Shown in pieces: positions 1 to 64,000 of a stretch of 64,000 bases of DNA. The DNA comes from Leisingera daeponensis DSM 23529 (GTDB taxonomy: Bacteria > Pseudomonadota > Alphaproteobacteria > Rhodobacterales > Rhodobacteraceae): assembly GCF_000473145.1 (NCBI RefSeq), contig NZ_KI421500.1:62225-126224 (forward strand), given 5' to 3'. Each line of letters opens with the position of its first letter. Position 1 is the stretch's first letter. The notes under the pieces were generated by a model. The model worked only from the letters and a program-made list of their open reading frames with translations. It did no database searches and was not told the origin of the DNA. The position numbers and the translations under genes were made by a program.

Positions 1-3000
1 CTTGCGGTCCAGCGGAGGCCGGAAGAGGGTGAGCGGGCCGTGCCAGGATTTGAGGGCGTAAGCCTCAACCGCGGCGCGGAAGGCCAGTTCGATCTTGCGG
101 TTGTTGAACTCCGGCCGGGTGCCCTTTTCTGCCGGTTTGGCCCGGCGTTTCTCAAACTCCCAGGCGATCCGGTTTCTGGCCCATTCGCCAAGGTAGCCCA
201 GGCCCTTGCTGCGCAGTTCCGCCAGCTTGATCAGGGCCTTGTCAGGGCGGCTGAGAGGCGGGCGCACTGGCAGCGGCGTGTCCAGCAGGATCAGCGCGGC
301 GGTGTCCTCGCCCTGGTCCTTGAGCTGCTGCGCCATCTCATAGGCGGTGATGCCGCCGCCGGAGAAACCGCCCAGCAGATACGGGCCCTGGGGCTGGATC
401 TGGCGGATTTCGGACAGGCAGCTGCGGGCGGCGTCCTCGATCCGGCTGTGCGGGCCGGCGTCGCCCACCAGCCCCTTAGCCTGCAGGCCATAGACCGGCC
501 GGTCCTTGCCGACCTGCAGCGCCAGATGGCGCAGGTTCAGCACATTGCCGAACATGCCCGCTACCAGAAAGAAGGGCCGCCGCCCGGTGCCATCGCCCGG
601 ATGCAATTGCACCAGATGGGTGTACTGCGGCTTGTCCTCTGCGGTTTTGGGCGTGTCCCCCGGTTCCGCCGCGACCCCGCCGCCGGTGCGGGCGATGATG
701 CGCTCTGCCAGCGCGGCGACGCTGGGCGCCTCGAACAGCACCGACAGCGGGAATTCCACACCGAAGCTGCGTTTCACCTGCGCAAACAGCCGCACTGCAA
801 TCAGCGAGTGGCCGCCAAGGTCAAAGAAGCTGTCCTCGATCCCGACCTCGCTGACGCCCAAGAGCGCGGCAAAGAGCTTGGCCAGCTCCTCCTCCACCGG
901 GTTGCGCGGGGCAATGTAATCGGTGTCGAGCTGCGGGCGGTCAAAGGTCTGCGCTTCTGCCGCGGCGGGCGCGGCGCTCTGTGCCGCCTGTGCAATCAGC
1001 GCGGGCAGGTCGAGCGAGGAGACCACCACCTGCGGCAGCCCGGCGGCCAGCGCGCGGGCCAGCGCCTCGCCGCCGTCCTCGGCCGTGATACCGTTGGAAA
1101 TGTTCAGTTGCAGGCGGCGTTCCTCCGGCGACAGCGGCTGCGCGCTGCGGGCAGGTTCCAGACCCAGCTCTGCTGCAGTGGCATCGGCTTCGGCGGCACC
1201 GGCAGAGGCATCCAGGCCAGAGGCAAGGCGCTGCATCCGGAAGCCTTCGATCTCGGCCAGAACGGTGCCGTTTGTATCCGTCAGCGTGACGTCAAACATT
1301 GCGGAGGCGCTGTCTGGCGCCGCGGCCAGCCGCACGTGGCTGAAGATGTTCGCGGTGAGCGGCGCAAAGACGCGGATGGTGCGGTAGGAGACCGGCACCC
1401 AAAGCGCATCTGCCCGATAGCCGGGGATCAGCTTCATCGCCCAGCCTGTGGCAAGATCCATCAGGCCGGGATGCAGCAGGGTGCCGTCCTGCGCCGCAGC
1501 CTCCGGCAGGGCAAGGCTGGCAATCCCTTCGCCGTCCCCCAGGGCGGCGCGCTCCAGCACATGCCAGCGCGGGCCAAAGCGCAGATGCGCCTCCTGCGGG
1601 GATTGCAGGCGCCCGCCGGCAGGCGCCTGCCCCTCCGGGCATCGGGTGAAAATCTTTTGGAGGTTGAGTGCGGCGGGGCATTCTGCCACCGCCGCGGAGG
1701 CCAGCATTGCCTGACAGTTGAGAGAGTAACCATTTGTACATGCCGAGTAAACAAACAGTTCATAACCATTTTCTTTAGCTTCTAGCTTAACCAGAAGCTT
1801 TTTGGGCTCGCCGTCCTGCACAATCAGAGGGCGCAGGAAATAGAGGTCGCGGAGTTCGAACGGCCCTTCGGCCCCTGCTGCCGCCAGCGCCTCGGCGGCC
1901 ATTTCGATGTAGCCGGTGCCGGGCACCAGGGCGGTGCCATCGGCGGTGCGGTGCTCCTCCAGCAGCCAGTCTGCGGTGCTGAAACGAGGGGTGAAAATGC
2001 GGTTGCCTGCGGCATCAAACGCCTGCTGCTGCAGCAGCGGCTGGGGGCAGGGCTCCGGCGTGCTGGCGCCTGCGGCGCTGTTGCGGGCATTCATGGCATC
2101 GGCGGCCATGCCGGTGTCCGCCCAGACGCCCCAATCCACTGCCGCGACACGGGTCTGCCCGCCGGCACGGTGCTTGGCCCAGGCGTTCAGGTATTCGTTG
2201 GCGGCGATGTAATCCACCTGGCCCGCGGGCCGGGTCACGGTGGAGGAGGAGGAGAACAGCACCATCAGCTCCAGGCTGCCGTCGGGAAACACTGTGTCCA
2301 GGGCACGCAATCCGCTCACCTTGGGGGCCAGGACCTGGGCGATCCGGTCCTCGTCCTTGGCCAGAAGCGGGCCGTCATCAATGACGCCCGCCGCGTGGAT
2401 CACGCCGGTCAGCGGGCCGTTTGCGGCCTCGGCCTGCGCGCGTGCGGAGCGCAGCTCGCCTGTGTGGCAGACGTCGGCGGCCAGCGGCAGCACAGTGCCG
2501 TTGCCGGTCTCCTCCAGCGCCATCAGCGCGCGGATGCGCTGCGCGGTGCGGTTGGCCGGGCTGTGGCTGCCGAGATACCGGTCCCAGCTGTCGCGCGGCG
2601 GCAGGCCCTCGCGGGAGATCAGCGTGATCTTCGCCCCGTAGTCCCGCATCAGATAACCCGCGATGGCCAGGCCGATGCCGCCGAAGCCGCCGGTGATCAG
2701 GTAGTGGCCGCCTTGTTTGAATGGCGGTGTTTCCGGCAGGGGCAGCGGCTGCGGGCGCCAGGTGAGTTCGAACCGCTTCTCTCCGCGCCAGGCGGCGGAG
2801 GTGTTTGCGGGCTCCGCCATCAGCTCTTCCAGCAACCGGGCGGTGATGTCCGTGTCCGCCGGGTTGCGGCGGGCAAACAGGCCCTGCGCCGCCGCTGGCA
2901 GCTCGATGTCCACAGTGGCGCAGGACAGCCCCGGCAGCTCCCGCGGGATCACGCCGGCAGGGCCTGCGATCATCGCCTTTTCCGGATAGGGCAGGGCCTC

Positions 3001-6000
3001 GTCCCGGACCTGCGCGGCGCCGGTGGTAAAGACCGTGATATGCAGCGGGCCGGGCAGATCGGCATTGCCAAGCTCCTGCCCCAGCGCGGTCAGGGAATGG
3101 AAACCCATCTCAAGGTTGCGGTCAAAGAAGGAGGAGCCGGGGCGGAAGGTTTCCCCCCCGGTCACCAGCCAGAAATGGGCGATCCGGTGCGGCAGCAGGC
3201 CGGCCCCGGCCAGATCTGCCAGCAGCGCGCCATAGGCGGCGCGGCCCTGTTCGGGCGGCAGGATATAGGAATCCGGCGACAGCTGAGCATAGGTATCGCC
3301 GGCGCGGACGCGGGCGACGGCATGGCCTGCGGCTTCCAGCCGGGCGGCGGCGCGGGCGGCATGGCCGGTTTCATCCTCGAAGATCAGCCAGGTCTGCGGA
3401 TCCTGACCCAGTTCCTCGTCCACGTCCCACGTGCAGTCTGCCAGCCGCGGGCGCCAGGCCGGGCGGTAGCCCCAATCGCGCAGGTCGTCGTGGCGGGCAG
3501 GCGCCTTAGCGTTTTCCTCCACCACAGCTCTGCCGGGCTCGATGAAATAGCGGCTGCGCTGGAAGGCGTATCCGGGCAGCGGCAGACGGTTGCGCCGCGC
3601 CTCGCCCCAGATCTGCCGCCAGTCGGCCTCGACGCCGCAGGCCCACAGGCGGCCGATAACACCGAAGAAATAGCTGTCGTCCATCACGTCCTGATCCGGA
3701 TGGCGCAGGGAACTGAGCACTTGGCCCTGCTTTACCGCCGGCGACATCTGCGCCAGCGCGCTGAGCGCCTTGCCGGGGCCGACCTCCAGAAACACGCGGC
3801 CGGGGGTTTGGGCGAGGGTTTCGATGCAGCCGGCATAAAGCACGGTGTTGCGCAGCTGGCCCACCCAGTAGTCGGCGCTGGTGGCCTGTTCCGCCGTCAG
3901 GGCCGTGCCTGTGCGGTTGGAGATCACCGGCAGCTTCGGCGCGGACAGGGGCAGGGAGCGGATGAAGTCCCCGTATTCCTGCAAGATGCCGTCCAGCATC
4001 CGGGAGTGGGCGGCAATGTCGATCTGGATGCGCTGGTGTTCCACCTCGCGGGCGCTCAGGTCTGCCGAGAGGCGGTCCAGCGCGTCCTGCGGGCCGGACA
4101 CGGCGGTGAGGGAGGGAGCGTTGACGCTGGCGATATCCAGATCATCGCCGATGATGGCCTCGACCTCTGCCAGCGGCAGCGCAATCGACAGCATTCCGCC
4201 CGCAGGCACCGTATCAAACAGCCGCCCGCGCAGCAGAACCAGGCCGATGCAGTCCTCGAAGGAGATAACACCGGCGAGGCAGGCCGCGGTGTTTTCGCCC
4301 ATGGAATGACCGACCAATGCGGCAGGCCGCACGCCCCAGCTGATCCACAGCTGCGCCAGCGCGTATTCCACGATCATGATCAGCGGCAGCTGCACCGAGG
4401 GCTGCTGCAGGCGCGCATTCGCTGCGTCCTCTTCGCCGTCTTCCGGCAGCCAGAGGGCGCGGATGTCGTAGTCCAGGCTCTTTTGCAGATGCTCCAGCCC
4501 GCGGTCCATCCACTCGGCAAAGACCGGTTCGGTCTCGTAAAGGTCGCGCGCCATGCCCGCATATTGCGCGCCGCCGCCGGGGAACATGAAAACAACCTCA
4601 GGCGCGTCGCCCAGGCGGTCGTGGGTGAAGACCTTGCGCGGATCGTTTTCCTCAATCAGCCGGGCGGCTTCGGCTGCGGTTTCGGCCACCAGCACCCGCC
4701 GTTTGGCAAAACCGCGGCGGCCTTCCTTCAGGGTATAGGCCACGTCGGCCAGATCGGCCTCGGGGTTGGCTTTCAGATATTCAGCCAGCGCCTGAGAGTT
4801 GGCCTCCAGCGCTGCCTTGGACTGTCCGGAAACGCAAAGGATCTGGAACGGGAAATCGCTTTCCTCCGAAGGCGCGCGCTCCGGCGCTTCCTCCAGGATC
4901 ACATGGGCATTGGTGCCGCCGACGCCCAGCGAGTTGATGCCTGCCCGCCGCGGACCCTTGTGCGGCACCCAGGGCGTCAGAGCGGCGTTCACCTTGAACG
5001 GCGAGGTTTCGAAATCAATTGCCGGGTTTGGGGCCTCATAGCCCAGCGAGGGCGGGATTTCCCGGTGATGCAGCGCCAGCGCGGTCTTGGTCAGGCTGGC
5101 AACGCCCGCTGCGGTGTCCAGATGGCCGATATTGGTCTTGACCGAGCCGATGCGGCAATAGCCGGTGTCCTGCGTGCTGGCGCGGTAGGCATCCGTCAGG
5201 GCGGAAACCTCGATCGGGTCGCCCAGATAGGTGCCGGTGCCGTGGCATTCGACATAATCAATGGTCTCTGCCGGGGTGCCTGCCGCTGCCAGCGCCTTTT
5301 GCACCGCTGCCGACTGGCCGCCGACGGATGGCGCCAGGTAGCCCGCCTTGTCCGCGCCGTCGTTGTTTATGGCGGACCCCTTGATCACCGCCCAGATGTG
5401 GTCGCCGTCGGCAATCGCATCCTCCAGCCGCCGCAGCGCCACCGCACCGGCGCCGGAGCCGAAGACGGTGCCTTGCGCCCGGTGGTCAAAGGCATGGCAA
5501 TGGCCGTCGGGGCTGAGGATCTCGTTTTCCTTGTAGAGATAGCCGCGGCCCTGCGGCAGCTCGATGGTGACACCGCCCGCCAGCGCCATGTCGCACTCGC
5601 CCTCCCGCAGCGCTTTGCAGGCGTAATGCACCGCCACCAGCGAAGTGGAGCAGGCGGTCTGCACGTTGACCGACGGCCCCTTGAGGTCGAAGACGTGGCT
5701 GACGCGGGTTGACAGGAAATCCTTGTCATTGCCGGTGTGGCGCAATAGGAACATGCCGACATCGTCGACCAGAGCCGGGTTGGAGCAGATGTTGAAGTAG
5801 AAATAGCTGCCCATGCCGCAGCCCGCATAGACTCCGATGGGGCCGTTGATGCTTTCCGGCGGATGGCCCGCGTTTTCCATCGCACCCCAGGCGACTTCCA
5901 GAAACTTGCGGTGCTGCGGGTCGAGGATGGCGGCCTCTTTCGGGCTGAAGCCGAAGAATTCGGCATCAAACTCGTCAAACCCCTGCAGCCGTGCGGATGC

Positions 6001-6222
6001 GGGCACATAGTTCGGATCGGCCAGGGCCGAGGCGCGTTCGCCATGTGCCAGCAGCGTCTCGCGGTCCAGAACCTCGATCGATTCGATCCCTGCGCGCAGG
6101 TTCTGCCAGAACACCTCGGCAGAGCCTGCGCCCGGCACTGTCACCGACAGCCCGACAATGGCAATATCACCGGGCTTAATCTGTTCGGCAGCGCCCGCCG
6201 CTGCGGTAATCCCATCCTGCAT
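1..6222 (-). CDS. Type I polyketide synthase, KS-AT-KR-DH-ACP-TE (C-terminus off the window)
   Basis: This is a multidomain polyketide synthase read from ATG at 6222; the frame stays open to base 1, so 2074 residues are visible and the stop lies outside. Domains seen in order: ketosynthase (active site TACSTS, Cys191; HGTGT), acyltransferase (GHSMGE, Ser640), a linker resembling a structural ketoreductase half, ketoreductase (GGFGGIG near 1180; Tyr1338 in VDYIAAN), dehydratase (His1424; HPGLMD, Asp1589), acyl carrier protein (DLGGHS, Ser1806) and thioesterase (GFSGGG, Ser1954). Such a protein extends, reduces, dehydrates and releases an acyl chain. No enoylreductase is visible. KR lying before DH differs from the usual DH-KR order. 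The acyltransferase specificity motif (IAAH) is not one I can assign to a substrate. Residues about 1474-1504 use strikingly A+T-rich codons. The family call is firm; the product is unknown. Confidence 0.95.
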   Translation of the reverse strand, partial: MQDGITAAAGAAEQIKPGDIAIVGLSVTVPGAGSAEVFWQNLRAGIESIEVLDRETLLAHGERASALADPNYVPASARLQGFDEFDAEFFGFSPKEAAILDPQHRKFLEVAWGAMENAGHPPESINGPIGVYAGCGMGSYFYFNICSNPALVDDVGMFLLRHTGNDKDFLSTRVSHVFDLKGPSVNVQTACSTSLVAVHYACKALREGECDMALAGGVTIELPQGRGYLYKENEILSPDGHCHAFDHRAQGTVFGSGAGAVALRRLEDAIADGDHIWAVIKGSAINNDGADKAGYLAPSVGGQSAAVQKALAAAGTPAETIDYVECHGTGTYLGDPIEVSALTDAYRASTQDTGYCRIGSVKTNIGHLDTAAGVASLTKTALALHHREIPPSLGYEAPNPAIDFETSPFKVNAALTPWVPHKGPRRAGINSLGVGGTNAHVILEEAPERAPSEESDFPFQILCVSGQSKAALEANSQALAEYLKANPEADLADVAYTLKEGRRGFAKRRVLVAETAAEAARLIEENDPRKVFTHDRLGDAPEVVFMFPGGGAQYAGMARDLYETEPVFAEWMDRGLEHLQKSLDYDIRALWLPEDGEEDAANARLQQPSVQLPLIMIVEYALAQLWISWGVRPAALVGHSMGENTAACLAGVISFEDCIGLVLLRGRLFDTVPAGGMLSIALPLAEVEAIIGDDLDIASVNAPSLTAVSGPQDALDRLSADLSAREVEHQRIQIDIAAHSRMLDGILQEYGDFIRSLPLSAPKLPVISNRTGTALTAEQATSADYWVGQLRNTVLYAGCIETLAQTPGRVFLEVGPGKALSALAQMSPAVKQGQVLSSLRHPDQDVMDDSYFFGVIGRLWACGVEADWRQIWGEARRNRLPLPGYAFQRSRYFIEPGRAVVEENAKAPARHDDLRDWGYRPAWRPRLADCTWDVDEELGQDPQTWLIFEDETGHAARAAARLEAAGHAVARVRAGDTYAQLSPDSYILPPEQGRAAYGALLADLAGAGLLPHRIAHFWLVTGGETFRPGSSFFDRNLEMGFHSLTALGQELGNADLPGPLHITVFTTGAAQVRDEALPYPEKAMIAGPAGVIPRELPGLSCATVDIELPAAAQGLFARRNPADTDITARLLEELMAEPANTSAAWRGEKRFELTWRPQPLPLPETPPFKQGGHYLITGGFGGIGLAIAGYLMRDYGAKITLISREGLPPRDSWDRYLGSHSPANRTAQRIRALMALEETGNGTVLPLAADVCHTGELRSARAQAEAANGPLTGVIHAAGVIDDGPLLAKDEDRIAQVLAPKVSGLRALDTVFPDGSLELMVLFSSSSTVTRPAGQVDYIAANEYLNAWAKHRAGGQTRVAAVDWGVWADTGMAADAMNARNSAAGASTPEPCPQPLLQQQAFDAAGNRIFTPRFSTADWLLEEHRTADGTALVPGTGYIEMAAEALAAAGAEGPFELRDLYFLRPLIVQDGEPKKLLVKLEAKENGYELFVYSACTNGYSLNCQAMLASAAVAECPAALNLQKIFTRCPEGQAPAGGRLQSPQEAHLRFGPRWHVLERAALGDGEGIASLALPEAAAQDGTLLHPGLMDLATGWAMKLIPGYRADALWVPVSYRTIRVFAPLTANIFSHVRLAAAPDSASAMFDVTLTDTNGTVLAEIEGFRMQRLASGLDASAGAAEADATAAELGLEPARSAQPLSPEERRLQLNISNGITAEDGGEALARALAAGLPQVVVSSLDLPALIAQAAQSAAPAAAEAQTFDRPQLDTDYIAPRNPVEEELAKLFAALLGVSEVGIEDSFFDLGGHSLIAVRLFAQVKRSFGVEFPLSVLFEAPSVAALAERIIARTGGGVAAEPGDTPKTAEDKPQYTHLVQLHPGDGTGRRPFFLVAGMFGNVLNLRHLALQVGKDRPVYGLQAKGLVGDAGPHSRIEDAARSCLSEIRQIQPQGPYLLGGFSGGGITAYEMAQQLKDQGEDTAALILLDTPLPVRPPLSRPDKALIKLAELRSKGLGYLGEWARNRIAWEFEKRRAKPAEKGTRPEFNNRKIELAFRAAVEAYALKSWHGPLTLFRPPLDRK

Positions 6223-6483
6223 CGTCAATACCTGACCCCACTAGCCCTTCGCAAACGGTCCGGCACGCCGCAGCCAGTCCGCTTTGCGAAAATGGCAGGG
6301 CCCGCCGGACGGGTTTATTATCCGGTGCCGGGATTTTTCCCGGCGGCTGCTCCGGCCTGGCGGCATAGATCCCCATCTGCTCCGCGGGGCCGGATGAATT
6401 CTTGTTTATCTTCGTCAATCCATGCGGCTGTCCTATGGACGCATTGTGTTGAATTGGGCCGGAAAAGCGGAAAGATTGCGGCA

Positions 6484-7947
6484 TCACAGGATGCTGCGCC
6501 GCCCGCGCCCTGCGGTGTCAGGCAGCATCGCCTGCGCGCCGCCGAACAGTGCGGCTTTGGGGCGGAACACATCCGGGTACAGCAGCCGCTCGGCATAGCC
6601 CAGAACCGATCCCGCGCACATCCAGGTGATCGGGATCAGCGTCGCGTTCAGCAGCATGTCCACCATGGTGGCCGCCAGAATCAGCGCAATCGGCGCGGCA
6701 TAGGGCGAGACGCTGCCGGCAGGCGCCCGCCGCGCGGCAGAGGCGAGCAGCATCAGCGGCGCCGCCAGCAATCCCATCTCGGCGATATAGCCCAGCCAGC
6801 CGAAGGTGCCGAAGACAATGATCCAGCGCCCGTCCGGGACCGACAGGATCTGCCCGGTCTCCTCGTGCCGCACCAGGTTGCGGCCCCAGCCGCCCCAGCC
6901 GAACCACGGTTTCTCCGCAGCCCTGGCAAGCAGCTGCGCTTCGTTCTCGAACCGGTAGTTCAGCGAATGCGCCCGTTCGGCACTGATTGCCTCGGCCTGG
7001 GCCACCAGCGCTTCGGTCGGCACCAGCCCGGTGTTGCGCAGCATCGGGTAGACCACCGCGATCACCGCCAGCAGCAGGGCCGCCCGCAGCTGCCAGCGCA
7101 AGGGCGCCAGCGCCACGACGGGCACAAACGCCAGCGCATAGGCGAGCGAGGCCAGGCTCTTGCACAGCACCAGCACCGCAAACAGATAGGCGGCCGCCAA
7201 TGCCAGACGCAGCCGCTGCCGGCCGGCGGCGGCACGCGCCAGGGCGGTGGCCGCCAGCAGCGCCGACAGCATGAAGAATGCCAGCCACAGGGCATGCGGC
7301 AGGAACACGATGGGGCGGAAGCCGCCCTGACGCATCATCTGGCTGAAGTCATGCTGGAAGAAACCGTAGACCCAGACGTTGATTTGCGGGCTGAACCGGA
7401 TCTCGACCAGCGACGGGATGGTATAGGCCAGCGCGCCGATCATCAGCGCCAGCAGCAACTCGCGCTGGGCGTCGGGCGTGGAGAGGTAGCGGCGGGCCAG
7501 CAGGAACGGGATCAGCACGATCATCTGGTTGATGATGACGGAACCCAGGTCGCGCCAGCGCAGGCCCGGCAGCTGATCGGTCAGGAAGATGATCGGGTCG
7601 GAATTGGCGATCTTGCGGAACAGGATCGGCTCGCCATTGGTCAGCACCGTGGGGATGACGCCGAACACGAACAGCAGCGTCAGCAGCCGCACTGCCGGAT
7701 GCCGCGGCAACAGCGGCACCGGCTTGCGCAGCAGCCCTGCGCACAGCACGAAGGCCATCAGCGAGGGAATGGCGAATTTGTCCATATCCGGCACCAGCGG
7801 CAGGTCGAATTCGGCCAGCGGCGGCAGCAGCAGGTAGCCCGCAATCAGGCACCACAGGATCGCCCGTTCCAGCGGCAGACGCCGGAACAGCACCAGGCTG
7901 ACCAGCGGCCAGGCCAGCAGCATCAGATAGGCCAAGGCATTGGGCAC
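6484..7947 (-). CDS. O-antigen ligase / polysaccharide polymerase-like membrane protein
   Basis: This is a 487-residue polytopic membrane protein with roughly ten to twelve hydrophobic segments and a large central loop, as in the O-antigen ligase/Wzy polymerase superfamily. The loop contains a WFGWGGWGRN stretch, resembling the G-W-G-rich loop of these enzymes. They join or polymerise undecaprenyl-linked glycans on the periplasmic face of the inner membrane. I chose the GTG at 7947 because GAGGAGA lies nine bases upstream; an in-frame TTG at 7983 would add 12 residues without a better site. It sits between a PKS and glycosyltransferases, which suggests exopolysaccharide synthesis. Ligase versus polymerase cannot be decided from sequence. 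The 261-bp gap to the PKS (6223-6483) shows only weak inverted repeats (TTCGCAAA/TTTGCGAA at 6248 and 6283; GTCC-TAT-GGAC at 6430). Confidence 0.75.
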   Translation of the reverse strand: MPNALAYLMLLAWPLVSLVLFRRLPLERAILWCLIAGYLLLPPLAEFDLPLVPDMDKFAIPSLMAFVLCAGLLRKPVPLLPRHPAVRLLTLLFVFGVIPTVLTNGEPILFRKIANSDPIIFLTDQLPGLRWRDLGSVIINQMIVLIPFLLARRYLSTPDAQRELLLALMIGALAYTIPSLVEIRFSPQINVWVYGFFQHDFSQMMRQGGFRPIVFLPHALWLAFFMLSALLAATALARAAAGRQRLRLALAAAYLFAVLVLCKSLASLAYALAFVPVVALAPLRWQLRAALLLAVIAVVYPMLRNTGLVPTEALVAQAEAISAERAHSLNYRFENEAQLLARAAEKPWFGWGGWGRNLVRHEETGQILSVPDGRWIIVFGTFGWLGYIAEMGLLAAPLMLLASAARRAPAGSVSPYAAPIALILAATMVDMLLNATLIPITWMCAGSVLGYAERLLYPDVFRPKAALFGGAQAMLPDTAGRGRRSIL

Positions 7948-8137
7948 AGGCCAGTTTCTCCTCGTTCCCCGTTGTTGGTTCAAAGTTTAACGATTGCCGC
8001 GGGCGCTGTCGCGCGGATTTGCAAGAACCGGTAAACGGTGTGCAGCGATGCCACGCTGGCGGCCGCGGTGGGCTTGCTGCGCTGGCCTGGCGCGGATGCC
8101 GGATGTATCAGGGACGTGTCAAAGACCGGGGGATGCA

Positions 8138-8890
8138 GTGTATTTCGATTTCAACGGCCGCCGGGTGGCGGTGAACATGCCCCGCCGGGCGCTGCTGGAG
8201 GCGGAGATCCGGGCACGGTTCAAGGCGCGCCAGGGCTTTGCGCTGGCCACGATCAACCTGGACCACCTCGTCAAACTGGCGCAGTCGCCGGAGTTTCTGG
8301 CCGCCTACCAGGCGCAGGATCTGGTGGTGGCGGACGGGCGCCCGATTGTCTGGCTGTCGCGGCTTGCGGGCCGCCCGGTGGAGCTGATGCCGGGCTCGGA
8401 TCTGGTGCTGCCGCTATGCCGCCTGGCGGCCGAGGCCGGGGTGCCGGTGGCGCTGGCCGGCAGCACCGAAGAGGCGCTGGCAGACGCCGCGGCGGCGCTG
8501 ACTGCCGCAGTCCCGGACCTGGAGATCGCCTGGTGCCACGCCCCCTCGGGCCGGTTCGACCCGGAGGGCGAGGAGGCGGACCGGATCCTGCACCGGCTGG
8601 ATGAGACAGGCGTCGGCCTGTGTTTCCTGGCGCTGGGCGCGCCCAAGCAGGAGCGCCTGGCGCAGCGCGGCCGCCGCCTGGCCCCGCGCACCGGCTTTGC
8701 CAGCATCGGCGCCGGCCTCGATTTCCTGGGCGGCCATCAGAAACGGGCCCCTGCCTGGGTGCGGGCGATCGCGATGGAGTGGCTGTGGCGGGCGCTGTCC
8801 AGCCCGTCCCGGCTGCTGCCGCGCTATGCCAAATGCCTGGCGGTCCTGCCCGGCCAGATGCTCAGAGCCTGGCGCATCCGGACCCGCTGA
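8138..8890 (+). CDS. WecG/TagA/CpsF family glycosyltransferase
   Basis: The protein is a 250-residue member of the GT26 family, which transfers N-acetylmannosamine(uronic acid) or related sugars to a lipid-linked acceptor at the inner membrane face. Visible family signatures are TINLDHLVKL near residue 40, VADGRPIVWLSRL with the catalytic-type Asp, the PGSDLVLPL segment, FLALGAPKQE in the C-terminal half and GAGLDFLGG after it. The start is placed at GTG 8138, six bases after GGGGGA; an in-frame ATG at 8096 would add 14 residues and cannot be excluded. The gene diverges from the ligase/polymerase-like gene and converges on the two GT2 genes, fitting a surface polysaccharide locus. The donor sugar is not predictable. 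Confidence 0.85.
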   Translation: MYFDFNGRRVAVNMPRRALLEAEIRARFKARQGFALATINLDHLVKLAQSPEFLAAYQAQDLVVADGRPIVWLSRLAGRPVELMPGSDLVLPLCRLAAEAGVPVALAGSTEEALADAAAALTAAVPDLEIAWCHAPSGRFDPEGEEADRILHRLDETGVGLCFLALGAPKQERLAQRGRRLAPRTGFASIGAGLDFLGGHQKRAPAWVRAIAMEWLWRALSSPSRLLPRYAKCLAVLPGQMLRAWRIRTR

Positions 8891-8900
8891 GCAGCCTGAT

Positions 8901-8982
8901 GCGAGGCTCTGCCTCGCGCTCCGGGATATTTCCAGCCAGATGAACAAAGGATCCGGTCTTCATCTGGCTGCAAATATCCTGG
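8901..8982. repeat. REP-like palindromic element, copy 1
   Basis: A short hairpin (gcgaggc-tct-gcctcgc, 8901-8917) is followed by 23-bp inverted arms at 8921-8943 and 8960-8982 with two mismatches; the arm core is GGGATATTTCCAGCCAGATGA. The same element occurs in reverse order at 43647-43728. It lies between two converging genes, so it may act as a bidirectional transcription end or be a REP-type repeat. I see this directly; its function is inferred. Confidence 0.8.
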
Positions 8983-9027
8983 GGTGAATTGGCCGGCAGG
9001 CCAAGGGGGGCAAAGCTCCCGGCGGCG

Positions 9028-9978
9028 CTACTTGTACTCAAGGATTCCGCGCGCTGTACCGCGCCTCCTGCGCCAGTAATACTCCAGCGCGCCGGAGGCT
9101 TCGGCAAATTTGCCCAGTACCGAAAACAGCGCCCTTTCATACCCCATGCGGCGGGACAGGCGCAGGACCTGGGCCGGGAAGATCAGCGCCGCCAGCAGCA
9201 GGGGCGGGGAGACCAGCCCGGCGGCCGCGATGGCGGCGGGCAGCGCCGCGCCCCAGGCCAGCGCGCGGCGGGTCTCGGTGCGCCAGTGCCGCTCCGGTCC
9301 CGCGCCGTGCAGCGCAGCCCCCTCGGCAAAGGCGTGGCCTGCGCGGCGGCTGCGGTTCCACCACTGGCCAAAGCGCAGCATCTGCGCGTCGTGCAGCGTC
9401 ATTTCAGCGTCCAGCCGCCAGATCTGCCAGCCCGCCCGCCGCAGCCGCAGGCACAGTTCCGGCTCCTCGCCGGCAATCAGGCTGTCGCGGTAGCCGCCCG
9501 CGGTATAGACCGCCGCCACCCGCATCAGCGCATCGCCGCCGCAGGCCGCGGCCTCGCCAACGGGGGTGTCCCATTCCGCGTCGCACAACCGGTTATAGAC
9601 CGACGCCTGCGGAAACCGCTCCCGCCGCCGCCCGCAGACCGCCGCGGCCCGGGGGCGGGTTTGCAGGAACTCCGCCGCGGCTGGAATCCAGCCCGGATCC
9701 ATCTCGCAGTCGCCGTCCACGAATTGCACCAGCTCGATCCCGCTCCTCAGGGCAGCCAGACCGGCATTGCGGGCGCGCGCGGCGGTGAAGGGCCGGCTCA
9801 GGTCAAGATCCACGACCTCAGCGCCCAGGCCCCGCGCCGCCGCGGCCGAGCCATCGGTTGAGCCGCTGTCCACGTAGATCAGCTGCTGCACCTGTCCCTG
9901 CAGGGAGCGCAGGCAGCGGATCAGGCGTTCGCCTTCGTTGCGGCCGATCACCACCGCGCCGATGGCCGGGGCGCTCAT
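9028..9978 (-). CDS. Family 2 glycosyltransferase
   Basis: The 316-residue protein has the GT-A fold signatures of GT2: VIGRNEGERL at the N-terminus, the nucleotide-binding DSGSTDGS near residue 37, and DGDCEMDPGW as the DxD-like metal site. A hydrophobic stretch in the last third (LVSPPLLLAALIF) suggests membrane association. The ATG at 9978 shares four bases (ATGA) with the stop of the upstream glycosyltransferase gene, so the two are co-transcribed and probably translationally coupled. The longest frame begins 35 codons earlier, inside that gene, and was rejected. The role is probably assembly of an extracellular or lipid-linked glycan; donor and acceptor are unknown. Confidence 0.85.
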   Translation of the reverse strand: MSAPAIGAVVIGRNEGERLIRCLRSLQGQVQQLIYVDSGSTDGSAAAARGLGAEVVDLDLSRPFTAARARNAGLAALRSGIELVQFVDGDCEMDPGWIPAAAEFLQTRPRAAAVCGRRRERFPQASVYNRLCDAEWDTPVGEAAACGGDALMRVAAVYTAGGYRDSLIAGEEPELCLRLRRAGWQIWRLDAEMTLHDAQMLRFGQWWNRSRRAGHAFAEGAALHGAGPERHWRTETRRALAWGAALPAAIAAAGLVSPPLLLAALIFPAQVLRLSRRMGYERALFSVLGKFAEASGALEYYWRRRRGTARGILEYK

Positions 9979-11024
9979 GCGCCGTCTCCGGCCAGCCGGG
10001 CGCTGTACCCCGGTGCGCGGCGCAGAAAGCCAAGGCGCTGCAAACCGGCGATGCTGGCGTCCTCCAGCGCCTCTTCGGACCACAGGCTCAGCTCCGGCTG
10101 CGCCTGCATCGCGTCGCTGCGCAGCCTGTCCTCGCCATGTTCAGAGACCGCCTCGGCCCGGGTCTGCAGATCGCGTGCCAGGCTGTCGCCGGCAAACTTG
10201 TAATGGCGGATCAGCCCTTCGACGTCCGCCACCGCCACCCCGGCAGAGACATGCGGATGCACCGCCGCCTGCACGCCGGGGCCGTTGAATACCAGCGGGT
10301 GCTTGCTGAGGCAGCAGCGCTCGCCGAAGACCTTGCCGCGGACCCCGCCGAACAGCATCCGCGTCCCGCCCGGGGGCAGGCTGTTCTGGCGCAGGTAATA
10401 GGCCAGCCCGGTCTCCGCAGCGCCATAATCCATCGCCTGCACCGTGCTGATATCGCAATAGCGGAAGGCCTCAACCGCGCCGGCATAGGACAGCCCGCGG
10501 GCCGCCGCCAGCGGGCCCTTGGGGAACATCTCCAGCATCTGCGCCTGCAGCGCGGTATAGCCCTGCTGCGCCAAATAGCCGGTCAGCCCGGCCAGCCCGG
10601 CAGTGCTGCTGCCTTCGAAGTCGAGCAGTTCGTCCATGTCGGCAAACAGACACCACCGGTCCTGGCCATACCGGCTGGCGGCATAGGCGCGGAAGCTGTT
10701 CTCAAACTCCAGCCAGGGCAGGGCGGAGCGCAGCACTGCGGTGCCCGGCTCCTGCCGGATGCGCTCCACGGTGCCATCCGTCGAGCCATTGTCGATGAAG
10801 ACAAAGCAGGAGACGCCGAGGCGCCGGTAATGCTCGAAAAACACGTCGAGGTAATAGGCCCCGTCCCGCACCAGCGCGACCAGCACCACCTCCTGCGGGG
10901 CGGCAAACCGGCGGGCGGGGCCGTGCAGTTGGCGCAGCGAGCTGCGCAGCCTTGCGCGGTGCAGGGCGTCTTGCGCCATCCTCCCGGCGCGGGCCGCCAG
11001 CCTGTGGCCGAATGTTTTATGCAC
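9975..11024 (-). CDS. Glycosyltransferase family 2-like protein (Glyco_tranf_2_4 type)
   Basis: About 349 residues, starting at GTG 11024 with GGAG seven bases upstream; the longer frame from 11162 lacks such a site. VALVRDGAYYLDVFFEHYRRLG, split around the acceptor helix, then FIDNGSTDGT and the FADMDELL motif (metal-binding DMD) are characteristic of the Glyco_tranf_2_4/GT92-like group often found in capsule and exopolysaccharide clusters. Later sequence includes a RHYKFAGD segment seen in the same group. It precedes a second glycosyltransferase with a four-base overlap. The specific sugar is not known. Confidence 0.8.
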   Translation of the reverse strand: MHKTFGHRLAARAGRMAQDALHRARLRSSLRQLHGPARRFAAPQEVVLVALVRDGAYYLDVFFEHYRRLGVSCFVFIDNGSTDGTVERIRQEPGTAVLRSALPWLEFENSFRAYAASRYGQDRWCLFADMDELLDFEGSSTAGLAGLTGYLAQQGYTALQAQMLEMFPKGPLAAARGLSYAGAVEAFRYCDISTVQAMDYGAAETGLAYYLRQNSLPPGGTRMLFGGVRGKVFGERCCLSKHPLVFNGPGVQAAVHPHVSAGVAVADVEGLIRHYKFAGDSLARDLQTRAEAVSEHGEDRLRSDAMQAQPELSLWSEEALEDASIAGLQRLGFLRRAPGYSARLAGDGA

Positions 11025-11198
11025 GCGTGGCTCCGTTTTGCGCCTGCCGGGACTGTCGCTGCCAGCCTGCAAGGTTCCGCCGGCGGCTGCAAGCGCTGCC
11101 TGCCGGCTCCACTGCGATTGCGGCGGGATTGCTGCAGTTCCTGGGGCGGCAGATGGCCGCAAACAGGCCCTCGGCAGATGGCGGCCTGGCGGCCGCCG

Positions 11199-14100
11199 TC
11201 AGTAGTCGCGCTTGAAGAACAGGCCGAATCCGGTCTCGCCTTCGCTGTCCACCGTGCCCTGCACCGTCAGGCTTTTGGTCACATCCAGATTGATGCTCAG
11301 CTCGCTGTCGCCGCGGGTGTTGACGTTGAAATCGGTATAGACGTTCTCCGCCACATAACCGCCCAGGCCCAGCTGGCCAGCGCCCAGATTGTCGGTGCCG
11401 ATGTCGACGGTATCGACGCCGGTGGCCTGCCGCACCTTGCTTTGCGCCCCGCCGCCGCGTCCGCTGAGCGTCAGCGCGGAGCCGGCCAGCCGGGCCAGCG
11501 CCAGCGGCGAGATGTCCTCGATATTGTCCCCGAACAGCAAGAATGCCAGCGCCTCCTCCGACGGGCGCGGCGGCTCCGACGTCACCTTGATCTCGGGCGC
11601 ATCGACCCGGCCGGAGATTTCCAGTGTGGCGGTGCCCTCGCCGGTGGCGGCGGTGGACTTGAACTCCAGATAGGGTTTCAGATCCCCGAGGAGCGTGATC
11701 CGCCCCTCGTCCAGATCCAGCCGCCGGCCCAGGATGTCAAAGGTGCCGCGGATCAGGCTGATCTGGCCCGAGGGCGACAGCCGCGCGGTGGTGCCGCGCA
11801 GGCGGATCTCGCCGCCCAGCTCTGCGCGCAGGCCCCGGCCGCGGGCAAACACCCGTGAGGGGGCGCTGATCAGGATATCCAGTTCGGTTCTGGCGGAACC
11901 GCCGCCGCCGCCGCCGTTGTTGCCCGTCAGCCCGGCCCGCGCCAGCGTTTGGCGCACGTCGCGGGGCGCGTTCACATGGCGGATCGGCGGGATTGGCGCC
12001 GACGAAACTGAACCGCCGGCGGTGTTGAGGTTGATATTGGTCTCGCCCACATTGATCTGCCCGCCGATCCGCTTGTCGCCCGCCATCGCGCCGGACAGGG
12101 TCAGGCTGCCGTTCAGAAGGGTCTCGTAAGACAGGTTGTCGGTCACCACTAGATCGCCGATGGCAATCTGCAGATTGCTGCTGAAGGGCGGGCGCATTGC
12201 CACCGGGCCGCTGATCTGCAGGGTGCCGCCGTCACGGCCGCGGGCCGAGGCCTGCACCTGCGCGCTGGAACGCGCAAAGGAGACGGTGGCGTTGATGTCA
12301 TCCAGCCGCTGTGCCGCCGCCGGGATCGCCAGCGAGGCGCCGGGGACCGACACGGTGCCGCTCAGGGAGTCCAGCGCCGGCGCCCCCCGCAGGGCCAGGT
12401 CGAAATTCGCAGGCCCTTGCATGAGGTTGGGAGAGATGAACGGGTTCATCCCCTCCAGCCGCAGGGTGCCTTTGGCAGTCACATCGGCGGTGCCCTCGGC
12501 CTCGTTCCAGCTGCCTGCGATGCGGCTGTCGATGCCCGCGGGGCCGCTGGCGGTGCTGTCTACGGTCCAGGTGCCGTTGCGGCGGGCGGCTGTGCCCTTG
12601 GCGGCCAGCCGCCCGGCCAGATCCGGCACCAGCTGCTGCAACCGCCCGATGACGGCGTCAAACCGCAGATCGGTGTCGCCATTGCTTTCGGCAAAGCGCC
12701 CCTCGGCCTTTACCGCAAGGTCCGCCGGGCCATCCGCGGTGGCGGCGATCTGCCATTCCCCGTTGCGCCGCTCCGCGGTGCCTTCGGCAGTCAGCCGGCC
12801 CGCAAGCTCCGGTATGAACCGCTCCAGTTCGTTGAAGGCTGCGGCAAAGTCGAAATCGGCGTCGCCTTCCAGGGTGACGGAGCCGTCCAGCCGGGCGCTG
12901 GAGGAATGCGGCCCGGTCAGCTCTGCCACGCCATCAAACCGCCTGCCGGTACGGGTGAGGGTGGTGGCCAGCTCCAGCGTGCCGGGGGCCTGCGGCAGCA
13001 GCACCTCCACCTTGGTCAGCCGGGCGGTGATCTCCATCTGGCCGCTGTCATTGTTCAGCGTGCCCGCAGCAGAAGCGGCCAGCGCGCTGCCCTTCAGCTC
13101 GAATGCGTCGACGGCGATGCCGATCTCGTCCCGCGACGCCTTGAGCGCCACTGTGGTGGTCCCCGCCAGCAGTTCATCCGCCTTGGCAATCCCGGCAGAG
13201 AGGTTCTCGGCTGTGAGGTCCAGATCAGTGTCAAAGGCGCCGGACAGCGGCGTGAAGGAGCCCTGGATGTCCGCCCGCACCGCGCCGCCCAGGGGCCGTC
13301 CGGCCAGTTCCGAGAAGCGCGCCAGCTCCGAGGCCTCCGCGGTCAGGTCTGCGGTGATTTTCAGCCCCTCTTCCAGCCCGTCGAGCGTCACATCGCCCGC
13401 CGCCTGGTAATCGGTGCCGCGCAGTTCCATACCGGTGATCCGCAGCGCGCCGGGACCTTCGGTGCTGAGGGTGCCCTCAAAGCGGATGTCGCTGCCGGTT
13501 GCCTTGGCCAGCGCCGGGTCGCGCGGCTGCAACCCGCTGAGCGCAGCCGACAGCCGCCCCTCCAGCGCAAAGCCGCTGCTTTGGTCCAGCGTGCCGCGAC
13601 CGGTGACTTCCGCCCGGTCGACCAGGGCGCCCGGGTGGCTCAGCTGGTTCAGGATGCCGTCCAGGGTCCAGTTGCCGTCCGTCCGCTTGCGCAGCTGCAG
13701 ATCCGCCGCCGCCAGCGTGGTCTGGCCGCCGCCCACGGGCAGGGTGACTGCGGCCTGGCCCGGCGGCGGGGTGATGGAGACCTTCAGGTTGGCGGTGTCG
13801 AGCCGCCCGCCTGCCGCCAGCGCTGCGGCGCCGCTCACCTGCAGCGCCCGGGTGCGCAGAACCAGCGTGTCCATCGCCAGCGCGCCGCTGCCTTCACGGA
13901 TGCCTTTCACGTTGAGCCGCAGGCCCGGGCCAAAGAACGGCCGGTGCACCGGCGGCAGCAGCACGTCGATATTGCCGCCCAGATCGGCGGAGAAGCGAAT
14001 GTCCCGAGGCGTTTCCGGCGCCGCATCCGCGGGCAGGGGCTGGGCGGCCAGCACCACCTGGCCCGCGAGCCGCTCCGCGCCGTTGGCGCTGAAGCTGATA

Positions 14101-14828
14101 TCAGCGGTGAAGTCCGTGACCGGGCCGCTGCCCTTGGCGGTCAGCCGCAAATCCGGATTGCCGGGCAGGTCCAGACTGCGGGAGATCAGCCCGCCCGCAG
14201 CCTCATCCGCGGTCAGGTCCAGGGTGATCTGCTGGGTCTCATTTGCATATCCCGCCTCCAGCCGCAGGTGGTCGCCGGGCTTGTCCAGCCGCACCGCCTC
14301 CAGCTTGGTGTCGAGCGCGCCGTCCGCCAGCCGCAGTGATCCCTCAAGCCTGAGGCTGGCCTCCGTGCCCGCCAGCGCTTCGCCCAGTTCGATTCTCTGT
14401 GCCTTGATCAGGCCCAGTTCGATGGCCACTGGCAGCTCCGGCAGCGAGAAGGGCGTGGCCGCGGCCTCCGGCAGTTCCGGGTCCGGCGGCAGCGGCTCGG
14501 GCGCGCGCTCCACCGCGATGCGCTCCGCCGACAGCTCATTGACCGAAAACCGCCCGCGCAGCAGGTCCAGCCGGTTCCAGTCCAGCGCGGCGCCTTCGAT
14601 GGTCAGCCAGATGCCTTTCTCGTCGGCCACCGTGATCTTCTCGATTTTGGCCTCAGAGGAAAACGCCCCCTGCAGCCCGCTGACGCTGATATAGCGGCTG
14701 TCGCCCGACAGCGTGTCCTCCAGGAAATCGACCAGCAGCCCGCCGGCGTCCTCTTTCGGAGTGTCCTGCGCCGCCAGCGGCGCCGCCGTGAGGCCCAGGG
14801 CCAGGCTATAGGCAAGTATCTGTTTCAA
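11199..14828 (-). CDS. tamB: TamB, inner-membrane component of the translocation and assembly module
   Basis: A 1209-residue protein with a signal/anchor (MKQILAYSLALGL) and a long repetitive beta-rich body ending in the conserved DUF490/TamB C-terminal domain (GFGLFFKRDY at the end). The family forms a periplasm-spanning hydrophobic groove that works with TamA in outer-membrane protein insertion and probably in phospholipid transport. The TTG start at 14828 overlaps the tamA stop by four bases (TTGA), and a normal signal peptide follows immediately, supporting this unusual start. The middle carries alternating domains of near-repeated sequence (ELAGRLTAEGTAERRNG and DLAGRLAAKGTAARRNG). The pair makes a clear two-gene operon. 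Confidence 0.95.
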   Translation of the reverse strand: MKQILAYSLALGLTAAPLAAQDTPKEDAGGLLVDFLEDTLSGDSRYISVSGLQGAFSSEAKIEKITVADEKGIWLTIEGAALDWNRLDLLRGRFSVNELSAERIAVERAPEPLPPDPELPEAAATPFSLPELPVAIELGLIKAQRIELGEALAGTEASLRLEGSLRLADGALDTKLEAVRLDKPGDHLRLEAGYANETQQITLDLTADEAAGGLISRSLDLPGNPDLRLTAKGSGPVTDFTADISFSANGAERLAGQVVLAAQPLPADAAPETPRDIRFSADLGGNIDVLLPPVHRPFFGPGLRLNVKGIREGSGALAMDTLVLRTRALQVSGAAALAAGGRLDTANLKVSITPPPGQAAVTLPVGGGQTTLAAADLQLRKRTDGNWTLDGILNQLSHPGALVDRAEVTGRGTLDQSSGFALEGRLSAALSGLQPRDPALAKATGSDIRFEGTLSTEGPGALRITGMELRGTDYQAAGDVTLDGLEEGLKITADLTAEASELARFSELAGRPLGGAVRADIQGSFTPLSGAFDTDLDLTAENLSAGIAKADELLAGTTTVALKASRDEIGIAVDAFELKGSALAASAAGTLNNDSGQMEITARLTKVEVLLPQAPGTLELATTLTRTGRRFDGVAELTGPHSSSARLDGSVTLEGDADFDFAAAFNELERFIPELAGRLTAEGTAERRNGEWQIAATADGPADLAVKAEGRFAESNGDTDLRFDAVIGRLQQLVPDLAGRLAAKGTAARRNGTWTVDSTASGPAGIDSRIAGSWNEAEGTADVTAKGTLRLEGMNPFISPNLMQGPANFDLALRGAPALDSLSGTVSVPGASLAIPAAAQRLDDINATVSFARSSAQVQASARGRDGGTLQISGPVAMRPPFSSNLQIAIGDLVVTDNLSYETLLNGSLTLSGAMAGDKRIGGQINVGETNINLNTAGGSVSSAPIPPIRHVNAPRDVRQTLARAGLTGNNGGGGGGSARTELDILISAPSRVFARGRGLRAELGGEIRLRGTTARLSPSGQISLIRGTFDILGRRLDLDEGRITLLGDLKPYLEFKSTAATGEGTATLEISGRVDAPEIKVTSEPPRPSEEALAFLLFGDNIEDISPLALARLAGSALTLSGRGGGAQSKVRQATGVDTVDIGTDNLGAGQLGLGGYVAENVYTDFNVNTRGDSELSINLDVTKSLTVQGTVDSEGETGFGLFFKRDY

Positions 14829-16627
14829 AACGCCTGTCCTATCCCGATATAAAATTGCAGCCCGTCCTCGGACCCGCCGTCCACCGGATAGGCAAGGTCA
14901 AGCCGGATCGGCCCGATACCCGCCACATCATACCGCACCCCGATGCCGGCGCCGGCATGGCGCGCGGACGATCCCGACACGAAACTGTCCGCATCGACAA
15001 AACCTATGTCGTAAAAGCCGACCAAGGAAATCGTTTCGGTGACCTTGCCCCGCACCTCGCCCGACAGCGCCGCAAAGCTGCGCCCGCCGGCGGTGCCGCC
15101 GCCAACCGGCACCCCCAGCGACTGGAACTCATGCCCGCGCACCGTGCCCGCACCGCCGGAGAAGAACAGCAGGGTGGGGGAGATTTCGCTCAGCGACGGG
15201 CCGGCGACAGAGCCCAGCTGCAGCCGCCCGGCGAGCACGATCCGGTCGTCTGCGCCCAAGCCCCAATAGGCCCGCCCGTCCGCTTCGATCTGCACCCCGG
15301 ACTTGCTGCCGCCAAAGCCGATGAAGGGCGTCGCCGTGCCTTGCAGGTAATAGCCGCTGGCCGGGTTCACCCGGCTGTCGCGCTCGTCGTATTCCGCCCG
15401 CAGGCGGCCCGCGATGTATTTGAACCGCCGCTTGCCGAACACGTCCTCGGCCAGGGTCGAGGACACCCCCAGCGCAGCCTCGGCAAAGAACTTGTCGGAG
15501 AAGGTGCGCCGCACCCCGGCCGCGCCAAACACCTGGGTGGCCTTGTAATGCTCCTCATCCAGCCGTTCTGCCTCGGCGAGGTAGAAGATCAGGTCATCCG
15601 GCCCCAGCGCCGCAGGCCGGTCCAGCCGCACTGCCACGCGCCCGTCGATGTCGTTGCTGCTGCCGATGCCGCTGACCCGCGCCTCAATCCGCAGCTTTTC
15701 CGCAGCCCCGAACAGGTTGCGGTGCATCCAGCTGCCCGACAGTTCCACCCCGTCGGAGGAGCTGATCTCGGCTCCGAAGGTCAGGCGGCGCGGTGGCAGG
15801 TCCTCGACCACCGCGGTGTAATCGAGGGTGCCGTCCGGGTTCGGCTGCTCCGCCTCGCGCAGCACCACGCTGGAAAAGGTGCCGGTGCGGCGCAGCCGGC
15901 TGGCGGATTTGGCAATCAGGTCGGGGTGGAACTCCTCCCCCGCCGGAAAGCCCGCGATACTGCGGATGGCCTCCTCGCGCACCCTTGTGTCGCCGGTCAC
16001 GGCCATCCGGCCGAAACGCAGGCGCGGACCGGGGGCCAGCCGCAGCTGGGCATCCAGGCGCGCCTGCAGGTGATTGGCGGTGATCCTCTGCTCTGCCACA
16101 GCGGCCTTGGCATGGCCGCTGCGCCGCCAGGCCCGCACACCCGCAACTGCCGCATCCCGGATCGCGCCAGTGCTGGCGGGCTGCCCCGGAGCGTAATCCT
16201 CGGGAAACTCCACGTCACTTTGCCGGGGCAGCGGCGACAGCTCCGCCTTGCCGAAGGCAAACTTCGGGCCCGGCTGGACGGTGATCTCCACCGTGCGGAC
16301 GCTTTGCGGCGGGTTCAGCGGCTGGATAAGCGCCGCCTCGCGCCCGTCCAGGCGGATATTGACCACCGGCGCAAAATGGCCCGCATCATAAAGCACCTGC
16401 ACCAGCGTCCGGTAGTCCGACAGCGCTGCCGCCAGAATCTCCTGCACATTGGTTTCGCCGCTGGCGGCAACCGAGGCCGAGGCGCCGCGCAGCCGGTCAG
16501 CAAGGCCGGCATTGGCCCCGGGGGCCTGAAGCGTGGCGTCCGCGCCAAAGGCGGCAGGCGGCAGCAGGGTCAGAAAGCTGAAGACAAAGGCGCGCGCGGT
16601 CAGGCGCGGGCGGAATGGAAAATTCAT
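14825..16627 (-). CDS. tamA: TamA, Omp85-family outer-membrane barrel protein
   Basis: A 600-residue Omp85/BamA-type protein with an N-terminal signal peptide ending near PPAAFGAD, POTRA-like repeats (about residues 70-250) and a C-terminal 16-strand type barrel ending in FYIGIGQAF with the terminal aromatic expected of outer-membrane proteins. The VRGHEFQSLG segment corresponds to the conserved VRGY/F lid-lock motif of the family. It inserts beta-barrel proteins in the outer membrane together with TamB. I chose ATG 16627, five bases after GGGAG; the longer frame from 16735 adds 36 residues ahead of the signal peptide and is unlikely. Confidence 0.95.
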   Translation of the reverse strand: MNFPFRPRLTARAFVFSFLTLLPPAAFGADATLQAPGANAGLADRLRGASASVAASGETNVQEILAAALSDYRTLVQVLYDAGHFAPVVNIRLDGREAALIQPLNPPQSVRTVEITVQPGPKFAFGKAELSPLPRQSDVEFPEDYAPGQPASTGAIRDAAVAGVRAWRRSGHAKAAVAEQRITANHLQARLDAQLRLAPGPRLRFGRMAVTGDTRVREEAIRSIAGFPAGEEFHPDLIAKSASRLRRTGTFSSVVLREAEQPNPDGTLDYTAVVEDLPPRRLTFGAEISSSDGVELSGSWMHRNLFGAAEKLRIEARVSGIGSSNDIDGRVAVRLDRPAALGPDDLIFYLAEAERLDEEHYKATQVFGAAGVRRTFSDKFFAEAALGVSSTLAEDVFGKRRFKYIAGRLRAEYDERDSRVNPASGYYLQGTATPFIGFGGSKSGVQIEADGRAYWGLGADDRIVLAGRLQLGSVAGPSLSEISPTLLFFSGGAGTVRGHEFQSLGVPVGGGTAGGRSFAALSGEVRGKVTETISLVGFYDIGFVDADSFVSGSSARHAGAGIGVRYDVAGIGPIRLDLAYPVDGGSEDGLQFYIGIGQAF

Positions 16628-16926
16628 GTTTGCTCCCGGCAGCGGGCGTAAAAAAAATCCGGCCGTGCGGCCCGGAAGGGCGGCAGGCGTCAGCGCTGAG
16701 CCTAGCACGGGAAATTTGCGGGATGGAACTGGCAAAGCAGCGGCATTCCGCCTGTCTCCGGCAGCGGCGGATTGCCGCGCATCCGGACCGCGCGAGAGGC
16801 TGCGGCCCCGCCAGCCACGTGAAAGTGGCGTCCAGCCGGGGCGACTTTTTGCCGCTTTGGCGCGAATGAGGGAAAAATGACCGTAAACGAGATTGGAAAG
16901 CGGTAGTTAAAATGTACTATTCGGTT

Positions 16927-16956
16927 CAGCTCCGGCAGGTGGACCTGCCGGAGCTG
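16927..16956. promoter_or_regulatory. Perfect 13-bp hairpin
   Basis: CAGCTCCGGCAGG at 16927-16939 pairs with CCTGCCGGAGCTG at 16944-16956 around a TGGA loop. No T-run follows directly on either strand, so it is not a standard terminator. It could be a structured leader or a protein-binding palindrome; role unknown. Confidence 0.55.
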
Positions 16957-17065
16957 GCACTCATTAACAAGAACTACATCAGGTAACGCAGGCACAGCCA
17001 CCACTCACATGCAGCCAGGCCTGCTGGAAATGATATCACGTGGATTGCCACAGTCCATATAATTG

Positions 17066-17099
17066 TCAGTCTGGTAATTTTAATTATCAGTCTGGTAAT
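17066..17099 (+). promoter_or_regulatory. Two direct repeats 21 bp apart upstream of the winged-helix gene
   Basis: TCAGTCTGGTAAT occurs at 17066-17078 and again at 17087-17099. The 21-bp period places both on the same DNA face. The second copy ends 79 bp before the regulator's start. The repeats are plain in the sequence; that they are operators for that regulator or an activator is inference. Confidence 0.55.
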
Positions 17100-17177
17100 G
17101 TCAGGTGGTATCATTCCGCCTGGCCGCGGCAGGACCTGTGCTGAACCAGAAGGTTGAGTTTTCAAGGGGTAACAGTT

Positions 17178-17480
17178 TTGGATGCTTTGAAATCAATTTT
17201 TGAACTGCGCGACATGCTGTTTCAGATGGAGCGCGATATCGGGCTTGACCGGCTCAGCCCGGCGGAGCGGGACGTGCTGCTGGCGGCCCATGCGCTGACC
17301 AGCGCGCCGGGGGAAGCGGTGCAATCCGACCAGATTCGCAGCCACCGGCTGGTGCAGGGAATTGCCCAGGCCACCTATCACCGCACGCTGAGATCGCTGC
17401 TGGGCATGGGGCTGCTGGAGCGGGCCGGCGGCAGCCGGGCCAAGCATTACGTGGTGCGCTTTGACCCCGCCGCCGAGTGA
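17178..17480 (+). CDS. Small winged-helix (MarR-like) transcriptional regulator
   Basis: A 100-residue protein, mostly one winged helix-turn-helix. LSPAERDVLLAAHAL forms the first helices, IAQATYHRTLRSLLGMGLL the recognition helix, and ERAGGSRAKHYVVRF the wing. The start is TTG 17178, nine bases after AAGGGG; an in-frame TTG at 17154 would add eight residues with no site. It is much shorter than typical MarR proteins (about 140), lacking the long dimerisation helices, so it may pair with another protein or use a different dimer mode. The membrane protein gene follows 64 bp downstream in the same direction. Direct repeats upstream may be its operator. Target unknown. Confidence 0.7.
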   Translation: MDALKSIFELRDMLFQMERDIGLDRLSPAERDVLLAAHALTSAPGEAVQSDQIRSHRLVQGIAQATYHRTLRSLLGMGLLERAGGSRAKHYVVRFDPAAE

Positions 17481-17544
17481 AAGCCTGCCGCCTGCGGCGC
17501 GGCATCTGATTGCAGGTTCTGCGTCCGCTGGATAAACGGGCGGC

Positions 17545-18153
17545 ATGAGTCGATTTTACCAGTTTCTGTCCCCGGTGCAGGGGTTTGCGGTGATCACCGC
17601 TGTCTATGTCATCTGCCACGGCCTTACGGCCCTGGTGGTCACGCCGGTGCAGAACCTTTTCCTGCCGGACATCACCGTCTTTGCCAGCTTGGCCTACCTG
17701 CCGCACGGGGTGCGGGTGCTGTGCATCTGGCTGTTCGGCTGGAAGGCCGTGCTGCCGCTCGCCGCGGGGGCGCTTCTGTCAGAGCTGCTGTTCACCACGG
17801 CCGGCGTGCGGGAGCTGATGGAGCCGGTGCTGCTGCAATCCATCGCCGTCGGCGCGTTTTCGGTGTACGCGGCCTTCGAGATCGCCTGGCTGTTCGGCTG
17901 GGACCTTTATGCGGGCCAGGCGCGGCGGATCGCCTGGACCGCGCTGCTGGCCATCGGCGGGCTGGCGTCGGTGATCAACTCGCTGGGGCAGACGGTGGTG
18001 TTCTCGGGCCTGATTTTCCCCGACGATCAGCTGCCGGTGATGGCGGTTTACGCTGCGGGCGACCTGATCGGCCTTGCGGTCTGCATGGTCGCCCTGATGC
18101 TGATTTTCCGCTGGCTGCGGCTGGTGTCACAAGGGCAAAGCCCCCAAGGATAG
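17545..18153 (+). CDS. Integral membrane protein, MASE1-like
   Basis: A 202-residue protein with about six transmembrane helices. The LPHGVRVLCIWLFGWKAVLPL segment followed by a small-residue GALLSE turn resembles the MASE1 sensory membrane domain, which elsewhere precedes kinase or GGDEF domains; here no cytoplasmic output domain follows. It starts at ATG 17545 behind a weak ribosome-binding site. Same direction as the small regulator upstream, so the two may form a sensor-regulator pair. The MASE1 resemblance is by eye and tentative; otherwise it is a conserved-type membrane protein of unknown function. Confidence 0.65.
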   Translation: MSRFYQFLSPVQGFAVITAVYVICHGLTALVVTPVQNLFLPDITVFASLAYLPHGVRVLCIWLFGWKAVLPLAAGALLSELLFTTAGVRELMEPVLLQSIAVGAFSVYAAFEIAWLFGWDLYAGQARRIAWTALLAIGGLASVINSLGQTVVFSGLIFPDDQLPVMAVYAAGDLIGLAVCMVALMLIFRWLRLVSQGQSPQG

Positions 18154-18181
18154 CCGGGCACGCGCTGCAGGCGGCCGGCTT

Positions 18182-19165
18182 TCAGCCCGCCATCAGGCGG
18201 GCAACATCCAGCATCCGGGCGGAAAAGCCCCATTCATTGTCATACCAGCCGAACACCCGCACCTGTGAAGTCCCCGCCATGCGGGTTTCCGGCCCGGCAA
18301 TCACCAGCGACTCGGTCCGCGCCCGCAGGTCTGAGGACACCAGCGGCATATCGGTCCAGCCCATCACCTGGGAGGCCGCCACCCCTTCGCGCAGCGCGGC
18401 GCTGAACTCCGCCGCGCTCATCGGGGTCTTCAGCTGCGCCACCAGATCCACCGCCGACACGCTGGCCGTCGGCACCCGCACCGCGGCGCCGCTGACCCGG
18501 CCCTTCAGATGCGGCAGCACCTCGTCGATCAGATGCATCGCAGAGGTCGTCGTCGGCACCATCGACTGCGCCCCGCCGCGCGAGCGTGTAAAATCGCCCC
18601 GCGGCGCGTCCACCATCGGCTGCGAGTTGGTGTAGCAGTGGATCGTCGTCATATGCGCGGTGTCGATGCCGGCAATCTGGTCCAGCAACTTGACCAGCGG
18701 CGTCAGCGCGTTGGTGGTGCAGGAGGCGTTGGAGACGATCCTTGTATTCCCCAAAGCCTCCTCGTTGGCGCCCAGAACCATGGTCAGCTCAGCCGCGGGG
18801 GAGGGGCCGGAGATCAGCACCTTGCCAGCGCCTGCCTTCAGTCCGCGCTCTGCCACGTCGGATGTCCGGGCGATGCCGGTGCATTCCAGCACCAGATCGA
18901 CGCCGCTCAGGTCGACCGATGTCAGGTCGGGCTCATGGCTGACCGGAATGCTGCGGCCCATCACCTGCAGCGCGCCGCTGCCATGCTCCACCGGATGCGC
19001 AAAGGGGCCGAATGTGCTGTCGTACTGGAACAGATAGGCGCACATGTCCAAGGGCGCGATATCGTTGATCCGCACCACCTCGATGCCGTCTCCGCGCGAT
19101 GTGGTCAGAATCTGACGCAGGATGGCGCGGCCGATGCGGCCGAATCCGTTGATAGCAAGTTTCAT
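18182..19165 (-). CDS. gap: Glyceraldehyde-3-phosphate dehydrogenase (type I)
   Basis: A 327-residue GAPDH-family protein with NAD-binding NGFGRIG at the N-terminus, the active-site motif SNASCTTN (Cys149) and general-base His176 in TTIHCYTN, followed by WYDNEWGFS near the C-terminus. It oxidises glyceraldehyde 3-phosphate with NAD and phosphate in glycolysis/gluconeogenesis; an erythrose-4-phosphate dehydrogenase activity is an alternative for such divergent paralogues, because the catalytic His is followed by CYTN rather than the common SYTA/SYTG. Start is ATG 19165; a TTG two codons earlier is less likely. It stands alone, converging on the membrane protein gene. Confidence 0.9.
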   Translation of the reverse strand: MKLAINGFGRIGRAILRQILTTSRGDGIEVVRINDIAPLDMCAYLFQYDSTFGPFAHPVEHGSGALQVMGRSIPVSHEPDLTSVDLSGVDLVLECTGIARTSDVAERGLKAGAGKVLISGPSPAAELTMVLGANEEALGNTRIVSNASCTTNALTPLVKLLDQIAGIDTAHMTTIHCYTNSQPMVDAPRGDFTRSRGGAQSMVPTTTSAMHLIDEVLPHLKGRVSGAAVRVPTASVSAVDLVAQLKTPMSAAEFSAALREGVAASQVMGWTDMPLVSSDLRARTESLVIAGPETRMAGTSQVRVFGWYDNEWGFSARMLDVARLMAG

Positions 19166-19286
19166 GCGCAATCTATGGCAGGCGCGCCAGGGCCGCTCAA
19201 TCCATGGCCCCCGGGAAAATGATCACATTTCCCAAGAGGATGTTTCAGGAAAAGGCCGCAATACCGCACATCCGTTAAAGGCGTTG

Positions 19287-19601
19287 CTATTTGCGGCAGA
19301 TGACCTGCGCGTAATAGGTGCCGGTGATCGTGCGCACCATCGTGTCCAGATTGACGCTGCAGCCGGTGGCCGCCTGCATGGCCCGCACCGCCTGCCGGGC
19401 GGTCAGCACCGCGGGCGGACGGAAGGCCAGGTGCTCCAGGTTCATCCGCGTGGCGCTGTAGCGGCCCGTTGTGCCCTCGACCGGCACCACCAGCCAGTCG
19501 CGGCCCAGAACGGAAACCTTGGTGCCTTCCACGCCTTTTGCGGATGCGGCCGGCGCAAGCGCGGCGCACAGGGCCGCGGCCAGTGCAGTCTGTTTCATCA
19601 T
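19287..19601 (-). CDS. Small exported protein of unknown function
   Basis: A 104-residue protein with a clear Sec signal peptide (MMKQTALAAALCAALAPAAS-AKG) and a mature part of about 80 residues with two cysteines (one in ATGCSVN, one in VICRK) that could form a disulfide. AGGAG lies eight bases before the ATG at 19601, which favours this start over the longer frame. It lies between gap and the IclR gene, all on the same strand. I do not recognise a family; the likely location is the periplasm. Confidence 0.75.
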   Translation of the reverse strand: MMKQTALAAALCAALAPAASAKGVEGTKVSVLGRDWLVVPVEGTTGRYSATRMNLEHLAFRPPAVLTARQAVRAMQAATGCSVNLDTMVRTITGTYYAQVICRK

Positions 19602-19668
19602 TGAAATGCTCCTGCGGGAAATGCCTGCGCTCAGCCTAGCGCAGCCCCGGCACAAAGCAAGACGCGCC

Positions 19669-20445
19669 TTACAGGTGGTCCACCGCCTCGGCCTGGCGCA
19701 GCTCCGCCGCGCACAGCTGCAGCCCGCGCAGCAGCCGCTCGGCATCGGCTTGCGGCTGCCGCCCGCGCGGGGCAGAGCAGCCCGCCACAATCGGCGTCCG
19801 GCCCGGGCGCGACACCGGCACCGCATAACCGGTGATCCCGGCTTCGAACTCGCTGTCGGTCAGGCAGTAGCCCTGTTCGCGCGCCTGGGCAACGCGGTCC
19901 AGAATGGCGGCGGGACCGGTCAGCGACTGGCTGGTGTGGTGCGGGATGACGGTTTCTGCCAGCACCGCCGCTGCCTCCTCCTCCGGCAGGCCGGCCAGCA
20001 GCATCCGCCCCAGGCTGGTATGGGCCAGCGGGATATGCGAACCAGCCGTGAAGCCATAGGTGATGTGGCCGTGATCCACCGTCGATTGCGCCAGCAGCAG
20101 CACCCGGCCCTGGTCCAGCATCGCCAGCGTCACCTCGATCTCCATCTGCCGGGCGTGCCGGTTCAGCACCGGCTGCACCCGGCGGCCGAACTGGTTGGCC
20201 TGCAGGAAACCGCCCGCCAGCGCCAGCACCCGCGGCGTCAGGGACAGCATCCGCCCGTCCTGGCGCAGATAGCCCGCCTGCACCAGAGTCAGCGCCCCGC
20301 GCCGGGCGGTGGCCCGGTCCTGCCCGGTGCGCCGGGCGATTTCGGCCAGAGTGAGGCTGGGGCTGGCCGCATCAAACACCGCCAGAACGGCCAGCCCCTT
20401 GGCAAAGCTCGACGAAATATTCCTGTCCTGTTCCACCGCTGTCAT
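19669..20445 (-). CDS. IclR-family transcriptional regulator
   Basis: A 258-residue protein with the IclR layout: an N-terminal winged helix (SSSFAKGLAVLAVFD, LTLAEIARRTGQDRATARRGALTL) and a C-terminal ligand-binding domain (ITYGFTAGSHIPLAHTSLGRMLLAGL). ATG 20445 was chosen because the helix-turn-helix begins normally after it; the longer frame runs into the divergent promoter. It is transcribed away from the glutamine-synthetase-like gene, with two short palindromes between them, so it probably controls that gene and itself in response to a small organic effector. PcaR/CatR-like regulators of aromatic pathways share this arrangement, but the ligand is unknown. Confidence 0.9.
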   Translation of the reverse strand: MTAVEQDRNISSSFAKGLAVLAVFDAASPSLTLAEIARRTGQDRATARRGALTLVQAGYLRQDGRMLSLTPRVLALAGGFLQANQFGRRVQPVLNRHARQMEIEVTLAMLDQGRVLLLAQSTVDHGHITYGFTAGSHIPLAHTSLGRMLLAGLPEEEAAAVLAETVIPHHTSQSLTGPAAILDRVAQAREQGYCLTDSEFEAGITGYAVPVSRPGRTPIVAGCSAPRGRQPQADAERLLRGLQLCAAELRQAEAVDHL

Positions 20446-20496
20446 CTGCGCTGCCTGTCCTGGTTCTGAAATGCTGCCGCCTGCTGCGGCGGCCTT

Positions 20497-20532
20497 TGTG
20501 CAAATGCTGCACAGCTTGTTCGCTTCGTGAAC
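20497..20532. promoter_or_regulatory. Two palindromes in the IclR / GS divergent promoter
   Basis: TGTGCA-AATGC-TGCACA spans 20497-20513 and GTTC-GCTTCGT-GAAC spans 20518-20532. They lie 52-87 bp upstream of the IclR start and 129-164 bp upstream of the ligase start. Adjacent palindromes are typical IclR-type operators; the binding protein is inferred from position only. Confidence 0.5.
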
Positions 20533-20660
20533 TCTGTCAAGCCGCAAAACCTCCGCAATATCCAGATTGCGCAACGGGTTACGGGGAAGCCCGGCGGCGG
20601 GCTGGACGCTGGGGCCGTTTCCGGTGCAATTTCAAACCGCTCTGCATCGAGAGGCCGCCC

Positions 20661-22109
20661 ATGGCACAAGACTTCACATCCGGCAAACTGGCCCGCCTGG
20701 GACTGCTCAGCGCGGAGGACTGCCGCAAGGCGGCAGAGATCACCTCCCGCGCGCAGTTCGACGGGATCGAGACGGTGCGGGTGCTGTTCCCGGACCAGCA
20801 CGGGCTCTTGCGCGGCAAGGCGGTGATGCCGGAGGCTTTTGCCGGTGTCTTCGACCGCGGCCTCAACGTGCCCGCGACCCTGCTGCTCAAGGACACCTCG
20901 CACCGCAATGCCTTTCCTGTGTGGGAGGGCGGCACCGGGCTGGCCGCGCCGATACAGGGCGCGGGCGACGTGCTGCTGGTGCCGCGCCCGGACACCTTCC
21001 GCGCGCTGCCCTGGTCCGGCCATTCCGCCTGGATCTTCTGCGAGCCGGTCTGCCTGGACGGCCAGCGGATCCCCTTTGCCTCCAGCGGCGTGCTGCAGCG
21101 TGCGGTGGACCGGCTGGCGGGGCAGGGGATGGCGGCCACCTTCGGGCTGGAGGTGGAATTCCACATCTTCGAACTGGCGGACCCTTCCGCCGCCAGCGAG
21201 CAGGCAGGCCGCCCCGGCGCCCCGGTCCAGACCCGCAACCTGACGCAAGGCTATCAGTACCTCACCGAAACCCGTTATGGCGAGGTCGAGGGCATCCTGG
21301 ACCTGTTGCGCCGCAACGCCCAGAAACTGGGCCTGCCGGTGCGGTCCGTGGAAATCGAGATGGGCCCCAGCCAGGTGGAGTTCACCTTTGCCCCCGGCAG
21401 CGCCATGGAGCAGGCCGACGCGATGGTGATGTTCCGCACCATGGTCAAGGAGGTCTGCGCCAGAAACGGCCTGCACGCCAGCTTCATGGCCAAGCCGCGG
21501 CTGGCGGGGGCCCTGGCCAGCGGCTGGCACGTCCACCAGTCGCTGCAGGACCTGGCCACGGGCCGCAATCTGTTCATGCCGGAAGCCGCCGGGGTGCTGC
21601 CCCCGCCTGCCAGCGGCTGGATGGCGGGCCTGTTGAAATACGCGGCTGAGACCTCGCTGCTGACCGCGCCCACGGTGAACAGCTACAAGCGGTATCTGCC
21701 GTTTCAACTGGCGCCCAGCCGGATCGGCTGGGGCGTGGACAACCGCGGCGCCATGCTGCGCGCGCTGATGCAGCCGGGCGATGCCGCCAGCCGGATCGAA
21801 AACCGTGCTCCCGACAGCTCGGCCAACCCTTACTATGCGCTCGCCGCCCAGATCATCGCAGGCGCCGCCGGGGTCCGCGAGGGGCTGGAGGCCCCGAAAC
21901 CCACCCTGTCGCCCTACAGCGAGGAGGCCGCGCGCCTGCCGCGCTCGCTGGGCCAGGCGCTGGACGGCTTCGCAGGCTCAACCCTGTGCCGAGAGGCGCT
22001 GGGGGCGGACACTGCGGATTACCTGCTGCAGCTCAAGCAGTTCGAGTGGGAGCGCTATCTGGACACCGTCAGCGAGTGGGAGCAGGCGGAGTATTTCGAC
22101 CTGTTCTGA
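20661..22109 (+). CDS. Glutamine synthetase family ligase (probable gamma-glutamyl amide ligase)
   Basis: A 482-residue protein of the glutamine synthetase I fold. Visible elements are the N-terminal beta-grasp, GLEVEFHIFE and GPSQVEFTFAPG (metal and substrate glutamates), GWHVHQSL (ATP/metal His), NSYKRY and the IENRAPDSSANPYY segment (glutamate-binding Arg). It joins glutamate to an amine with ATP. It lacks the C-terminal tyrosine adenylylation motif NLYDLP of GlnA. It is also divergent from an IclR regulator rather than next to glnB, so it more likely uses an amine such as a polyamine, methylamine or aromatic amine than ammonia. ATG 20661 follows GAGAGG. The gcvH gene lies 199 bp downstream. 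Confidence 0.85.
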   Translation: MAQDFTSGKLARLGLLSAEDCRKAAEITSRAQFDGIETVRVLFPDQHGLLRGKAVMPEAFAGVFDRGLNVPATLLLKDTSHRNAFPVWEGGTGLAAPIQGAGDVLLVPRPDTFRALPWSGHSAWIFCEPVCLDGQRIPFASSGVLQRAVDRLAGQGMAATFGLEVEFHIFELADPSAASEQAGRPGAPVQTRNLTQGYQYLTETRYGEVEGILDLLRRNAQKLGLPVRSVEIEMGPSQVEFTFAPGSAMEQADAMVMFRTMVKEVCARNGLHASFMAKPRLAGALASGWHVHQSLQDLATGRNLFMPEAAGVLPPPASGWMAGLLKYAAETSLLTAPTVNSYKRYLPFQLAPSRIGWGVDNRGAMLRALMQPGDAASRIENRAPDSSANPYYALAAQIIAGAAGVREGLEAPKPTLSPYSEEAARLPRSLGQALDGFAGSTLCREALGADTADYLLQLKQFEWERYLDTVSEWEQAEYFDLF

Positions 22110-22308
22110 GGCGCCGCGCGAGCCGCCCGGCGATGCGCAAAAATTCCTATTCAATCGGGCTTTGCCGTCTTGATCGCCGACCCCGCTCATTGATAGCGTA
22201 TACCCGCGCATGCAGGGGCCGGCCGCGCCGTCCTCTGCCATCCGCGGCGCCATTTCCGGCAGCCTCAACCCATTCAAACCCCATGCCTCTTCGAAGGATA
22301 ACACCCCC

Positions 22309-22668
22309 ATGAAATACACCGAGGAACACGAGTGGCTGCTGCCCGAGGACGACCTGATCACCGTCGGCATCACCGTCCATGCCGCCGAACAGCTCGGCGA
22401 AGTGGTTTATATCGAGCTGCCGGAGCCGGGCACCGAAGTCTCCAAGGACGATGAGGTCGTGGTGATTGAATCGGTCAAGGCGGCGTCCGACATCCTTGCC
22501 CCGCTCGACGGCGAGATCGTCGAGGTGAACGAGGCGCTGGCCGACGACCCCGGCAAGGTGAACGACGACCCCGAGGGCGCGGCCTGGTTCTTCAAGATCA
22601 AACCCTCGGACCTGTCGCCGATGGACGATTACATGGATGAAGCAGGCTATAAGGACTTCATCTCCTGA
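22309..22668 (+). CDS. gcvH: Glycine cleavage system H protein (orphan)
   Basis: A 119-residue lipoyl-carrier protein. The lipoyl-lysine hairpin VVIESVKAASD (Lys57) and the N-terminal TEEHEWL are diagnostic. It carries the aminomethyl arm between GcvP, GcvT and dihydrolipoamide dehydrogenase. AAGGA lies ten bases before ATG 22309. No gcvT or gcvP is adjacent, unlike the usual gcvTHP operon, so it either serves distant partners or acts as a lipoyl relay. Downstream a GC hairpin with one mismatch (22677-22701) lacks a T-run and may or may not end the transcript. Confidence 0.95.
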   Translation: MKYTEEHEWLLPEDDLITVGITVHAAEQLGEVVYIELPEPGTEVSKDDEVVVIESVKAASDILAPLDGEIVEVNEALADDPGKVNDDPEGAAWFFKIKPSDLSPMDDYMDEAGYKDFIS

Positions 22669-22806
22669 TATTTCCCGCCTGCTGCGGCTTCCGCGGCAGG
22701 CTGCGGGCGGCGGCGATCACGATCCCGCCAGCCGCCTATGCACCCGCCGGGTGCGGGCTGCTATCCGGTCATCGCCAAAACACCCATGCCTGGCAGGAGG
22801 TGCGCA

Positions 22807-23067
22807 ATGACCGGATTTTCAGGGGTCAAAGCCCTTTTCATCACCACAGCGCTGAAAAAGGACGGCAGGAAAAGCCACGCCCGCCTGCCGATGGGTGCGT
22901 CCTCCGTCATCATGGAAAAGGACGGTGTTGCGGTAGAGCATCTGCACACGCTGGATCACCAGGTGCCGCCCGGCGTCTGCCCGGATATGACCGGACAGGG
23001 CCGGGACCGCGACGACTGGCCCGCGGGCTGCCGGTTTGATTGCGAAAACCCGGACTACCGCTCATAG
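22807..23067 (+). pseudogene. 3'-truncated flavodoxin / NADPH-dependent FMN reductase-like gene
   Basis: The frame gives 86 residues. The first 70 match the N-terminus of flavodoxin-fold reductases as I know them: VKALFITTALKKDGRKS, VIMEKDGVAVEHL, LDHQVPPGV and DMTGQGRDRDDWP. In the family this is followed by the ADILVIATPIWLG strand and about 110 more residues; here it ends after 16 unrelated residues. I found no continuation in the other frames before the next gene. A perfect AGGAGG sits six bases before ATG 22807, so the start is intact. It is either a decayed gene that lost its C-terminal two thirds or a repurposed fragment. Confidence 0.6.
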
Positions 23068-23245
23068 CTGCCGGGCTGGCCTCCTGCGCCGGCACCGCTT
23101 TACGGCAATGAGTGATGTGCTTTCCTCATCCGCAGCGTCTCAGCCGGCGGCGCCTGCCTGCCAGAAGTTCCCCGGCACCGGGACAGGCCGCCGCCCGGGC
23201 CAAAGCGAACGCTACTTTTTCCCGTTGCCGCGGCCCTTTGGCTTG

Positions 23246-23995
23246 TCAGTCCAGCCGCCGCACCAGGATCTGATTGCCCTCGCCGCGCTTGGTCTCAAAC
23301 AGCTTGAGCGAGGCGATCAGGTCGCTCAGCTTGCGCTTGCCGTAGCTGCGGGTGTCGAAATCCGGCGAGGCTGCGGTGATGTACTGGCCTATCTGGCCCA
23401 GGGTGAACCACTCGTCGTCCTGGTCGATCGCATCCATCGCCCGCACCACCAGCTTGGTCGGATCCACCAGCTCTGCCGGTGCGTCATCTTTGGTCTCTTC
23501 CTTGGTCTCTTCCGCTTTCTTCGCCTTGGGCTTGCTCTTACCCGGGTCCTCCAGCAGGTTCTCAACATAGATGAACCGCTTGCAGGCTTTGACAAAGGCC
23601 GCGGGCGTCTTGCGCATCCCCATGCCGTAGACGTCCAGCCCCTGTTCGCGGATGCGGCTGGCCAGCCGGGTGAAATCGCTGTCCGAGGAGATCAGCACAA
23701 AACCGTCAAAGCGGCCCGAATGCAGGATGTCCATCGCATCGATCACCAGCGCGATGTCAGAGGCATTCTTGCCGGTGGTATTGGCAAACTGCTGATGCGG
23801 GACAATTGCCAGCGCCGCCAGCTTCTCCTTGTTCCAGCCCTGCGGGCTGCCGCCGGCAAAATCGCCATAGATGCGCCGGATGCTGGCCTCGCCGAAGGAG
23901 GCGATCTCATCGAACATTGCCTCCGCATATTTGGCGGAGATGTTGTCGGCGTCGATCAGGACGGCCAGAAGCGGCGGTTTCGTGGTGTTAGCCAT
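23246..23995 (-). CDS. NYN (PIN-like) RNase domain protein with C-terminal LOTUS/OST-HTH domain
   Basis: A 249-residue two-domain protein. Residues about 8-150 form a NYN/LabA-type PIN-like domain with the acidic residues expected of the metal site: LIDADN near the start, DIALVIDAMD and ISSDSDFTRL. A charged Lys/Glu-rich linker follows, then a LOTUS/OST-HTH winged domain (DPTKLVVRAMDAIDQDDEWFTL and KRKLSDLIASLKLFE) that in this family binds RNA. It probably cleaves or binds structured RNA in the cytoplasm; its target is unknown. ATG 23995. It lies downstream of truA on the same strand, separated by a 243-bp gap with G-rich repeats. Confidence 0.85.
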   Translation of the reverse strand: MANTTKPPLLAVLIDADNISAKYAEAMFDEIASFGEASIRRIYGDFAGGSPQGWNKEKLAALAIVPHQQFANTTGKNASDIALVIDAMDILHSGRFDGFVLISSDSDFTRLASRIREQGLDVYGMGMRKTPAAFVKACKRFIYVENLLEDPGKSKPKAKKAEETKEETKDDAPAELVDPTKLVVRAMDAIDQDDEWFTLGQIGQYITAASPDFDTRSYGKRKLSDLIASLKLFETKRGEGNQILVRRLD

Positions 23996-24158
23996 TGCGG
24001 GTTATGCCTTTTGCAAATCTGAGGGGGCAGGGCAGCAGCGCATTTGCCTGCCGTTGCCTGGTGCCGGAATGTCCGGGTCGAGTATGGGCCGCGGCTGCCA
24101 AGATGCAAGAGCGGCTTGCGGGGGCAGTCCCCCGGCCGCGTCTGCCGCGCGCTGTGCC

Positions 24159-24203
24159 GGGAGGTGGACATGGGGGTGCACCGGGGGTGTACGGGAGGTG
24201 CAC
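24159..24203 (+). repeat. G-rich imperfect tandem repeat
   Basis: Four imperfect copies of about GGGRGGTGYAC lie at 24159-24169, 24172-24181, 24183-24192 and 24193-24203. This gives four G tracts of three or more on the + strand. It lies just past the 3' end of truA, between truA and the NYN gene. Apart from this, the gap shows no gene. Confidence 0.6.
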
Positions 24204-24238
24204 AGGCTGTGCCGCGGGGGGTCCGCCGCGCTTTGGTC

Positions 24239-25006
24239 TCAGGCGAAGGGGTCTTCCGGATAGCCCACCCGCGCCAGATACAGCCCGTGGCCGGGGCAGA
24301 CCGGCCCGCAGGCGGCGCGGTCGCGGGCCTCCAGCGCGGCTTTCACATCCGCCGGGTCCCAGGCGCCTGCGCCAACCCGCTCCAGAGTGCCGACAAAGCT
24401 CCTGACCTGATTGTGCAGGAAACTGCGGGCGCGCACGTGGAAATGGATCTCCGGCCCGGAAAAACCCTGCACCCGCTCCACCGTCAGCTCATCCAGCGTC
24501 TTCACGGGGCTTTGCGCCTGGCAGATGGAAGAGCGGAAGGTGGTGAAATCATGGTTTCCGATCAGATGTTTGGCCGCTTCCTGCATGGCGTCCGCGTCCA
24601 GCTCATGGCTCAGCTGCCAGACCTGCCCAGCGTCATGAGTGGCCGGCGCGCGGCGGATCAGGATGCGGAACAGATACTGCCGCTCCACCGCGGAGAACCG
24701 CGCGTGCCAGTCATCGTCCACCCGGGCGCAGGCCACGATGGCGACCGGGTCGGGCTTCAGGTGGTAATTCAGCGCCTCCGACAGGCGGAACGGGTCCCAG
24801 TCCTTGGCCATATCGCAATGGGCCACCTGTCCCAGCGCATGCACGCCGGTATCGGTGCGCCCGGCGGCGGCGATGGTGTGTTCCCCCGGTTCCAGCCGCG
24901 CCAGCGCAGCCTCGATCGCGCCCTGCACGGACGGCAGATCCTTCTGCCTTTGCCAGCCGGCAAAAGGCTTCCCGTGGTATTCGACTTTCAAAGCAAAACG
25001 CGGCAT
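24239..25006 (-). CDS. truA: tRNA pseudouridine(38-40) synthase TruA
   Basis: A 255-residue protein with the TruA active-site motif [14 protein letters not shown] (catalytic Asp52), FAGWQRQ at the N-terminus, and the [13 protein letters not shown] motif in the C-terminal half. It isomerises uridines 38, 39 and 40 in the tRNA anticodon arm. ATG 25006 begins the canonical [12 protein letters not shown]; the longer frame adds 17 residues without family similarity. Normal length for the family. It is divergent from ycjX. Confidence 0.97.
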
Positions 25007-25209
25007 GGCCGCGCAACTAGCAACAGCGCCGGGCTGGGGCAAGCCCCGCGTGCGCAAGCGCTACGCCCCGCCGCCGGCGCGCACCTGGGTTGTGGGCCGC
25101 GCGCACCAGCAAAGCGGGAACTCAAGCCCTTTCAGCGGCAGCGGCTGGTATCCTCATGCCATGCCGCCTATCTTGGCAGCAGCAAGAACAGAGCAGGATC
25201 AGGGCCTTG

Positions 25210-26622
25210 GTGATAACCTCCCTTGCAGACGGGGTGATGAGCGGGGTGGAGAGCGTCACCAGCGGTCTCTCCTCGGCGTTGTTTGACCGGCCATTGCGGC
25301 TGGGGGTCACCGGGCTGGCGCGCTCCGGCAAGACGGTGTTCATCACCTCGCTGGTTGCCAATCTGATGGACCGGGGCCGGATGCTGCAGCTGAACGCCGC
25401 GCGCGAGGGGCGGATCGAGGCCGCCTTTCTTCAGCCCCAGCCCGACGACACCGTTCCGCGCTTCGATTTTGAGTCCCACCTCGCAGCGCTGACCGGGCCG
25501 TCACCCCATTGGCCGGACAGCACCCGCGCGGTGTCGGAGCTGCGTCTCAGCCTGAAGGTGCGGCCCGCCGGCCTTCTGTCCGGCCTGCAGGGGCTGCGCA
25601 CACTGCATCTGGATATCGTCGACTACCCGGGTGAATGGCTGCTGGACCTGGCGCTGCTGGACAAGAGCTATGCCGAATGGTCCTCGGATGTCCTCTCGCG
25701 CATCGCCGCACGCCCGCAGGCGGAACACTTCCTGGCGGAGAAAACCAAAACGGCCCCCGCCGGGGCGCATGACGAGCCGCAGGCGCAGGCCCTTGCCGCC
25801 GCGTTTACAGGCTACCTGCACGCGGCCCGCGCTGCCGGCTTTTACGATTGCACCCCGGGCCGCTTCCTGCTGCCGGGCGACCTGGAGGGCTCGCCGGTGC
25901 TGACCTTCGCACCGCTGCCGCCGGAAGCAGGCGCCCCGCGCGGCAGCCTGTGGCGGGAGATGGACCGGCGGTATGAGGCCTATAAGTCCAAGGTCGTCAA
26001 ACCCTTCTTCCGCGACCATTTTGCCCGCATCGACCGTCAGGTGGTGCTGGTCGATGCGCTCTCGGCGATCCACTCCGGCCCGCAGGCGGTGGAGGATCTG
26101 CGCCACGCGATGGCGGATATCCTCAGCGCCTTCAAACCGGGCCGCAACCGTTTCCTGACCCGGCTCTTGGGCGGCAAGCGGGTGGAGAAGATCCTGTTCG
26201 CCGCCACCAAGGCCGACCATCTGCACCACGCCCAGCATGGCCGCATGACCGCCATCATCGAGGCCCTGACCCGCGAGGCGCAGGACCGCGCCCGCTTTGC
26301 CGGGGCGCACACCGCGGCGCTGTCCATGGCCTCTCTGCGCACCACCACCGAGGAGATGCGCCCCCTCAACGGCACTGAGCTTCCTTGCGTCCGCGGCACC
26401 TTGCTGGAGACCGGCAAGCAGGCGGCGTTTTATCCCGGTGCGCTGCCCGAAGACCCGGCCCAGCTGCTCACCCCCGCCCGTCAGGGCGCCGCGCGCTGGC
26501 TGGAGGGGGATTATCAGGCGATGGCCTTTGCGCCCGCACCGCTGACCCTCAAACATGGCAGCGGCCCGCCGCATATCCGCCTCGACCGCGCCGCCGAATT
26601 CCTGATCGGAGATGCCCTGTGA
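25210..26622 (+). CDS. ycjX: YcjX-family P-loop protein (DUF463)
   Basis: About 470 residues with an N-terminal Walker A GLARSGKT (residues 35-42 from the chosen GTG), the family signature LHLDIVDYPGEWLLDL (Walker B region) and ATKADHLHHAQH (guanine/adenine-specificity region). YcjX proteins are predicted GTP/ATPases found with YcjF and linked to envelope or stress functions, exact role unknown. Start is taken at GTG 25210 behind AGGG; ATG 25237 is possible, and the longest frame from 25090 is unlikely. It heads an operon whose next two genes overlap by four bases each. Confidence 0.88.
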   Translation: MITSLADGVMSGVESVTSGLSSALFDRPLRLGVTGLARSGKTVFITSLVANLMDRGRMLQLNAAREGRIEAAFLQPQPDDTVPRFDFESHLAALTGPSPHWPDSTRAVSELRLSLKVRPAGLLSGLQGLRTLHLDIVDYPGEWLLDLALLDKSYAEWSSDVLSRIAARPQAEHFLAEKTKTAPAGAHDEPQAQALAAAFTGYLHAARAAGFYDCTPGRFLLPGDLEGSPVLTFAPLPPEAGAPRGSLWREMDRRYEAYKSKVVKPFFRDHFARIDRQVVLVDALSAIHSGPQAVEDLRHAMADILSAFKPGRNRFLTRLLGGKRVEKILFAATKADHLHHAQHGRMTAIIEALTREAQDRARFAGAHTAALSMASLRTTTEEMRPLNGTELPCVRGTLLETGKQAAFYPGALPEDPAQLLTPARQGAARWLEGDYQAMAFAPAPLTLKHGSGPPHIRLDRAAEFLIGDAL

Positions 26623-27074
26623 CGCTCTGCCTGCGACCTGCCGTTCCTCTGGATGCCGGTGCCGCCGGCGATATTCTGTACCGTTTCCAGAAGGATACGG
26701 AGTGGATGCCCAAGCTTTATACTTGGGCAGAGGCGATCTCCTTCTGCGGCACGATGATCGACCGCGGCTGGGTCACCGTGGCGGAGCGCCAGGGCGGCGT
26801 GCTGGGCTTTCTGGCCCGCGACGGGGCAGAGGTCTGCGCGCTCTACCTCGCGCCAGGCGCCTGCGGGCAGGGCGCGGGCAAGGCGCTCTTGGATGCGGCC
26901 AAGGCGGCCGCGCCGCGGCTGATCCTGCGCACGTTCGCCGCCAACACGCGTGCGCAGAAGTTTTACCGGCGCGAGGGCTTTTCCGAGACCGGCCGCGGCG
27001 GCGGGGCGGACAACGAGGAAGGCCTGCCCGACATCGCCTATGAGTGGCGCGCCATCCGGGAGGCGGCAGCATGA
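26619..27074 (+). CDS. GNAT-family N-acetyltransferase
   Basis: A 151-residue acetyltransferase. The acetyl-CoA-binding loop is visible as LAPGACGQGAGKALLDAA (QxxGxG/A type), preceded by strand VCALYLAP and followed by NTRAQKFYRREGF. GTG 26619 overlaps the ycjX stop (GTGA) with GGAG seven bases upstream, and its own stop overlaps the ycjF start. This placement between ycjX and ycjF implies co-translation with them and perhaps a related substrate. The substrate (protein N-terminus, amino acid or small molecule) is not predictable. Confidence 0.85.
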   Translation: MTLCLRPAVPLDAGAAGDILYRFQKDTEWMPKLYTWAEAISFCGTMIDRGWVTVAERQGGVLGFLARDGAEVCALYLAPGACGQGAGKALLDAAKAAAPRLILRTFAANTRAQKFYRREGFSETGRGGGADNEEGLPDIAYEWRAIREAAA

Positions 27075-28063
27075 GCAAGAAGCCGGTTCTGTTCGATCTG
27101 GAGGAAGAGGCCGGGGCGCCGCCGGTTGCGGATGCCCCGCCGGTGCCCGAGCTGGCGGCGCCGGGGCTTCCGCCGCCGCCGGCAATGGAACAGGCGGCCC
27201 GGATTGCCGCCCGCAGGCCGTCGCGCCTGGCACGCTGGTTCTGGGCGGTGCTGGTTGCGGTGGTCGGGGCCATGGCCTCGGTGGCAGCTTGGGATTTCGC
27301 GACCGGACTGATCGCCCGGGTGCCCGTGCTGGGCTGGGCGGTCAGCGCCGGTCTGGCGGTTCTGGTGCTGCTGGCGCTGGCGATGGGCCTGCGCGAGCTG
27401 GCGGCGCTGTCGCGGCTGCGCCGGGTCGATACCTTGCGGCACCAAGCGGCAGAGGTCTCTGACCTGACCGCGGCCCGCGCCTTTACCAGCCTGCTGGAGG
27501 GCTTTTACAAGGACCGCGAGGATCTCAGCTGGCACCAGGCCCGGCTGGCAGAGCGCAAGGCGGACATCATGGATGGCGACGCCCTGTTGCTGCTGGCGGA
27601 GGAGGAGCTGCTGGTGCCGCTCGACGCCCTTGCCCTGCGGGAAGTGGAGGCCGCCGCCCGGCAGGTCGCCACGGTGACGGCGATCGTGCCCATGGCGCTG
27701 GCGGATATTCTGACGGCGCTGGTCTCCTCGCTGCGGATGATCCGCCGGGTCGCCGGGATCTATGGCGGCCGGCCCGGTGTTTTCAGCTCCTGGCGGCTGA
27801 CCCGCGCGGTGCTGGCGCATCTGGCCGCGACCGGCGCGGTGGCGGCGGGCGATGACCTATTGGAGCCGGTGCTGGGCGGCTCAGTCCTGTCCAAACTGTC
27901 GCGCCGCTTCGGCGAGGGGCTGGTGAACGGCGCGCTGTCGGCACGGGTCGGCATCGCCGCCATGGAGGTCTGCCGCCCGATGCCGTTTTCGGACCGGCGC
28001 AAGCCCAGCACCCGCAAAGTGGTGCAGCGGGCGCTGACCGGCCTGTTTTCCAGAGACAAGTAA
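27071..28063 (+). CDS. ycjF: YcjF-family membrane protein (TIGR01620/DUF697)
   Basis: A 330-residue inner-membrane protein with a Pro/Ala-rich cytoplasmic N-terminus, two adjacent transmembrane helices (about residues 57-110: WFWAVLVAVVGAMASVAAW and VLGWAVSAGLAVLVLLALAMG) and a C-terminal DUF697-like region containing IVPMALADILTALVSSLRMIRRVAGIYGGRPG split across two helices. It is the standard partner of YcjX. ATG 27071 overlaps the acetyltransferase stop (ATGA). The function of the pair is not established. Confidence 0.88.
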   Translation: MSKKPVLFDLEEEAGAPPVADAPPVPELAAPGLPPPPAMEQAARIAARRPSRLARWFWAVLVAVVGAMASVAAWDFATGLIARVPVLGWAVSAGLAVLVLLALAMGLRELAALSRLRRVDTLRHQAAEVSDLTAARAFTSLLEGFYKDREDLSWHQARLAERKADIMDGDALLLLAEEELLVPLDALALREVEAAARQVATVTAIVPMALADILTALVSSLRMIRRVAGIYGGRPGVFSSWRLTRAVLAHLAATGAVAAGDDLLEPVLGGSVLSKLSRRFGEGLVNGALSARVGIAAMEVCRPMPFSDRRKPSTRKVVQRALTGLFSRDK

Positions 28064-28075
28064 TGCGCGCGCCCA

Positions 28076-28153
28076 GGCTCATGCGCAGCATGAGCCGCGC
28101 CCAAGGCTGCTGATGCGGTCTGGCGCAGCCAGACCGCCGGCAGGCGCGGGAGC
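28076..28153. repeat. GC-rich repeat with two CGCAG-loop hairpins, copy 1
   Basis: GGCTCATG-CGCAG-CATGAGCC (28076-28096) and CGGTCTGG-CGCAG-CCAGACCG (28116-28136) share the same five-base loop. Blocks GCCCAAGGCTGCTG, TGGCGCAGCC and GGCAGGCGCGGGAGC recur in the same order near 50954-51010. It lies between converging ycjF and the globin gene. Confidence 0.6.
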
Positions 28154-28171
28154 GCTGCCGCGGGGCCGGGG

Positions 28172-28594
28172 TCAGAACAGTTTCGGCGGCTGGTCCTTGG
28201 GCTGGCGCATTGCCACGATCCCGGTGCGGAAGCCCTCGCCGATACGGTCGGCCAAGGCGCCCCATTGCAGCGCCGTCTGTGCTGGCAGCTCGGCCCGCAG
28301 CACCTCGTGGAACAGGCCCAGCCACAGCGGGAAATGCTCCGCCTTCACATCGGGGCGGCTGACGTGCACCCGCATCGGATTGCCGCTGTAGCTGCGTTCC
28401 CGCAGGATCGCATTGCGCCAGAAGCCTGCGATCTTCTCCTCATGCTCCGGCCAGTCGGAGACATGCGCGGCAAACACCGGCCCCAGCACGTCATGGCCGC
28501 GCACGCGGGCATAGAACACGGCGACCACGCGGGAAATATCCTCTGCAGTGATTTCGAACCGCGCCAGCGGGTTTGCGGTGTCTGTATCGGTCAT
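28172..28594 (-). CDS. Group III truncated haemoglobin
   Basis: A 140-residue 2-over-2 globin. The family pattern is visible: FYARVRGHDVLGPVFAAHV, W-P-E-H helix residues, FWRNAIL, then SGNPMRVHV with His77 as the likely haem-proximal ligand, and AEHFPLWLGLFHEVL. Group III globins bind oxygen or nitric oxide and are thought to protect against nitrosative stress; no reductase partner is adjacent. ATG 28594 is used. It stands alone, divergent from ileS. Confidence 0.9.
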   Translation of the reverse strand: MTDTDTANPLARFEITAEDISRVVAVFYARVRGHDVLGPVFAAHVSDWPEHEEKIAGFWRNAILRERSYSGNPMRVHVSRPDVKAEHFPLWLGLFHEVLRAELPAQTALQWGALADRIGEGFRTGIVAMRQPKDQPPKLF

Positions 28595-28923
28595 CGGGTG
28601 CTCCGGCCTGCTCTCGCCCGCTAGATAAGGCCAAGGCGGGGCCAGCGGAAGGGGGCAGGCGCAACTGCCGCAGCGCGGCGTTGCCGCAAAGCCGGCGCCG
28701 TCCAGGGCCGGGCTCCGCCCTCACCAGCATGCGGCGCATCTGCCGCTTTACCAGACTGCCGGACCGGCCTATAAGGCCCGCATGTCCCTATTCGCGGCCA
28801 TCATTATTCGAATTATATCCCCGGCGCTCTGAAACCATTGAGCCGCCGGGCAAAGGCGCTTGAGCCATCGCGCCGAACCGAATATCCCAATTTCCGACCT
28901 TGATCATCCAAAGGACGCCCCCG
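28595..28923. other. 329-bp intergenic region between globin and ileS
   Basis: No gene is supported. The half near ileS is A+T-richer and may carry the ileS promoter; CTTGAG at 28859 followed 17 bases later by ATATCC is a weak candidate. I see no T-box, leader peptide or known riboswitch. Confidence 0.4.
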
Positions 28924-31900
28924 ATGTGCGCCGACACGCCCCAGACGCCTGACTACAAAGACACTCTCAATCTGCCAAAAACCGATTTCCCGATGCGCGC
29001 CGGCCTGCCCAAGCGCGAGCCTGCCTGGCTGGACCGCTGGGCTGAGATCGGCGTCTACGAAAAACTCCGCGAGAAGGCCGCCGCGGCCAAGGGCACGGAT
29101 GCAGAGCGCAAGCCCTTCACCCTGCATGACGGCCCGCCCTACGCCAACGGCCACCTGCACATCGGCCACGCGCTGAACAAGACCATCAAGGACATGATCG
29201 TGCGCTCGCACCAGATGATGGGCTTTGACGCGCGCTATGTGCCGGGCTGGGACTGCCACGGCCTGCCGATCGAATGGAAGATCGAGGAGCAGTACCGCAA
29301 AAAGGGCAAGAACAAGGACGCGGTGCCGGTGGTCGAATTCCGCCAGGAATGCCGCGCCTTTGCCGACAGCTGGGTCGAAATCCAGCGCGAGGAGTTCAAG
29401 CGGCTGGGCATCACCGGCAACTGGGACGATCCCTATCTGACCATGAACTACCACGCCGAGGCGGTCATCGCAGACGAGTTCATGAAGTTCCTGATGAACG
29501 GCACGCTCTATCAAGGCTCCAAGCCGGTGATGTGGTCGCCGGTCGAGAAAACCGCCCTGGCCGAGGCCGAGGTGGAGTATCACGACAAGGAAAGCTTCAC
29601 CATCTGGGTGAAGTTCAAGGTGGCCGAGGCCGGCGGTTTCGTGGCTGCTGATGGCGAGGATGCCGATTATGCCGGCGCCGACTCGGCGATCGTGGCGCAG
29701 GATCTGGAAGGCGCCCATGTGGTGATCTGGACCACCACGCCCTGGACCATCCCGTCGAACAAGGCGGTGGTGTACGGCGCTGACATTGCCTATGGCCTCT
29801 ATGAGGTGACCGGCGCGCCGGAAGAATGCTGGGCCGCTGCCGGCGACCGGTTCCTGCTGGCTGACAACCTGGCCGCGGATGTATTCAAACGCGCCCGGCT
29901 GGGCGAAGGCCAGTACAAGCGCCTGCGCGGCGTCTCGGCTGAGGAACTCTCCAGCCTGTCGCTGAAGCATCCCCTCGCCGGCGCCGAAGGCTCGAACGGC
30001 GAATGGGACGCCATCCGCGATTTCCGCGCCGCCAGCTTCGTGACCGACACCGAAGGCACCGGCTTCGTCCACTGTGCGCCCTCGCACGGGATGGAGGAAT
30101 TCGAGCTTTACCGCGATCTCGGCATGCTGGAGCAGGTGATCACCTACAACGTGATGGACGACGGCTCCTTCCGCGCCGATCTGCCGTTCTTTGGCGGCAC
30201 CTACATCCTCAACCGCAAGGGCGGCGAGGGCGATGCCAACAAGGCCGTCATCGACAAGCTGGTTGAGGCCGGCGGCCTGCTGGCGCGCGGCAAGATCAAG
30301 CACAGCTACCCGCATTCCTGGCGCTCCAAGGCGCCGATCATCTACCGCAACACGCCGCAGTGGTTCGCCTCTGTCGACCGCAAGCTGGATGACGGCATGG
30401 GCGAGATGGGTGACAGCATCCGCGAACGCGCCCTGCGCTCGATCGACGAACTGGTGAAGTGGTGGCCGCAAACGGGGCGCAACCGCCTGTTCTCGATGAT
30501 CGAAAGCCGCCCCGACTGGGTGCTGAGCCGCCAGCGCGCCTGGGGCGTGCCGCTCACCTGCTTTACCAGGAAAGGCGCGCTGCCGACCGATGCGGATTTC
30601 CTGCTGCGCAATGAAGATGTGAACAAACGCATCGTCGCGGAGTTCGAGGAGCACGGCGCCGACGTCTGGTACGAGGACGGCTTCAAGGCGCGGGTGCTCG
30701 GCAACAGCGTGGATCCGGACGATTACGACCAGGTTTTCGACGTGCTGGACGTGTGGTTCGACTCCGGCTCGACCCATGCCTTTGTGCTGCGCGACCGCGA
30801 GGACGGCACCGAGGACGGCATCGCCGACGTCTACATGGAAGGCACCGACCAGCACCGCGGCTGGTTCCACTCCTCGCTGCTGCAAGCCTGCGGCACCAAG
30901 GGCCGCGCGCCTTACCGCAACGTGGTGACCCACGGCTTCACGCTGGACGAGAAGGGCATGAAGATGTCCAAGTCGCTCGGCAACACCATCGTGCCCGATG
31001 AAGTGGTCAAGCAATACGGCGCCGACATCCTGCGCCTGTGGGTGGCCCAGACCGACTATACCGCCGACCAGCGGATCGGGCCGGAGATCCTGAAGGGCAC
31101 CGCCGACAGCTACCGCCGCCTGCGCAATACCATGCGGTTCATGCTGGGGTCGCTGGGCGACTTCCGCGAAGAGCAGCGGGTGGCGCCGGAGGATATGCCG
31201 GAGCTGGAACGCTGGGTGCTGCACCGGCTGGCGGAACTCGACCAGAAGGTGCGCAGCGGCTACCAGTCGTTTGACTTCCAGGGTGTGTTCTCGTCGGTCT
31301 TCAACTTTGCCACCGTGGATCTGTCAGCCTTCTACTTCGACATCCGCAAGGATGCGCTCTACTGCGACGGCGACACGCTGAACGCCCGCGCCGCGCGCAC
31401 CGTTCTGGATATCCTGTTCCACCGCCTGACCACCTGGCTGGCGCCGATCCTCGTCTTCACCATGGAAGAGGTCTGGCTGGAGAAATATCCGGGCGAAGGC
31501 AGCTCTGTTCACCTGCAGGACATCCCGGAAACCCCGGCCGGCTGGCTGAACCCGGCGCTGGCCGAAAAATGGGCCAAGATCCGCCAGGCCCGCCGGGTGG
31601 TGACAGCGGCGCTGGAGGTGCAGCGCACCGACAAGGTGATCGGCGCCTCGCTGGAGGCCGCGCCGGTGGTGCATGTGCGCGACAAGGAGGCGCTGGCGGC
31701 GCTGAAATCGGTCAACTTTGCCGATATCTGCATCACGTCGGATATCATGCTGACAAATGACCCGGCCCCGGCCGAAGCTTTCCGGATGCCGGAGGTGGAT
31801 GGCGTCTCGGTGGTGTTTGAGAAGGCCGATGGCGATAAGTGCCAGCGCTGCTGGAAGATCCTGCCGGATGTGGGCCGCCACAGCCACGCGGGCGTCTGCG

Positions 31901-31926
31901 GCCGCTGCGACAGCGCGCTGAGCTGA
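28924..31926 (+). CDS. ileS: Isoleucyl-tRNA synthetase
   Basis: A 1000-residue class I synthetase charging tRNA-Ile with isoleucine in the cytoplasm. HIGH is at residues 79-82 ([11 protein letters not shown]), KMSKS at 680-684 ([11 protein letters not shown]), with the editing (CP1) domain between, containing TTPWTIPSN, and a C-terminal zinc finger (CQRCW ... CGRC) in the last 30 residues. Length and finger indicate the bacterial IleS1 type. ATG 28924 has AAAGGA eight bases upstream; the frame opens eight codons earlier. A strong terminator follows directly, so it is monocistronic. Confidence 0.98.
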
Positions 31927-31952
31927 CCCACGGCTCACCCCCTAATTGAGTG

Positions 31953-31988
31953 CAGCGCCCGGCCCGATGGCCGGGCGCTGTCGTTTTT
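31953..31988 (+). terminator. Rho-independent terminator of ileS
   Basis: A perfect 12-bp stem (CAGCGCCCGGCC at 31953-31964 with GGCCGGGCGCTG at 31969-31980), loop CGAT, then TCGTTTTT. It begins 26 bases after the ileS stop. Confidence 0.92.
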
Positions 31989-32086
31989 GCGATGTTATTA
32001 CGCAACTCCCCGCACTTTTTCCGGGTGCTGCCTTGTGTCCCGCTGTTTTGGATTCCTCTAGATGTTGACCGGTTTTCCACAACTGG

Positions 32087-32102
32087 TTAAGAATTCGTTA
32101 AT
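32087..32102 (+). promoter_or_regulatory. CtrA-like box upstream of the 271-aa orphan
   Basis: TTAA-GAATTCG-TTAAT matches the CtrA consensus TTAA-N7-TTAAC at all but the last base. It ends 63 bp before the start of the downstream gene. The match is seen; binding is inferred. Confidence 0.5.
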
Positions 32103-32164
32103 TCCATGAAGATTTTCAGCCATTCATTCAAGAACATGGCATGGGGCAGGGGGGGCAGTTTTCT

Positions 32165-32980
32165 ATGCTGAAGCTGAAAGCGGACGCGCAACCGGCGGAC
32201 GAGCTTGGCGCGCCGCGCAAGATGGCAGTCCGGATTGACGGGATCTCTGCGCCGAAGAACATGAAAATCGGGCTGGTGGCTGGCGGCGCGGGCCCGATGG
32301 CCAGCAGCCTCACAGGCCCGGTCAAGACGCCCGAACCCGCAGCCGCAAACGCTGCGGCGGCGGCGCAGATGCCTGCGCCCGCTACCCGGCAGGCGCCTGC
32401 CCGAACCCGAAAAGCTTTGAAGGCGGCAAAAGCCATCAAGGCGGCCTTTGCCGCCCGGACCGCCCGCGCGGCACAGCGGCCCCTTGCAGTTTCTGAAACC
32501 GGAAGCGCCCTGCCGCAACTGAGCCTGGCCGCTGCCGGGCTGGCGGTGGCCTCTGCCATGCTGCTGTATTTCCAGTTCGGCGGCGGCACCACGCCTGCGG
32601 ACACTGATCAGGCCGGTTTGGCGCCGGCGGCGGTTCTTCCCGCCGGGGCGGCTTCGGCTGCAGGCCTGGCCGAGGGCGCGGGCAGCGGCGAGGACGCATT
32701 GGTTGCCCGCATCACTGCCGGCACGCTGGCCGCGCTGCGCAGCAAGCAGGCAGAGCCCGGCCCTGCGGCGCCGGCCGCCGCCCCCGCGGCACCGGCCAAA
32801 GGCACCGCGCTGTTCAAAATGGTGATGACCGCCGCCGCCCAGGGACAGTCGGAGGCCTACATCGACCAGTTGGTGAACGGCGCCTATGCGCGCCGGGAAA
32901 TCACCGTGCCCGCCAGCCTGATTGACGCCAGCGGGCGGGTCGACACCGCCACGCTGCTGGCGCTGTTCGTCGGCAAATGA
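32165..32980 (+). CDS. Orphan protein with one transmembrane segment
   Basis: A 271-residue protein with an Ala/Pro/Lys-rich N-terminal half, one transmembrane helix at about residues 121-140 (LSLAAAGLAVASAMLLYFQF), an Ala/Pro linker, and a compact C-terminal region (FKMVMTAAAQGQSEAYIDQL, then a helical tail). The basic N-side suggests the C-terminal part is periplasmic. ATG 32165 lies about ten bases after a G-run; the in-frame ATG at 32141 adds eight residues. I recognise no family. A CtrA-like box lies upstream, and the two LysM fusion genes follow 150 bp later on the same strand. Confidence 0.7.
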   Translation: MLKLKADAQPADELGAPRKMAVRIDGISAPKNMKIGLVAGGAGPMASSLTGPVKTPEPAAANAAAAAQMPAPATRQAPARTRKALKAAKAIKAAFAARTARAAQRPLAVSETGSALPQLSLAAAGLAVASAMLLYFQFGGGTTPADTDQAGLAPAAVLPAGAASAAGLAEGAGSGEDALVARITAGTLAALRSKQAEPGPAAPAAAPAAPAKGTALFKMVMTAAAQGQSEAYIDQLVNGAYARREITVPASLIDASGRVDTATLLALFVGK

Positions 32981-33129
32981 CCTTCGCTCCGGCGGCTGCG
33001 CCGGAGCTGCCCCCGGGATGCCCGCACAGGCTTTGGTGCTGTTAGACCGGCGGCTTTCATAACAAAAACAACACAGACCCGCGCCGCAGGCCGAAAACGG
33101 CCGCGGTGCACAAGACTTCCGGGGGGACC

Positions 33130-34209
33130 ATGAAGAGCTTTTTCGCTGCCGCAGCCATGGGGCTGTTTGCGCTTGCCGCCAATTCCGCAACCGCAGAGAC
33201 CTGCGGCGGGGTGTACACCGTGCAGTCCGGCGACAGCCTGTCGGTGATTGCCGACAAGATGTACAAGGACGCGGGCAAGTGGAGCGCCATCCACAACCGC
33301 AACATCGACCAGATCGGCCCCAAGCCGAACGCGATCCGGGCCGGCATGAAACTGTCGCTGGCCTGCCTTGAAGGGCTGCCGCTGGGGCTGCCGGGCGGCA
33401 AGGAAATCGCCGCCGCCGTTCCCGCCGCTGCGGTGCCGGTCAAGGTGGCGCCGGGCAATGCCGCGGTGCGCAAGAAAATCAACCTGCTGACCGGCGACGA
33501 CTATGCCCCCTTCACCTCCAAGGCTTCGCACAATGGCGGGCTGATCACCGAGGTGGTGAACGCCGCCATGGCCAAGGCGGCGCCGGCCGAAGGTTACGCG
33601 ATCCACTGGGTGAACGACTGGTCCTCGCATTTCGACCCGCTGCTGTCCAACGCGCTCCTGGACCTGGGCTTCCCCTGGTACAAGCCCGACTGCGAAACCA
33701 TGCCGGACAGCTACCGCTGCCAGAACTTCCACTTCTCGGAACCGATGTTCGAAACCCTGATGCTGCTGTTTGCCGACAGCAGCCGGCCCTTCGCCTTTGA
33801 GCAGGACAGCGACATCGAAGGCAAAACCCTGTGCCGTCCCGCGGGCTATCTGACCTTTGATCTGGATGAGCGCGGCCGCAACTGGATTGCAGAGAAGAAG
33901 ATCACCCTGAAGCAGCCGCACAAGGTGAAGGACTGTTTCGACATGGTGGCCGCGGGCGAGGCCGATGCGGTGGCAATCAACGAATTCACCGGCCGCAGCG
34001 TGATGAAGGAGCACGGGCTGGAGGGCCGCTTCACCATTCTGCCGCAGCCCTTGTCGGTGCTGGGCATCTATGTGGTGGTTCACAAGACCCATCCGCGCGC
34101 GGATCAGATGCTGTCGATGGTCAACACCGGCCTGCGCAGCATCCAGGAGGACGGCAGCTATCAGGCGATCGTCGAGGACCACATGGCCCGGATCTGGGCC
34201 GGTTTCTGA
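33130..34209 (+). CDS. LysM domain fused to a family-3 solute-binding domain, copy 1
   Basis: A 359-residue exported protein: signal peptide about 1-22, LysM domain about 28-77 (YTVQSGDSLSVIADKMY to MKLSLAC), a Pro/Ala/Val linker, then a periplasmic-binding-protein (SBP_bac_3) fold about 112-355 starting INLLTGDDYAPFT. LysM binds peptidoglycan; SBP3 binds amino-acid-like ligands. No permease or ATPase is nearby, so it is unlikely to be a normal ABC transporter receptor; it may anchor a ligand sensor to the wall. Cysteines bracket the LysM domain, and further pairs occur in the SBP part. GGGGGG lies just before ATG 33130. Its paralogue follows after 13 bp. Confidence 0.85.
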   Translation: MKSFFAAAAMGLFALAANSATAETCGGVYTVQSGDSLSVIADKMYKDAGKWSAIHNRNIDQIGPKPNAIRAGMKLSLACLEGLPLGLPGGKEIAAAVPAAAVPVKVAPGNAAVRKKINLLTGDDYAPFTSKASHNGGLITEVVNAAMAKAAPAEGYAIHWVNDWSSHFDPLLSNALLDLGFPWYKPDCETMPDSYRCQNFHFSEPMFETLMLLFADSSRPFAFEQDSDIEGKTLCRPAGYLTFDLDERGRNWIAEKKITLKQPHKVKDCFDMVAAGEADAVAINEFTGRSVMKEHGLEGRFTILPQPLSVLGIYVVVHKTHPRADQMLSMVNTGLRSIQEDGSYQAIVEDHMARIWAGF

Positions 34210-34222
34210 GGAGGAGGGCATC

Positions 34223-35245
34223 ATGAAAAGGCTGTTCTCCCGCCTTCTTCAGCTGGCCGCAGTGTTCAGCTTGGCGCCGGCCGCCGCCTGGGCGATCTGC
34301 GATGTCGATTATGTGGCGCAGCCCGGCGACACGCTGTTCTCCATAGCCGAGACCCACTATGGCGACCGCGAGCGCTGGACGCTGGTCTATTACCGCAACC
34401 AGAAACTGCTGGCGGGCGCGACCGTGCTGCCGGGCCGCAAGCTGTTCATCCCCTGCATCACCGGCGCCACCGCGCCTGATGCCACACCGCTGCGCCAGGA
34501 AAAGGCAGAGCTGACGCTGCTGACCGGCGGCGGCTATGCGCCGTTCACCGGCCGCGGCCTGCCGGGGCAGGGGATGGTGACCGAACTGGTCAACGCCGCG
34601 CTGGAGCTGGCGCCCGCGCCGGTCAGCTATTCGGTCAGCTGGGAGGATGACTGGTCCAAGCATCTGTTCCCGATGCTGGACCAGAAGGAATTCGATATGG
34701 GCTTCCCCTGGCTCAAGCCCGACTGTGCGGCTGAGCCGGACAATGAGCGCTGCGCCAGCTTCCATTTCTCGGACCCGGTGATGACCTTGCCGATCATGCT
34801 GTTTGCCCGCGCCGACAGCGGCTTTGACTACCGCGAGGACGCCGACGTCGAAGGCAAGACCCTGTGCCGTCCGGCCGGCTATTTCACCCATGACTTGAAC
34901 CGTCCCGGGCGCCGCTGGCTGGACGGCGGCAAAATCACTCTGGTGCAGCCGAAGACCCCCGCCGATTGCTTCCGCATGGTGGCAGAGGGCAAGGTGGATG
35001 CGGCTGCGGTCAACCTGTTCCTGGGCGCCAGCACCATCGTCGGGGAAGGGCTGCGCGACACCGTCGTGCCCCTGGAAAAGCCGCTGTCGGAAGAAGGTCT
35101 GCACGTCGTGATTTCCAAGCGCCACTGGCGCGGCACCACCCATCTTTACCGGATCAATGCGGGCCTGCAGAAGCTGCGCGGCAGCGGCCGGTTCGAAGAG
35201 ATCATGTCGCGCCACCTGGAGCTGTTCTGGGCGCAGCTCCAATAA
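34223..35245 (+). CDS. LysM domain fused to a family-3 solute-binding domain, copy 2
   Basis: A 340-residue paralogue of the gene 13 bp upstream, with the same order: signal peptide about 1-24 (ends AAAWA), LysM about 28-77 (YVAQPGDTLFSIAETHYGD to KLFIPC), short linker, SBP3-like domain from LTLLTGGGYAPFT. GAGGAGG lies before ATG 34223. Matched features include DWSKH/DWSSH, GFPWLKPDC/GFPWYKPDC, the Cys in NERC/SYRC, EGKTLCRPAGY and the C-terminal VDAAAVN/ADAVAIN, so all major cysteines are kept. Divergence elsewhere suggests the two bind different ligands or form a heterodimer. Function not known. Confidence 0.85.
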   Translation: MKRLFSRLLQLAAVFSLAPAAAWAICDVDYVAQPGDTLFSIAETHYGDRERWTLVYYRNQKLLAGATVLPGRKLFIPCITGATAPDATPLRQEKAELTLLTGGGYAPFTGRGLPGQGMVTELVNAALELAPAPVSYSVSWEDDWSKHLFPMLDQKEFDMGFPWLKPDCAAEPDNERCASFHFSDPVMTLPIMLFARADSGFDYREDADVEGKTLCRPAGYFTHDLNRPGRRWLDGGKITLVQPKTPADCFRMVAEGKVDAAAVNLFLGASTIVGEGLRDTVVPLEKPLSEEGLHVVISKRHWRGTTHLYRINAGLQKLRGSGRFEEIMSRHLELFWAQLQ

Positions 35246-35257
35246 AGGGCGGCGGCG

Positions 35258-35614
35258 TCAGGCGGACAGGGTTTTGGCCGCCTTGTAGCCGTTGCAGGCC
35301 GCGGCGCATTCGGCCTCGCTGCCCGGATCCTGGTGTTCGGCGCGCTGCAGCAGAAGGTGCTCCGCCAGGACCGGGTTTTCCTGCGGCAGGCCGGACGCCG
35401 GTCCGGTGCCCTGCCGGGCGGCGGCGGCCGGGCGGCTGCGGCGGTCATCGCGGCCGGGCGGGTCCTGCGGATGGCCGTGCGGTTCCTGCTCCCGCGGGCT
35501 GGTGTTTGCGGATTCGCTGCGGTCCGGGTCATCTGAGCGCACAACCGGACGGGCGGTCAGATGGCCGCGGTTCGGTTTGACAGGATCTACCCTTCCTGAA
35601 ACTGGCAAAAACAT
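35258..35614 (-). CDS. Small orphan protein, charged
   Basis: A 118-residue, strongly polar protein rich in Arg, Asp, Pro and Glu over its middle, with a helical C-terminal part (AEHLLLQRAEHQDPGS, then AECAAACNGYKAAKTL). No signal peptide or membrane segment. AAGGA lies eight bases before ATG 35614, and two CtrA-like boxes lie 35 and 60 bp upstream, which support a real gene despite low-complexity composition. I recognise no family. It converges on the second LysM gene with a 12-bp gap. Confidence 0.6.
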   Translation of the reverse strand: MFLPVSGRVDPVKPNRGHLTARPVVRSDDPDRSESANTSPREQEPHGHPQDPPGRDDRRSRPAAAARQGTGPASGLPQENPVLAEHLLLQRAEHQDPGSEAECAAACNGYKAAKTLSA

Positions 35615-35648
35615 AGAGCGGGTCCTTCGCGTTGGCTGTGAACCGGTC

Positions 35649-35664
35649 TTAAGCGAAGGTTAAT
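35649..35664 (-). promoter_or_regulatory. CtrA-like box, proximal
   Basis: TTAA-GCGAAGG-TTAAT (as read on +) lies 35 bp upstream of the 118-residue orphan. One mismatch to TTAA-N7-TTAAC. It would overlap a -35 region, the usual place for CtrA-activated promoters. Confidence 0.5.
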
Positions 35665-35673
35665 GCAAAGCGC

Positions 35674-35689
35674 TTAACAGCAGGTTAAC
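35674..35689 (-). promoter_or_regulatory. CtrA box, full consensus, distal
   Basis: TTAA-CAGCAGG-TTAAC is a perfect match to the CtrA consensus. It starts 25 bp beyond the proximal box and 60 bp upstream of the 118-residue orphan, giving a tandem arrangement. Confidence 0.6.
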
Positions 35690-35762
35690 GCGGTTCCGCA
35701 GGGCGGAGCGGCCGGGCGGGCGGTCCGCAAACGGGCCTGCAAAATCGGCCTGAATACCGGCC

Positions 35763-36152
35763 TTAAGAGCCGGTGATAAGCCGGGCCTTGACATAGCTGG
35801 CTTCCGCCTGAAGCGCACTGACCGGTTTGGGGCCGGCCTGGCAGCCATTCATCAGGTCCTGGTAAAACGCCGCCATGCCGATGTCGTTCACCTGCTTCAG
35901 GTTCAGCGTATCGGTGCGCGCGGCGGCACGGGCCGGGCCGATATACTGCGGGGTCAGCGCTTCCGGGCGGGCGGCGCTCAGCGCCTGCTGCCGCTGCAGG
36001 CTGCGGCCGATGCCCCGGGTGGTGCCGTCGATCAGCGGCGCATCCACCGGCTGGCCGCCTGCCTCCGCGATCACGGGCTGTTTGCTGCGCGCAGCCTGCA
36101 TCTGCTTCAGGCCGTGATAGAGACTGGCGGTGCCGGAAACTGCAGACAGCAT
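35763..36152 (-). CDS. Small orphan protein, helical
   Basis: A 129-residue protein without signal peptide or membrane segment. Features visible are an N-terminal LYHGLKQMQAARSK helix, a basic RGIGRSLQRQQAL stretch and a C-terminal VNDIGMAAFYQDLMNG segment with the only cysteine. ATG 36152 has GAAGGG seven bases upstream; the longer frame to 36227 is not supported. A perfect CtrA box lies 79 bp upstream. Family unknown. Confidence 0.65.
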   Translation of the reverse strand: MLSAVSGTASLYHGLKQMQAARSKQPVIAEAGGQPVDAPLIDGTTRGIGRSLQRQQALSAARPEALTPQYIGPARAAARTDTLNLKQVNDIGMAAFYQDLMNGCQAGPKPVSALQAEASYVKARLITGS

Positions 36153-36230
36153 TTGATTACCCTTCGCTTCGTTCTTGAGACTCACTTTATGATAATTTGA
36201 TGTAATTGGGTGAGGAACTGTTAGCATTGG

Positions 36231-36246
36231 TTAACGCGGCCTTAAC
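36231..36246. promoter_or_regulatory. CtrA box, full consensus, between divergent genes
   Basis: TTAA-CGCGGCC-TTAAC matches the CtrA consensus exactly. It lies 79 bp upstream of the 129-residue orphan and 88 bp upstream of ogt, so it could serve either or both. Confidence 0.6.
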
Positions 36247-36334
36247 CGCGCTTGCGGCAACCGGGCACAGGCCGCCTTGCCAGCAGGGATATTCCGGGGG
36301 ATGATGGCGCCTGTGGCAGCGCCGGGGAGGCAGG

Positions 36335-36787
36335 ATGATTTCAGCCAGCCTTGAAACACCTGTCGGCGCGCTCAGCGTGACAGAACGGGACGGTGCCCTT
36401 GTGCGGCTGGCCTGGTCTGCGGCGGCAACGGGGCGGTCGGCCTTGCTGGACCGGGCAGTAGCGCAGCTGCGCGCCTATTTCGCCGGGGAGCTGACAGAAT
36501 TCGATCTCCCGCTGCATGTGGACGGCTCTCAGTTCCAAAAGGCAGTTTGCGAGGCGATGCGGGCGATCCCTTTCGGCGAAACCCGCACCTACGGGGAAAT
36601 TGCCAGGGATCTCGGCGCCCCTCCGCAGCCGGTGGGCAATGCCTGCGGCGGCAATCCGATCCCTGTGATCATCCCCTGCCACCGCGTGCTCAGCGCCACG
36701 GGGCTGGGCGGTTTTTCCGGGCAGGGCGGGGTGGAAACCAAGGTTGCCCTGCTGAAACACGAAGGCGCCGCAGGCCTGCTGATCTGA
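36335..36787 (+). CDS. ogt: Methylated-DNA-[protein]-cysteine S-methyltransferase
   Basis: A 150-residue suicide repair protein that removes alkyl groups from O6 of guanine onto its own cysteine. The active-site motif is IIPCHRV with Cys115, preceded by the helix-turn-helix part (FGETRTYGEIARDLG) and the NACGGNPIP segment in place of the usual N-x-NP. The N-terminal domain is short, as in Ogt-type proteins without the Ada domain. GGGGAGG lies before ATG 36335. It is divergent from a small orphan gene and shares a CtrA-like box with it. Confidence 0.95.
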   Translation: MISASLETPVGALSVTERDGALVRLAWSAAATGRSALLDRAVAQLRAYFAGELTEFDLPLHVDGSQFQKAVCEAMRAIPFGETRTYGEIARDLGAPPQPVGNACGGNPIPVIIPCHRVLSATGLGGFSGQGGVETKVALLKHEGAAGLLI

Positions 36788-36913
36788 CCCTGCAGGCCGG
36801 CCGCTGTGTCCCGCGGGGCTTCATTTGCGCTGAACGGGAACCGGTTGTCCGCCCCCTCAGGGCGCAGCGCCGCCGCGGGAGCAAACCGCGCCGCGGGGCG
36901 GCACGGCATGGGG

Positions 36914-37282
36914 TCAGGCAAACAGGGCCTTCACCTGGTCATAAAGCGGTGCAGTGCTGGTTCCGGAGGTTTCGGTAAAATCGCTGATCAGCGCCAGGAT
37001 CACCGATTCCATATCAGCTTCGGACGGAGCCTCAGGGGCGGGTGCTGCGGCGGCTTCTGCGGCGCTGTCGGGGCTGTCTGCCGGGGCTGCGCCGCCGGTC
37101 TCTGCCGTGCCGGAGGTGCCGCCTGCCGGCGGCTGTGCGGCCTCGGCAGCGTCTGCCTGCTTGGCGCGCCAGCCCCAGGCCTTGGCATGGTCGGGCGGCC
37201 CCGGCTGTTTGCTGCCGGTCACAGCGTTCAAGGCGTTGCTCAGCCCGCTTGGGGCGAGGGCAGGGGCGGATACGGAATGCAT
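36914..37282 (-). CDS. Small orphan protein, acidic Ala/Pro-rich
   Basis: A 122-residue protein: a short N-terminal helix region, an Ala/Gly/Pro/Glu-rich, probably disordered middle (about residues 45-90), and an amphipathic C-terminal helix (ADMESVILALISDF, then YDQVKALFA). AGGAG lies seven bases before ATG 37282. A near-consensus CtrA box lies 62 bp upstream. No family recognised. Confidence 0.65.
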   Translation of the reverse strand: MHSVSAPALAPSGLSNALNAVTGSKQPGPPDHAKAWGWRAKQADAAEAAQPPAGGTSGTAETGGAAPADSPDSAAEAAAAPAPEAPSEADMESVILALISDFTETSGTSTAPLYDQVKALFA

Positions 37283-37343
37283 GGCGGTCTCCTGTAATCG
37301 CTGCCGCGAGGGCAAAGTCCCGGTCAGTGTCCGCAGTTGCCCG

Positions 37344-37359
37344 TTAAATTCGGCTTACC
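37344..37359 (-). promoter_or_regulatory. CtrA-like box upstream of the acidic orphan
   Basis: TTAA-ATTCGGC-TTACC differs by one base from the consensus TTAA-N7-TTAAC and starts 62 bp upstream of the ATG at 37282. The spacing agrees with the other boxes of the region. Confidence 0.45.
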
Positions 37360-37430
37360 GGCGCGGCCGCTTTCTAAGGCAAAACCCATTCAAACTTTCG
37401 CCGGTTTGCCAAAGCCCTAGGGTGCATAGG

Positions 37431-37458
37431 AAAAAGCGCTGCCGGCCAAGGGCAGCGC
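37431..37458 (-). terminator. Rho-independent terminator of pcs
   Basis: On the minus strand GCGCTGCC pairs with GGCAGCGC around a seven-base loop and is followed by TTTTT. It begins 19 bases after the pcs stop. Confidence 0.85.
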
Positions 37459-37476
37459 CTGCAGCCTGCCGCAGGA

Positions 37477-38187
37477 TCAGGGATGCGAAGGCGCGCGGCG
37501 GCGTTCGGGAATGATCTGCTGGGCGATGCCGACAAACAGCAGGTAGACCGAGGTGACCACCAGCCCCCAATGGGCCCAGCTGGCCGGGTGGAAATCGACC
37601 CAGGCGGCCCAGCCGGCAAAGAACGTCCAGGCCAGCGCCATCGGCAGCGAGACCTTGCGCCAGCGGGCCGTGCGCACCGGATGGATGAATTTCAGCGGCA
37701 GGAACATGGCAATGGACAGCAGCGTCACCAGCACCAGGCTGGTCCAATGGCTGGGCTCCAGCGCAAAGATCACCAGCACCAGCATATTCCAGCAGCCGGG
37801 AAACCCGGAGAAGGAATTGTCCTTGGTCTTCATTCGTGTGTCGGCGAAATACATCGCGCTGCCGAAGGTGATCACGATGATCGCGAACCAGCCGGTCCAG
37901 CCTGCCATCAGCCCCGATTGGAACAGCGCAAAGGCGGGGATGAACACGTAGGTCAGATAGTCGATGATCAGGTCCAGCAGCACCCCGTCAAACTCAGGCG
38001 AATAGCGCTTGACGTGGTAATGCCGCGCCAGCGGGCCGTCGATCCCGTCCACCGCGAAGGCGACCACGAGCCAGACGAACATCAGGCTCCACTTGCCCTC
38101 CGCCGCCGCCAGCATCGACAGCATGGCGAAGACGGCGCCGGTTGCGGTGAGCAGGTGAACGGAGAGGGCGCGGATCTGTGGTGTCAT
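37477..38187 (-). CDS. pcs: Phosphatidylcholine synthase
   Basis: A 236-residue CDP-alcohol phosphatidyltransferase with about eight membrane helices. The metal/CDP-binding signature is visible as DGIDGPLAR, then G and D residues in FDGVLLDLIIDY (pattern D-G-x2-A-R-x8-G-x3-D-x3-D with the family's spacing). Pcs makes phosphatidylcholine directly from CDP-diacylglycerol and choline in the inner membrane, typical of Rhizobiales and Rhodobacterales. The length fits Pcs. It is followed by its own terminator. Confidence 0.93.
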   Translation of the reverse strand: MTPQIRALSVHLLTATGAVFAMLSMLAAAEGKWSLMFVWLVVAFAVDGIDGPLARHYHVKRYSPEFDGVLLDLIIDYLTYVFIPAFALFQSGLMAGWTGWFAIIVITFGSAMYFADTRMKTKDNSFSGFPGCWNMLVLVIFALEPSHWTSLVLVTLLSIAMFLPLKFIHPVRTARWRKVSLPMALAWTFFAGWAAWVDFHPASWAHWGLVVTSVYLLFVGIAQQIIPERRRAPSHP

Positions 38188-38226
38188 GGGTCCCTGATGG
38201 CGAATTTGCCCCGGTCCCGCAACCGT

Positions 38227-38439
38227 TCAGTGCAGGTTTGGGCGGAATTCCGTGCCTGCGGCAAACTGGATGCGGGCCATGCGGCGGCCCAAGGGGGCGG
38301 GGACGGTGATATGAGGGGAGGTAAACGGCGCCCTTGAGGGCATATCCCCCATCCGTTCCCACGGCTGGCCGCCGGGCGGCGGGGCAGGGGCAGCAGGGGC
38401 GCCATCGGCATAAAGGGCGGCAGAACCGGGAATGGTCAT
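38227..38439 (-). CDS. Very small orphan protein, Pro-rich
   Basis: A 70-residue protein rich in proline and alanine (ADGAPAAPAPPPGGQP) ending RIQFAAGTEFRPNLH. AAGGA lies seven bases before ATG 38439, which is the main support. A degenerate CtrA-like site lies 48 bp upstream. It ends 39 bp before the pcs start on the same strand and could be co-transcribed. Real-gene status is moderately sure; function unknown. Confidence 0.5.
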   Translation of the reverse strand: MTIPGSAALYADGAPAAPAPPPGGQPWERMGDMPSRAPFTSPHITVPAPLGRRMARIQFAAGTEFRPNLH

Positions 38440-38486
38440 AGCGGAATCCTTTCTGGATCGGTTTCCGCCATAAAGCCGCAGCGGCC

Positions 38487-38502
38487 TTAACAGCCGCTTG
38501 CC
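38487..38502 (-). promoter_or_regulatory. Degenerate CtrA-like half box
   Basis: TTAA-CAGCCGC-TTGCC keeps one full half-site and three of five bases of the other, 48 bp upstream of the 70-residue orphan. Weak on its own; listed because of the pattern in the region. Confidence 0.3.
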
Positions 38503-38570
38503 GCGTCCTGCAAAAATAGCACGCATTTTAGCTAATCCGGCGCAGGCCAGCCGATCCGGCACAGGCGGGC

Positions 38571-38798
38571 TCAGCCGCAGCAGCCGCGTCCTGTTTGCAC
38601 CGGCGGGCAGGGCACGGTGCCGTAAGAACAGAACACACAGCAGTCGCCGGGACGGGGCCGCAGCAGGATGCGGCAGCCCGGGCATTCGTGGAACCATTGG
38701 CAGGCGTCCTGCGGCATCCTTACCGTGGCCTGATGGCCGCAGGACGGGCAGGTGAGCGTGCTGGTCAGGACGGGATCTTCAGGCTGTGAGCCGGGCAT
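38571..38798 (-). CDS. Cys-rich small metal-binding protein (GDCCVFCSYG type)
   Basis: A 75-residue protein with an N-terminal zinc-ribbon-like half (CPSCGH ... CQWFHECPGC) and the highly conserved motif GDCCVFCSYGTVPCPP, then a Cys-Cys tail. About eleven cysteines in 75 residues point to metal or iron-sulfur binding. I recall this motif from small proteins often annotated near metal-handling genes, but no function is established. No metal transporter is adjacent here. Confidence 0.75.
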   Translation of the reverse strand: MPGSQPEDPVLTSTLTCPSCGHQATVRMPQDACQWFHECPGCRILLRPRPGDCCVFCSYGTVPCPPVQTGRGCCG

Positions 38799-38848
38799 GG
38801 GCAGGCCTCCCTGCCTCCAGCAGAGGGCGGAAACCGCGCCGGGTCAAG

Positions 38849-39769
38849 TCACGCCTTGGGGTGGGCGCGCATGTAGACATCCATCAGATGGGTGGTGTCC
38901 ACCGCCGTATAGGCCTGGGTGGTCGACAGCGACGCATGGCCCAGGAGCTCTTGAATGGCGCGCAGGTCGCCGCCTGCCTCCAGCAGGTGGGTGGCGAAGC
39001 TGTGGCGCAGCGCATGCGGGGTCGCGGTGGCGGGCAGCCCCAGCTGGGCGCGGGTCTTGGCCATCACCCCCTGGATCTGGCGCGGGTTCAGCGCGCCGCC
39101 GCGCACGCCGCGGAACAAGGGCGCCGCGCGTTCCTGCGGGTGCGGGCACAGCTCCAGATAGCGGTCGACCGCTGCGCGGGCGGCGGGCAGCACCGGCACC
39201 ACGCGCTCCTTGCGGCCCTTGCCGAGAATGCGCAGCACCTGCGGCAGCGGCGCGTCTGCGCCCTTCAGCCCCAGAGCCTCCGAAATCCGCAGGCCGCAGC
39301 CATAGAGCAGCGTGACCACCGCCACGTCGCGGGCAGCCACCCAGTCCGTTTCCGATTGCAGCTCCACCGCCTCCAGCACCGCCTTGGCGGCTTCCGGCGC
39401 CAGCGGGCGCGGCAGCTTCTTCTGAAACTTGGGCGCGCGCGCCAGCAGCACTGCGGCGGGCTCAAACCCCTCGCGCTTGGCCAGCCAGCGGTAGAAGGTC
39501 TTGACCGCCGACAGCTTGCGCGCCAGCGATCTCGCGCCGGTGCCGGAGTTGCGCTCCGACGCCATCCACGCCCGCATGTCGGCGGTGGTGATCCGCGCCA
39601 GCGCGCCCAGACCCTGCGGGCCGCCAAAGTGCTGCGTCATGAAGGCCAGGAAGGCGGTCACATCCCCGCGGTAGGCCGCCAGCGTGTTGGCCGAGGCATC
39701 CTCCAGCCCGCCCAGCCGCTCCAGCCAGAGCTGCAGCGCATCGCGGCAGGCCGGGGAAATCAGCGTCAC
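38849..39769 (-). CDS. xerC: Tyrosine recombinase XerC
   Basis: A 306-residue site-specific recombinase. N-terminal SAM-like core-binding domain about 1-110, catalytic domain after. Catalytic residues are visible: Arg161 (CGLRISEA), Lys in GKGRKER, His252 and Arg255 (HALRHSFATH), His278 (LGHASLSTTQ) and nucleophile Tyr287. It resolves chromosome dimers at dif with XerD. GTG 39769 overlaps the stop of the DUF484 gene (GTGA), the same coupling of DUF484 and xerC known from other proteobacteria, which supports XerC rather than a phage integrase. Confidence 0.95.
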   Translation of the reverse strand: MTLISPACRDALQLWLERLGGLEDASANTLAAYRGDVTAFLAFMTQHFGGPQGLGALARITTADMRAWMASERNSGTGARSLARKLSAVKTFYRWLAKREGFEPAAVLLARAPKFQKKLPRPLAPEAAKAVLEAVELQSETDWVAARDVAVVTLLYGCGLRISEALGLKGADAPLPQVLRILGKGRKERVVPVLPAARAAVDRYLELCPHPQERAAPLFRGVRGGALNPRQIQGVMAKTRAQLGLPATATPHALRHSFATHLLEAGGDLRAIQELLGHASLSTTQAYTAVDTTHLMDVYMRAHPKA

Positions 39770-40473
39770 GACAGCCAGCAGCGCATCGAACGTTCGAAAA
39801 CGCCGCTGAAAAAGCCCAGCAGATCAGCGCCTTGCATCGGCGAGAACTGATGCGGGTCTTCCGACCCCAGCACCAGCATCCCGGGCAGGCGGCCTTCGCC
39901 CAGATCCAGCATCAGGCAGGCCTCGGAGCGGATCCATTCGGCCTTCTGCCCATAGACCCGCGGGCTGCCGCCCTGGGTCTGGCGCAGGGTCACGATGCGC
40001 TGGCTGCCGGGCTGCCCGGCATAGCTTTCGGTGAAGCCGGGGCCCGCCAGTTTCAGGGCGCCGGACTTGCGCTCCACCGCCGCGCCGCCGGGCTGCGCGG
40101 TTTCCAGCACCAGCGCCAGGGCATCGACACGCAGGATCTCCGGCATGTCCTGTTCCAGGCAGGCGAGGAAGGCAGTGAAATCGCGCGGCTCCAGCAGCCG
40201 CAGCACGGCCCGGTGGATGAGGTTGGTGCCAGCCAGGTTGTCGTAAGCCGCGGCGATGACCGAGCGGTGGGTGTCCTCCAGCCGGTCGAGCCGCGCCGCC
40301 ATCCGCTCCATAGCGATGCCGCGCAGGTCAACGACGTTGGAACCCATCGCGCGCTCATTTGCGGCGACAAGGGCGTTCATCAGGTGCTGATCCTCCAGCA
40401 CCGCATCGGGTTTGGCGAGGATCGCCTCGCGCAGCTGGTCTTCCAGGCTGACTGAAGGGTTTGTACTGCTCAT
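39766..40473 (-). CDS. DUF484 family protein (GAF-like)
   Basis: A 235-residue cytoplasmic protein. Family features include LREAILAKPDAVLEDQHLMNAL at the N-terminus split by the motif, NVVDLRGIAMERM, and a C-terminal GAF-like half ending MLVLGSEDPHQFSPMQGADLLGFF. DUF484 genes commonly precede xerC; their role is not established. ATG 40473. It overlaps xerC by four bases, so the two form one transcription unit. Confidence 0.88.
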   Translation of the reverse strand: MSSTNPSVSLEDQLREAILAKPDAVLEDQHLMNALVAANERAMGSNVVDLRGIAMERMAARLDRLEDTHRSVIAAAYDNLAGTNLIHRAVLRLLEPRDFTAFLACLEQDMPEILRVDALALVLETAQPGGAAVERKSGALKLAGPGFTESYAGQPGSQRIVTLRQTQGGSPRVYGQKAEWIRSEACLMLDLGEGRLPGMLVLGSEDPHQFSPMQGADLLGFFSGVFERSMRCWLS

Positions 40474-40610
40474 GCGTGAAACTCTTGCGGCTCCGGACCT
40501 CTGACGGGTTTGGTGATGTGTATAACACGGGATTTGCGCAATGCTGCGGAAAAATTCCGGACCGGCAGAAATTGCCCTGCAGCAGTGCCCGGCCGAAGCA
40601 ATTCACGCCC

Positions 40611-40643
40611 GAAAAAGAAAAAGGCGCCCGCAGCGGGGCGCCT
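40611..40643 (-). terminator. Rho-independent terminator of transaldolase
   Basis: On the minus strand AGGCGCCC pairs with GGGCGCCT around a six-base loop and is followed by TTTTCTTTTTC. It starts 28 bases after the gene's stop. Confidence 0.9.
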
Positions 40644-40670
40644 GTGTTCGCGTCCTGACTTGCAGGAAGA

Positions 40671-41324
40671 TCAGAGGATCTTGATCTCAGCCGCCTTGAT
40701 GTCGGCCAGGAAGGCATCCAGGCCCTTGTCGGTCAGCGGGTGGTTCACCATCGCCTTGATCACGGCCGGCGGTGCGGTAATCACATCGGCGCCGATGCGG
40801 GCCGAATCCAGCACATGGTTCACAGAGCGGATCGAGGCCGCCAGGATCTGCGTGTCAAAGCCGTAGTTGTCATAGATGATGCGGATGTCCTCGATCAGCT
40901 CCATGCCGTCCAGGTTGATGTCATCCAGACGCCCGACGAAGGGGGAGATGAAGGTCGCGCCCGCCTTGGCTGCCAGCAGCGCCTGGTTGGCGGAGAAGCA
41001 CAGGGTCACGTTCACCATGTGGCCGTCATCGGTCAGGGTTTTGCAGGCCTTGAGGCCGTCCCAGGTCAGCGGCACCTTGACGGCGATGTTCTCGGCGATC
41101 TCCACCAGCTTGCGGCCTTCGGCGATCATGGTTTCCGCATCGGTTGCGGTCACTTCCGCCGACACCGGACCGTCGACCAGGGCGCAGATCTCCTTGGTGA
41201 CCTCGATGATGTCGCGGCCGGATTTCTTGATCAGCGACGGGTTGGTGGTGACACCGTCCACCATGCCCAGATCGTTCAGCTCTGCAATCGCGTCGATCTC
41301 GGCGGTATCTACGAAGAATTTCAT
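40671..41324 (-). CDS. tal: Transaldolase (small, TalC/fructose-6-phosphate aldolase type)
   Basis: A 217-residue TIM-barrel enzyme of the small transaldolase subfamily. Visible are MKFFVDTAE, the [10 protein letters not shown] motif, the Schiff-base lysine (Lys83 in [10 protein letters not shown]), [12 protein letters not shown] and the ASIRSVNHV segment. It moves a dihydroxyacetone unit between sugar phosphates in the pentose phosphate pathway. Fructose-6-phosphate aldolases share the fold, so activity is inferred. ATG 41324; its own terminator follows; divergent from priA. Confidence 0.93.
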
Positions 41325-41393
41325 GGGGCAGTCCTTTGGATGGGTTGGCCTCGGTCGCCCCAGCCTTTACCTCATGGGATTACGGGCGGCAAC

Positions 41394-43601
41394 ATGGGCA
41401 GCAGCATGAGCGGGCAGGAGTTCTTTCAGGCAGGCGAAAGGGTCGGGGTTCTGACCACGCAACCCCTTGACCGGTTGCTGGATTACCGCGCGCCGGAGGG
41501 CGGCTGTTTCCTTGGCGCCTATGTCGAGGTGCCGCTGGGGCCGCGCAAGGTGCTGGGTGTGGTCTGGGGGCCGGGTGCGGGGGATTTCGATTCGGCCAAG
41601 CTGCGCTCGGTGATCCGGGTTCTGGATGTCGCGCCGATGCGGACCGAGATGCGACAGTTCCTTGGAAAGGCCGCCGATTACACCCTGACGCCGATGCCCG
41701 CGATGCTGCGGCTGGCGACCCGCGCGCCGGGGCTTTCCGATCCGCCCTCGATGCGCAAGATCCTGCGCCGCGGCGACGGCGTGCCGGACCGGATGACCGA
41801 GGCCCGCACCCGCGTTCTGGAAGTGCTGGAGGAATTCGGCGGTCTCGCCTTCACGCCCAGGGAACTGGCGGATATGGCTGATGTGACGCCTTCGGTGGTG
41901 AAGGGGCTGGTGAAACAGGGCGCCCTGCGCGAGGAGGAAGCGCCCCGTGACACCCCTTATCCGCATCTGGACCCGGAACTGCCCTCCAAGCAATTGACCG
42001 AGGATCAGGCCAACGCGTCGGCTGCGCTTGCAGATGCCGTGCACAGCGGGCGCTACGGCACCACACTGCTCAAGGGCGTCACCGGCTCCGGCAAGACCGA
42101 GGTTTATCTGGAGGCCGTCGCCGCCGCCCTGCGCGCCGGGCGGCAGGCGCTGGTGCTGCTGCCGGAAATCGCGCTCACCGCCGAATTCCTGACCCGTGTG
42201 GAGGCGCGGTTCGGTGCCAAACCGGCTGAGTGGCACTCCGGCGCCACCCTGACCGAACGCCGCCGGGTCTGGAAGATGGTCGGGCAGGGCGCCGCCCAAC
42301 TGGTGATCGGCGCGCGCTCAGCGCTGTTCCTGCCGTTCCGCGACCTGGGCCTGATCATCGTCGATGAGGAGCACGACACCTCCTACAAGCAGGAAGACGG
42401 GGTTCTGTACAACGCCCGCGACATGGCGGTGCTGCGCGCGGCGATGTGTTCGGCGCAGGTGGTGCTGGCGTCCGCCACGCCCTCGCTGGAGACCTGGGCC
42501 AATGCCGAGGCGGGCAAGTACAAGCGGCTGAACCTCACCTCCCGCTTCGGCGCTTCAGTGCTGCCCGACATGCGTGCGGTGGATATGCGGTCAGAGGATC
42601 TGCTGCCCTCCACCTGGATTTCGCCGACCCTCAAGCAGGCGATGAAGCTCAGAATGGAACGCGGCGAGCAGTCGCTCCTGTTCCTGAACCGCCGCGGCTT
42701 TGCCCCGGTCACCATCTGCCGCGCTTGCGGCGCGCAGGTGGCCTGCGACCACTGCGATGCCCGGATGGTCGAGCACCGCTTCATGAAGCGGCTGATGTGC
42801 CACCAGTGCGGCGAAACCAAACCGGTGCCGGAGGCCTGCCCCTCCTGTGAGGTGGAGGGCAAGATGGCCCCGGTCGGCCCCGGCATCGAGCGTCTGGCGG
42901 AGGAAGCCACCGCCCTGTTCCCGGAGGCTCGCATCGCGGTGCTCAGCTCCGACCTCTTCGGCTCCGCCCGCGCGCTGAAACAGAGGATCGAGGAAATTGC
43001 CGCAGGCGAGGCCGACATCATCCTCGGCACCCAGCTGGTCGCCAAGGGCCACAACTTCCCGCTTCTGACGCTGGTGGGGGTGATTGATGCCGACCTGGGC
43101 CTGCAGGGCTCCGACCTGCGCGCGGCAGAGCGGACCTTCCAGCTGATGCGCCAGGTGGCGGGCCGGGCAGGGCGCGCCGAACGCCCGGGCGAGGCCTTGA
43201 TGCAGACCTTCCAGCCCGAACACCCGGTCATCCGCGCGATCCTGTCGGGGGATGAGGAAAACTTCTGGAAGGCGGAAGCCGCCGAACGGCAGGCCGCCGG
43301 CGTGCCGCCCTACGGGCGGATGGCGGGGATCATCCTGTCGGGTCCGGATCTGGCGGCGGTGTTTGACCTCGGCAATGCGATGGCGCGCAACGATGGTCCC
43401 CTGCGCCAGATCGGCGCCCAGCTGTTCGGCCCGGCCCCGGCCCCCATTGCCCGGGTGCGCGGCCGCCACCGGGTGCGGCTGCTGGTCAAGGCGGCCAAAG
43501 GCGTGCCGCTGCAGGACGCCATCGCCCGCTGGATCGCGCCGCTGCGGCTGAAGGGCGACTTGCGGCTGAGCGTCGACATCGACCCGCAGAGTTTCTTTTA
43601 G
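41394..43601 (+). CDS. priA: Primosomal protein N' (PriA helicase)
   Basis: A 735-residue superfamily 2 helicase that reloads the replisome at stalled forks. N-terminal DNA-binding domain about 1-200, Walker A GVTGSGKTEVY at 228-238, DEEH box at 324-327, SATPSLE motif III, and eight zinc-binding cysteines (442, 445, 451, 454, 469, 472, 482, 485). QVAGRAGR is motif VI. ATG 41394 is used; ATG 41406 (MSGQEFF) is equally possible. The open frame continues far upstream over tal, but that part is antisense. Confidence 0.96.
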   Translation: MGSSMSGQEFFQAGERVGVLTTQPLDRLLDYRAPEGGCFLGAYVEVPLGPRKVLGVVWGPGAGDFDSAKLRSVIRVLDVAPMRTEMRQFLGKAADYTLTPMPAMLRLATRAPGLSDPPSMRKILRRGDGVPDRMTEARTRVLEVLEEFGGLAFTPRELADMADVTPSVVKGLVKQGALREEEAPRDTPYPHLDPELPSKQLTEDQANASAALADAVHSGRYGTTLLKGVTGSGKTEVYLEAVAAALRAGRQALVLLPEIALTAEFLTRVEARFGAKPAEWHSGATLTERRRVWKMVGQGAAQLVIGARSALFLPFRDLGLIIVDEEHDTSYKQEDGVLYNARDMAVLRAAMCSAQVVLASATPSLETWANAEAGKYKRLNLTSRFGASVLPDMRAVDMRSEDLLPSTWISPTLKQAMKLRMERGEQSLLFLNRRGFAPVTICRACGAQVACDHCDARMVEHRFMKRLMCHQCGETKPVPEACPSCEVEGKMAPVGPGIERLAEEATALFPEARIAVLSSDLFGSARALKQRIEEIAAGEADIILGTQLVAKGHNFPLLTLVGVIDADLGLQGSDLRAAERTFQLMRQVAGRAGRAERPGEALMQTFQPEHPVIRAILSGDEENFWKAEAAERQAAGVPPYGRMAGIILSGPDLAAVFDLGNAMARNDGPLRQIGAQLFGPAPAPIARVRGRHRVRLLVKAAKGVPLQDAIARWIAPLRLKGDLRLSVDIDPQSFF

Positions 43602-43646
43602 GCCTGCGGCAGAAGGGGGCTCTGCCCCGGCCCCTGCGGGCCTCCC

Positions 43647-43728
43647 CCGGGATATTTTCAGCCAGATGAAGTTTGGATCCTTCATTCATCTGGCTGAAAA
43701 TATCCCGGAGCGCGAGGCAGAGCCTCGC
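43647..43728. repeat. REP-like palindromic element, copy 2
   Basis: Perfect 24-bp inverted arms at 43647-43670 and 43685-43708 (core GGGATATTTTCAGCCAGATGA) are followed by hairpin gcgaggc-aga-gcctcgc (43712-43728). This is the mirror order of the element at 8901-8982. It also lies between converging genes (priA and the YeeE/YedE gene). Confidence 0.85.
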
Positions 43729-43741
43729 CTGAAACACCGGC

Positions 43742-44803
43742 TCAGGCCGTTGCGGTTTCAGCTGCAGCGCCGGTCAGGATGCTGGTGGCCATCGCGCCGA
43801 TCCACATGAAAAACAGCGCCGCCCAGGCGGTGCCTGCAAAGATCGAGCCGCCGGTGACGCCCGCGCCGATGGCGCAGCCGCCGGCCAGCATGCCGCCGAA
43901 GCCCATCAGCGCGGCGCCGGTCATCGCCTTGCGCATGGTGGCGGCGTCATCGAAGGCCTGCAGCTTCATCTCCCCGGCAAAAGCCGCAGCCAGCATCGCG
44001 CCGATGAACACGCCGGGCACCAGGCCGATGTCGAATTCCAGCACCGCGCCCCGGTCCAGGAAGAACATCAGCGTGTGGGCGGAGGGGCCGGTGAAGGTCG
44101 CGCTTTCGATCTGCACCGGGTCAAAGGCCACCTGGCTCAGCGCATAGGTCAGCACCCAGCCTAGCGCGACGGCGAACCCGACGCCGGAGGCAAAGACCAG
44201 CCGCGCCGCGCCGATGCGGTTGCGGCGGGCCAGCACCAGGGCCAGCGCTGCCGTGGCCAGCCCCAGGATCACCCCGCCCGCTTGCGGGATCCCCAGTGCC
44301 GCCAGCAGGTCCAGATTGCGCCCGCCCCCGGTGATCCACTGCCGGGCCAGCCAGTCCCGCGCGGGCGACAGCAGGCCGGACAGGCTCATCTGCGCCACCA
44401 CCGCAAAGATCAGCCCCGACACCACCGAGCGCAGGTTGCCGGTGGCCGCCAGCACCAGAAGCCGCCCCGAGCAGCCGCGCGCCAGCACCATGCCGCAGCC
44501 GAACATCAGCCCGCCGAGGATGGCGCCGGACCAGCTTCCCGGCACCGCCATCATCCGGGCATCGGCGCTTTCCATCAGCCCCAGCAGCTGCGCTGCCTGA
44601 ACCCAGACCACCGCAGTGGAAAAGGTCAGCAGCCAGACCGCCACCTTGTCCCCCAGCCGGCCGCCCGCGAACTCTACCGTGGCGGCCCGCAGGCAGAACC
44701 GCGACCGCTGCGCGGCGACGCCAAAGACAACGCCGGTCAAAAGGCCCAGCAGGGCCGCTGCCGGCGCCTCGCCGATACGTTCAACCAGGGGAACCAGATC
44801 CAT
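43742..44803 (-). CDS. YeeE/YedE family sulfur-compound transporter
   Basis: A 353-residue membrane protein with about nine to ten helices and the duplicated motif of the YeeE/YedE (DUF395, TsuA-like) family: FGCGMVLARGCSGR in the first half and GFGGMLAGGCAIGAGVTG in the second, each with the conserved channel cysteine, plus RSRFCLRAA near the N-terminus. TsuA members import thiosulfate; others move sulfide-like species, so substrate is inferred. ATG 44803 has GGAGG six bases upstream and is preferred to GTG 44806. Divergent from the MFS gene with an FNR-like box and a palindrome between. Confidence 0.88.
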   Translation of the reverse strand: MDLVPLVERIGEAPAAALLGLLTGVVFGVAAQRSRFCLRAATVEFAGGRLGDKVAVWLLTFSTAVVWVQAAQLLGLMESADARMMAVPGSWSGAILGGLMFGCGMVLARGCSGRLLVLAATGNLRSVVSGLIFAVVAQMSLSGLLSPARDWLARQWITGGGRNLDLLAALGIPQAGGVILGLATAALALVLARRNRIGAARLVFASGVGFAVALGWVLTYALSQVAFDPVQIESATFTGPSAHTLMFFLDRGAVLEFDIGLVPGVFIGAMLAAAFAGEMKLQAFDDAATMRKAMTGAALMGFGGMLAGGCAIGAGVTGGSIFAGTAWAALFFMWIGAMATSILTGAAAETATA

Positions 44804-44819
44804 CACACACCTCCAAATT

Positions 44820-44837
44820 CACATGTTTGCATATGTG
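44820..44837. promoter_or_regulatory. Imperfect palindrome near the YeeE/YedE start
   Basis: CACAT-GTTTGCAT-ATGTG (44820-44837) is an imperfect dyad beginning 17 bp upstream of the transporter ATG. It would overlap the -10 or transcript start, as a repressor operator would. The regulator is unknown. Confidence 0.4.
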
Positions 44838-44855
44838 GTCCCGCAGGCGGGCGCT

Positions 44856-44869
44856 TTGATGCAGATCAG
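44856..44869. promoter_or_regulatory. FNR/FnrL-like box
   Basis: TTGAT-GCAG-ATCAG matches nine of ten positions of the FNR consensus TTGAT-N4-ATCAA. It lies 53 bp upstream of the YeeE/YedE start and 98 bp upstream of the MFS start, a location compatible with oxygen control of either gene. Binding is inferred. Confidence 0.5.
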
Positions 44870-44966
44870 GGAAGGGGCGGTATGCTTCTGCGCGCTGGCG
44901 CAAAGGTGGATGTGCGGCCGCTTGTTGCCTCTCGCCAAACCGGGCGCAGAGGCGTACATCCGGTGC

Positions 44967-46202
44967 ATGTTCAAACCGATGCCCCTGCATGAGGCGCAAG
45001 GCCTCCCGTTCTGGCGCCGCCCCGTGACGCTTCTGTTCCTGATGGCGCTGGCGATGCCGATTGCCTTCAACGCCTGGAGCGCGCTGCTCAACAACTTCGT
45101 GATCGAGGCGGCGCAGTTCGACGGCGCCGACATCGGCCTGTTGCACACGGTGCGGGAGATCCCGGGCTTTCTGGCGGTGGGGGTGATCGCCGTCATCCTG
45201 TTCGTCCGCGAGCAGGTGCTGGGGATGATCTCATTGGTGCTTCTGGGGGTGGCGACAGCGGTTACCGCCTGGTTCCCGTCACTCGGCGGCCTGTTGATGG
45301 TGACGCTGCTGAGTTCGATCGGCTTTCATTATTACGAGACGGTGAACCAGTCGCTGCAGCTGCAATGGCTGCCCAAGGAGAAAGCGCCGCAGACGCTGGG
45401 CTGGCTGGTGGCGGCAGGCTCGGCGGCAACGCTGGTGGTCTATGGGCTGATCGTGCTGACCTGGGACCGGTTCGATCTGGCCTATAACACCGTGTTCCTG
45501 GCGGCGGGCGGGGCAACGGCGCTGATCGCGCTTTTTGCGCTTTTTGCCTATCCGCAGTTCGACGCGCCGCATCCGCAGACCAAGAAGCTGATCCTGCGCA
45601 AACGCTACTGGCTCTACTACGCGCTGCAGTTCATGGCCGGCGCGCGGCGGCAGATCTTTGTGGTGTTTGCCGGCTTCATGATGGTGGAGAAATTCGGGTT
45701 CGATGTGCATGAGCTGACCGGCCTGTACCTGATCAACCTGGTGATCAACATGACCGCCGCGCCGATGCTGGGCAAGGCGGTGGCCATGTTCGGCGAGCGG
45801 CGCACGCTGATTTTCGAATACGCGGGCCTGGCCGCCGTCTTTGCCGCATACGGCGGCATCTACTGGTTCGGCTGGGGCGTGGTGGTTGCCGCGGTTCTGT
45901 ATGTGGTGGACCATGTGCTGTTTGCGCTGGCGCTGGCGCTCAAGACCTATTTCCAGAAGATCGCCGATCCGGGCGACATTGCCCCCACCGCTGCCGTCGC
46001 CTTTACCATCAACCACATTGCCGCGGTGTTCCTGCCGGTGCTGCTGGGGCTGCTGTGGGTCTATTCGCCGGGCATGGTGTTTACGCTGGCAGCGGGCATG
46101 GCGCTGGTGTCGCTGTCCCTGTCGCTGCTGATCCCGCGCCACCCGGAGCCGGGCAACGAGACCATTTTCAGCAAATACGCCCGCCCCGCGCCCGCCGAAT
46201 GA
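44967..46202 (+). CDS. Major facilitator superfamily transporter
   Basis: A 411-residue protein with about twelve transmembrane helices in two six-helix halves (first about 22-190, second about 215-395), the MFS layout. The cytoplasmic loop between halves contains HPQTKKLILRKRYW. It lacks a signature I can tie to a substrate. ATG 44967 is taken, with ATG 44979 possible; no strong ribosome-binding site precedes either. The longest frame from 44616 runs antisense to the YeeE/YedE gene and was cut. Divergent pairing with a sulfur transporter and the FNR-like box suggest linked control. Confidence 0.8.
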   Translation: MFKPMPLHEAQGLPFWRRPVTLLFLMALAMPIAFNAWSALLNNFVIEAAQFDGADIGLLHTVREIPGFLAVGVIAVILFVREQVLGMISLVLLGVATAVTAWFPSLGGLLMVTLLSSIGFHYYETVNQSLQLQWLPKEKAPQTLGWLVAAGSAATLVVYGLIVLTWDRFDLAYNTVFLAAGGATALIALFALFAYPQFDAPHPQTKKLILRKRYWLYYALQFMAGARRQIFVVFAGFMMVEKFGFDVHELTGLYLINLVINMTAAPMLGKAVAMFGERRTLIFEYAGLAAVFAAYGGIYWFGWGVVVAAVLYVVDHVLFALALALKTYFQKIADPGDIAPTAAVAFTINHIAAVFLPVLLGLLWVYSPGMVFTLAAGMALVSLSLSLLIPRHPEPGNETIFSKYARPAPAE

Positions 46203-46317
46203 CCGGACAGCCCTGTGGCGTCCGCCGCGGCGCTGCCGGGCTTGCAGCCAGGCGGGGGCGCTTGACGCGGGGCGCGCGGCAGCCTAGGCGCTTGCCAACA
46301 GTTTCAGGAGAGACGCC

Positions 46318-47190
46318 ATGACCACCTTCACCGCCCTCACCACGCTCCGCGGAAAGTCCCAGGCCGAAGCGCTGGGCGACGCGATGGAGCGGCTGAACCC
46401 CGAGCCCACCGGTATCGGCGTCTTTGAGGTGGAAGACGGCTCCGGCCTGTGGGAGGTCGGCGGTTATTTCACCGAAGCACCGGATGAGGCGGGCCTTGCC
46501 CTGCTGGCAGCGATGCATGAGGCCAAACCTTTTGTCGTCTCCGAAGTGCCGGAAACCGACTGGGTCGCCCACGTCCGCCGCGAGCTGGCGCCGGTCGAGG
46601 CAGGCCGCTTCTTCGTCTACGGCAGCCACGACGCGGACAAGCTGCCCGCAGGCCGCATTCCGCTGCTGATCGAGGCCGCCATGGCGTTCGGCACCGGCCA
46701 CCACGGCACCACCCTTGGCTGCCTCAAGGCGCTGGATCATTTGCTGGACCAGGGCTTTCAGGGCGAAAAAGTGGCGGATATCGGCTGCGGCACTGCGGTT
46801 CTGGCGATGGCCGCCGCGCGGGTCTGGGACGGCACCATTCTGGCCAGCGACATCGACGAGGTGGCGGTGGACGTTGCCGAGGCCAACCTGAAGGCCAACG
46901 GCATGGAAGGCCAGGTCATCTGCCTCGAAGCGGCCGGCTTCGATCATCCGGACTTGCAGGCGCAGGCGCCTTACGATCTCATCTTCGCCAATATTCTGAA
47001 GGGGCCGCTGGTGGCCCTGGCCCCCGATCTGGCGGCGAATCTGCGCCCCGGCGGCTATGCGATTCTCTCCGGTATTCTGAACGAGCAGGCCGATGACGTG
47101 GTCGCCGTTTATGCGCAGAACGGCGTCGATCTCGAACGCCGGGACGAAATTGGTGAATGGACAACGCTACTTCTGCGCAAAGCGGGGTGA
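46318..47190 (+). CDS. prmA: Ribosomal protein L11 methyltransferase
   Basis: A 290-residue SAM-dependent methyltransferase modifying lysines and the N-terminus of ribosomal protein L11. AFGTGHHGTTLGCL, the SAM-binding VADIGCGTAVLAMAAA, ASDIDEVAVD and the NILKGPLVALAP segment (NPPY-like position in PrmA) are visible. AGGAG lies seven bases before ATG 46318. Length is normal for the family. Confidence 0.95.
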   Translation: MTTFTALTTLRGKSQAEALGDAMERLNPEPTGIGVFEVEDGSGLWEVGGYFTEAPDEAGLALLAAMHEAKPFVVSEVPETDWVAHVRRELAPVEAGRFFVYGSHDADKLPAGRIPLLIEAAMAFGTGHHGTTLGCLKALDHLLDQGFQGEKVADIGCGTAVLAMAAARVWDGTILASDIDEVAVDVAEANLKANGMEGQVICLEAAGFDHPDLQAQAPYDLIFANILKGPLVALAPDLAANLRPGGYAILSGILNEQADDVVAVYAQNGVDLERRDEIGEWTTLLLRKAG

Positions 47191-47293
47191 TTGAGTTAAG
47201 TTTGCGGTGAATTTTAAGGGTTTGCCGCATTTTCGCCTCATTTCGAGCCAAGAATAAGCCATCCGCTGGTGGGGGCCAGTTCGGAGGCTCGTA

Positions 47294-47638
47294 ATGGGCG
47301 AACATCGTGATCAGTTCCAGGCGCGTTTGAAGCAGATCAACCGCAAACATGAAGCCATGTCCGGGGGCTACTCGGCAAAGCTGCGGCCGGACGGGCTGCT
47401 GGTGATCAAGCCGCGCAGTGTGCAATCCCGGATTTCCGCCCGCACGCTGGTTTTGGTCGCTGCGGCGTTTCTGCTGTTCAAGGGCTTCCTGATGGCTGCG
47501 CTGGGCTTTGGCATCTATGATGAGCGGGTGCGGACGCTTGCCGGCGGCAGCGCTGTGGAGCGCGCCGGGGCCTTCATCATGCAGGCCGACCCGTTCTCCG
47601 TCTTTTTCGCCCAGAAGATCGGGCCCGTGCTGCGCTGA
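47294..47638 (+). CDS. Conserved-type small membrane protein
   Basis: A 114-residue protein: a hydrophilic, basic N-terminus with DQFQARLKQINRKHE, one transmembrane helix about 50-73 (TLVLVAAAFLLFKGFLMAALGFGIY) and a short periplasmic tail (AGAFIMQADPFSVFFAQKIG). GGAGG lies before ATG 47294. A strong terminator follows. I do not know its function; roseobacter genomes commonly carry such a gene after prmA as far as I recall. Confidence 0.75.
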   Translation: MGEHRDQFQARLKQINRKHEAMSGGYSAKLRPDGLLVIKPRSVQSRISARTLVLVAAAFLLFKGFLMAALGFGIYDERVRTLAGGSAVERAGAFIMQADPFSVFFAQKIGPVLR

Positions 47639-47665
47639 CCGCCGGGTCAGCTGCGGGGCCGCAGA

Positions 47666-47700
47666 AAGGCCGCCGGCAGGGGGAGCCGGCGGCCTTTTTT
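47666..47700 (+). terminator. Rho-independent terminator
   Basis: A perfect 12-bp stem (AAGGCCGCCGGC at 47666-47677 with GCCGGCGGCCTT at 47685-47696) is followed by a run of six T. It ends the prmA/small membrane protein unit. Confidence 0.93.
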
Positions 47701-47740
47701 CATGCCCGGACAGCGTGCCCGGGCGCGGGGCCGTCCAGAC

Positions 47741-47780
47741 AACAAAAAACGCCGCGGACCGGTGCGGGTCCGCGGCGTTT
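47741..47780 (-). terminator. Rho-independent terminator of the DUF1127 gene
   Basis: A perfect 14-bp stem (AAACGCCGCGGACC at 47747-47760 with GGTCCGCGGCGTTT at 47767-47780). Read on the minus strand the stem runs into TTTTTTGTT. It lies 56 bases past the DUF1127 stop. Confidence 0.92.
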
Positions 47781-47835
47781 CCCTATTCGCCCCGCCAATA
47801 CGCCCCGAGGGAGGCGGCAGGGCTGAAGAAGGGGG

Positions 47836-48054
47836 TCAGAAAACGGATTTGCCAGCCGCGACAGTGTCGATGTCGCCGCGGCACAGGCCGATGTCGGCCA
47901 GTTCGCGGTCGGTCAGGCCAGACAGCACGTTGCGGGTTGCGCGGGCGTCATTCCAGGCGGCAACAGCGCCGGCAGCGCTGGAAATCAGGGCGCCGATGCG
48001 GCCGAACAGGCCGGTGGACCCATAGGTGGTGCGGGTGGTGTCAAAAGCGGCCAT
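47836..48054 (-). CDS. DUF1127 domain small protein
   Basis: A 72-residue protein with a C-terminal DUF1127 domain (NVLSGLTDRELADIGLCRGDID), the arginine-rich/helical small domain widespread in alphaproteobacteria. Some members bind RNA or influence phosphate and carbon stress responses; the function of this one is unknown. AAGGAC immediately precedes ATG 48054. Strong own terminator suggests an abundant, monocistronic transcript. Confidence 0.88.
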   Translation of the reverse strand: MAAFDTTRTTYGSTGLFGRIGALISSAAGAVAAWNDARATRNVLSGLTDRELADIGLCRGDIDTVAAGKSVF

Positions 48055-48381
48055 GTCCTTGTCCTCTGATCTGGTGTTGGCGAGTGTCGCTGTGGTGCGA
48101 TGGCCGGCATCTAGTGGCGAACTTTCAGCGCGGCAAGAACCGAAATTGCATGTGTCATATGCAGTTTGTGCATAGCTGAAACCCTTATAAAAAAGGGCTT
48201 TCCGCGCGGCGGCGAAATCGGCCGGAAAATGTCGCTCCCGCCTCTGCAAGGGGTCGGTTTCAGACCTCCGCCGCGCCGCTTTGCGGCTGCGGGCCGCCGG
48301 AAAGCAATTGGACATGTTCGCGTTTTGTGCTAACGGTGAAGAAAATAAATTCCGAACAAGCGGGCAGGGGTCGGGCACATC
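48055..48381. other. 327-bp divergent promoter region, DUF1127 / ruvC
   Basis: No gene is supported. An A+T-rich stretch near 48150-48210 contains a small hairpin around TTATAAAAAA and an imperfect GCAT/ATGC dyad, probably part of the DUF1127 promoter. A LexA-like box near ruvC is listed separately. Confidence 0.45.
48316..48330 (+). promoter_or_regulatory. LexA-like (SOS) box upstream of ruvC
   Basis: GTTC-GCGTTTT-GTGC matches seven of eight fixed bases of the alphaproteobacterial LexA consensus GTTC-N7-GTTC and ends 51 bp before ruvC. SOS control of ruv genes is known in several bacteria; here it is inferred. Confidence 0.4.
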
Positions 48382-48879
48382 ATGCGGATTTTGGGAATTG
48401 ATCCGGGGTTGCGGAACCTCGGATGGGGCGTGATCGAATCGCGCGGCACCCGGCTGAGCCATGTCGCCAATGGCGTCTGCACCTCCGACGGCGATGATCT
48501 GGGCGAGCGGCTCTTGTCGCTGCACAATCAGGTCACCGAGATCATCGAGGCTTTTGCCCCGGACCAGGCAGCGATCGAACAGACCTTCGTGAACAAGGAC
48601 GGCGCCGGCACCTTGAAGCTGGGCCAGGCACGCGGCGTGGCGCTGCTGACGCTGGCCAAGGCGGGCCTGCCGGTGGGCGAATACGCCCCCAACCGGGTCA
48701 AGAAGACAGTGGTGGGCGTGGGGCACGCCGAGAAGGAACAGGTCATGCATATGGTCAAGCTGCAGCTGCCGGGCTGCCTGCCGAAAAACACCGATGCCGC
48801 GGATGCGCTGGCGATTGCCATTTGCCACGCCTATTACAGGGGCACGCAGCAGCGGCAGCTGAAGGAGAAGCGCGCATGA
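48382..48879 (+). CDS. ruvC: Holliday junction resolvase RuvC
   Basis: A 165-residue endonuclease that cuts Holliday junctions symmetrically. All four acidic active-site residues are present at the classical positions: Asp7 (GIDPG), Glu66 (AIEQTF), Asp138 and Asp141 (NTDAADALA). It is first of the ruvC-ruvA-ruvB group. ruvA follows after 13 bases. Confidence 0.97.
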
Positions 48880-48892
48880 CCGGCAGGCTGGC

Positions 48893-49582
48893 ATGATTGG
48901 AAAACTGACGGGCCGCCTCGACTACCGGGCGCAGGATCATGTGCTGATCGACGTGCGCGGCGTCGGCTATATCGTCTATTGCTCCGACCGCACCATGGCG
49001 GCGCTGCCGGGCACGGGGGAGCCGGTCGCGCTCTATACCGATCTGGTGGTGCGCGAGGACCTGATGCAGCTTTACGGCTTCCCCTCGCTGGTGGAGAAGG
49101 AATGGCACCGGCTGCTGACCTCGGTGCAGGGGGTAGGTGCCAAGGTGTCGCTGGCCATTCTCGGCGCGCTGGGGCCGGACGGGGTCAGCCGGGCGATTGC
49201 TTTGGGCGACTGGGCCACGGTAAAGGCAGCCAAGGGTGTCGGCCCCAAGACCGCGCAGCGGATCGTGCTCGACCTGAAGGACAAGGCGCCCGGCGTGATG
49301 GCAATGGGCGGCACGGTTGTTGATGCAATGGACGGACCCGGGCTGGAGCTGGTCGAGGCGGCTGATCCGGCGCCCGCCGCCAGACCGGCCCGCAAGGCGC
49401 CGCCGAAAAAGCCGAGCGGCGCGGCGGCCGCCTCCGCCGGGGCGCTGTCGGCTTTGGGAAATCTTGGTTATGGTCCCTCGGATGCCGCCGCTGCGGTGGC
49501 GGAAGCCGCGGCCACCTGGCCGGACGCGGACGAACCGGAACTGATCCGCGCCGCGCTGCGCCTGCTGGCGCCGAAGGGATAA
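48893..49582 (+). CDS. ruvA: Holliday junction branch migration protein RuvA
   Basis: A 229-residue protein. Domain I (OB fold: [22 protein letters not shown]), domain II with helix-hairpin-helix motifs ([17 protein letters not shown] and [15 protein letters not shown]), an Ala/Pro/Lys linker about 160-180, and domain III ([19 protein letters not shown]) that contacts RuvB. Its tetramer holds the junction open. The linker is longer than in E. coli. ATG 48893. Confidence 0.97.
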
Positions 49583-49687
49583 GAGAATGCGTGCAAGGAA
49601 ATGCGAGACTGCGGCTAGGGCAGCGCCCGTCCCCGCCTGCCGGCCGGGCGGTCCACCGGATATGAAGCTGGAGGCGGAGTGACGCTG

Positions 49688-50719
49688 ATGATTGACGCCG
49701 ACCCCGCCCTGCGCCCCGAGCCTTTGCCTGAAGACAGTGCTGCGGAGAACGACCGCGCCCTGCGCCCGCAGGGGCTTGGCGAGTTCATCGGCCAGGCCGA
49801 GGCCCGCGCCAACCTGCGCGTTTTCATCGAGTCCGCCCGCCGCCGCGGCGAGGCGATGGACCACACGCTGTTCCACGGCCCCCCCGGCCTCGGCAAGACC
49901 ACGCTGGCGCAGATCGTCGCGCGCGAGCTGGGAGTGAACTTCCGCATGACCTCCGGCCCGGTGCTGGCCAAGGCGGGGGATCTGGCGGCGATCCTCACCA
50001 ACCTCGAATCCCGCGACGTGCTGTTCATCGACGAGATCCACCGGCTGAACCCGGCGGTGGAGGAGGTGCTGTACCCGGCGATGGAGGATTTCGAACTGGA
50101 CCTGGTGATCGGCGAAGGGCCGGCGGCGCGCACCGTGCGTATCGAGCTGCAGCCCTTTACGCTGGTCGGTGCCACCACCCGCATGGGCCTGCTCACGACA
50201 CCGCTGCGCGACCGCTTCGGCATCCCGACCCGGCTGCAGTTCTACACTATCGATGAGCTGTTTGAGATCGTCAGCCGCAACGCCCGCAAGCTGGGCGCGC
50301 CCGCCGATGACGCCGGCGCCCGCGAGATCGCGCGGCGCGCGCGCGGCACCCCCAGGATCGCCGGGCGGCTCCTGCGCCGCGTGGTGGACTTTGCGGTGGT
50401 CGAGGGCGATGGAACCATCACCCGGGAGCTGGCCGACGGCGCATTGACGCGGCTGGGCGTGGACCAGCTTGGGCTTGATGGGGCTGACCGGCGCTATCTG
50501 AAACTGATCGCCGAAAACTACGGCGGCGGTCCGGTGGGGATCGAGACGATCTCGGCCGCCCTCAGCGAAAGCCGCGATGCGCTGGAGGAGGTGATTGAAC
50601 CCTATCTCTTGCAGCAGGGCCTGATCCAGCGCACGCCGCGCGGGCGGATGCTGGCGCAGAAGGCCTGGACGCACCTTGGTATGCCTCCGCCGCGCAGCCA
50701 GAACGACCTGTTCGGGTAA
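49688..50719 (+). CDS. ruvB: Holliday junction branch migration helicase RuvB
   Basis: A 343-residue AAA+ motor driving branch migration. Walker [10 protein letters not shown] (about 64-72), Walker B LFIDEIH, sensor I VGATTRMG, arginine finger/sensor II in the [11 protein letters not shown] region, and a C-terminal winged helix ([11 protein letters not shown]). ATG 49688 is chosen with GGAG eight bases upstream; an in-frame GTG three codons earlier also has GGAGG four bases before it. The 105-bp gap after ruvA shows nothing. Confidence 0.97.
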
Positions 50720-50762
50720 AAGCAGCGCGCACTACCAAAAGTTGTGGCAGTGTTTCTGTCCA

Positions 50763-50784
50763 AATGTTTCGCGCGCGAAACATT
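50763..50784. promoter_or_regulatory. Perfect 22-bp palindrome with parS-like arms
   Basis: AA-TGTTTC-GCGCGC-GAAACA-TT is an exact palindrome. The arms TGTTTC/GAAACA equal those of the ParB site parS (TGTTTC-ACGT-GAAACA), but the centre is six bases rather than four. It lies 43 bp after ruvB. A variant parS or another dyad-binding protein site is possible. Confidence 0.6.
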
Positions 50785-50953
50785 GCGGCAGGACGGCTGA
50801 CCTATTTGCGAGGGGTCCTTTTCTCTTCCCGGGAAGCGCTCCCGCCCGCCGCCGGCGCATCGCAGATGCGCCTGCACCCGTTGGGCGTGGCGCCGCGCTT
50901 GCGCACGGCGCGGCTGCGCTCAATCCGGGCCCGCGCCGCGCCAGCGGCGCCCG

Positions 50954-51010
50954 GCCCAAGGCTGCTGCCGGCGGCCTGGCGCAGCCCGGCGGCTGGGCAG
51001 GCGCGGGAGC
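50954..51010. repeat. GC-rich repeat, copy 2
   Basis: Blocks GCCCAAGGCTGCTG (50954-50967), TGGCGCAGCC (50977-50986) and GGCAGGCGCGGGAGC (50996/7-51010) recur from 28099-28153 in the same order and similar spacing. Here the hairpin arms are less well kept. Confidence 0.55.
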
Positions 51011-51081
51011 CGCCCCCTTGCCGCCCCCTTGCCGCCGCGCGGCGCAGGCGGCATAGACGGGGCAAGACGAAGGAGACGCCC

Positions 51082-51747
51082 ATGACCGCCCAGCTGCGAG
51101 ACCTGACGCCGGAGCAGATCGAAGCCCTGTTCACCCGCCGTGACGGCGCCTATGCCTTTGCCCGCTGGGCGCGGCCGGTGGCGCCGATCGTGTTCGGGGT
51201 GCAGGACGAGACCCTCAAGACCCTCAAGGGCGCGCTGGAGGCGGTGATGACGCTGGCGGGCCACCAGATGGCCGAGACCGACCCGGAGCTGGGCTCGAAC
51301 CTGATGTTCTTCTTCTTCCGCGACTGGGACGAACTGCTGGAGGTGCCGGATCTGGACCGGCTGATCCCGGGCCTGCAGCCGCTGGTCGCCCGGCTGAAGG
51401 AGGCGGACGCCAGCCAGTACCGCGCCTTCCGGTTTGACGATCAGGGCGGCATCAAGGCGGGGTTCGTGTTCCTGCGGATGAAGGGCGCGATGGCGCAGCT
51501 TCCGGCCGAGACGCTGGCGCTCACGCAGGCAGTGCAGGTTGCGCTGATGTGGGGCGATGCGGCCTTTGCCGAGGCTTCGCCGCTGGCGGTGCTGCCGGAG
51601 ACCGGCACCACCATCCTGCGCCCGGAAATCGCGGGTGTGATTGCTGCCGCCTATGACCGGATGATGCCGGTGGCGGCAGATGACAAATCCCACGCCCTGC
51701 GCCTGTTCGCGCGCCTGCAGGCGCCGGCGGAACCGCCGCGGCCCTGA
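51082..51747 (+). CDS. Conserved-type protein of unknown function
   Basis: A 221-residue soluble protein beginning MTAQLRDLTPEQIEAL, with a central hydrophobic NLMFFFFRDWDELL and a second-half FVFLRMKGAMAQLPAETLALTQ. No signal peptide or membrane helix of full length. GAAGGAG lies before ATG 51082; the longer frame upstream is over the GC-rich repeat and is rejected. Its stop overlaps the thpR start by one base, so it is co-transcribed with a tRNA/RNA-end enzyme. No family recognised. Confidence 0.75.
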   Translation: MTAQLRDLTPEQIEALFTRRDGAYAFARWARPVAPIVFGVQDETLKTLKGALEAVMTLAGHQMAETDPELGSNLMFFFFRDWDELLEVPDLDRLIPGLQPLVARLKEADASQYRAFRFDDQGGIKAGFVFLRMKGAMAQLPAETLALTQAVQVALMWGDAAFAEASPLAVLPETGTTILRPEIAGVIAAAYDRMMPVAADDKSHALRLFARLQAPAEPPRP

Positions 51748-52289
51748 TGCGCGCTTTCGTGGGCCTGCCGCTGCCGGATGCAGCCCTGGACGCGCTGGAG
51801 CGGCTGCAGGAGCCGCTGACGGTGGGGCGGCATGTTCCGGCAGAGAACATGCACCTGACGCTGGCCTTCCTGGACGATCAGCCGGAGGCCGTGCTTGAAG
51901 CCCTGCATCAGCTGCTGGCAGAAATCAGCGCGCCGCCGGTACAGCTCGCCTTCCGCGGGCTGGACACCTTTGGCGGCAAGCTGCCGCGGGTGCTGGCGGC
52001 TCAGGTGCAGAAAACGCCGGAGCTGAGCCATCTGCGGGAGCGTGTCCGCAGTGCCTGCCGCAGTGCCGGTATCGAACTGCCCCGCGAACGCTTCCGGCCG
52101 CATGTCACGCTGGCGCGCTTCCCCCGGCATCTGGAGGCCGGGCAGGTGGAGAAAATTGCCCGTTACCTGTCCGCAGCAGCGGATTTCCGGCTGGAGTGCG
52201 AGGCGGAGACCTTTGCGCTGTACCAGTCCACCCTTGCACCGGAAGGGGCGCGGTATGACGTGCTGGCGGAGTATGAGCTGAGAGGCTGA
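51747..52289 (+). CDS. thpR: RNA 2',3'-cyclic phosphodiesterase (2H family)
   Basis: A 180-residue 2H phosphoesterase with both catalytic motifs HLTLAF and HVTLAR. It begins MRAFVGLPLP, typical of ThpR/LigT. The enzyme opens 2',3'-cyclic phosphates to 2'-phosphates and can join some tRNA halves in reverse. ATG 51747 overlaps the upstream stop (TGATG). Confidence 0.92.
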   Translation: MRAFVGLPLPDAALDALERLQEPLTVGRHVPAENMHLTLAFLDDQPEAVLEALHQLLAEISAPPVQLAFRGLDTFGGKLPRVLAAQVQKTPELSHLRERVRSACRSAGIELPRERFRPHVTLARFPRHLEAGQVEKIARYLSAAADFRLECEAETFALYQSTLAPEGARYDVLAEYELRG

Positions 52290-52405
52290 TTGGCTGCCAA
52301 GGGCCGCATTGTTCCGCGGGGCGGCTGCTGGTGTGCGAACTATAAACTGCTGTAGGTTTTCTGCCTGGTGCAATAGGTTCCCGCCGGACAACAGGAGCGC
52401 AGGCA

Positions 52406-52789
52406 ATGAACCATCAATTCCCCGTCCGGGTCTATTACGAGGACACCGATATGGGCGGGATCGTCTATCACGCCAATTACCTGCGCTTCATCGAACGCGC
52501 CCGCAGCGACTGGGTGCGCGGCATCGGCGTCGATCAGAACGCCATGCGCGAGGCCGGGCTGATCTATGTGGTGCGCCGCATCGAGGCGGATTACCTGGCG
52601 CCTGCCAAATTCGACGAGGAGCTGCTGGTCACCACCTCGATGCAGGCTGTAACCCCCGCCCGGATGACCCTGATCCAGGACGTCACCCGCGACGGCCAGC
52701 CGCTGTTCCGCGCCCAGGTCACCATCGTCTGCATCACCACGGGCGGCAAACCGGCGCGGCTGCCGGCAGAGATTCGCGCATTGCGGTAA
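52406..52789 (+). CDS. ybgC: Tol-Pal system-associated acyl-CoA thioesterase YbgC
   Basis: A 127-residue hot-dog thioesterase. The 4HBT motif YYEDTDMGGIVYHANYLRF, with catalytic Asp, is intact. YbgC hydrolyses short acyl-CoA esters and links to phospholipid synthesis; it is the usual first gene of the tol-pal group. AGGAG lies before ATG 52406. tolQ follows after 106 bp. Confidence 0.96.
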   Translation: MNHQFPVRVYYEDTDMGGIVYHANYLRFIERARSDWVRGIGVDQNAMREAGLIYVVRRIEADYLAPAKFDEELLVTTSMQAVTPARMTLIQDVTRDGQPLFRAQVTIVCITTGGKPARLPAEIRALR

Positions 52790-52895
52790 CATTTGGCACA
52801 CTGCCGCCTGTTTTGATGGTCTTTGCCATTGAACTGCGCTAGCGTCTTGCCAAATAAGGCCGGATAAACGGCTGGAAAAACCGTAGAGCAGGCGA

Positions 52896-53591
52896 ATGGA
52901 AGCAGAAACTCTGGCGCTGGCGCAGGAGATTGATTTCTCCATGTGGGGCCTATTTGCGCGGGCCACCGTGACCGTGAAACTGGTGATGCTGATGCTGGTG
53001 GGGGCCTCGATCTGGTCCTGGGGCATCATCATTCAGAAAATGATCAATTACCGCAAGGCGCGGCAGGAGGCGGATGCCTTCGACCGGGCCTTTTGGTCCG
53101 GCAACCCGCTGGATTCGCTGTTTGATCAGATCGGCGCCGAGCCTCCCGGCCAGGCGGCGCGAATCTTTTCCGCAGGGATGACCGAATGGCGGCGCAGCCA
53201 CCGCAGCGACGGCGGGTTGATCCCCGGCGCACAGGCGCGCATCGACCGGTCGATGGATGTGGCCATCGCCAAGGAGACCGAGGGGCTGCAGAGCGGCCTG
53301 TCGGTGCTGGCCACCGTCGGCTCCACCGCGCCCTTTGTCGGGCTGTTCGGCACCGTCTGGGGCATCATGACCGCCTTCATCGAGATTGCGGAGCAGCAGA
53401 ACACCAACCTCGCCGTTGTGGCGCCGGGCATTGCCGAGGCGCTGATGGCGACCGGCCTGGGCCTGCTGGCCGCGATCCCGGCGGTGGTGTTCTACAACAA
53501 GCTGAGCGCGGACAGCGACCGCATCATCGGCGGCTATGAAGCCTTTGCCGATGAGTTCGCCACCATCCTCAGCCGCCAATTGGACTCCTGA
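52896..53591 (+). CDS. tolQ: TolQ, proton-channel subunit of the Tol-Pal system
   Basis: A 231-residue inner-membrane protein of the TolQ/ExbB/MotA family with three membrane helices (about 20-45, 130-155, 165-190). The conserved VGSTAPFVGLFGTVWGIM and VAPGIAEALMATGLGLLAAIPA segments are present. With TolR it forms the motor energising TolA by the proton gradient. tolR follows after four bases. Confidence 0.97.
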   Translation: MEAETLALAQEIDFSMWGLFARATVTVKLVMLMLVGASIWSWGIIIQKMINYRKARQEADAFDRAFWSGNPLDSLFDQIGAEPPGQAARIFSAGMTEWRRSHRSDGGLIPGAQARIDRSMDVAIAKETEGLQSGLSVLATVGSTAPFVGLFGTVWGIMTAFIEIAEQQNTNLAVVAPGIAEALMATGLGLLAAIPAVVFYNKLSADSDRIIGGYEAFADEFATILSRQLDS

Positions 53592-53595
53592 GGCC

Positions 53596-54087
<492 letters not shown>

Positions 54088-54102
54088 GCGGGGACGCGGA
54101 CG

Positions 54103-55260
54103 GTGCAGACCGGAACCAAGATCTCTCTTGCCGGACACGGTTTGCTGATGGGATGGGTCGTCTTTGGCGCCTGGTTCCCGTCCGAACCTTTGCCGTCCAA
54201 TGTGCAGCAGGTGGCGCTGATCTCCGCGGAAGAGTTCGAGAAGCTGAGCCAGCAGCGCAAGGCGCCGCAGGTCGCGCCGGAGCCCGCACCGCTGAACGAG
54301 CCTGCCGAGGTGCAGCCCGCGCCGGAACCCGCACCGCAGCCGGACCCGGAACCCGAGATTTCCCGGCCCGAGCCGGTCGCGCCGGCGGAGCCCGACCCGC
54401 AGGTGGCAGAGCTGCCCGATGCGCAGCCCGAGCCGGAGGTGCCGGACACGCCGCCGCCGGCAGCGGAAGAGCCGGAGATCGCCGCGCTGGTGCCGCGGGT
54501 GAGGCCGGAGGCCGCGCCGCGCCCGGTGGACCGGGTGGCGCCGGAGCCCGTTGCTCCGCCGGAGCCGGACACGCGCATCGACGACATCGTGCAGCCCGAG
54601 GTGGCGCCGGACGAGGGCGCCAAGACCGAGCAGGAGGTTCAGGAGGCCACCGCGCGCGAGGCCGCCAGCGACCGGATCGTCACCGAGGAGAACGAGGGCG
54701 AGGACATTGCGGCCTCCGCCGCGCCGGCCGTTTCCAAGCGCCCCGTGACCCGGCCGTCACGGCCGAAGCCGCAGCCGCAGCCGGAACCGGACACGCAGGT
54801 TACCGAAGCGGCCCAGCCGGCAAAGCCGGAGGAGCCGGAGGAGCCGGAGCCGTCCGGCACATCCTCGGCCGTGGCGGACGCCCTGGCCGAAGCGCTGGCG
54901 GGCGGCGCCGATGTGGAAGATCCGGAACCGTCCGGCCCGCCGCTGACCTTGGGGGAAAAGGATGCCCTGCGGGTGGCGGTTTCGCAGTGCTGGAACGTGG
55001 GCTCTCTGTCCACCGACGCGCTGAAGACAACCGTGGTTGTTGCGGTGTCGCTGGCGCAGGATGGCAGGCCGGACTCCGGGTCGATCCGGATGCTGTCCAG
55101 CACCGGCGGCGCGTCTTCGGCGGCGCAACAGGCCTTTGACGCGGCGCGGCGGGCGATTATCCGCTGCGGAGCCGGAGGATTTCAGCTTCCGGCTGAAAAA
55201 TACGCGCAATGGCGTGATATTGAAATGACATTCAATCCGGAAAGGATGCGGATCAAATGA
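54103..55260 (+). CDS. tolA: TolA, envelope-spanning subunit of the Tol-Pal system
   Basis: A 385-residue protein with an N-terminal membrane anchor (about 5-25), a long Pro/Glu/Ala-rich central region (about 50-270) and a C-terminal globular TolA domain ([40 protein letters not shown]). It connects the TolQR motor to TolB-Pal. The middle is a PE-rich extended linker rather than the long Ala/Lys helix of enterobacteria. GTG start at 54103; its stop overlaps the tolB ATG by four bases. Confidence 0.95.
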
Positions 55261-56582
55261 GGAATATTCTGGCAGCACTCCTGATCGGCGCTTCGGCACT
55301 GGCCGGAGCAGGCGCAGCCGCGGCGCAGACCGGGCCGCTCCGCATCGAAATCGACCAGGGTGTGATCGAGCCGCTGCCCTACGCGGTGCCGGATTTCGTG
55401 CCGGAAACCCCTGCGGCAGCGGAATACGCCGCCGAAATCGCGCGGGTGATCGCCTCCGACCTCAGCGGCACCGGCCTGTTCCGGGAGGTGCCTGCCAGCG
55501 CCCATATCTCCAAGGTGACGGCGTTCGACGGCCCGGTGAAATTTGCCGACTGGAAGGCGGTGAACGCCCAGGCGCTGATCACCGGCGCGGTCAGCGTCAC
55601 CGGCAACGGGCTGACGGTGCGGTTCCGCGGCTATGACGTGTTTGCGGAAAAAGAGCTGGAAACCGCGCTGCAGTTCACCGGCACCACCGACGGCTGGCGG
55701 CGGATGGCGCATAAGGTGGCCGATGCCATCTACAGCGAAATCACCGGCGAGAGCGGCTATTTCGACAGCCGCGTGGTCTATGTCTCCGAAAGCGGCCCCA
55801 AGAACGACCGCCGCAAGCGGCTGGCGGTGATGGATTACGATGGTGCCAATGTGCAGTACCTGACCAACAGCGCCTCCATCGTGCTGGCGCCGCGGTTCTC
55901 GCCCGCCGGCGACCGGGTGCTTTATACCAGCTATGAAAGCGGCTTCCCGCAGATCCATGTGCTGGACGTGGGCCAGGTGCAACGCAAGGTGCTGTCCAGC
56001 GGCGACGGCACCATGAGCTTTGCGCCGCGGTTTGCGCCGGACGGGCGCACTATCGTCTATTCTCAGACCCAAGGCGGCAACACGGACCTGTTTGCGATGG
56101 ATATCGAGACCGGCGCCAAGACCCGGCTGACCTCGGCCCCCTCGATCGAGACGGCGCCGTCGTTCTCGCCCGATGGCAGCCAGATCGTGTTCGAAAGCGA
56201 CCGCTCCGGCAGCCAGCAGCTCTATGTGATGCCCGCAGGCGGCGGCGAGGCGCGGCGGATCAGCTTCGGCGAGGGCCGCTATGGCACGCCCGTCTGGTCG
56301 CCGCGCGGCGACATGGTGGCCTTCACCAAGCAGAACAAGGGCCGGTTCCACATCGGCGTGATGCGCACCGACGGCAGCGAGGAGCGGCTGCTGACTGCCT
56401 CCTTCCTGGATGAAGGGCCGACCTGGGCGCCCAATGGCCGGGTGATCATGTTCACCCGTGAAAGCCAGGGCAGCTCCGGGCGGGCGCTTCTTTACTCGGT
56501 GGATATCACCGGGCGCAACCTGAAGCCGGTCAAGACGCCGGACGGGGCGTCGGACCCGTCGTGGTCGCCGCTGCAAAAGTGA
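55257..56582 (+). CDS. tolB: TolB, periplasmic beta-propeller of the Tol-Pal system
   Basis: A 441-residue exported protein: signal peptide about 1-24, N-terminal alpha/beta domain ([19 protein letters not shown]), then six-bladed beta-propeller repeats with [32 protein letters not shown] and [12 protein letters not shown]. It links Pal and TolA. ATGA overlap with tolA. Confidence 0.97.
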
Positions 56583-56685
56583 ATGCTGCGGAAACAGGGC
56601 CAACAAGGCGGGGATACCCGCATGGAACCAGACCCGGGCTTGTGATAATGTCGGGGCAAGAAACGCAAAGGAATAGGCAGACATC

Positions 56686-57204
56686 ATGAGCGGCTTGAAA
56701 TTGGCAATCGCGGCAGTGGCCGTGCTGGGGCTTGCAGCCTGCAGCAACAAACCCTGGAATGACGACTTGAACGGTGCCGGAGGGGCAGGCGGCGCGGGTG
56801 CGGGCGCCGGTGCCGGCGCCGGGGCACTGGATCCGGCCAGCCCGGCCTATTTCCAGCAGACCGTGGGCGACCGGGTTCTGTTTGCCATCGATCAGCACAC
56901 GCTGTCGCCCGCCGCCCAGGCGACCCTGCAGGGGCAGGCGCGCTGGCTGGCGCAAAACGGCGATTACGCGGTTACCATCGAGGGCCACGCGGACGAGCAG
57001 GGCACCCGCGAATACAACCTCGGCCTGGGTGCCAAACGCGCCAACGCCGCCCGCGAGTACCTGATCTCCCAGGGCATTTCCGGCAGCCGCATCAAGGTGG
57101 TGAGCTATGGCAAGGAGCGCCCGCTGGAGATCTGCTCGGACGAGACCTGCTATTCCAAGAACCGCCGCGCTGTCACCGTGCTGGCGGGCGGACTGACGGG
57201 GTAA
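56686..57204 (+). CDS. pal: Peptidoglycan-associated lipoprotein Pal
   Basis: A 172-residue outer-membrane lipoprotein. Lipobox LGLAAC gives lipidated Cys19. A Gly/Ala-rich spacer follows, then an OmpA-like peptidoglycan-binding domain (TIEGHADEQGTREYNLGLGAKRA split across the loop, and RAVTVLAG at the end). It anchors the outer membrane to the cell wall and binds TolB. A 103-bp gap before it may hold its own promoter (GATAAT at 56646). Confidence 0.97.
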   Translation: MSGLKLAIAAVAVLGLAACSNKPWNDDLNGAGGAGGAGAGAGAGAGALDPASPAYFQQTVGDRVLFAIDQHTLSPAAQATLQGQARWLAQNGDYAVTIEGHADEQGTREYNLGLGAKRANAAREYLISQGISGSRIKVVSYGKERPLEICSDETCYSKNRRAVTVLAGGLTG

Positions 57205-57208
57205 CGGC

Positions 57209-58036
57209 ATGAAACTTCTGCGCACCGCGCTGCTGGCCTCCGTGATGCTGCTGCCGCTGCCGCTGGCGGCGCAGGACCAGCAGACCCTGGCGGACATCCG
57301 CCAGGAGCTGACCGTCTTGCATGTGGAGGTGCAGCGGCTGAGGCGCGAGCTGTCCACCACCGGATCCCCGTCCGCGGATGTCTCCGGCAACACGGTCCTG
57401 GACCGGGTCGCCGCGATTGAAAGCGAATTGCAACGGCTGACCCAGAAGACCGAGGAGCTGGGCCACCGGATCGACCGGATTGTTGCCGATGGCACCAACC
57501 GGATCGGCGACCTGGAGTTCCGCCTGGTCGAGCTGGAAGGCGGCGACGTCGGCGCCTTGGGCGAAACCACGACGCTGGGCGGCGGCGAACTGCCGGCGGC
57601 GGTGGCGGTTGCCCCGCAAGCCGCGGACGGCGGCACCGCGGGCGGCGAGCTGGCGATTGGCGAACAGGCCGATTTCGACGCCGCCGAGGCGCTGCTGGCC
57701 GAAGGCCAGTACCAGGAAGCGGCAGAAAAGCTTGCGGCGTTCAATCAGGCCTATCCGGGCAGCCCGCTGGCGGCAGCGGCTGAGTTCAGCCGCGGCAAGG
57801 CGCTGGACGGGCTGGGCGACACCCGCGAAGCGGCCCGGGCCTATCTGGCGGCCTTTTCGGGCAATTCCGCCGGCCCGGTGGCGCCCAAGGCGCTGTTTGA
57901 GCTGGGCGCGGCTTTGGGCCGTCTGGGGCAGGCCGATCAGGCCTGCGTGACGCTGTCCGAAGTCGGCGTGCGGTTTCCGGGCACCGGCGCGGAAGAAGAG
58001 GCCAGGGCCGAGATGGCCAAGCTGGGCTGCTCTTGA
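57209..58036 (+). CDS. ybgF: YbgF/CpoB, Tol-Pal coordinator protein
   Basis: A 275-residue periplasmic protein: signal peptide about 1-21, a coiled coil about 24-95 (LADIRQELTVLHVEVQRLRREL, then LDRVAAIESELQRL), and C-terminal TPR repeats (about 155-270: FDAAEALLAEGQYQEAAEKL and following). It coordinates outer-membrane constriction with wall synthesis. Four bases after pal. Confidence 0.95.
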   Translation: MKLLRTALLASVMLLPLPLAAQDQQTLADIRQELTVLHVEVQRLRRELSTTGSPSADVSGNTVLDRVAAIESELQRLTQKTEELGHRIDRIVADGTNRIGDLEFRLVELEGGDVGALGETTTLGGGELPAAVAVAPQAADGGTAGGELAIGEQADFDAAEALLAEGQYQEAAEKLAAFNQAYPGSPLAAAAEFSRGKALDGLGDTREAARAYLAAFSGNSAGPVAPKALFELGAALGRLGQADQACVTLSEVGVRFPGTGAEEEARAEMAKLGCS

Positions 58037-59286
58037 CCGAGGCCGGGCGGGATATCCCGGCTCTGGTGCGCAGTCAGTTCCGTTCTGCTCTGCCCGCCAA
58101 GCTGGGAATTGCCCTGTCCGGCGGCGGTGATTCGATGGCCCTGATGCATCTGCTGCACGATTGCTTCGGCAGCGGCGAGGTGCAGCTTTTTGCGGCAACC
58201 GTCGACCACGGGCTGCGCCCCGGTTCGGCGGACGAGGCGGCCGCGGCCGGCGCCGCAGCGGCCCGGCTTGGCATCCCCCATGAGGTGCTGCACTGGGCGG
58301 ACAGGCCGCAGGACGGCAACCTGCAGGCGCAGGCGCGGGCGGCGCGGTATGAGCTGCTGTGCGGCTGGGCGCGGCAGCACGGCATCCCGGTGCTGGCGCT
58401 TGGCCACACGGCGGACGATCAGGCCGAAACGGTGCTGATGCGCATGGCCCGGGCCTCTGGCGTGACGGGGCTGTCGGGCATGGCGGCGCGGCGCACCCAC
58501 AAGGGGGTGACGCTGCTGCGGCCGCTGCTGGACGTGACCCGCAGCGAGCTGCGCCGCTATCTGGAAGCGCGCGGCGTGGACTGGGCCGAGGATCCAAGCA
58601 ATGAAGATACCCGTTTTGAGCGGGTGCGTGTTCGCAAGGCGCTGGAGCATCTGGCGCCGCTGGGGCTGACGCCGGAAGTGCTGGCCAGCGTTGCCCGGAA
58701 CATGTCCAAGGCGCGTGAGGCGCTTGACTGGTATGTCTTTCTGGCCGCCCGCGATCTGGCCCATGTGCAGGCGGGCGCAGTCGTCCTGTGCCAGCGCAAA
58801 TTCCGCACCTTGCCCGTCGAAATCAGCCACCGGCTGCTGGTGCGGGCGGTGCAGTGGGTGTCCGGCGCCGCCTATCCGCCGCGCCGGGTGCCGATGGAGA
58901 AAGCGGTCCAGGCGGCGCGGAACGGCAGCTCCGCCACGCTGGCAGGCTGCCATCTGGTCAGCACCGCCAAGCAGGTCTGGGTCTGCCGCGAGTATAATGC
59001 CGTGAACGGGGTAACTGCGCTGCCGGGGCAGCTTTGGGACGGCAGGTGGAAGATTTTCGGCGGCGACGCAAAGGGATGCGAAGTGCGGGCGCTGGGGCGG
59101 CAGGGGCTGGCGCAATGCCCTGACTGGCGCGCCACAGGCGTGCCGGGTCCCGTGCTGGAAGGCACCCCCGCGGTCTGGCGCGGCGCCCGGCTGGCCGCTG
59201 CGCCTGCGGCCGGATTGGCCAATGGCTGGTCGGCGGAAACGGCAGGAAGCGAAGAAGAGTTCTTTGCATCCCTTTTATCTCATTGA
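58033..59286 (+). CDS. tilS: tRNA(Ile)-lysidine synthetase TilS
   Basis: A 417-residue N-type ATP pyrophosphatase that adds lysine to cytidine 34 of tRNA-Ile(CAU). The PP-loop SGGGDS (about 29-34) replaces the usual SGGxDS consistently. DHGLRPGS, GHTADDQAETVLMR and DPSNEDTRFERVRVR are family signatures. TTG 58033 overlaps the ybgF stop (TTGA). Confidence 0.93.
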   Translation: MTEAGRDIPALVRSQFRSALPAKLGIALSGGGDSMALMHLLHDCFGSGEVQLFAATVDHGLRPGSADEAAAAGAAAARLGIPHEVLHWADRPQDGNLQAQARAARYELLCGWARQHGIPVLALGHTADDQAETVLMRMARASGVTGLSGMAARRTHKGVTLLRPLLDVTRSELRRYLEARGVDWAEDPSNEDTRFERVRVRKALEHLAPLGLTPEVLASVARNMSKAREALDWYVFLAARDLAHVQAGAVVLCQRKFRTLPVEISHRLLVRAVQWVSGAAYPPRRVPMEKAVQAARNGSSATLAGCHLVSTAKQVWVCREYNAVNGVTALPGQLWDGRWKIFGGDAKGCEVRALGRQGLAQCPDWRATGVPGPVLEGTPAVWRGARLAAAPAAGLANGWSAETAGSEEEFFASLLSH

Positions 59287-59364
59287 ACCTGCCCGAATGA
59301 TCCTTATTTTAAGCACAACGCAGGCGGCCTGTGAGGTGCGCCTATCTGATAGGGAGAACTTTCC

Positions 59365-61278
59365 TTGGGCAACGCTCGCAATATCGCCTTTTGGGTTGTT
59401 CTGTTTCTGCTGATTCTGGCGCTGTTCAATTTGTTCAGCGGTTCCGGCAGCACGATGCAGAGCCGTGAACGCACTTTTTCTGACTTCGTAAGCTCGGTTG
59501 AAACCGGCACGGTCAGCACCGTCACCTTGGACGGGGAGCAGGTGCGCTACACCACCACCGACGGGCAGAACTATGTCACCATCAAGCCGGGCGATGCCGA
59601 GGTCACCTCTCTGCTGATCGCAAACGACATTCCGGTGCGCGCTGAAAAGCAGCAGCAGTCCGGTTTCCAGTCGTTCCTGATCACGCTCTTGCCGTTCCTG
59701 CTGCTGATCGGGGTGTGGATCTATTTCATGAACCGGATGCAGGGCGGCGGCAAAGGCGGCGCCATGGGCTTTGGCAAGTCCAAGGCCAAGATGCTGACCG
59801 AAAAGCATGGCCGCGTCACCTTTGACGATGTGGCCGGCATCGACGAGGCCAAGGAAGAGCTGGAAGAGATCGTCGAGTTCCTGCGCAACCCGCAAAAGTT
59901 CTCGCGCCTCGGCGGCAAGATCCCCAAGGGGGCGCTGCTGGTCGGCCCTCCGGGCACCGGTAAGACGCTGCTGGCGCGCGCTATCGCGGGCGAGGCCGGC
60001 GTTCCGTTCTTCACCATCTCCGGCTCTGACTTTGTGGAAATGTTTGTGGGTGTCGGTGCAAGCCGCGTGCGCGACATGTTCGAGCAGGCCAAGAAGAACG
60101 CGCCTTGTATTGTGTTCATCGACGAGATCGACGCGGTGGGCCGCCACCGCGGCGCCGGTTACGGCGGCGGCAATGACGAGCGTGAGCAGACCCTGAACCA
60201 GCTGCTGGTGGAAATGGACGGCTTTGAGGCCAATGAGGGTGTGATCATCCTGGCCGCCACCAACCGCAAGGACGTGCTGGACCCGGCGCTGCTGCGCCCC
60301 GGCCGCTTTGACCGCCAGGTGACCGTCGGCAACCCCGACATCAAGGGCCGCGAGAAGATCCTGGGCGTGCATGCCCGCAAGACCCCGCTGGGGCCGGACG
60401 TGGACCTGCGCATCATCGCCCGCGGCACCCCCGGCTTCTCCGGCGCCGATCTGGCCAACCTGGTCAATGAGGCCGCGCTGATGGCTGCGCGTGTCGGCCG
60501 CCGCTTTGTCACCATGGAGGATTTCGAATCCGCCAAGGACAAGGTGATGATGGGCGCCGAGCGCCGCTCGATGGTGCTGACCCAGGACCAGAAGGAAAAG
60601 ACCGCCTACCACGAAGCGGGCCACGCCGTTGTCGGCATGGTGCTGCCGGAATGCGATCCGGTCTATAAGGCGACGATCATCCCGCGCGGCGGCGCATTGG
60701 GCATGGTGGTCAGCCTGCCGGAAATGGACCGGCTGAACTGGCACAAGGACGAGTGCGGGCAGAAGCTGGCGATGACCATGGCGGGCAAGGCGGCCGAGGT
60801 CATCAAATACGGCGAAGGCCATGTGTCCAACGGCCCGGCCGGCGACATTCAGCAGGCCAGCCAGCTCGCGCGTGCCATGGTGATGCGCTGGGGCATGTCC
60901 GACAAGGTCGGCAACATCGACTATGCCGAAGCGCATGAGGGCTATTCCGGGAACACCGCCGGCTTCTCGGTCTCGGCTCACACCAAGGAGCTGATCGAGG
61001 AAGAGGTGAAGACCTTTATCCAGGAGGGTTATGAGCGCGCGTTCCAGATCCTCACGGAGCATAGGGAGGAGTGGGAACGCCTGGCACAGGGCCTGCTGGA
61101 ATACGAAACGCTGACCGGCGACGAAATCAAGCGGGTCATGAACGGCGAGCCGCCGCAGGCGGGCGACGATGAGGATGGCGGCGAGGACGAAGGCACCGCT
61201 TCCGTCACCGCGATCCCGAAGGCCAAGCCCAAGAAAACCCCGCCGGAAGGCGGCATGGAGCCTGAGCCAACAGCGTAA
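59365..61278 (+). CDS. ftsH: ATP-dependent zinc metalloprotease FtsH
   Basis: A 637-residue membrane-anchored AAA+ protease. Two N-terminal helices (about 6-25 and 104-121) flank a periplasmic domain; Walker A GPPGTGKT at 194-201, Walker B FIDEIDA near 251, and zinc site HEAGH at 416-420. It degrades membrane and regulatory proteins, including LpxC in many Gram-negatives. TTG start at 59365 with GGGAGA eight bases upstream. The acidic C-terminal tail ([11 protein letters not shown]) is as usual in the group. Confidence 0.98.
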
Positions 61279-61301
61279 GCGCCAAGCCAGAAAGCGAAAC
61301 G

Positions 61302-61344
61302 CGTCCCGGAACCCTGCTGCGGTCTCCGGGACGTTTGCTTTTTT
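61302..61344 (+). terminator. Rho-independent terminator of ftsH
   Basis: CGTCCCGGA at 61302-61310 pairs with TCCGGGACG at 61325-61333 and is followed by TTTGCTTTTTT. The loop is 14 bases. Confidence 0.85.
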
Positions 61345-61459
61345 GGGGGGGGCGGGGCCGCGGCGGGAAGACAGCCTGCCAGGCCGTTCCCGGGTGGCAG
61401 CTGGGGAAATTGCCTGTAAGCTCCGCTCCCAGAGCAGTATTCATGGGAGGAGAGCCGGA

Positions 61460-62035
61460 ATGCCGGTATTGCGCGACAGCGGCTTCAGCGGTGAAATCAC
61501 GTGGCTGGGCAGCGTCCCGGCAGGAGCAGGCCTGCAGGCGGTTGCGTCGGAGGCGCTGGCGCTGGGCTTCGGGGGCATCCCGGGGGAGCGCCATGAGGGC
61601 GAAAACCGCGCCTCCTGCGTGCGGGTGCGCAACGTCCACCCGGAAGGCACCGAAATCCGCAACGTGCGCCAGCTGACCCTCCTGTCGGAAGAGGAGCTGG
61701 CGCTGATCGCGGCGGACATGGGGATGGCGCGGCTCGACCCGGCGCATCTGGGGGCCACCGTTGTGCTGCGCGGCATCCCGGATTTCACCTTTGTGCCACC
61801 GTCCTCGCGCCTGCAGGGGCCGGACGGGGTGACCCTGACCGTGGATATGGAAAACCGCCCCTGCGTGCTGCCGGGCCGGGAGATCGAGAAGGACCACGCG
61901 GGCTTTGGCGCCCGGTTCAAGCCGGCGGCACAGAACCGCCGGGGAATCACCGCCTGGGTGGAGCGGCCTGGCACACTGACCCTGGGCGCCAAACTGACCC
62001 TCTTCGTGCCGGATCAGCGCGCCTGGGCGCCGTGA
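61460..62035 (+). CDS. MOSC domain protein
   Basis: A 191-residue protein containing a MOSC domain, the C-terminal domain of molybdenum cofactor sulfurases. Visible are GIPGERHEGENRAS near residue 40, a QLTLLSEEEL segment and the candidate cofactor-ligand Cys135 in ENRPCVLPG. Stand-alone MOSC proteins are thought to bind or act on Mo-cofactor or related sulfur groups. GGAGGAGA lies before ATG 61460. Confidence 0.88.
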   Translation: MPVLRDSGFSGEITWLGSVPAGAGLQAVASEALALGFGGIPGERHEGENRASCVRVRNVHPEGTEIRNVRQLTLLSEEELALIAADMGMARLDPAHLGATVVLRGIPDFTFVPPSSRLQGPDGVTLTVDMENRPCVLPGREIEKDHAGFGARFKPAAQNRRGITAWVERPGTLTLGAKLTLFVPDQRAWAP

Positions 62036-62224
62036 CGCCCCTCTTTCAGAACGATCGGGTTTCCTTTAGGGAACCGGGAACGGAGCAGGGAGAGAGCTCA
62101 CGCCGCTTCAAGGCGGGATAATGTCGGAAATCACGCGCGCGTTTTGCCGCATATTGGCTAAGTCTATCGCGAAACCGGCATCCTTGTGCCGGCGATCGTA
62201 TGCAAACTCAGCAGGAACCTTGCC

Positions 62225-63901
62225 ATGAGCTACAAGAGTGACATTGAGATCGCGCGGGACGCGCAGAAGAAGCCGATCCAGGAGATTGGGGCGAAGATCG
62301 GGATTTCCAATGACGATCTGCTGCCCTACGGCCATGACAAGGCGAAGGTGAGCCAGCGGTTCATCAACTCTGTGCAGGACCGCGAAGACGGCAAGCTGAT
62401 CCTGGTGACCGCGATCAACCCGACGCCGGCGGGCGAAGGCAAGACCACCACCACCGTGGGCCTGGGCGACGGGCTGAACCGGATCGGCAAGAACGCGATG
62501 ATCTGCATCCGCGAAGCGTCGCTGGGGCCGAACTTCGGCATGAAGGGCGGCGCTGCGGGCGGCGGCTATGCCCAGGTGGTGCCGATGGAGGAGATGAACC
62601 TCCACTTCACCGGCGACTTCCACGCGATCACCTCGGCGCATTCGCTGCTGTCAGCGATGATCGACAACCACATCTACTGGGGCAACGAGTGCGAGATCGA
62701 CGTGCGCCGCGTCGCCTGGCGCCGGGTGGTCGACATGAACGACCGGGCGCTGCGCCAGATCACCGCCTCGCTTGGCGGCGTCTCCAACGGCTTCCCGCGC
62801 GAGACCGGCTTTGACATCACCGTGGCCTCGGAAGTGATGGCGATCCTGTGCCTGGCCAATGACCTCAAGGACCTGGAACAGCGCCTGGGCGATATCATCG
62901 TGGCCTACCGCCGCGACAAGACCCCGGTCTACTGCCGCGACATCAAGGCCGAGGGCGCGATGACCGTGCTCCTGAAGGACGCGATGCAGCCGAACCTGGT
63001 GCAGACCCTGGAAAACAACCCGGCCTTCGTGCACGGCGGCCCGTTCGCCAACATCGCGCATGGCTGCAACTCGGTGATCGCCACCAAGACCGCGCTGAAA
63101 GTGGCCGATTACGTGGTCACCGAGGCGGGCTTCGGCGCCGACCTTGGCGCCGAGAAGTTCATGAACATCAAGTGCCGCAAGGCGGGCATCGCGCCCTCCG
63201 CAGTGGTGGTCGTGGCCACCGTGCGGGCGATGAAGATGAACGGCGGCATCGCCAAGGCCGACCTCGGCGCCGAGAATGTCGAGGCGGTCAAGAAGGGCTG
63301 CGCCAACCTCGGCCGCCACATCGAGAACGTCAAATCCTTCGGCGTGCCGGTGGTGGTTGCGATCAACCACTTCGTGACCGACACCGAGGCCGAGGTGCAG
63401 GCGGTGAAGGACTACTGCGGCAGCCATGGCGTCGAAGCGGTGCTGTCGCGCCACTGGGAGCTGGGCTCCGAAGGCTCTGCCGATCTGGCGCAGAAGGTGG
63501 TGGAGCTGGCCGATTCCGGCAAGGCGAACTTCTCGCCGATCTACCCGGACGACATGCCGCTGTTTGAGAAGATCGAGACCATCGCCAAGCGCATCTACCG
63601 CGCCGACGAGGTGCTGGCCGATCAGAAAATCCGCAACCAGCTGAAGGAATGGGAAGAGGCGGGCTATGGCAGCCTGCCGGTCTGCATGGCAAAAACCCAG
63701 TACTCCTTCACCACCGACCCGAACCGCCGCGGCGCGCCCGTGGGCCATTCGGTGCCGGTGCGCGAAGTGCGGCTCTCGGCCGGCGCGGGCTTCATCGTGG
63801 TGGTCTGCGGCGAGATCATGACGATGCCGGGCCTGCCGCGCACCCCGGCGGCGGAGACTATCCGCCTGAATGCGGACGGCCAGATCGAAGGCCTGTTCTG
63901 A
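62225..63901 (+). CDS. fhs: Formate-tetrahydrofolate ligase
   Basis: A 558-residue enzyme forming 10-formyltetrahydrofolate from formate, ATP and tetrahydrofolate. P-loop [15 protein letters not shown] at about 67-81, [19 protein letters not shown] nearby, and the [12 protein letters not shown] segment. Family length is usual. In roseobacters it belongs to one-carbon metabolism of methylated compounds. ATG 62225. A 12-bp GC hairpin follows. Confidence 0.97.
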
Positions 63902-63919
63902 GCCGGCACAGACGGAATG

Positions 63920-63947
63920 CAGCGGCCCGGGGACACCCGGGCCGCTG
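63920..63947 (+). terminator. Hairpin after fhs, probable terminator
   Basis: CAGCGGCCCGGG (63920-63931) pairs perfectly with CCCGGGCCGCTG (63936-63947) around GACA. Only a short T stretch follows (AAGCTTTG), so termination efficiency is uncertain. Confidence 0.6.
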
Positions 63948-64000
63948 AAGCTTTGAGATGACGGGACCGGATCCGGGGGCGGCCCCCCGGCGGAAAGGAA

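Follow-up and report, generated by a model that had tools for sequence, protein, structure and literature searches.

The locus analysed here raises the question whether a group of TTAA-N7-TTAA boxes in front of small Leisingera genes marks unrecognised targets of the response regulator CtrA and, if so, in which direction each gene would be controlled. CtrA in roseobacters ties together motility, cell division, quorum sensing and gene transfer, and the available parts of the work on Phaeobacter inhibens and Dinoroseobacter shibae (PMC12363192, PMC4046655) list flagella, chemotaxis, c-di-GMP turnover, quorum sensing, GTA and others as its targets in Rhodobacterales. Publications pairing CtrA with Leisingera included none on this locus, as judged by title. 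The features concerned are the following, fractions of 21 including the window (the whole stretch of 64,000 nt that was analysed).

32065..32070, + strand: putative -35 of orfA, TTGACC; pattern in 21/21 genomes, also picked by the promoter scan
32087..32101, no strand: CtrA-type box of orfA, TTAAGAATTCGTTAA; exact in 21/21 genomes, overlapping the putative -10
32088..32093, + strand: putative -10 of orfA, TAAGAA, within the box; pattern in 21/21 genomes
32165..32980, + strand: orfA, 271 aa; found in 20/20 relatives
35258..35614, - strand: orfB, 118 aa, no family; found in 16/20 relatives, one of them short at 84 aa
35649..35663, no strand: proximal CtrA-type box of orfB; exact in 10/17 genomes, with one mismatch in 4 and more than one in 3
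35674..35688, no strand: distal CtrA-type box of orfB; exact in 14/17 genomes, one mismatch in 3
35763..36152, - strand: orfC, 129 aa, no family; Leisingera, with weaker homologues in two other genera
36231..36245, no strand: CtrA-type box of orfC; exact in 20/21 genomes, one mismatch in 1, at a near-constant spacing to orfC
36914..37282, - strand: orfD, 122 aa, patchy; window and 3/20 relatives
37344..37358, no strand: one-mismatch box of orfD; kept in 2/3 relatives with orfD
38227..38439, - strand: orfE, 70 aa; found in 20/20 relatives, named homologues in Leisingera
38487..38490, no strand: single TTAA half-site of orfE; GTTAA kept in 21/21 genomes

The box cluster in the window and in the genome

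An exact motif scan of the window placed TTAA-N7-TTAA at 32087, 35649, 35674 and 36231, the positions given in an earlier note on this DNA, and at no further position. The boxes are intergenic, and the note was also right that they are far commoner than expected by chance, 100 dinucleotide shuffles of the window giving a mean of 0.05 exact sites and a maximum of 1. Its one-mismatch copy at 37344 is real; of its weak copy at 38487 one half-site stands (TTAA, 38487-38490), but a full TTAA-N7-TTAA was found upstream of orfE in 0/21 genomes. The full TTAAC end, attributed to two boxes, occurs with zero mismatch at three sites, namely 32087 (minus), 35674 (plus) and 36231 (both strands). The stated distance of 35-80 bp to the start codons fits orfA to orfE, which lie 34-78 bases away (orfA 63, orfB 34 and 59, orfC 78, orfD 61, and 47 from the orfE half-site), but ogt falls slightly outside it at 89.

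Genome-wide, 26 exact sites were counted in 4,642,596 bp (4.64 Mb), 4 of which are held by the cluster. Since the reversed pattern (21 sites) and the N8 spacing (9 sites) nearly or partly match this number, the enrichment of the motif in the genome is modest and part of the 26 sites may be chance; several other exact sites (e.g. L008, L009, L012, L060) had no clear target gene by quick ORF picking. The cluster itself is unusual in the genome. Under the assumption of uniform placement, Monte Carlo simulation gave P = 5.5e-5 for any 4 of the 26 sites inside 4,159 bp, and P = 0.004 when tandem sites were merged (3 of 23 groups).

In Caulobacter, CtrA boxes at the origin block replication, and the cluster might by analogy be part of a chromosomal origin. 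A weak minimum of the cumulative GC skew does fall at about 20-32 kb in the window, and the sampled skew, around zero or negative at first, becomes positive close to the cluster; the sampled skew, however, changes sign more than once and is unclear. No TTATNCACA box was found in the 20 kb holding the cluster, dnaA lies at least 1.3 Mb off, also when the 3.98-Mb contig is taken as circular, and the boxes stand at fixed places before gene starts. On the absence of TTATNCACA, the distant dnaA and the unclear skew, the origin idea was rejected as scarcely credible.

Conservation of the boxes across Leisingera and their probable reader

The comparison covered the corresponding syntenic loci in 20 further Leisingera genomes (206,107 bp; 21 genomes with the window), species counts resting on a one-genome-per-species rule and an orfD tblastn match inside orfA of L043 being dropped before counting. 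This check in relatives, which the earlier note had proposed, yielded 61 exact boxes, all 61 of them 30-110 bp upstream of orfA (20), orfB (22) or orfC (19), and 0 elsewhere in the 206,107 bp; in the same loci, the N6 spacing occurred 7 times, the N8 spacing 0 times and the reversed motif 14 times. An exact box thus precedes orfA in 21/21 genomes, orfB in 16 of the 17 that gave an orfB match, and orfC in 20/21, the 16 orfB promoters having at least one exact box and often two; the proximal orfB box is lost (more than one mismatch) in L041, L042 and L043. This cross-genome comparison is the decisive evidence for the boxes as predicted regulatory sites.

At orfB and orfC, the half-sites are almost invariant while the spacers vary. 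Mean majority identity was 0.99 in the half-sites, 0.72 in the spacer and 0.71 in the flanks at orfC, 0.98, 0.82 and 0.68 respectively at the distal orfB box, and 0.93, 0.52 and 0.79 at the proximal one. At orfA, on the other hand, the spacer (0.91) and flanks (0.92) are nearly as conserved as the half-sites (1.00), so that conservation alone cannot split a CtrA site from a promoter there. This pattern argues that the half-sites and their N7 spacing are under selection at all three genes, less tellingly so at orfA.

As to the protein reading the motif, the genome encodes what we take to be a CtrA orthologue, with 92% identity over 226 aa to a CtrA sequence. Two of this genome's other exact sites were checked in relatives as positive controls, and both, the one before motB and the one before a divL-like gene, are kept in 21/21 genomes; further exact sites lie about 300 bp upstream of ftsZ and beside the genes of a cckA-like kinase and a PAS_5 protein. 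Leisingera resembles the Rhodobacterales with a described CtrA regulon, P. inhibens and D. shibae (PMC12363192, PMC4046655), in having both the regulator orthologue and its TTAA-N7-TTAA site, which in Leisingera also precedes motB and the divL-like gene.

It could be objected that AT-rich intergenic DNA yields such TTAA pairs by chance, or that the boxes serve another OmpR-type regulator, in view of the 26 exact sites against 21 reversed ones and of the fact that CtrA as the motif's reader is something we infer from sequence. The location of 61/61 relatives' boxes at three promoters with no N8 copy, the half-sites that stay while the spacers vary at orfB and orfC, and the motif before motB and the divL-like gene (21/21 each) make this objection very improbable. 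We consider it well founded that the boxes are CtrA binding sites over three neighbouring genes, of which orfB and orfC would be activated and orfA repressed. Motif, synteny, conservation, spacing and promoter geometry underlie this reading, from which we infer both the binding of CtrA and the sign of regulation. CtrA would thus bind the predicted boxes and control orfA, orfB and orfC, and these three genes very probably belong to its regulon without having been recognised as such; the novelty is one of new members of a known regulon, predicted from motif and conservation. Predicted footprints kept across 21 species single out these three genes as likely direct targets.

Predicted activation of orfB and orfC

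The two orfB boxes are centred 42 and 66-68 bp upstream of the ATG, a placement that would help RNA polymerase, and phosphorylated CtrA should therefore activate orfB. The single orfC box, centred 86-88 bp before the ATG, would serve orfC and not the divergent ogt; activation of orfC by CtrA is probable, though predicted less surely than that of orfB. No -10 stood out for orfB or orfC.

The 36231 box was assigned to orfC because its spacing to this gene is near-constant, at 79-81 bp in 20/21 genomes and 89 in the remaining one (sd 2.0), whereas its spacing to ogt drifts between 28 and 107 bp over the 21 genomes (sd 16.2). The 28-bp value comes from L047 alone, where the box has one mismatch, and the range is 72-107 bp without it. 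Regulation of the DNA repair gene ogt by this box, alone or together with orfC, would suit the position of the box between the two divergent genes, 89 bases off the ogt start, and the effect of CtrA on certain repair genes in other bacteria: dprA is lowered when the CtrA phosphorelay is mutated in P. inhibens and D. shibae, according to the available part of PMC12363192. With the drifting spacing, on which ogt was rejected as a target, and a conserved leader sequence on the orfC side (the one side that was aligned), we regard such regulation as improbable. The suggestion of the earlier note that the orphan genes may belong to the regulon is supported for orfA, orfB and orfC, whose boxes are conserved in relatives; membership is not supported for ogt, which the note had also listed behind a box and whose spacing drifts.

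For orfD, present in 4/21 genomes with the one-mismatch box in 3/4 of these, and for orfE with its single half-site, the data point weakly to CtrA membership; half-sites can work in Caulobacter, according to the available part of PMC4287350. The conserved orfE leader was also considered as a shared element and dropped, since a genome search allowing up to 3 mismatches gave a single copy.

Searches of Pfam and NCBIfam at E 0.1 gave no match for orfA, orfB, orfC, orfD or orfE, nor any flagellar or GTA family, and an Rfam scan of 31900-39000 gave three matches, every one under its gathering score. OrfB and OrfC fit no known family, which sets them apart from the Rhodobacterales CtrA targets named above, and by sequence they are nearly genus-restricted; named orfB homologues come from Leisingera or an unassigned Rhodobacteraceae. 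A contig scan with OrfC found one locus, in Leisingera aquaemixtae. The orfC homologues in the two other genera have no exact box before them, the one in G213 having two one-mismatch boxes nearby. For OrfC, AlphaFold gave a poor model with a mean pLDDT of 53, and the one PDB sequence match, at E 0.099, was taken as chance.

The orfA promoter and its predicted repression

At orfA, the putative -10 of a promoter of sigma-70 type falls within the box, and repression by CtrA is therefore predicted. TTGACC-N17-TAAnAA is found in 21/21 orfA promoters; the promoter scan places the -10 one base further (AAGAAT, gap 18). Caulobacter ctrA P3, where a full motif at -14 is held to repress (PMC4287350, available part), is alike in having the box over the -10 of a sigma-70-type promoter, putative at orfA, and differs in that the orfA -10, TAAGAA, is read from sequence. 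In the same text the Caulobacter repressor class consists of half-motifs, the full motif over a -10 being one example.

Alternatively, the orfA box may activate a downstream promoter instead of repressing through the -10. Full CtrA motifs mostly activate, in Caulobacter when near the -35 (PMC4287350), and mutating the CtrA phosphorelay of P. inhibens mainly lowers gene expression (PMC12363192), both as far as the available parts of these papers go; repression of orfA would accordingly be the rarer mode. Against activation, TTGACC-N17-TAAnAA is invariant in 21/21 genomes while the distance from box centre to ATG varies from 64 to 70 bp, and we deem it possible but the less probable of the two signs. 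If repression holds, the orfA promoter would be a concrete predicted case of it in a group in which loss of CtrA mostly lowers expression (PMC12363192, available part).

OrfA shares a domain at about residues 212-268, C-terminal in OrfA, with Rhodobacterales LysM proteins that have a hydrophobic N-terminus, in which it is central; the A2 profile matched the ORFs in L085, L087 and L089 at E 2.4e-17, 5.0e-15 and 7.8e-14. These three tested proteins extend past the shared domain with a C-terminal LysM above the Pfam cut-off (3/3), whereas OrfA stops at the shared domain, no LysM being found in it with Pfam, and has a conserved N-terminal stretch of its own. Its predicted structure is confident in residues about 212-268 only, a hydrophobic helix at about 119-138 is our own reading at low model confidence, and a PDB sequence search with OrfA gave no match. 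Our guess is that OrfA has a role in the envelope and that its expression is lowered as genes of the motile state are raised.

Taken further, and tentatively, the locus may be a genus-level cassette of ~4 kb in which CtrA acts both ways, switching an old envelope gene, orfA, off and the small lineage-restricted orfB and orfC on. A box that arose over the -10 of the sigma-70 promoter would silence orfA; OrfB and OrfC might be undescribed anti-factors or assembly helpers at work in motile or predivisional cells.

The overlap of the orfA box with the putative -10, with the repression it predicts, was absent from the earlier note. In another genus (G095), an orfA homologue is preceded by the exact box and TTGACG, with an equal 17-base gap as counted by eye.

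CtrA-type boxes and their assignment to genes

The locus comprises, in order, ileS, orfA, sbp1, sbp2, orfB (-), orfC (-), ogt, orfD (-), pcs (-), orfE (-), a small cysteine-rich ORF and xerD (-). Here, ogt and pcs were named by NCBIfam or Pfam match, the names sbp1 and sbp2 rest on matches below cut-off, and the names ileS and xerD are partly presumptive, the xerD product being a tyrosine recombinase (Pfam). The genes under study and their boxes (TTAA-N7-TTAA) are:

32165-32980 (+): orfA, exact box at 32087
35258-35614 (-): orfB, exact boxes at 35649 (proximal) and 35674 (distal)
35763-36152 (-): orfC, exact box at 36231
36914-37282 (-): orfD, one-mismatch box at 37344
38227-38439 (-): orfE, half-site (one TTAA) at 38487

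An earlier note had listed these six sites. The four exact boxes were confirmed in the window, against 0.05 expected in shuffles, as was the further copy at 37344, and the supposed weak box at 38487 proved to be a half-site rather than a full box. Four exact boxes within 4.2 kb is an unusual density (Monte Carlo 5.5e-5; 0.004 after merging tandem sites). Across the 4.64-Mb genome the motif is only modestly enriched, since 26 exact sites compare with 21 for the reversed pattern and 9 for N8 spacing.

The order ileS, orfA, sbp1, sbp2, orfC, ogt, pcs, orfE is the same in all 20 other Leisingera genomes; orfB is present in 16 of them (short in L046) and orfD in three. Their loci (206,107 bp) hold 61 exact boxes (orfA 20, orfB 22, orfC 19), every one 30-110 bp upstream of these three genes and none elsewhere; control patterns gave 7 (N6 spacing), 0 (N8) and 14 (AATT-N7-AATT). 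Counting the window, orfA has an exact box in 21/21 genomes, orfC in 20/21 (one mismatch in L047) and orfB at least one in 16/17 (only one-mismatch boxes in L048; proximal box lost in L041, L042 and L043). At orfB and orfC the spacers drift while the half-sites stay almost invariant, half-site versus spacer conservation being 0.99 versus 0.72 at orfC (14 distinct spacers in 20), 0.98 versus 0.82 at the distal and 0.93 versus 0.52 at the proximal orfB box. For orfA this comparison is less telling, because spacer (0.91) and flanks (0.92) are conserved nearly like half-sites, which fits a second role of the region as putative promoter.

The orfB boxes lie between the orfC 3' end and the orfB start, their centres at fixed distances from orfB (42 and 66-68 bp). 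The 36231 box, between the divergent orfC and ogt, probably serves orfC, because its distance to orfC is near-fixed (79-81 bp in 20/21 genomes; 89 in L047) whereas that to ogt ranges from 28 to 107 bp (72 to 107 without L047). This disfavours ogt as a CtrA target.

CtrA as the candidate reader of the boxes

The remaining exact sites of the genome were examined as 20 loci. Exact boxes adjoin motB and the genes of a PAS_5 protein, a PAS protein (divL-like, our label) and a PAS-HisKA protein (cckA-like, likewise), and one lies about 300 bp upstream of ftsZ; others either precede genes of metabolism or of unknown function or lack an evident target. CtrA is the best candidate reader, since the motB and divL-like boxes, the two non-cluster sites compared across relatives, are each kept in 21/21 genomes and a close CtrA orthologue is encoded.

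Strong comparative evidence thus points to orfA, orfB and orfC as three unrecognised predicted CtrA targets. The proposal that the orphans belong to this regulon is supported for these three and is weak for orfD and orfE; the regulon itself is already known, and the three would be new members of it.

Of the 26 exact sites, those packed most tightly are at L012:1501-1537 (G000:C2:1049975-1050011), where four half-sites in exact 11-base steps form three overlapping boxes, near a tRNA-Pro gene (minus strand), with no clear gene to control. Another exact box is about 49 bp away from the start of a small Gly/Asn-rich ORF that looks secreted (L066:1207-1452, -); this ORF may be a further target.

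Predicted sign of control

We infer the sign of control at orfA, orfB and orfC by analogy with Caulobacter where, as described in PMC4287350, full CtrA motifs near -35 activate; repression comes from half-motifs over -10 and, at ctrA P3, is also attributed to one full motif at -14. TTGACC-N17-TAAnAA lies upstream of orfA in 21/21 genomes. A generic sigma-70 scan of 31900-38600 returned this TTGACC among three promoter-like sites (0.7 in shuffles), placing the -10 one base further on. Under both readings the putative -10 falls within the box, so that bound CtrA would block it; this predicted repression is the most informative part of the analysis. In another genus (G095), an orfA homologue has an exact box and TTGACG-N17-TAAGAA (read by eye), and TTGACG without box upstream of orfA-like ORFs in two further genera (L083, L086) suggests that the promoter predates its box. 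The box geometry at orfB fits activation; at orfC the fit is less clear, since there is no conspicuous -10.

Encoded proteins and neighbouring features

None of OrfA-OrfE matched Pfam or NCBIfam, and envelope or motile-state roles are guesses. The domain at the C-terminus of OrfA (residues ca. 212-268; block-mean pLDDT 74-90) recurs in other Rhodobacterales genera, where LysM proteins have it in central position, and its profile matches 34/295 family genomes at E 0.001, its own genus among them. Pfam found a C-terminal LysM in three of four tested ORFs sharing this domain, not in the fourth, orfA-like one, nor in OrfA. The related genes sbp1 and sbp2 lie in tandem (33130-35245; 20/20 relatives); in both products a LysM-like stretch is combined with an SBP_bac_3-like domain, every match being below the Pfam cut-off.

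OrfC has 44 homologues among 5.8 billion proteins, those named being from Leisingera, two unassigned Rhodobacteraceae and one Parasedimentitalea. It matches 4/295 family genomes, two outside the genus, both at the ileS-ogt place and without exact box; one of these, G213, has two one-mismatch boxes. These lie near an EF-hand protein gene (L139:8586-9317, -; Pfam EF-hand over cut-off) between orfC and ogt. OrfB has 20 homologues (named: Leisingera or one unassigned Rhodobacteraceae) and OrfE 18 (named: Leisingera), OrfE matching 4/295 family genomes, including two weak matches from outside the genus.

Both the start codon and the ribosome-binding site of orfE are contained in a predicted hairpin (38438-38471, -; MFE -14.7 kcal/mol, z -2.7), broken or weakened in three of six sequences folded; its sequence is highly conserved across 21 genomes, with one pair altered on both sides in four.
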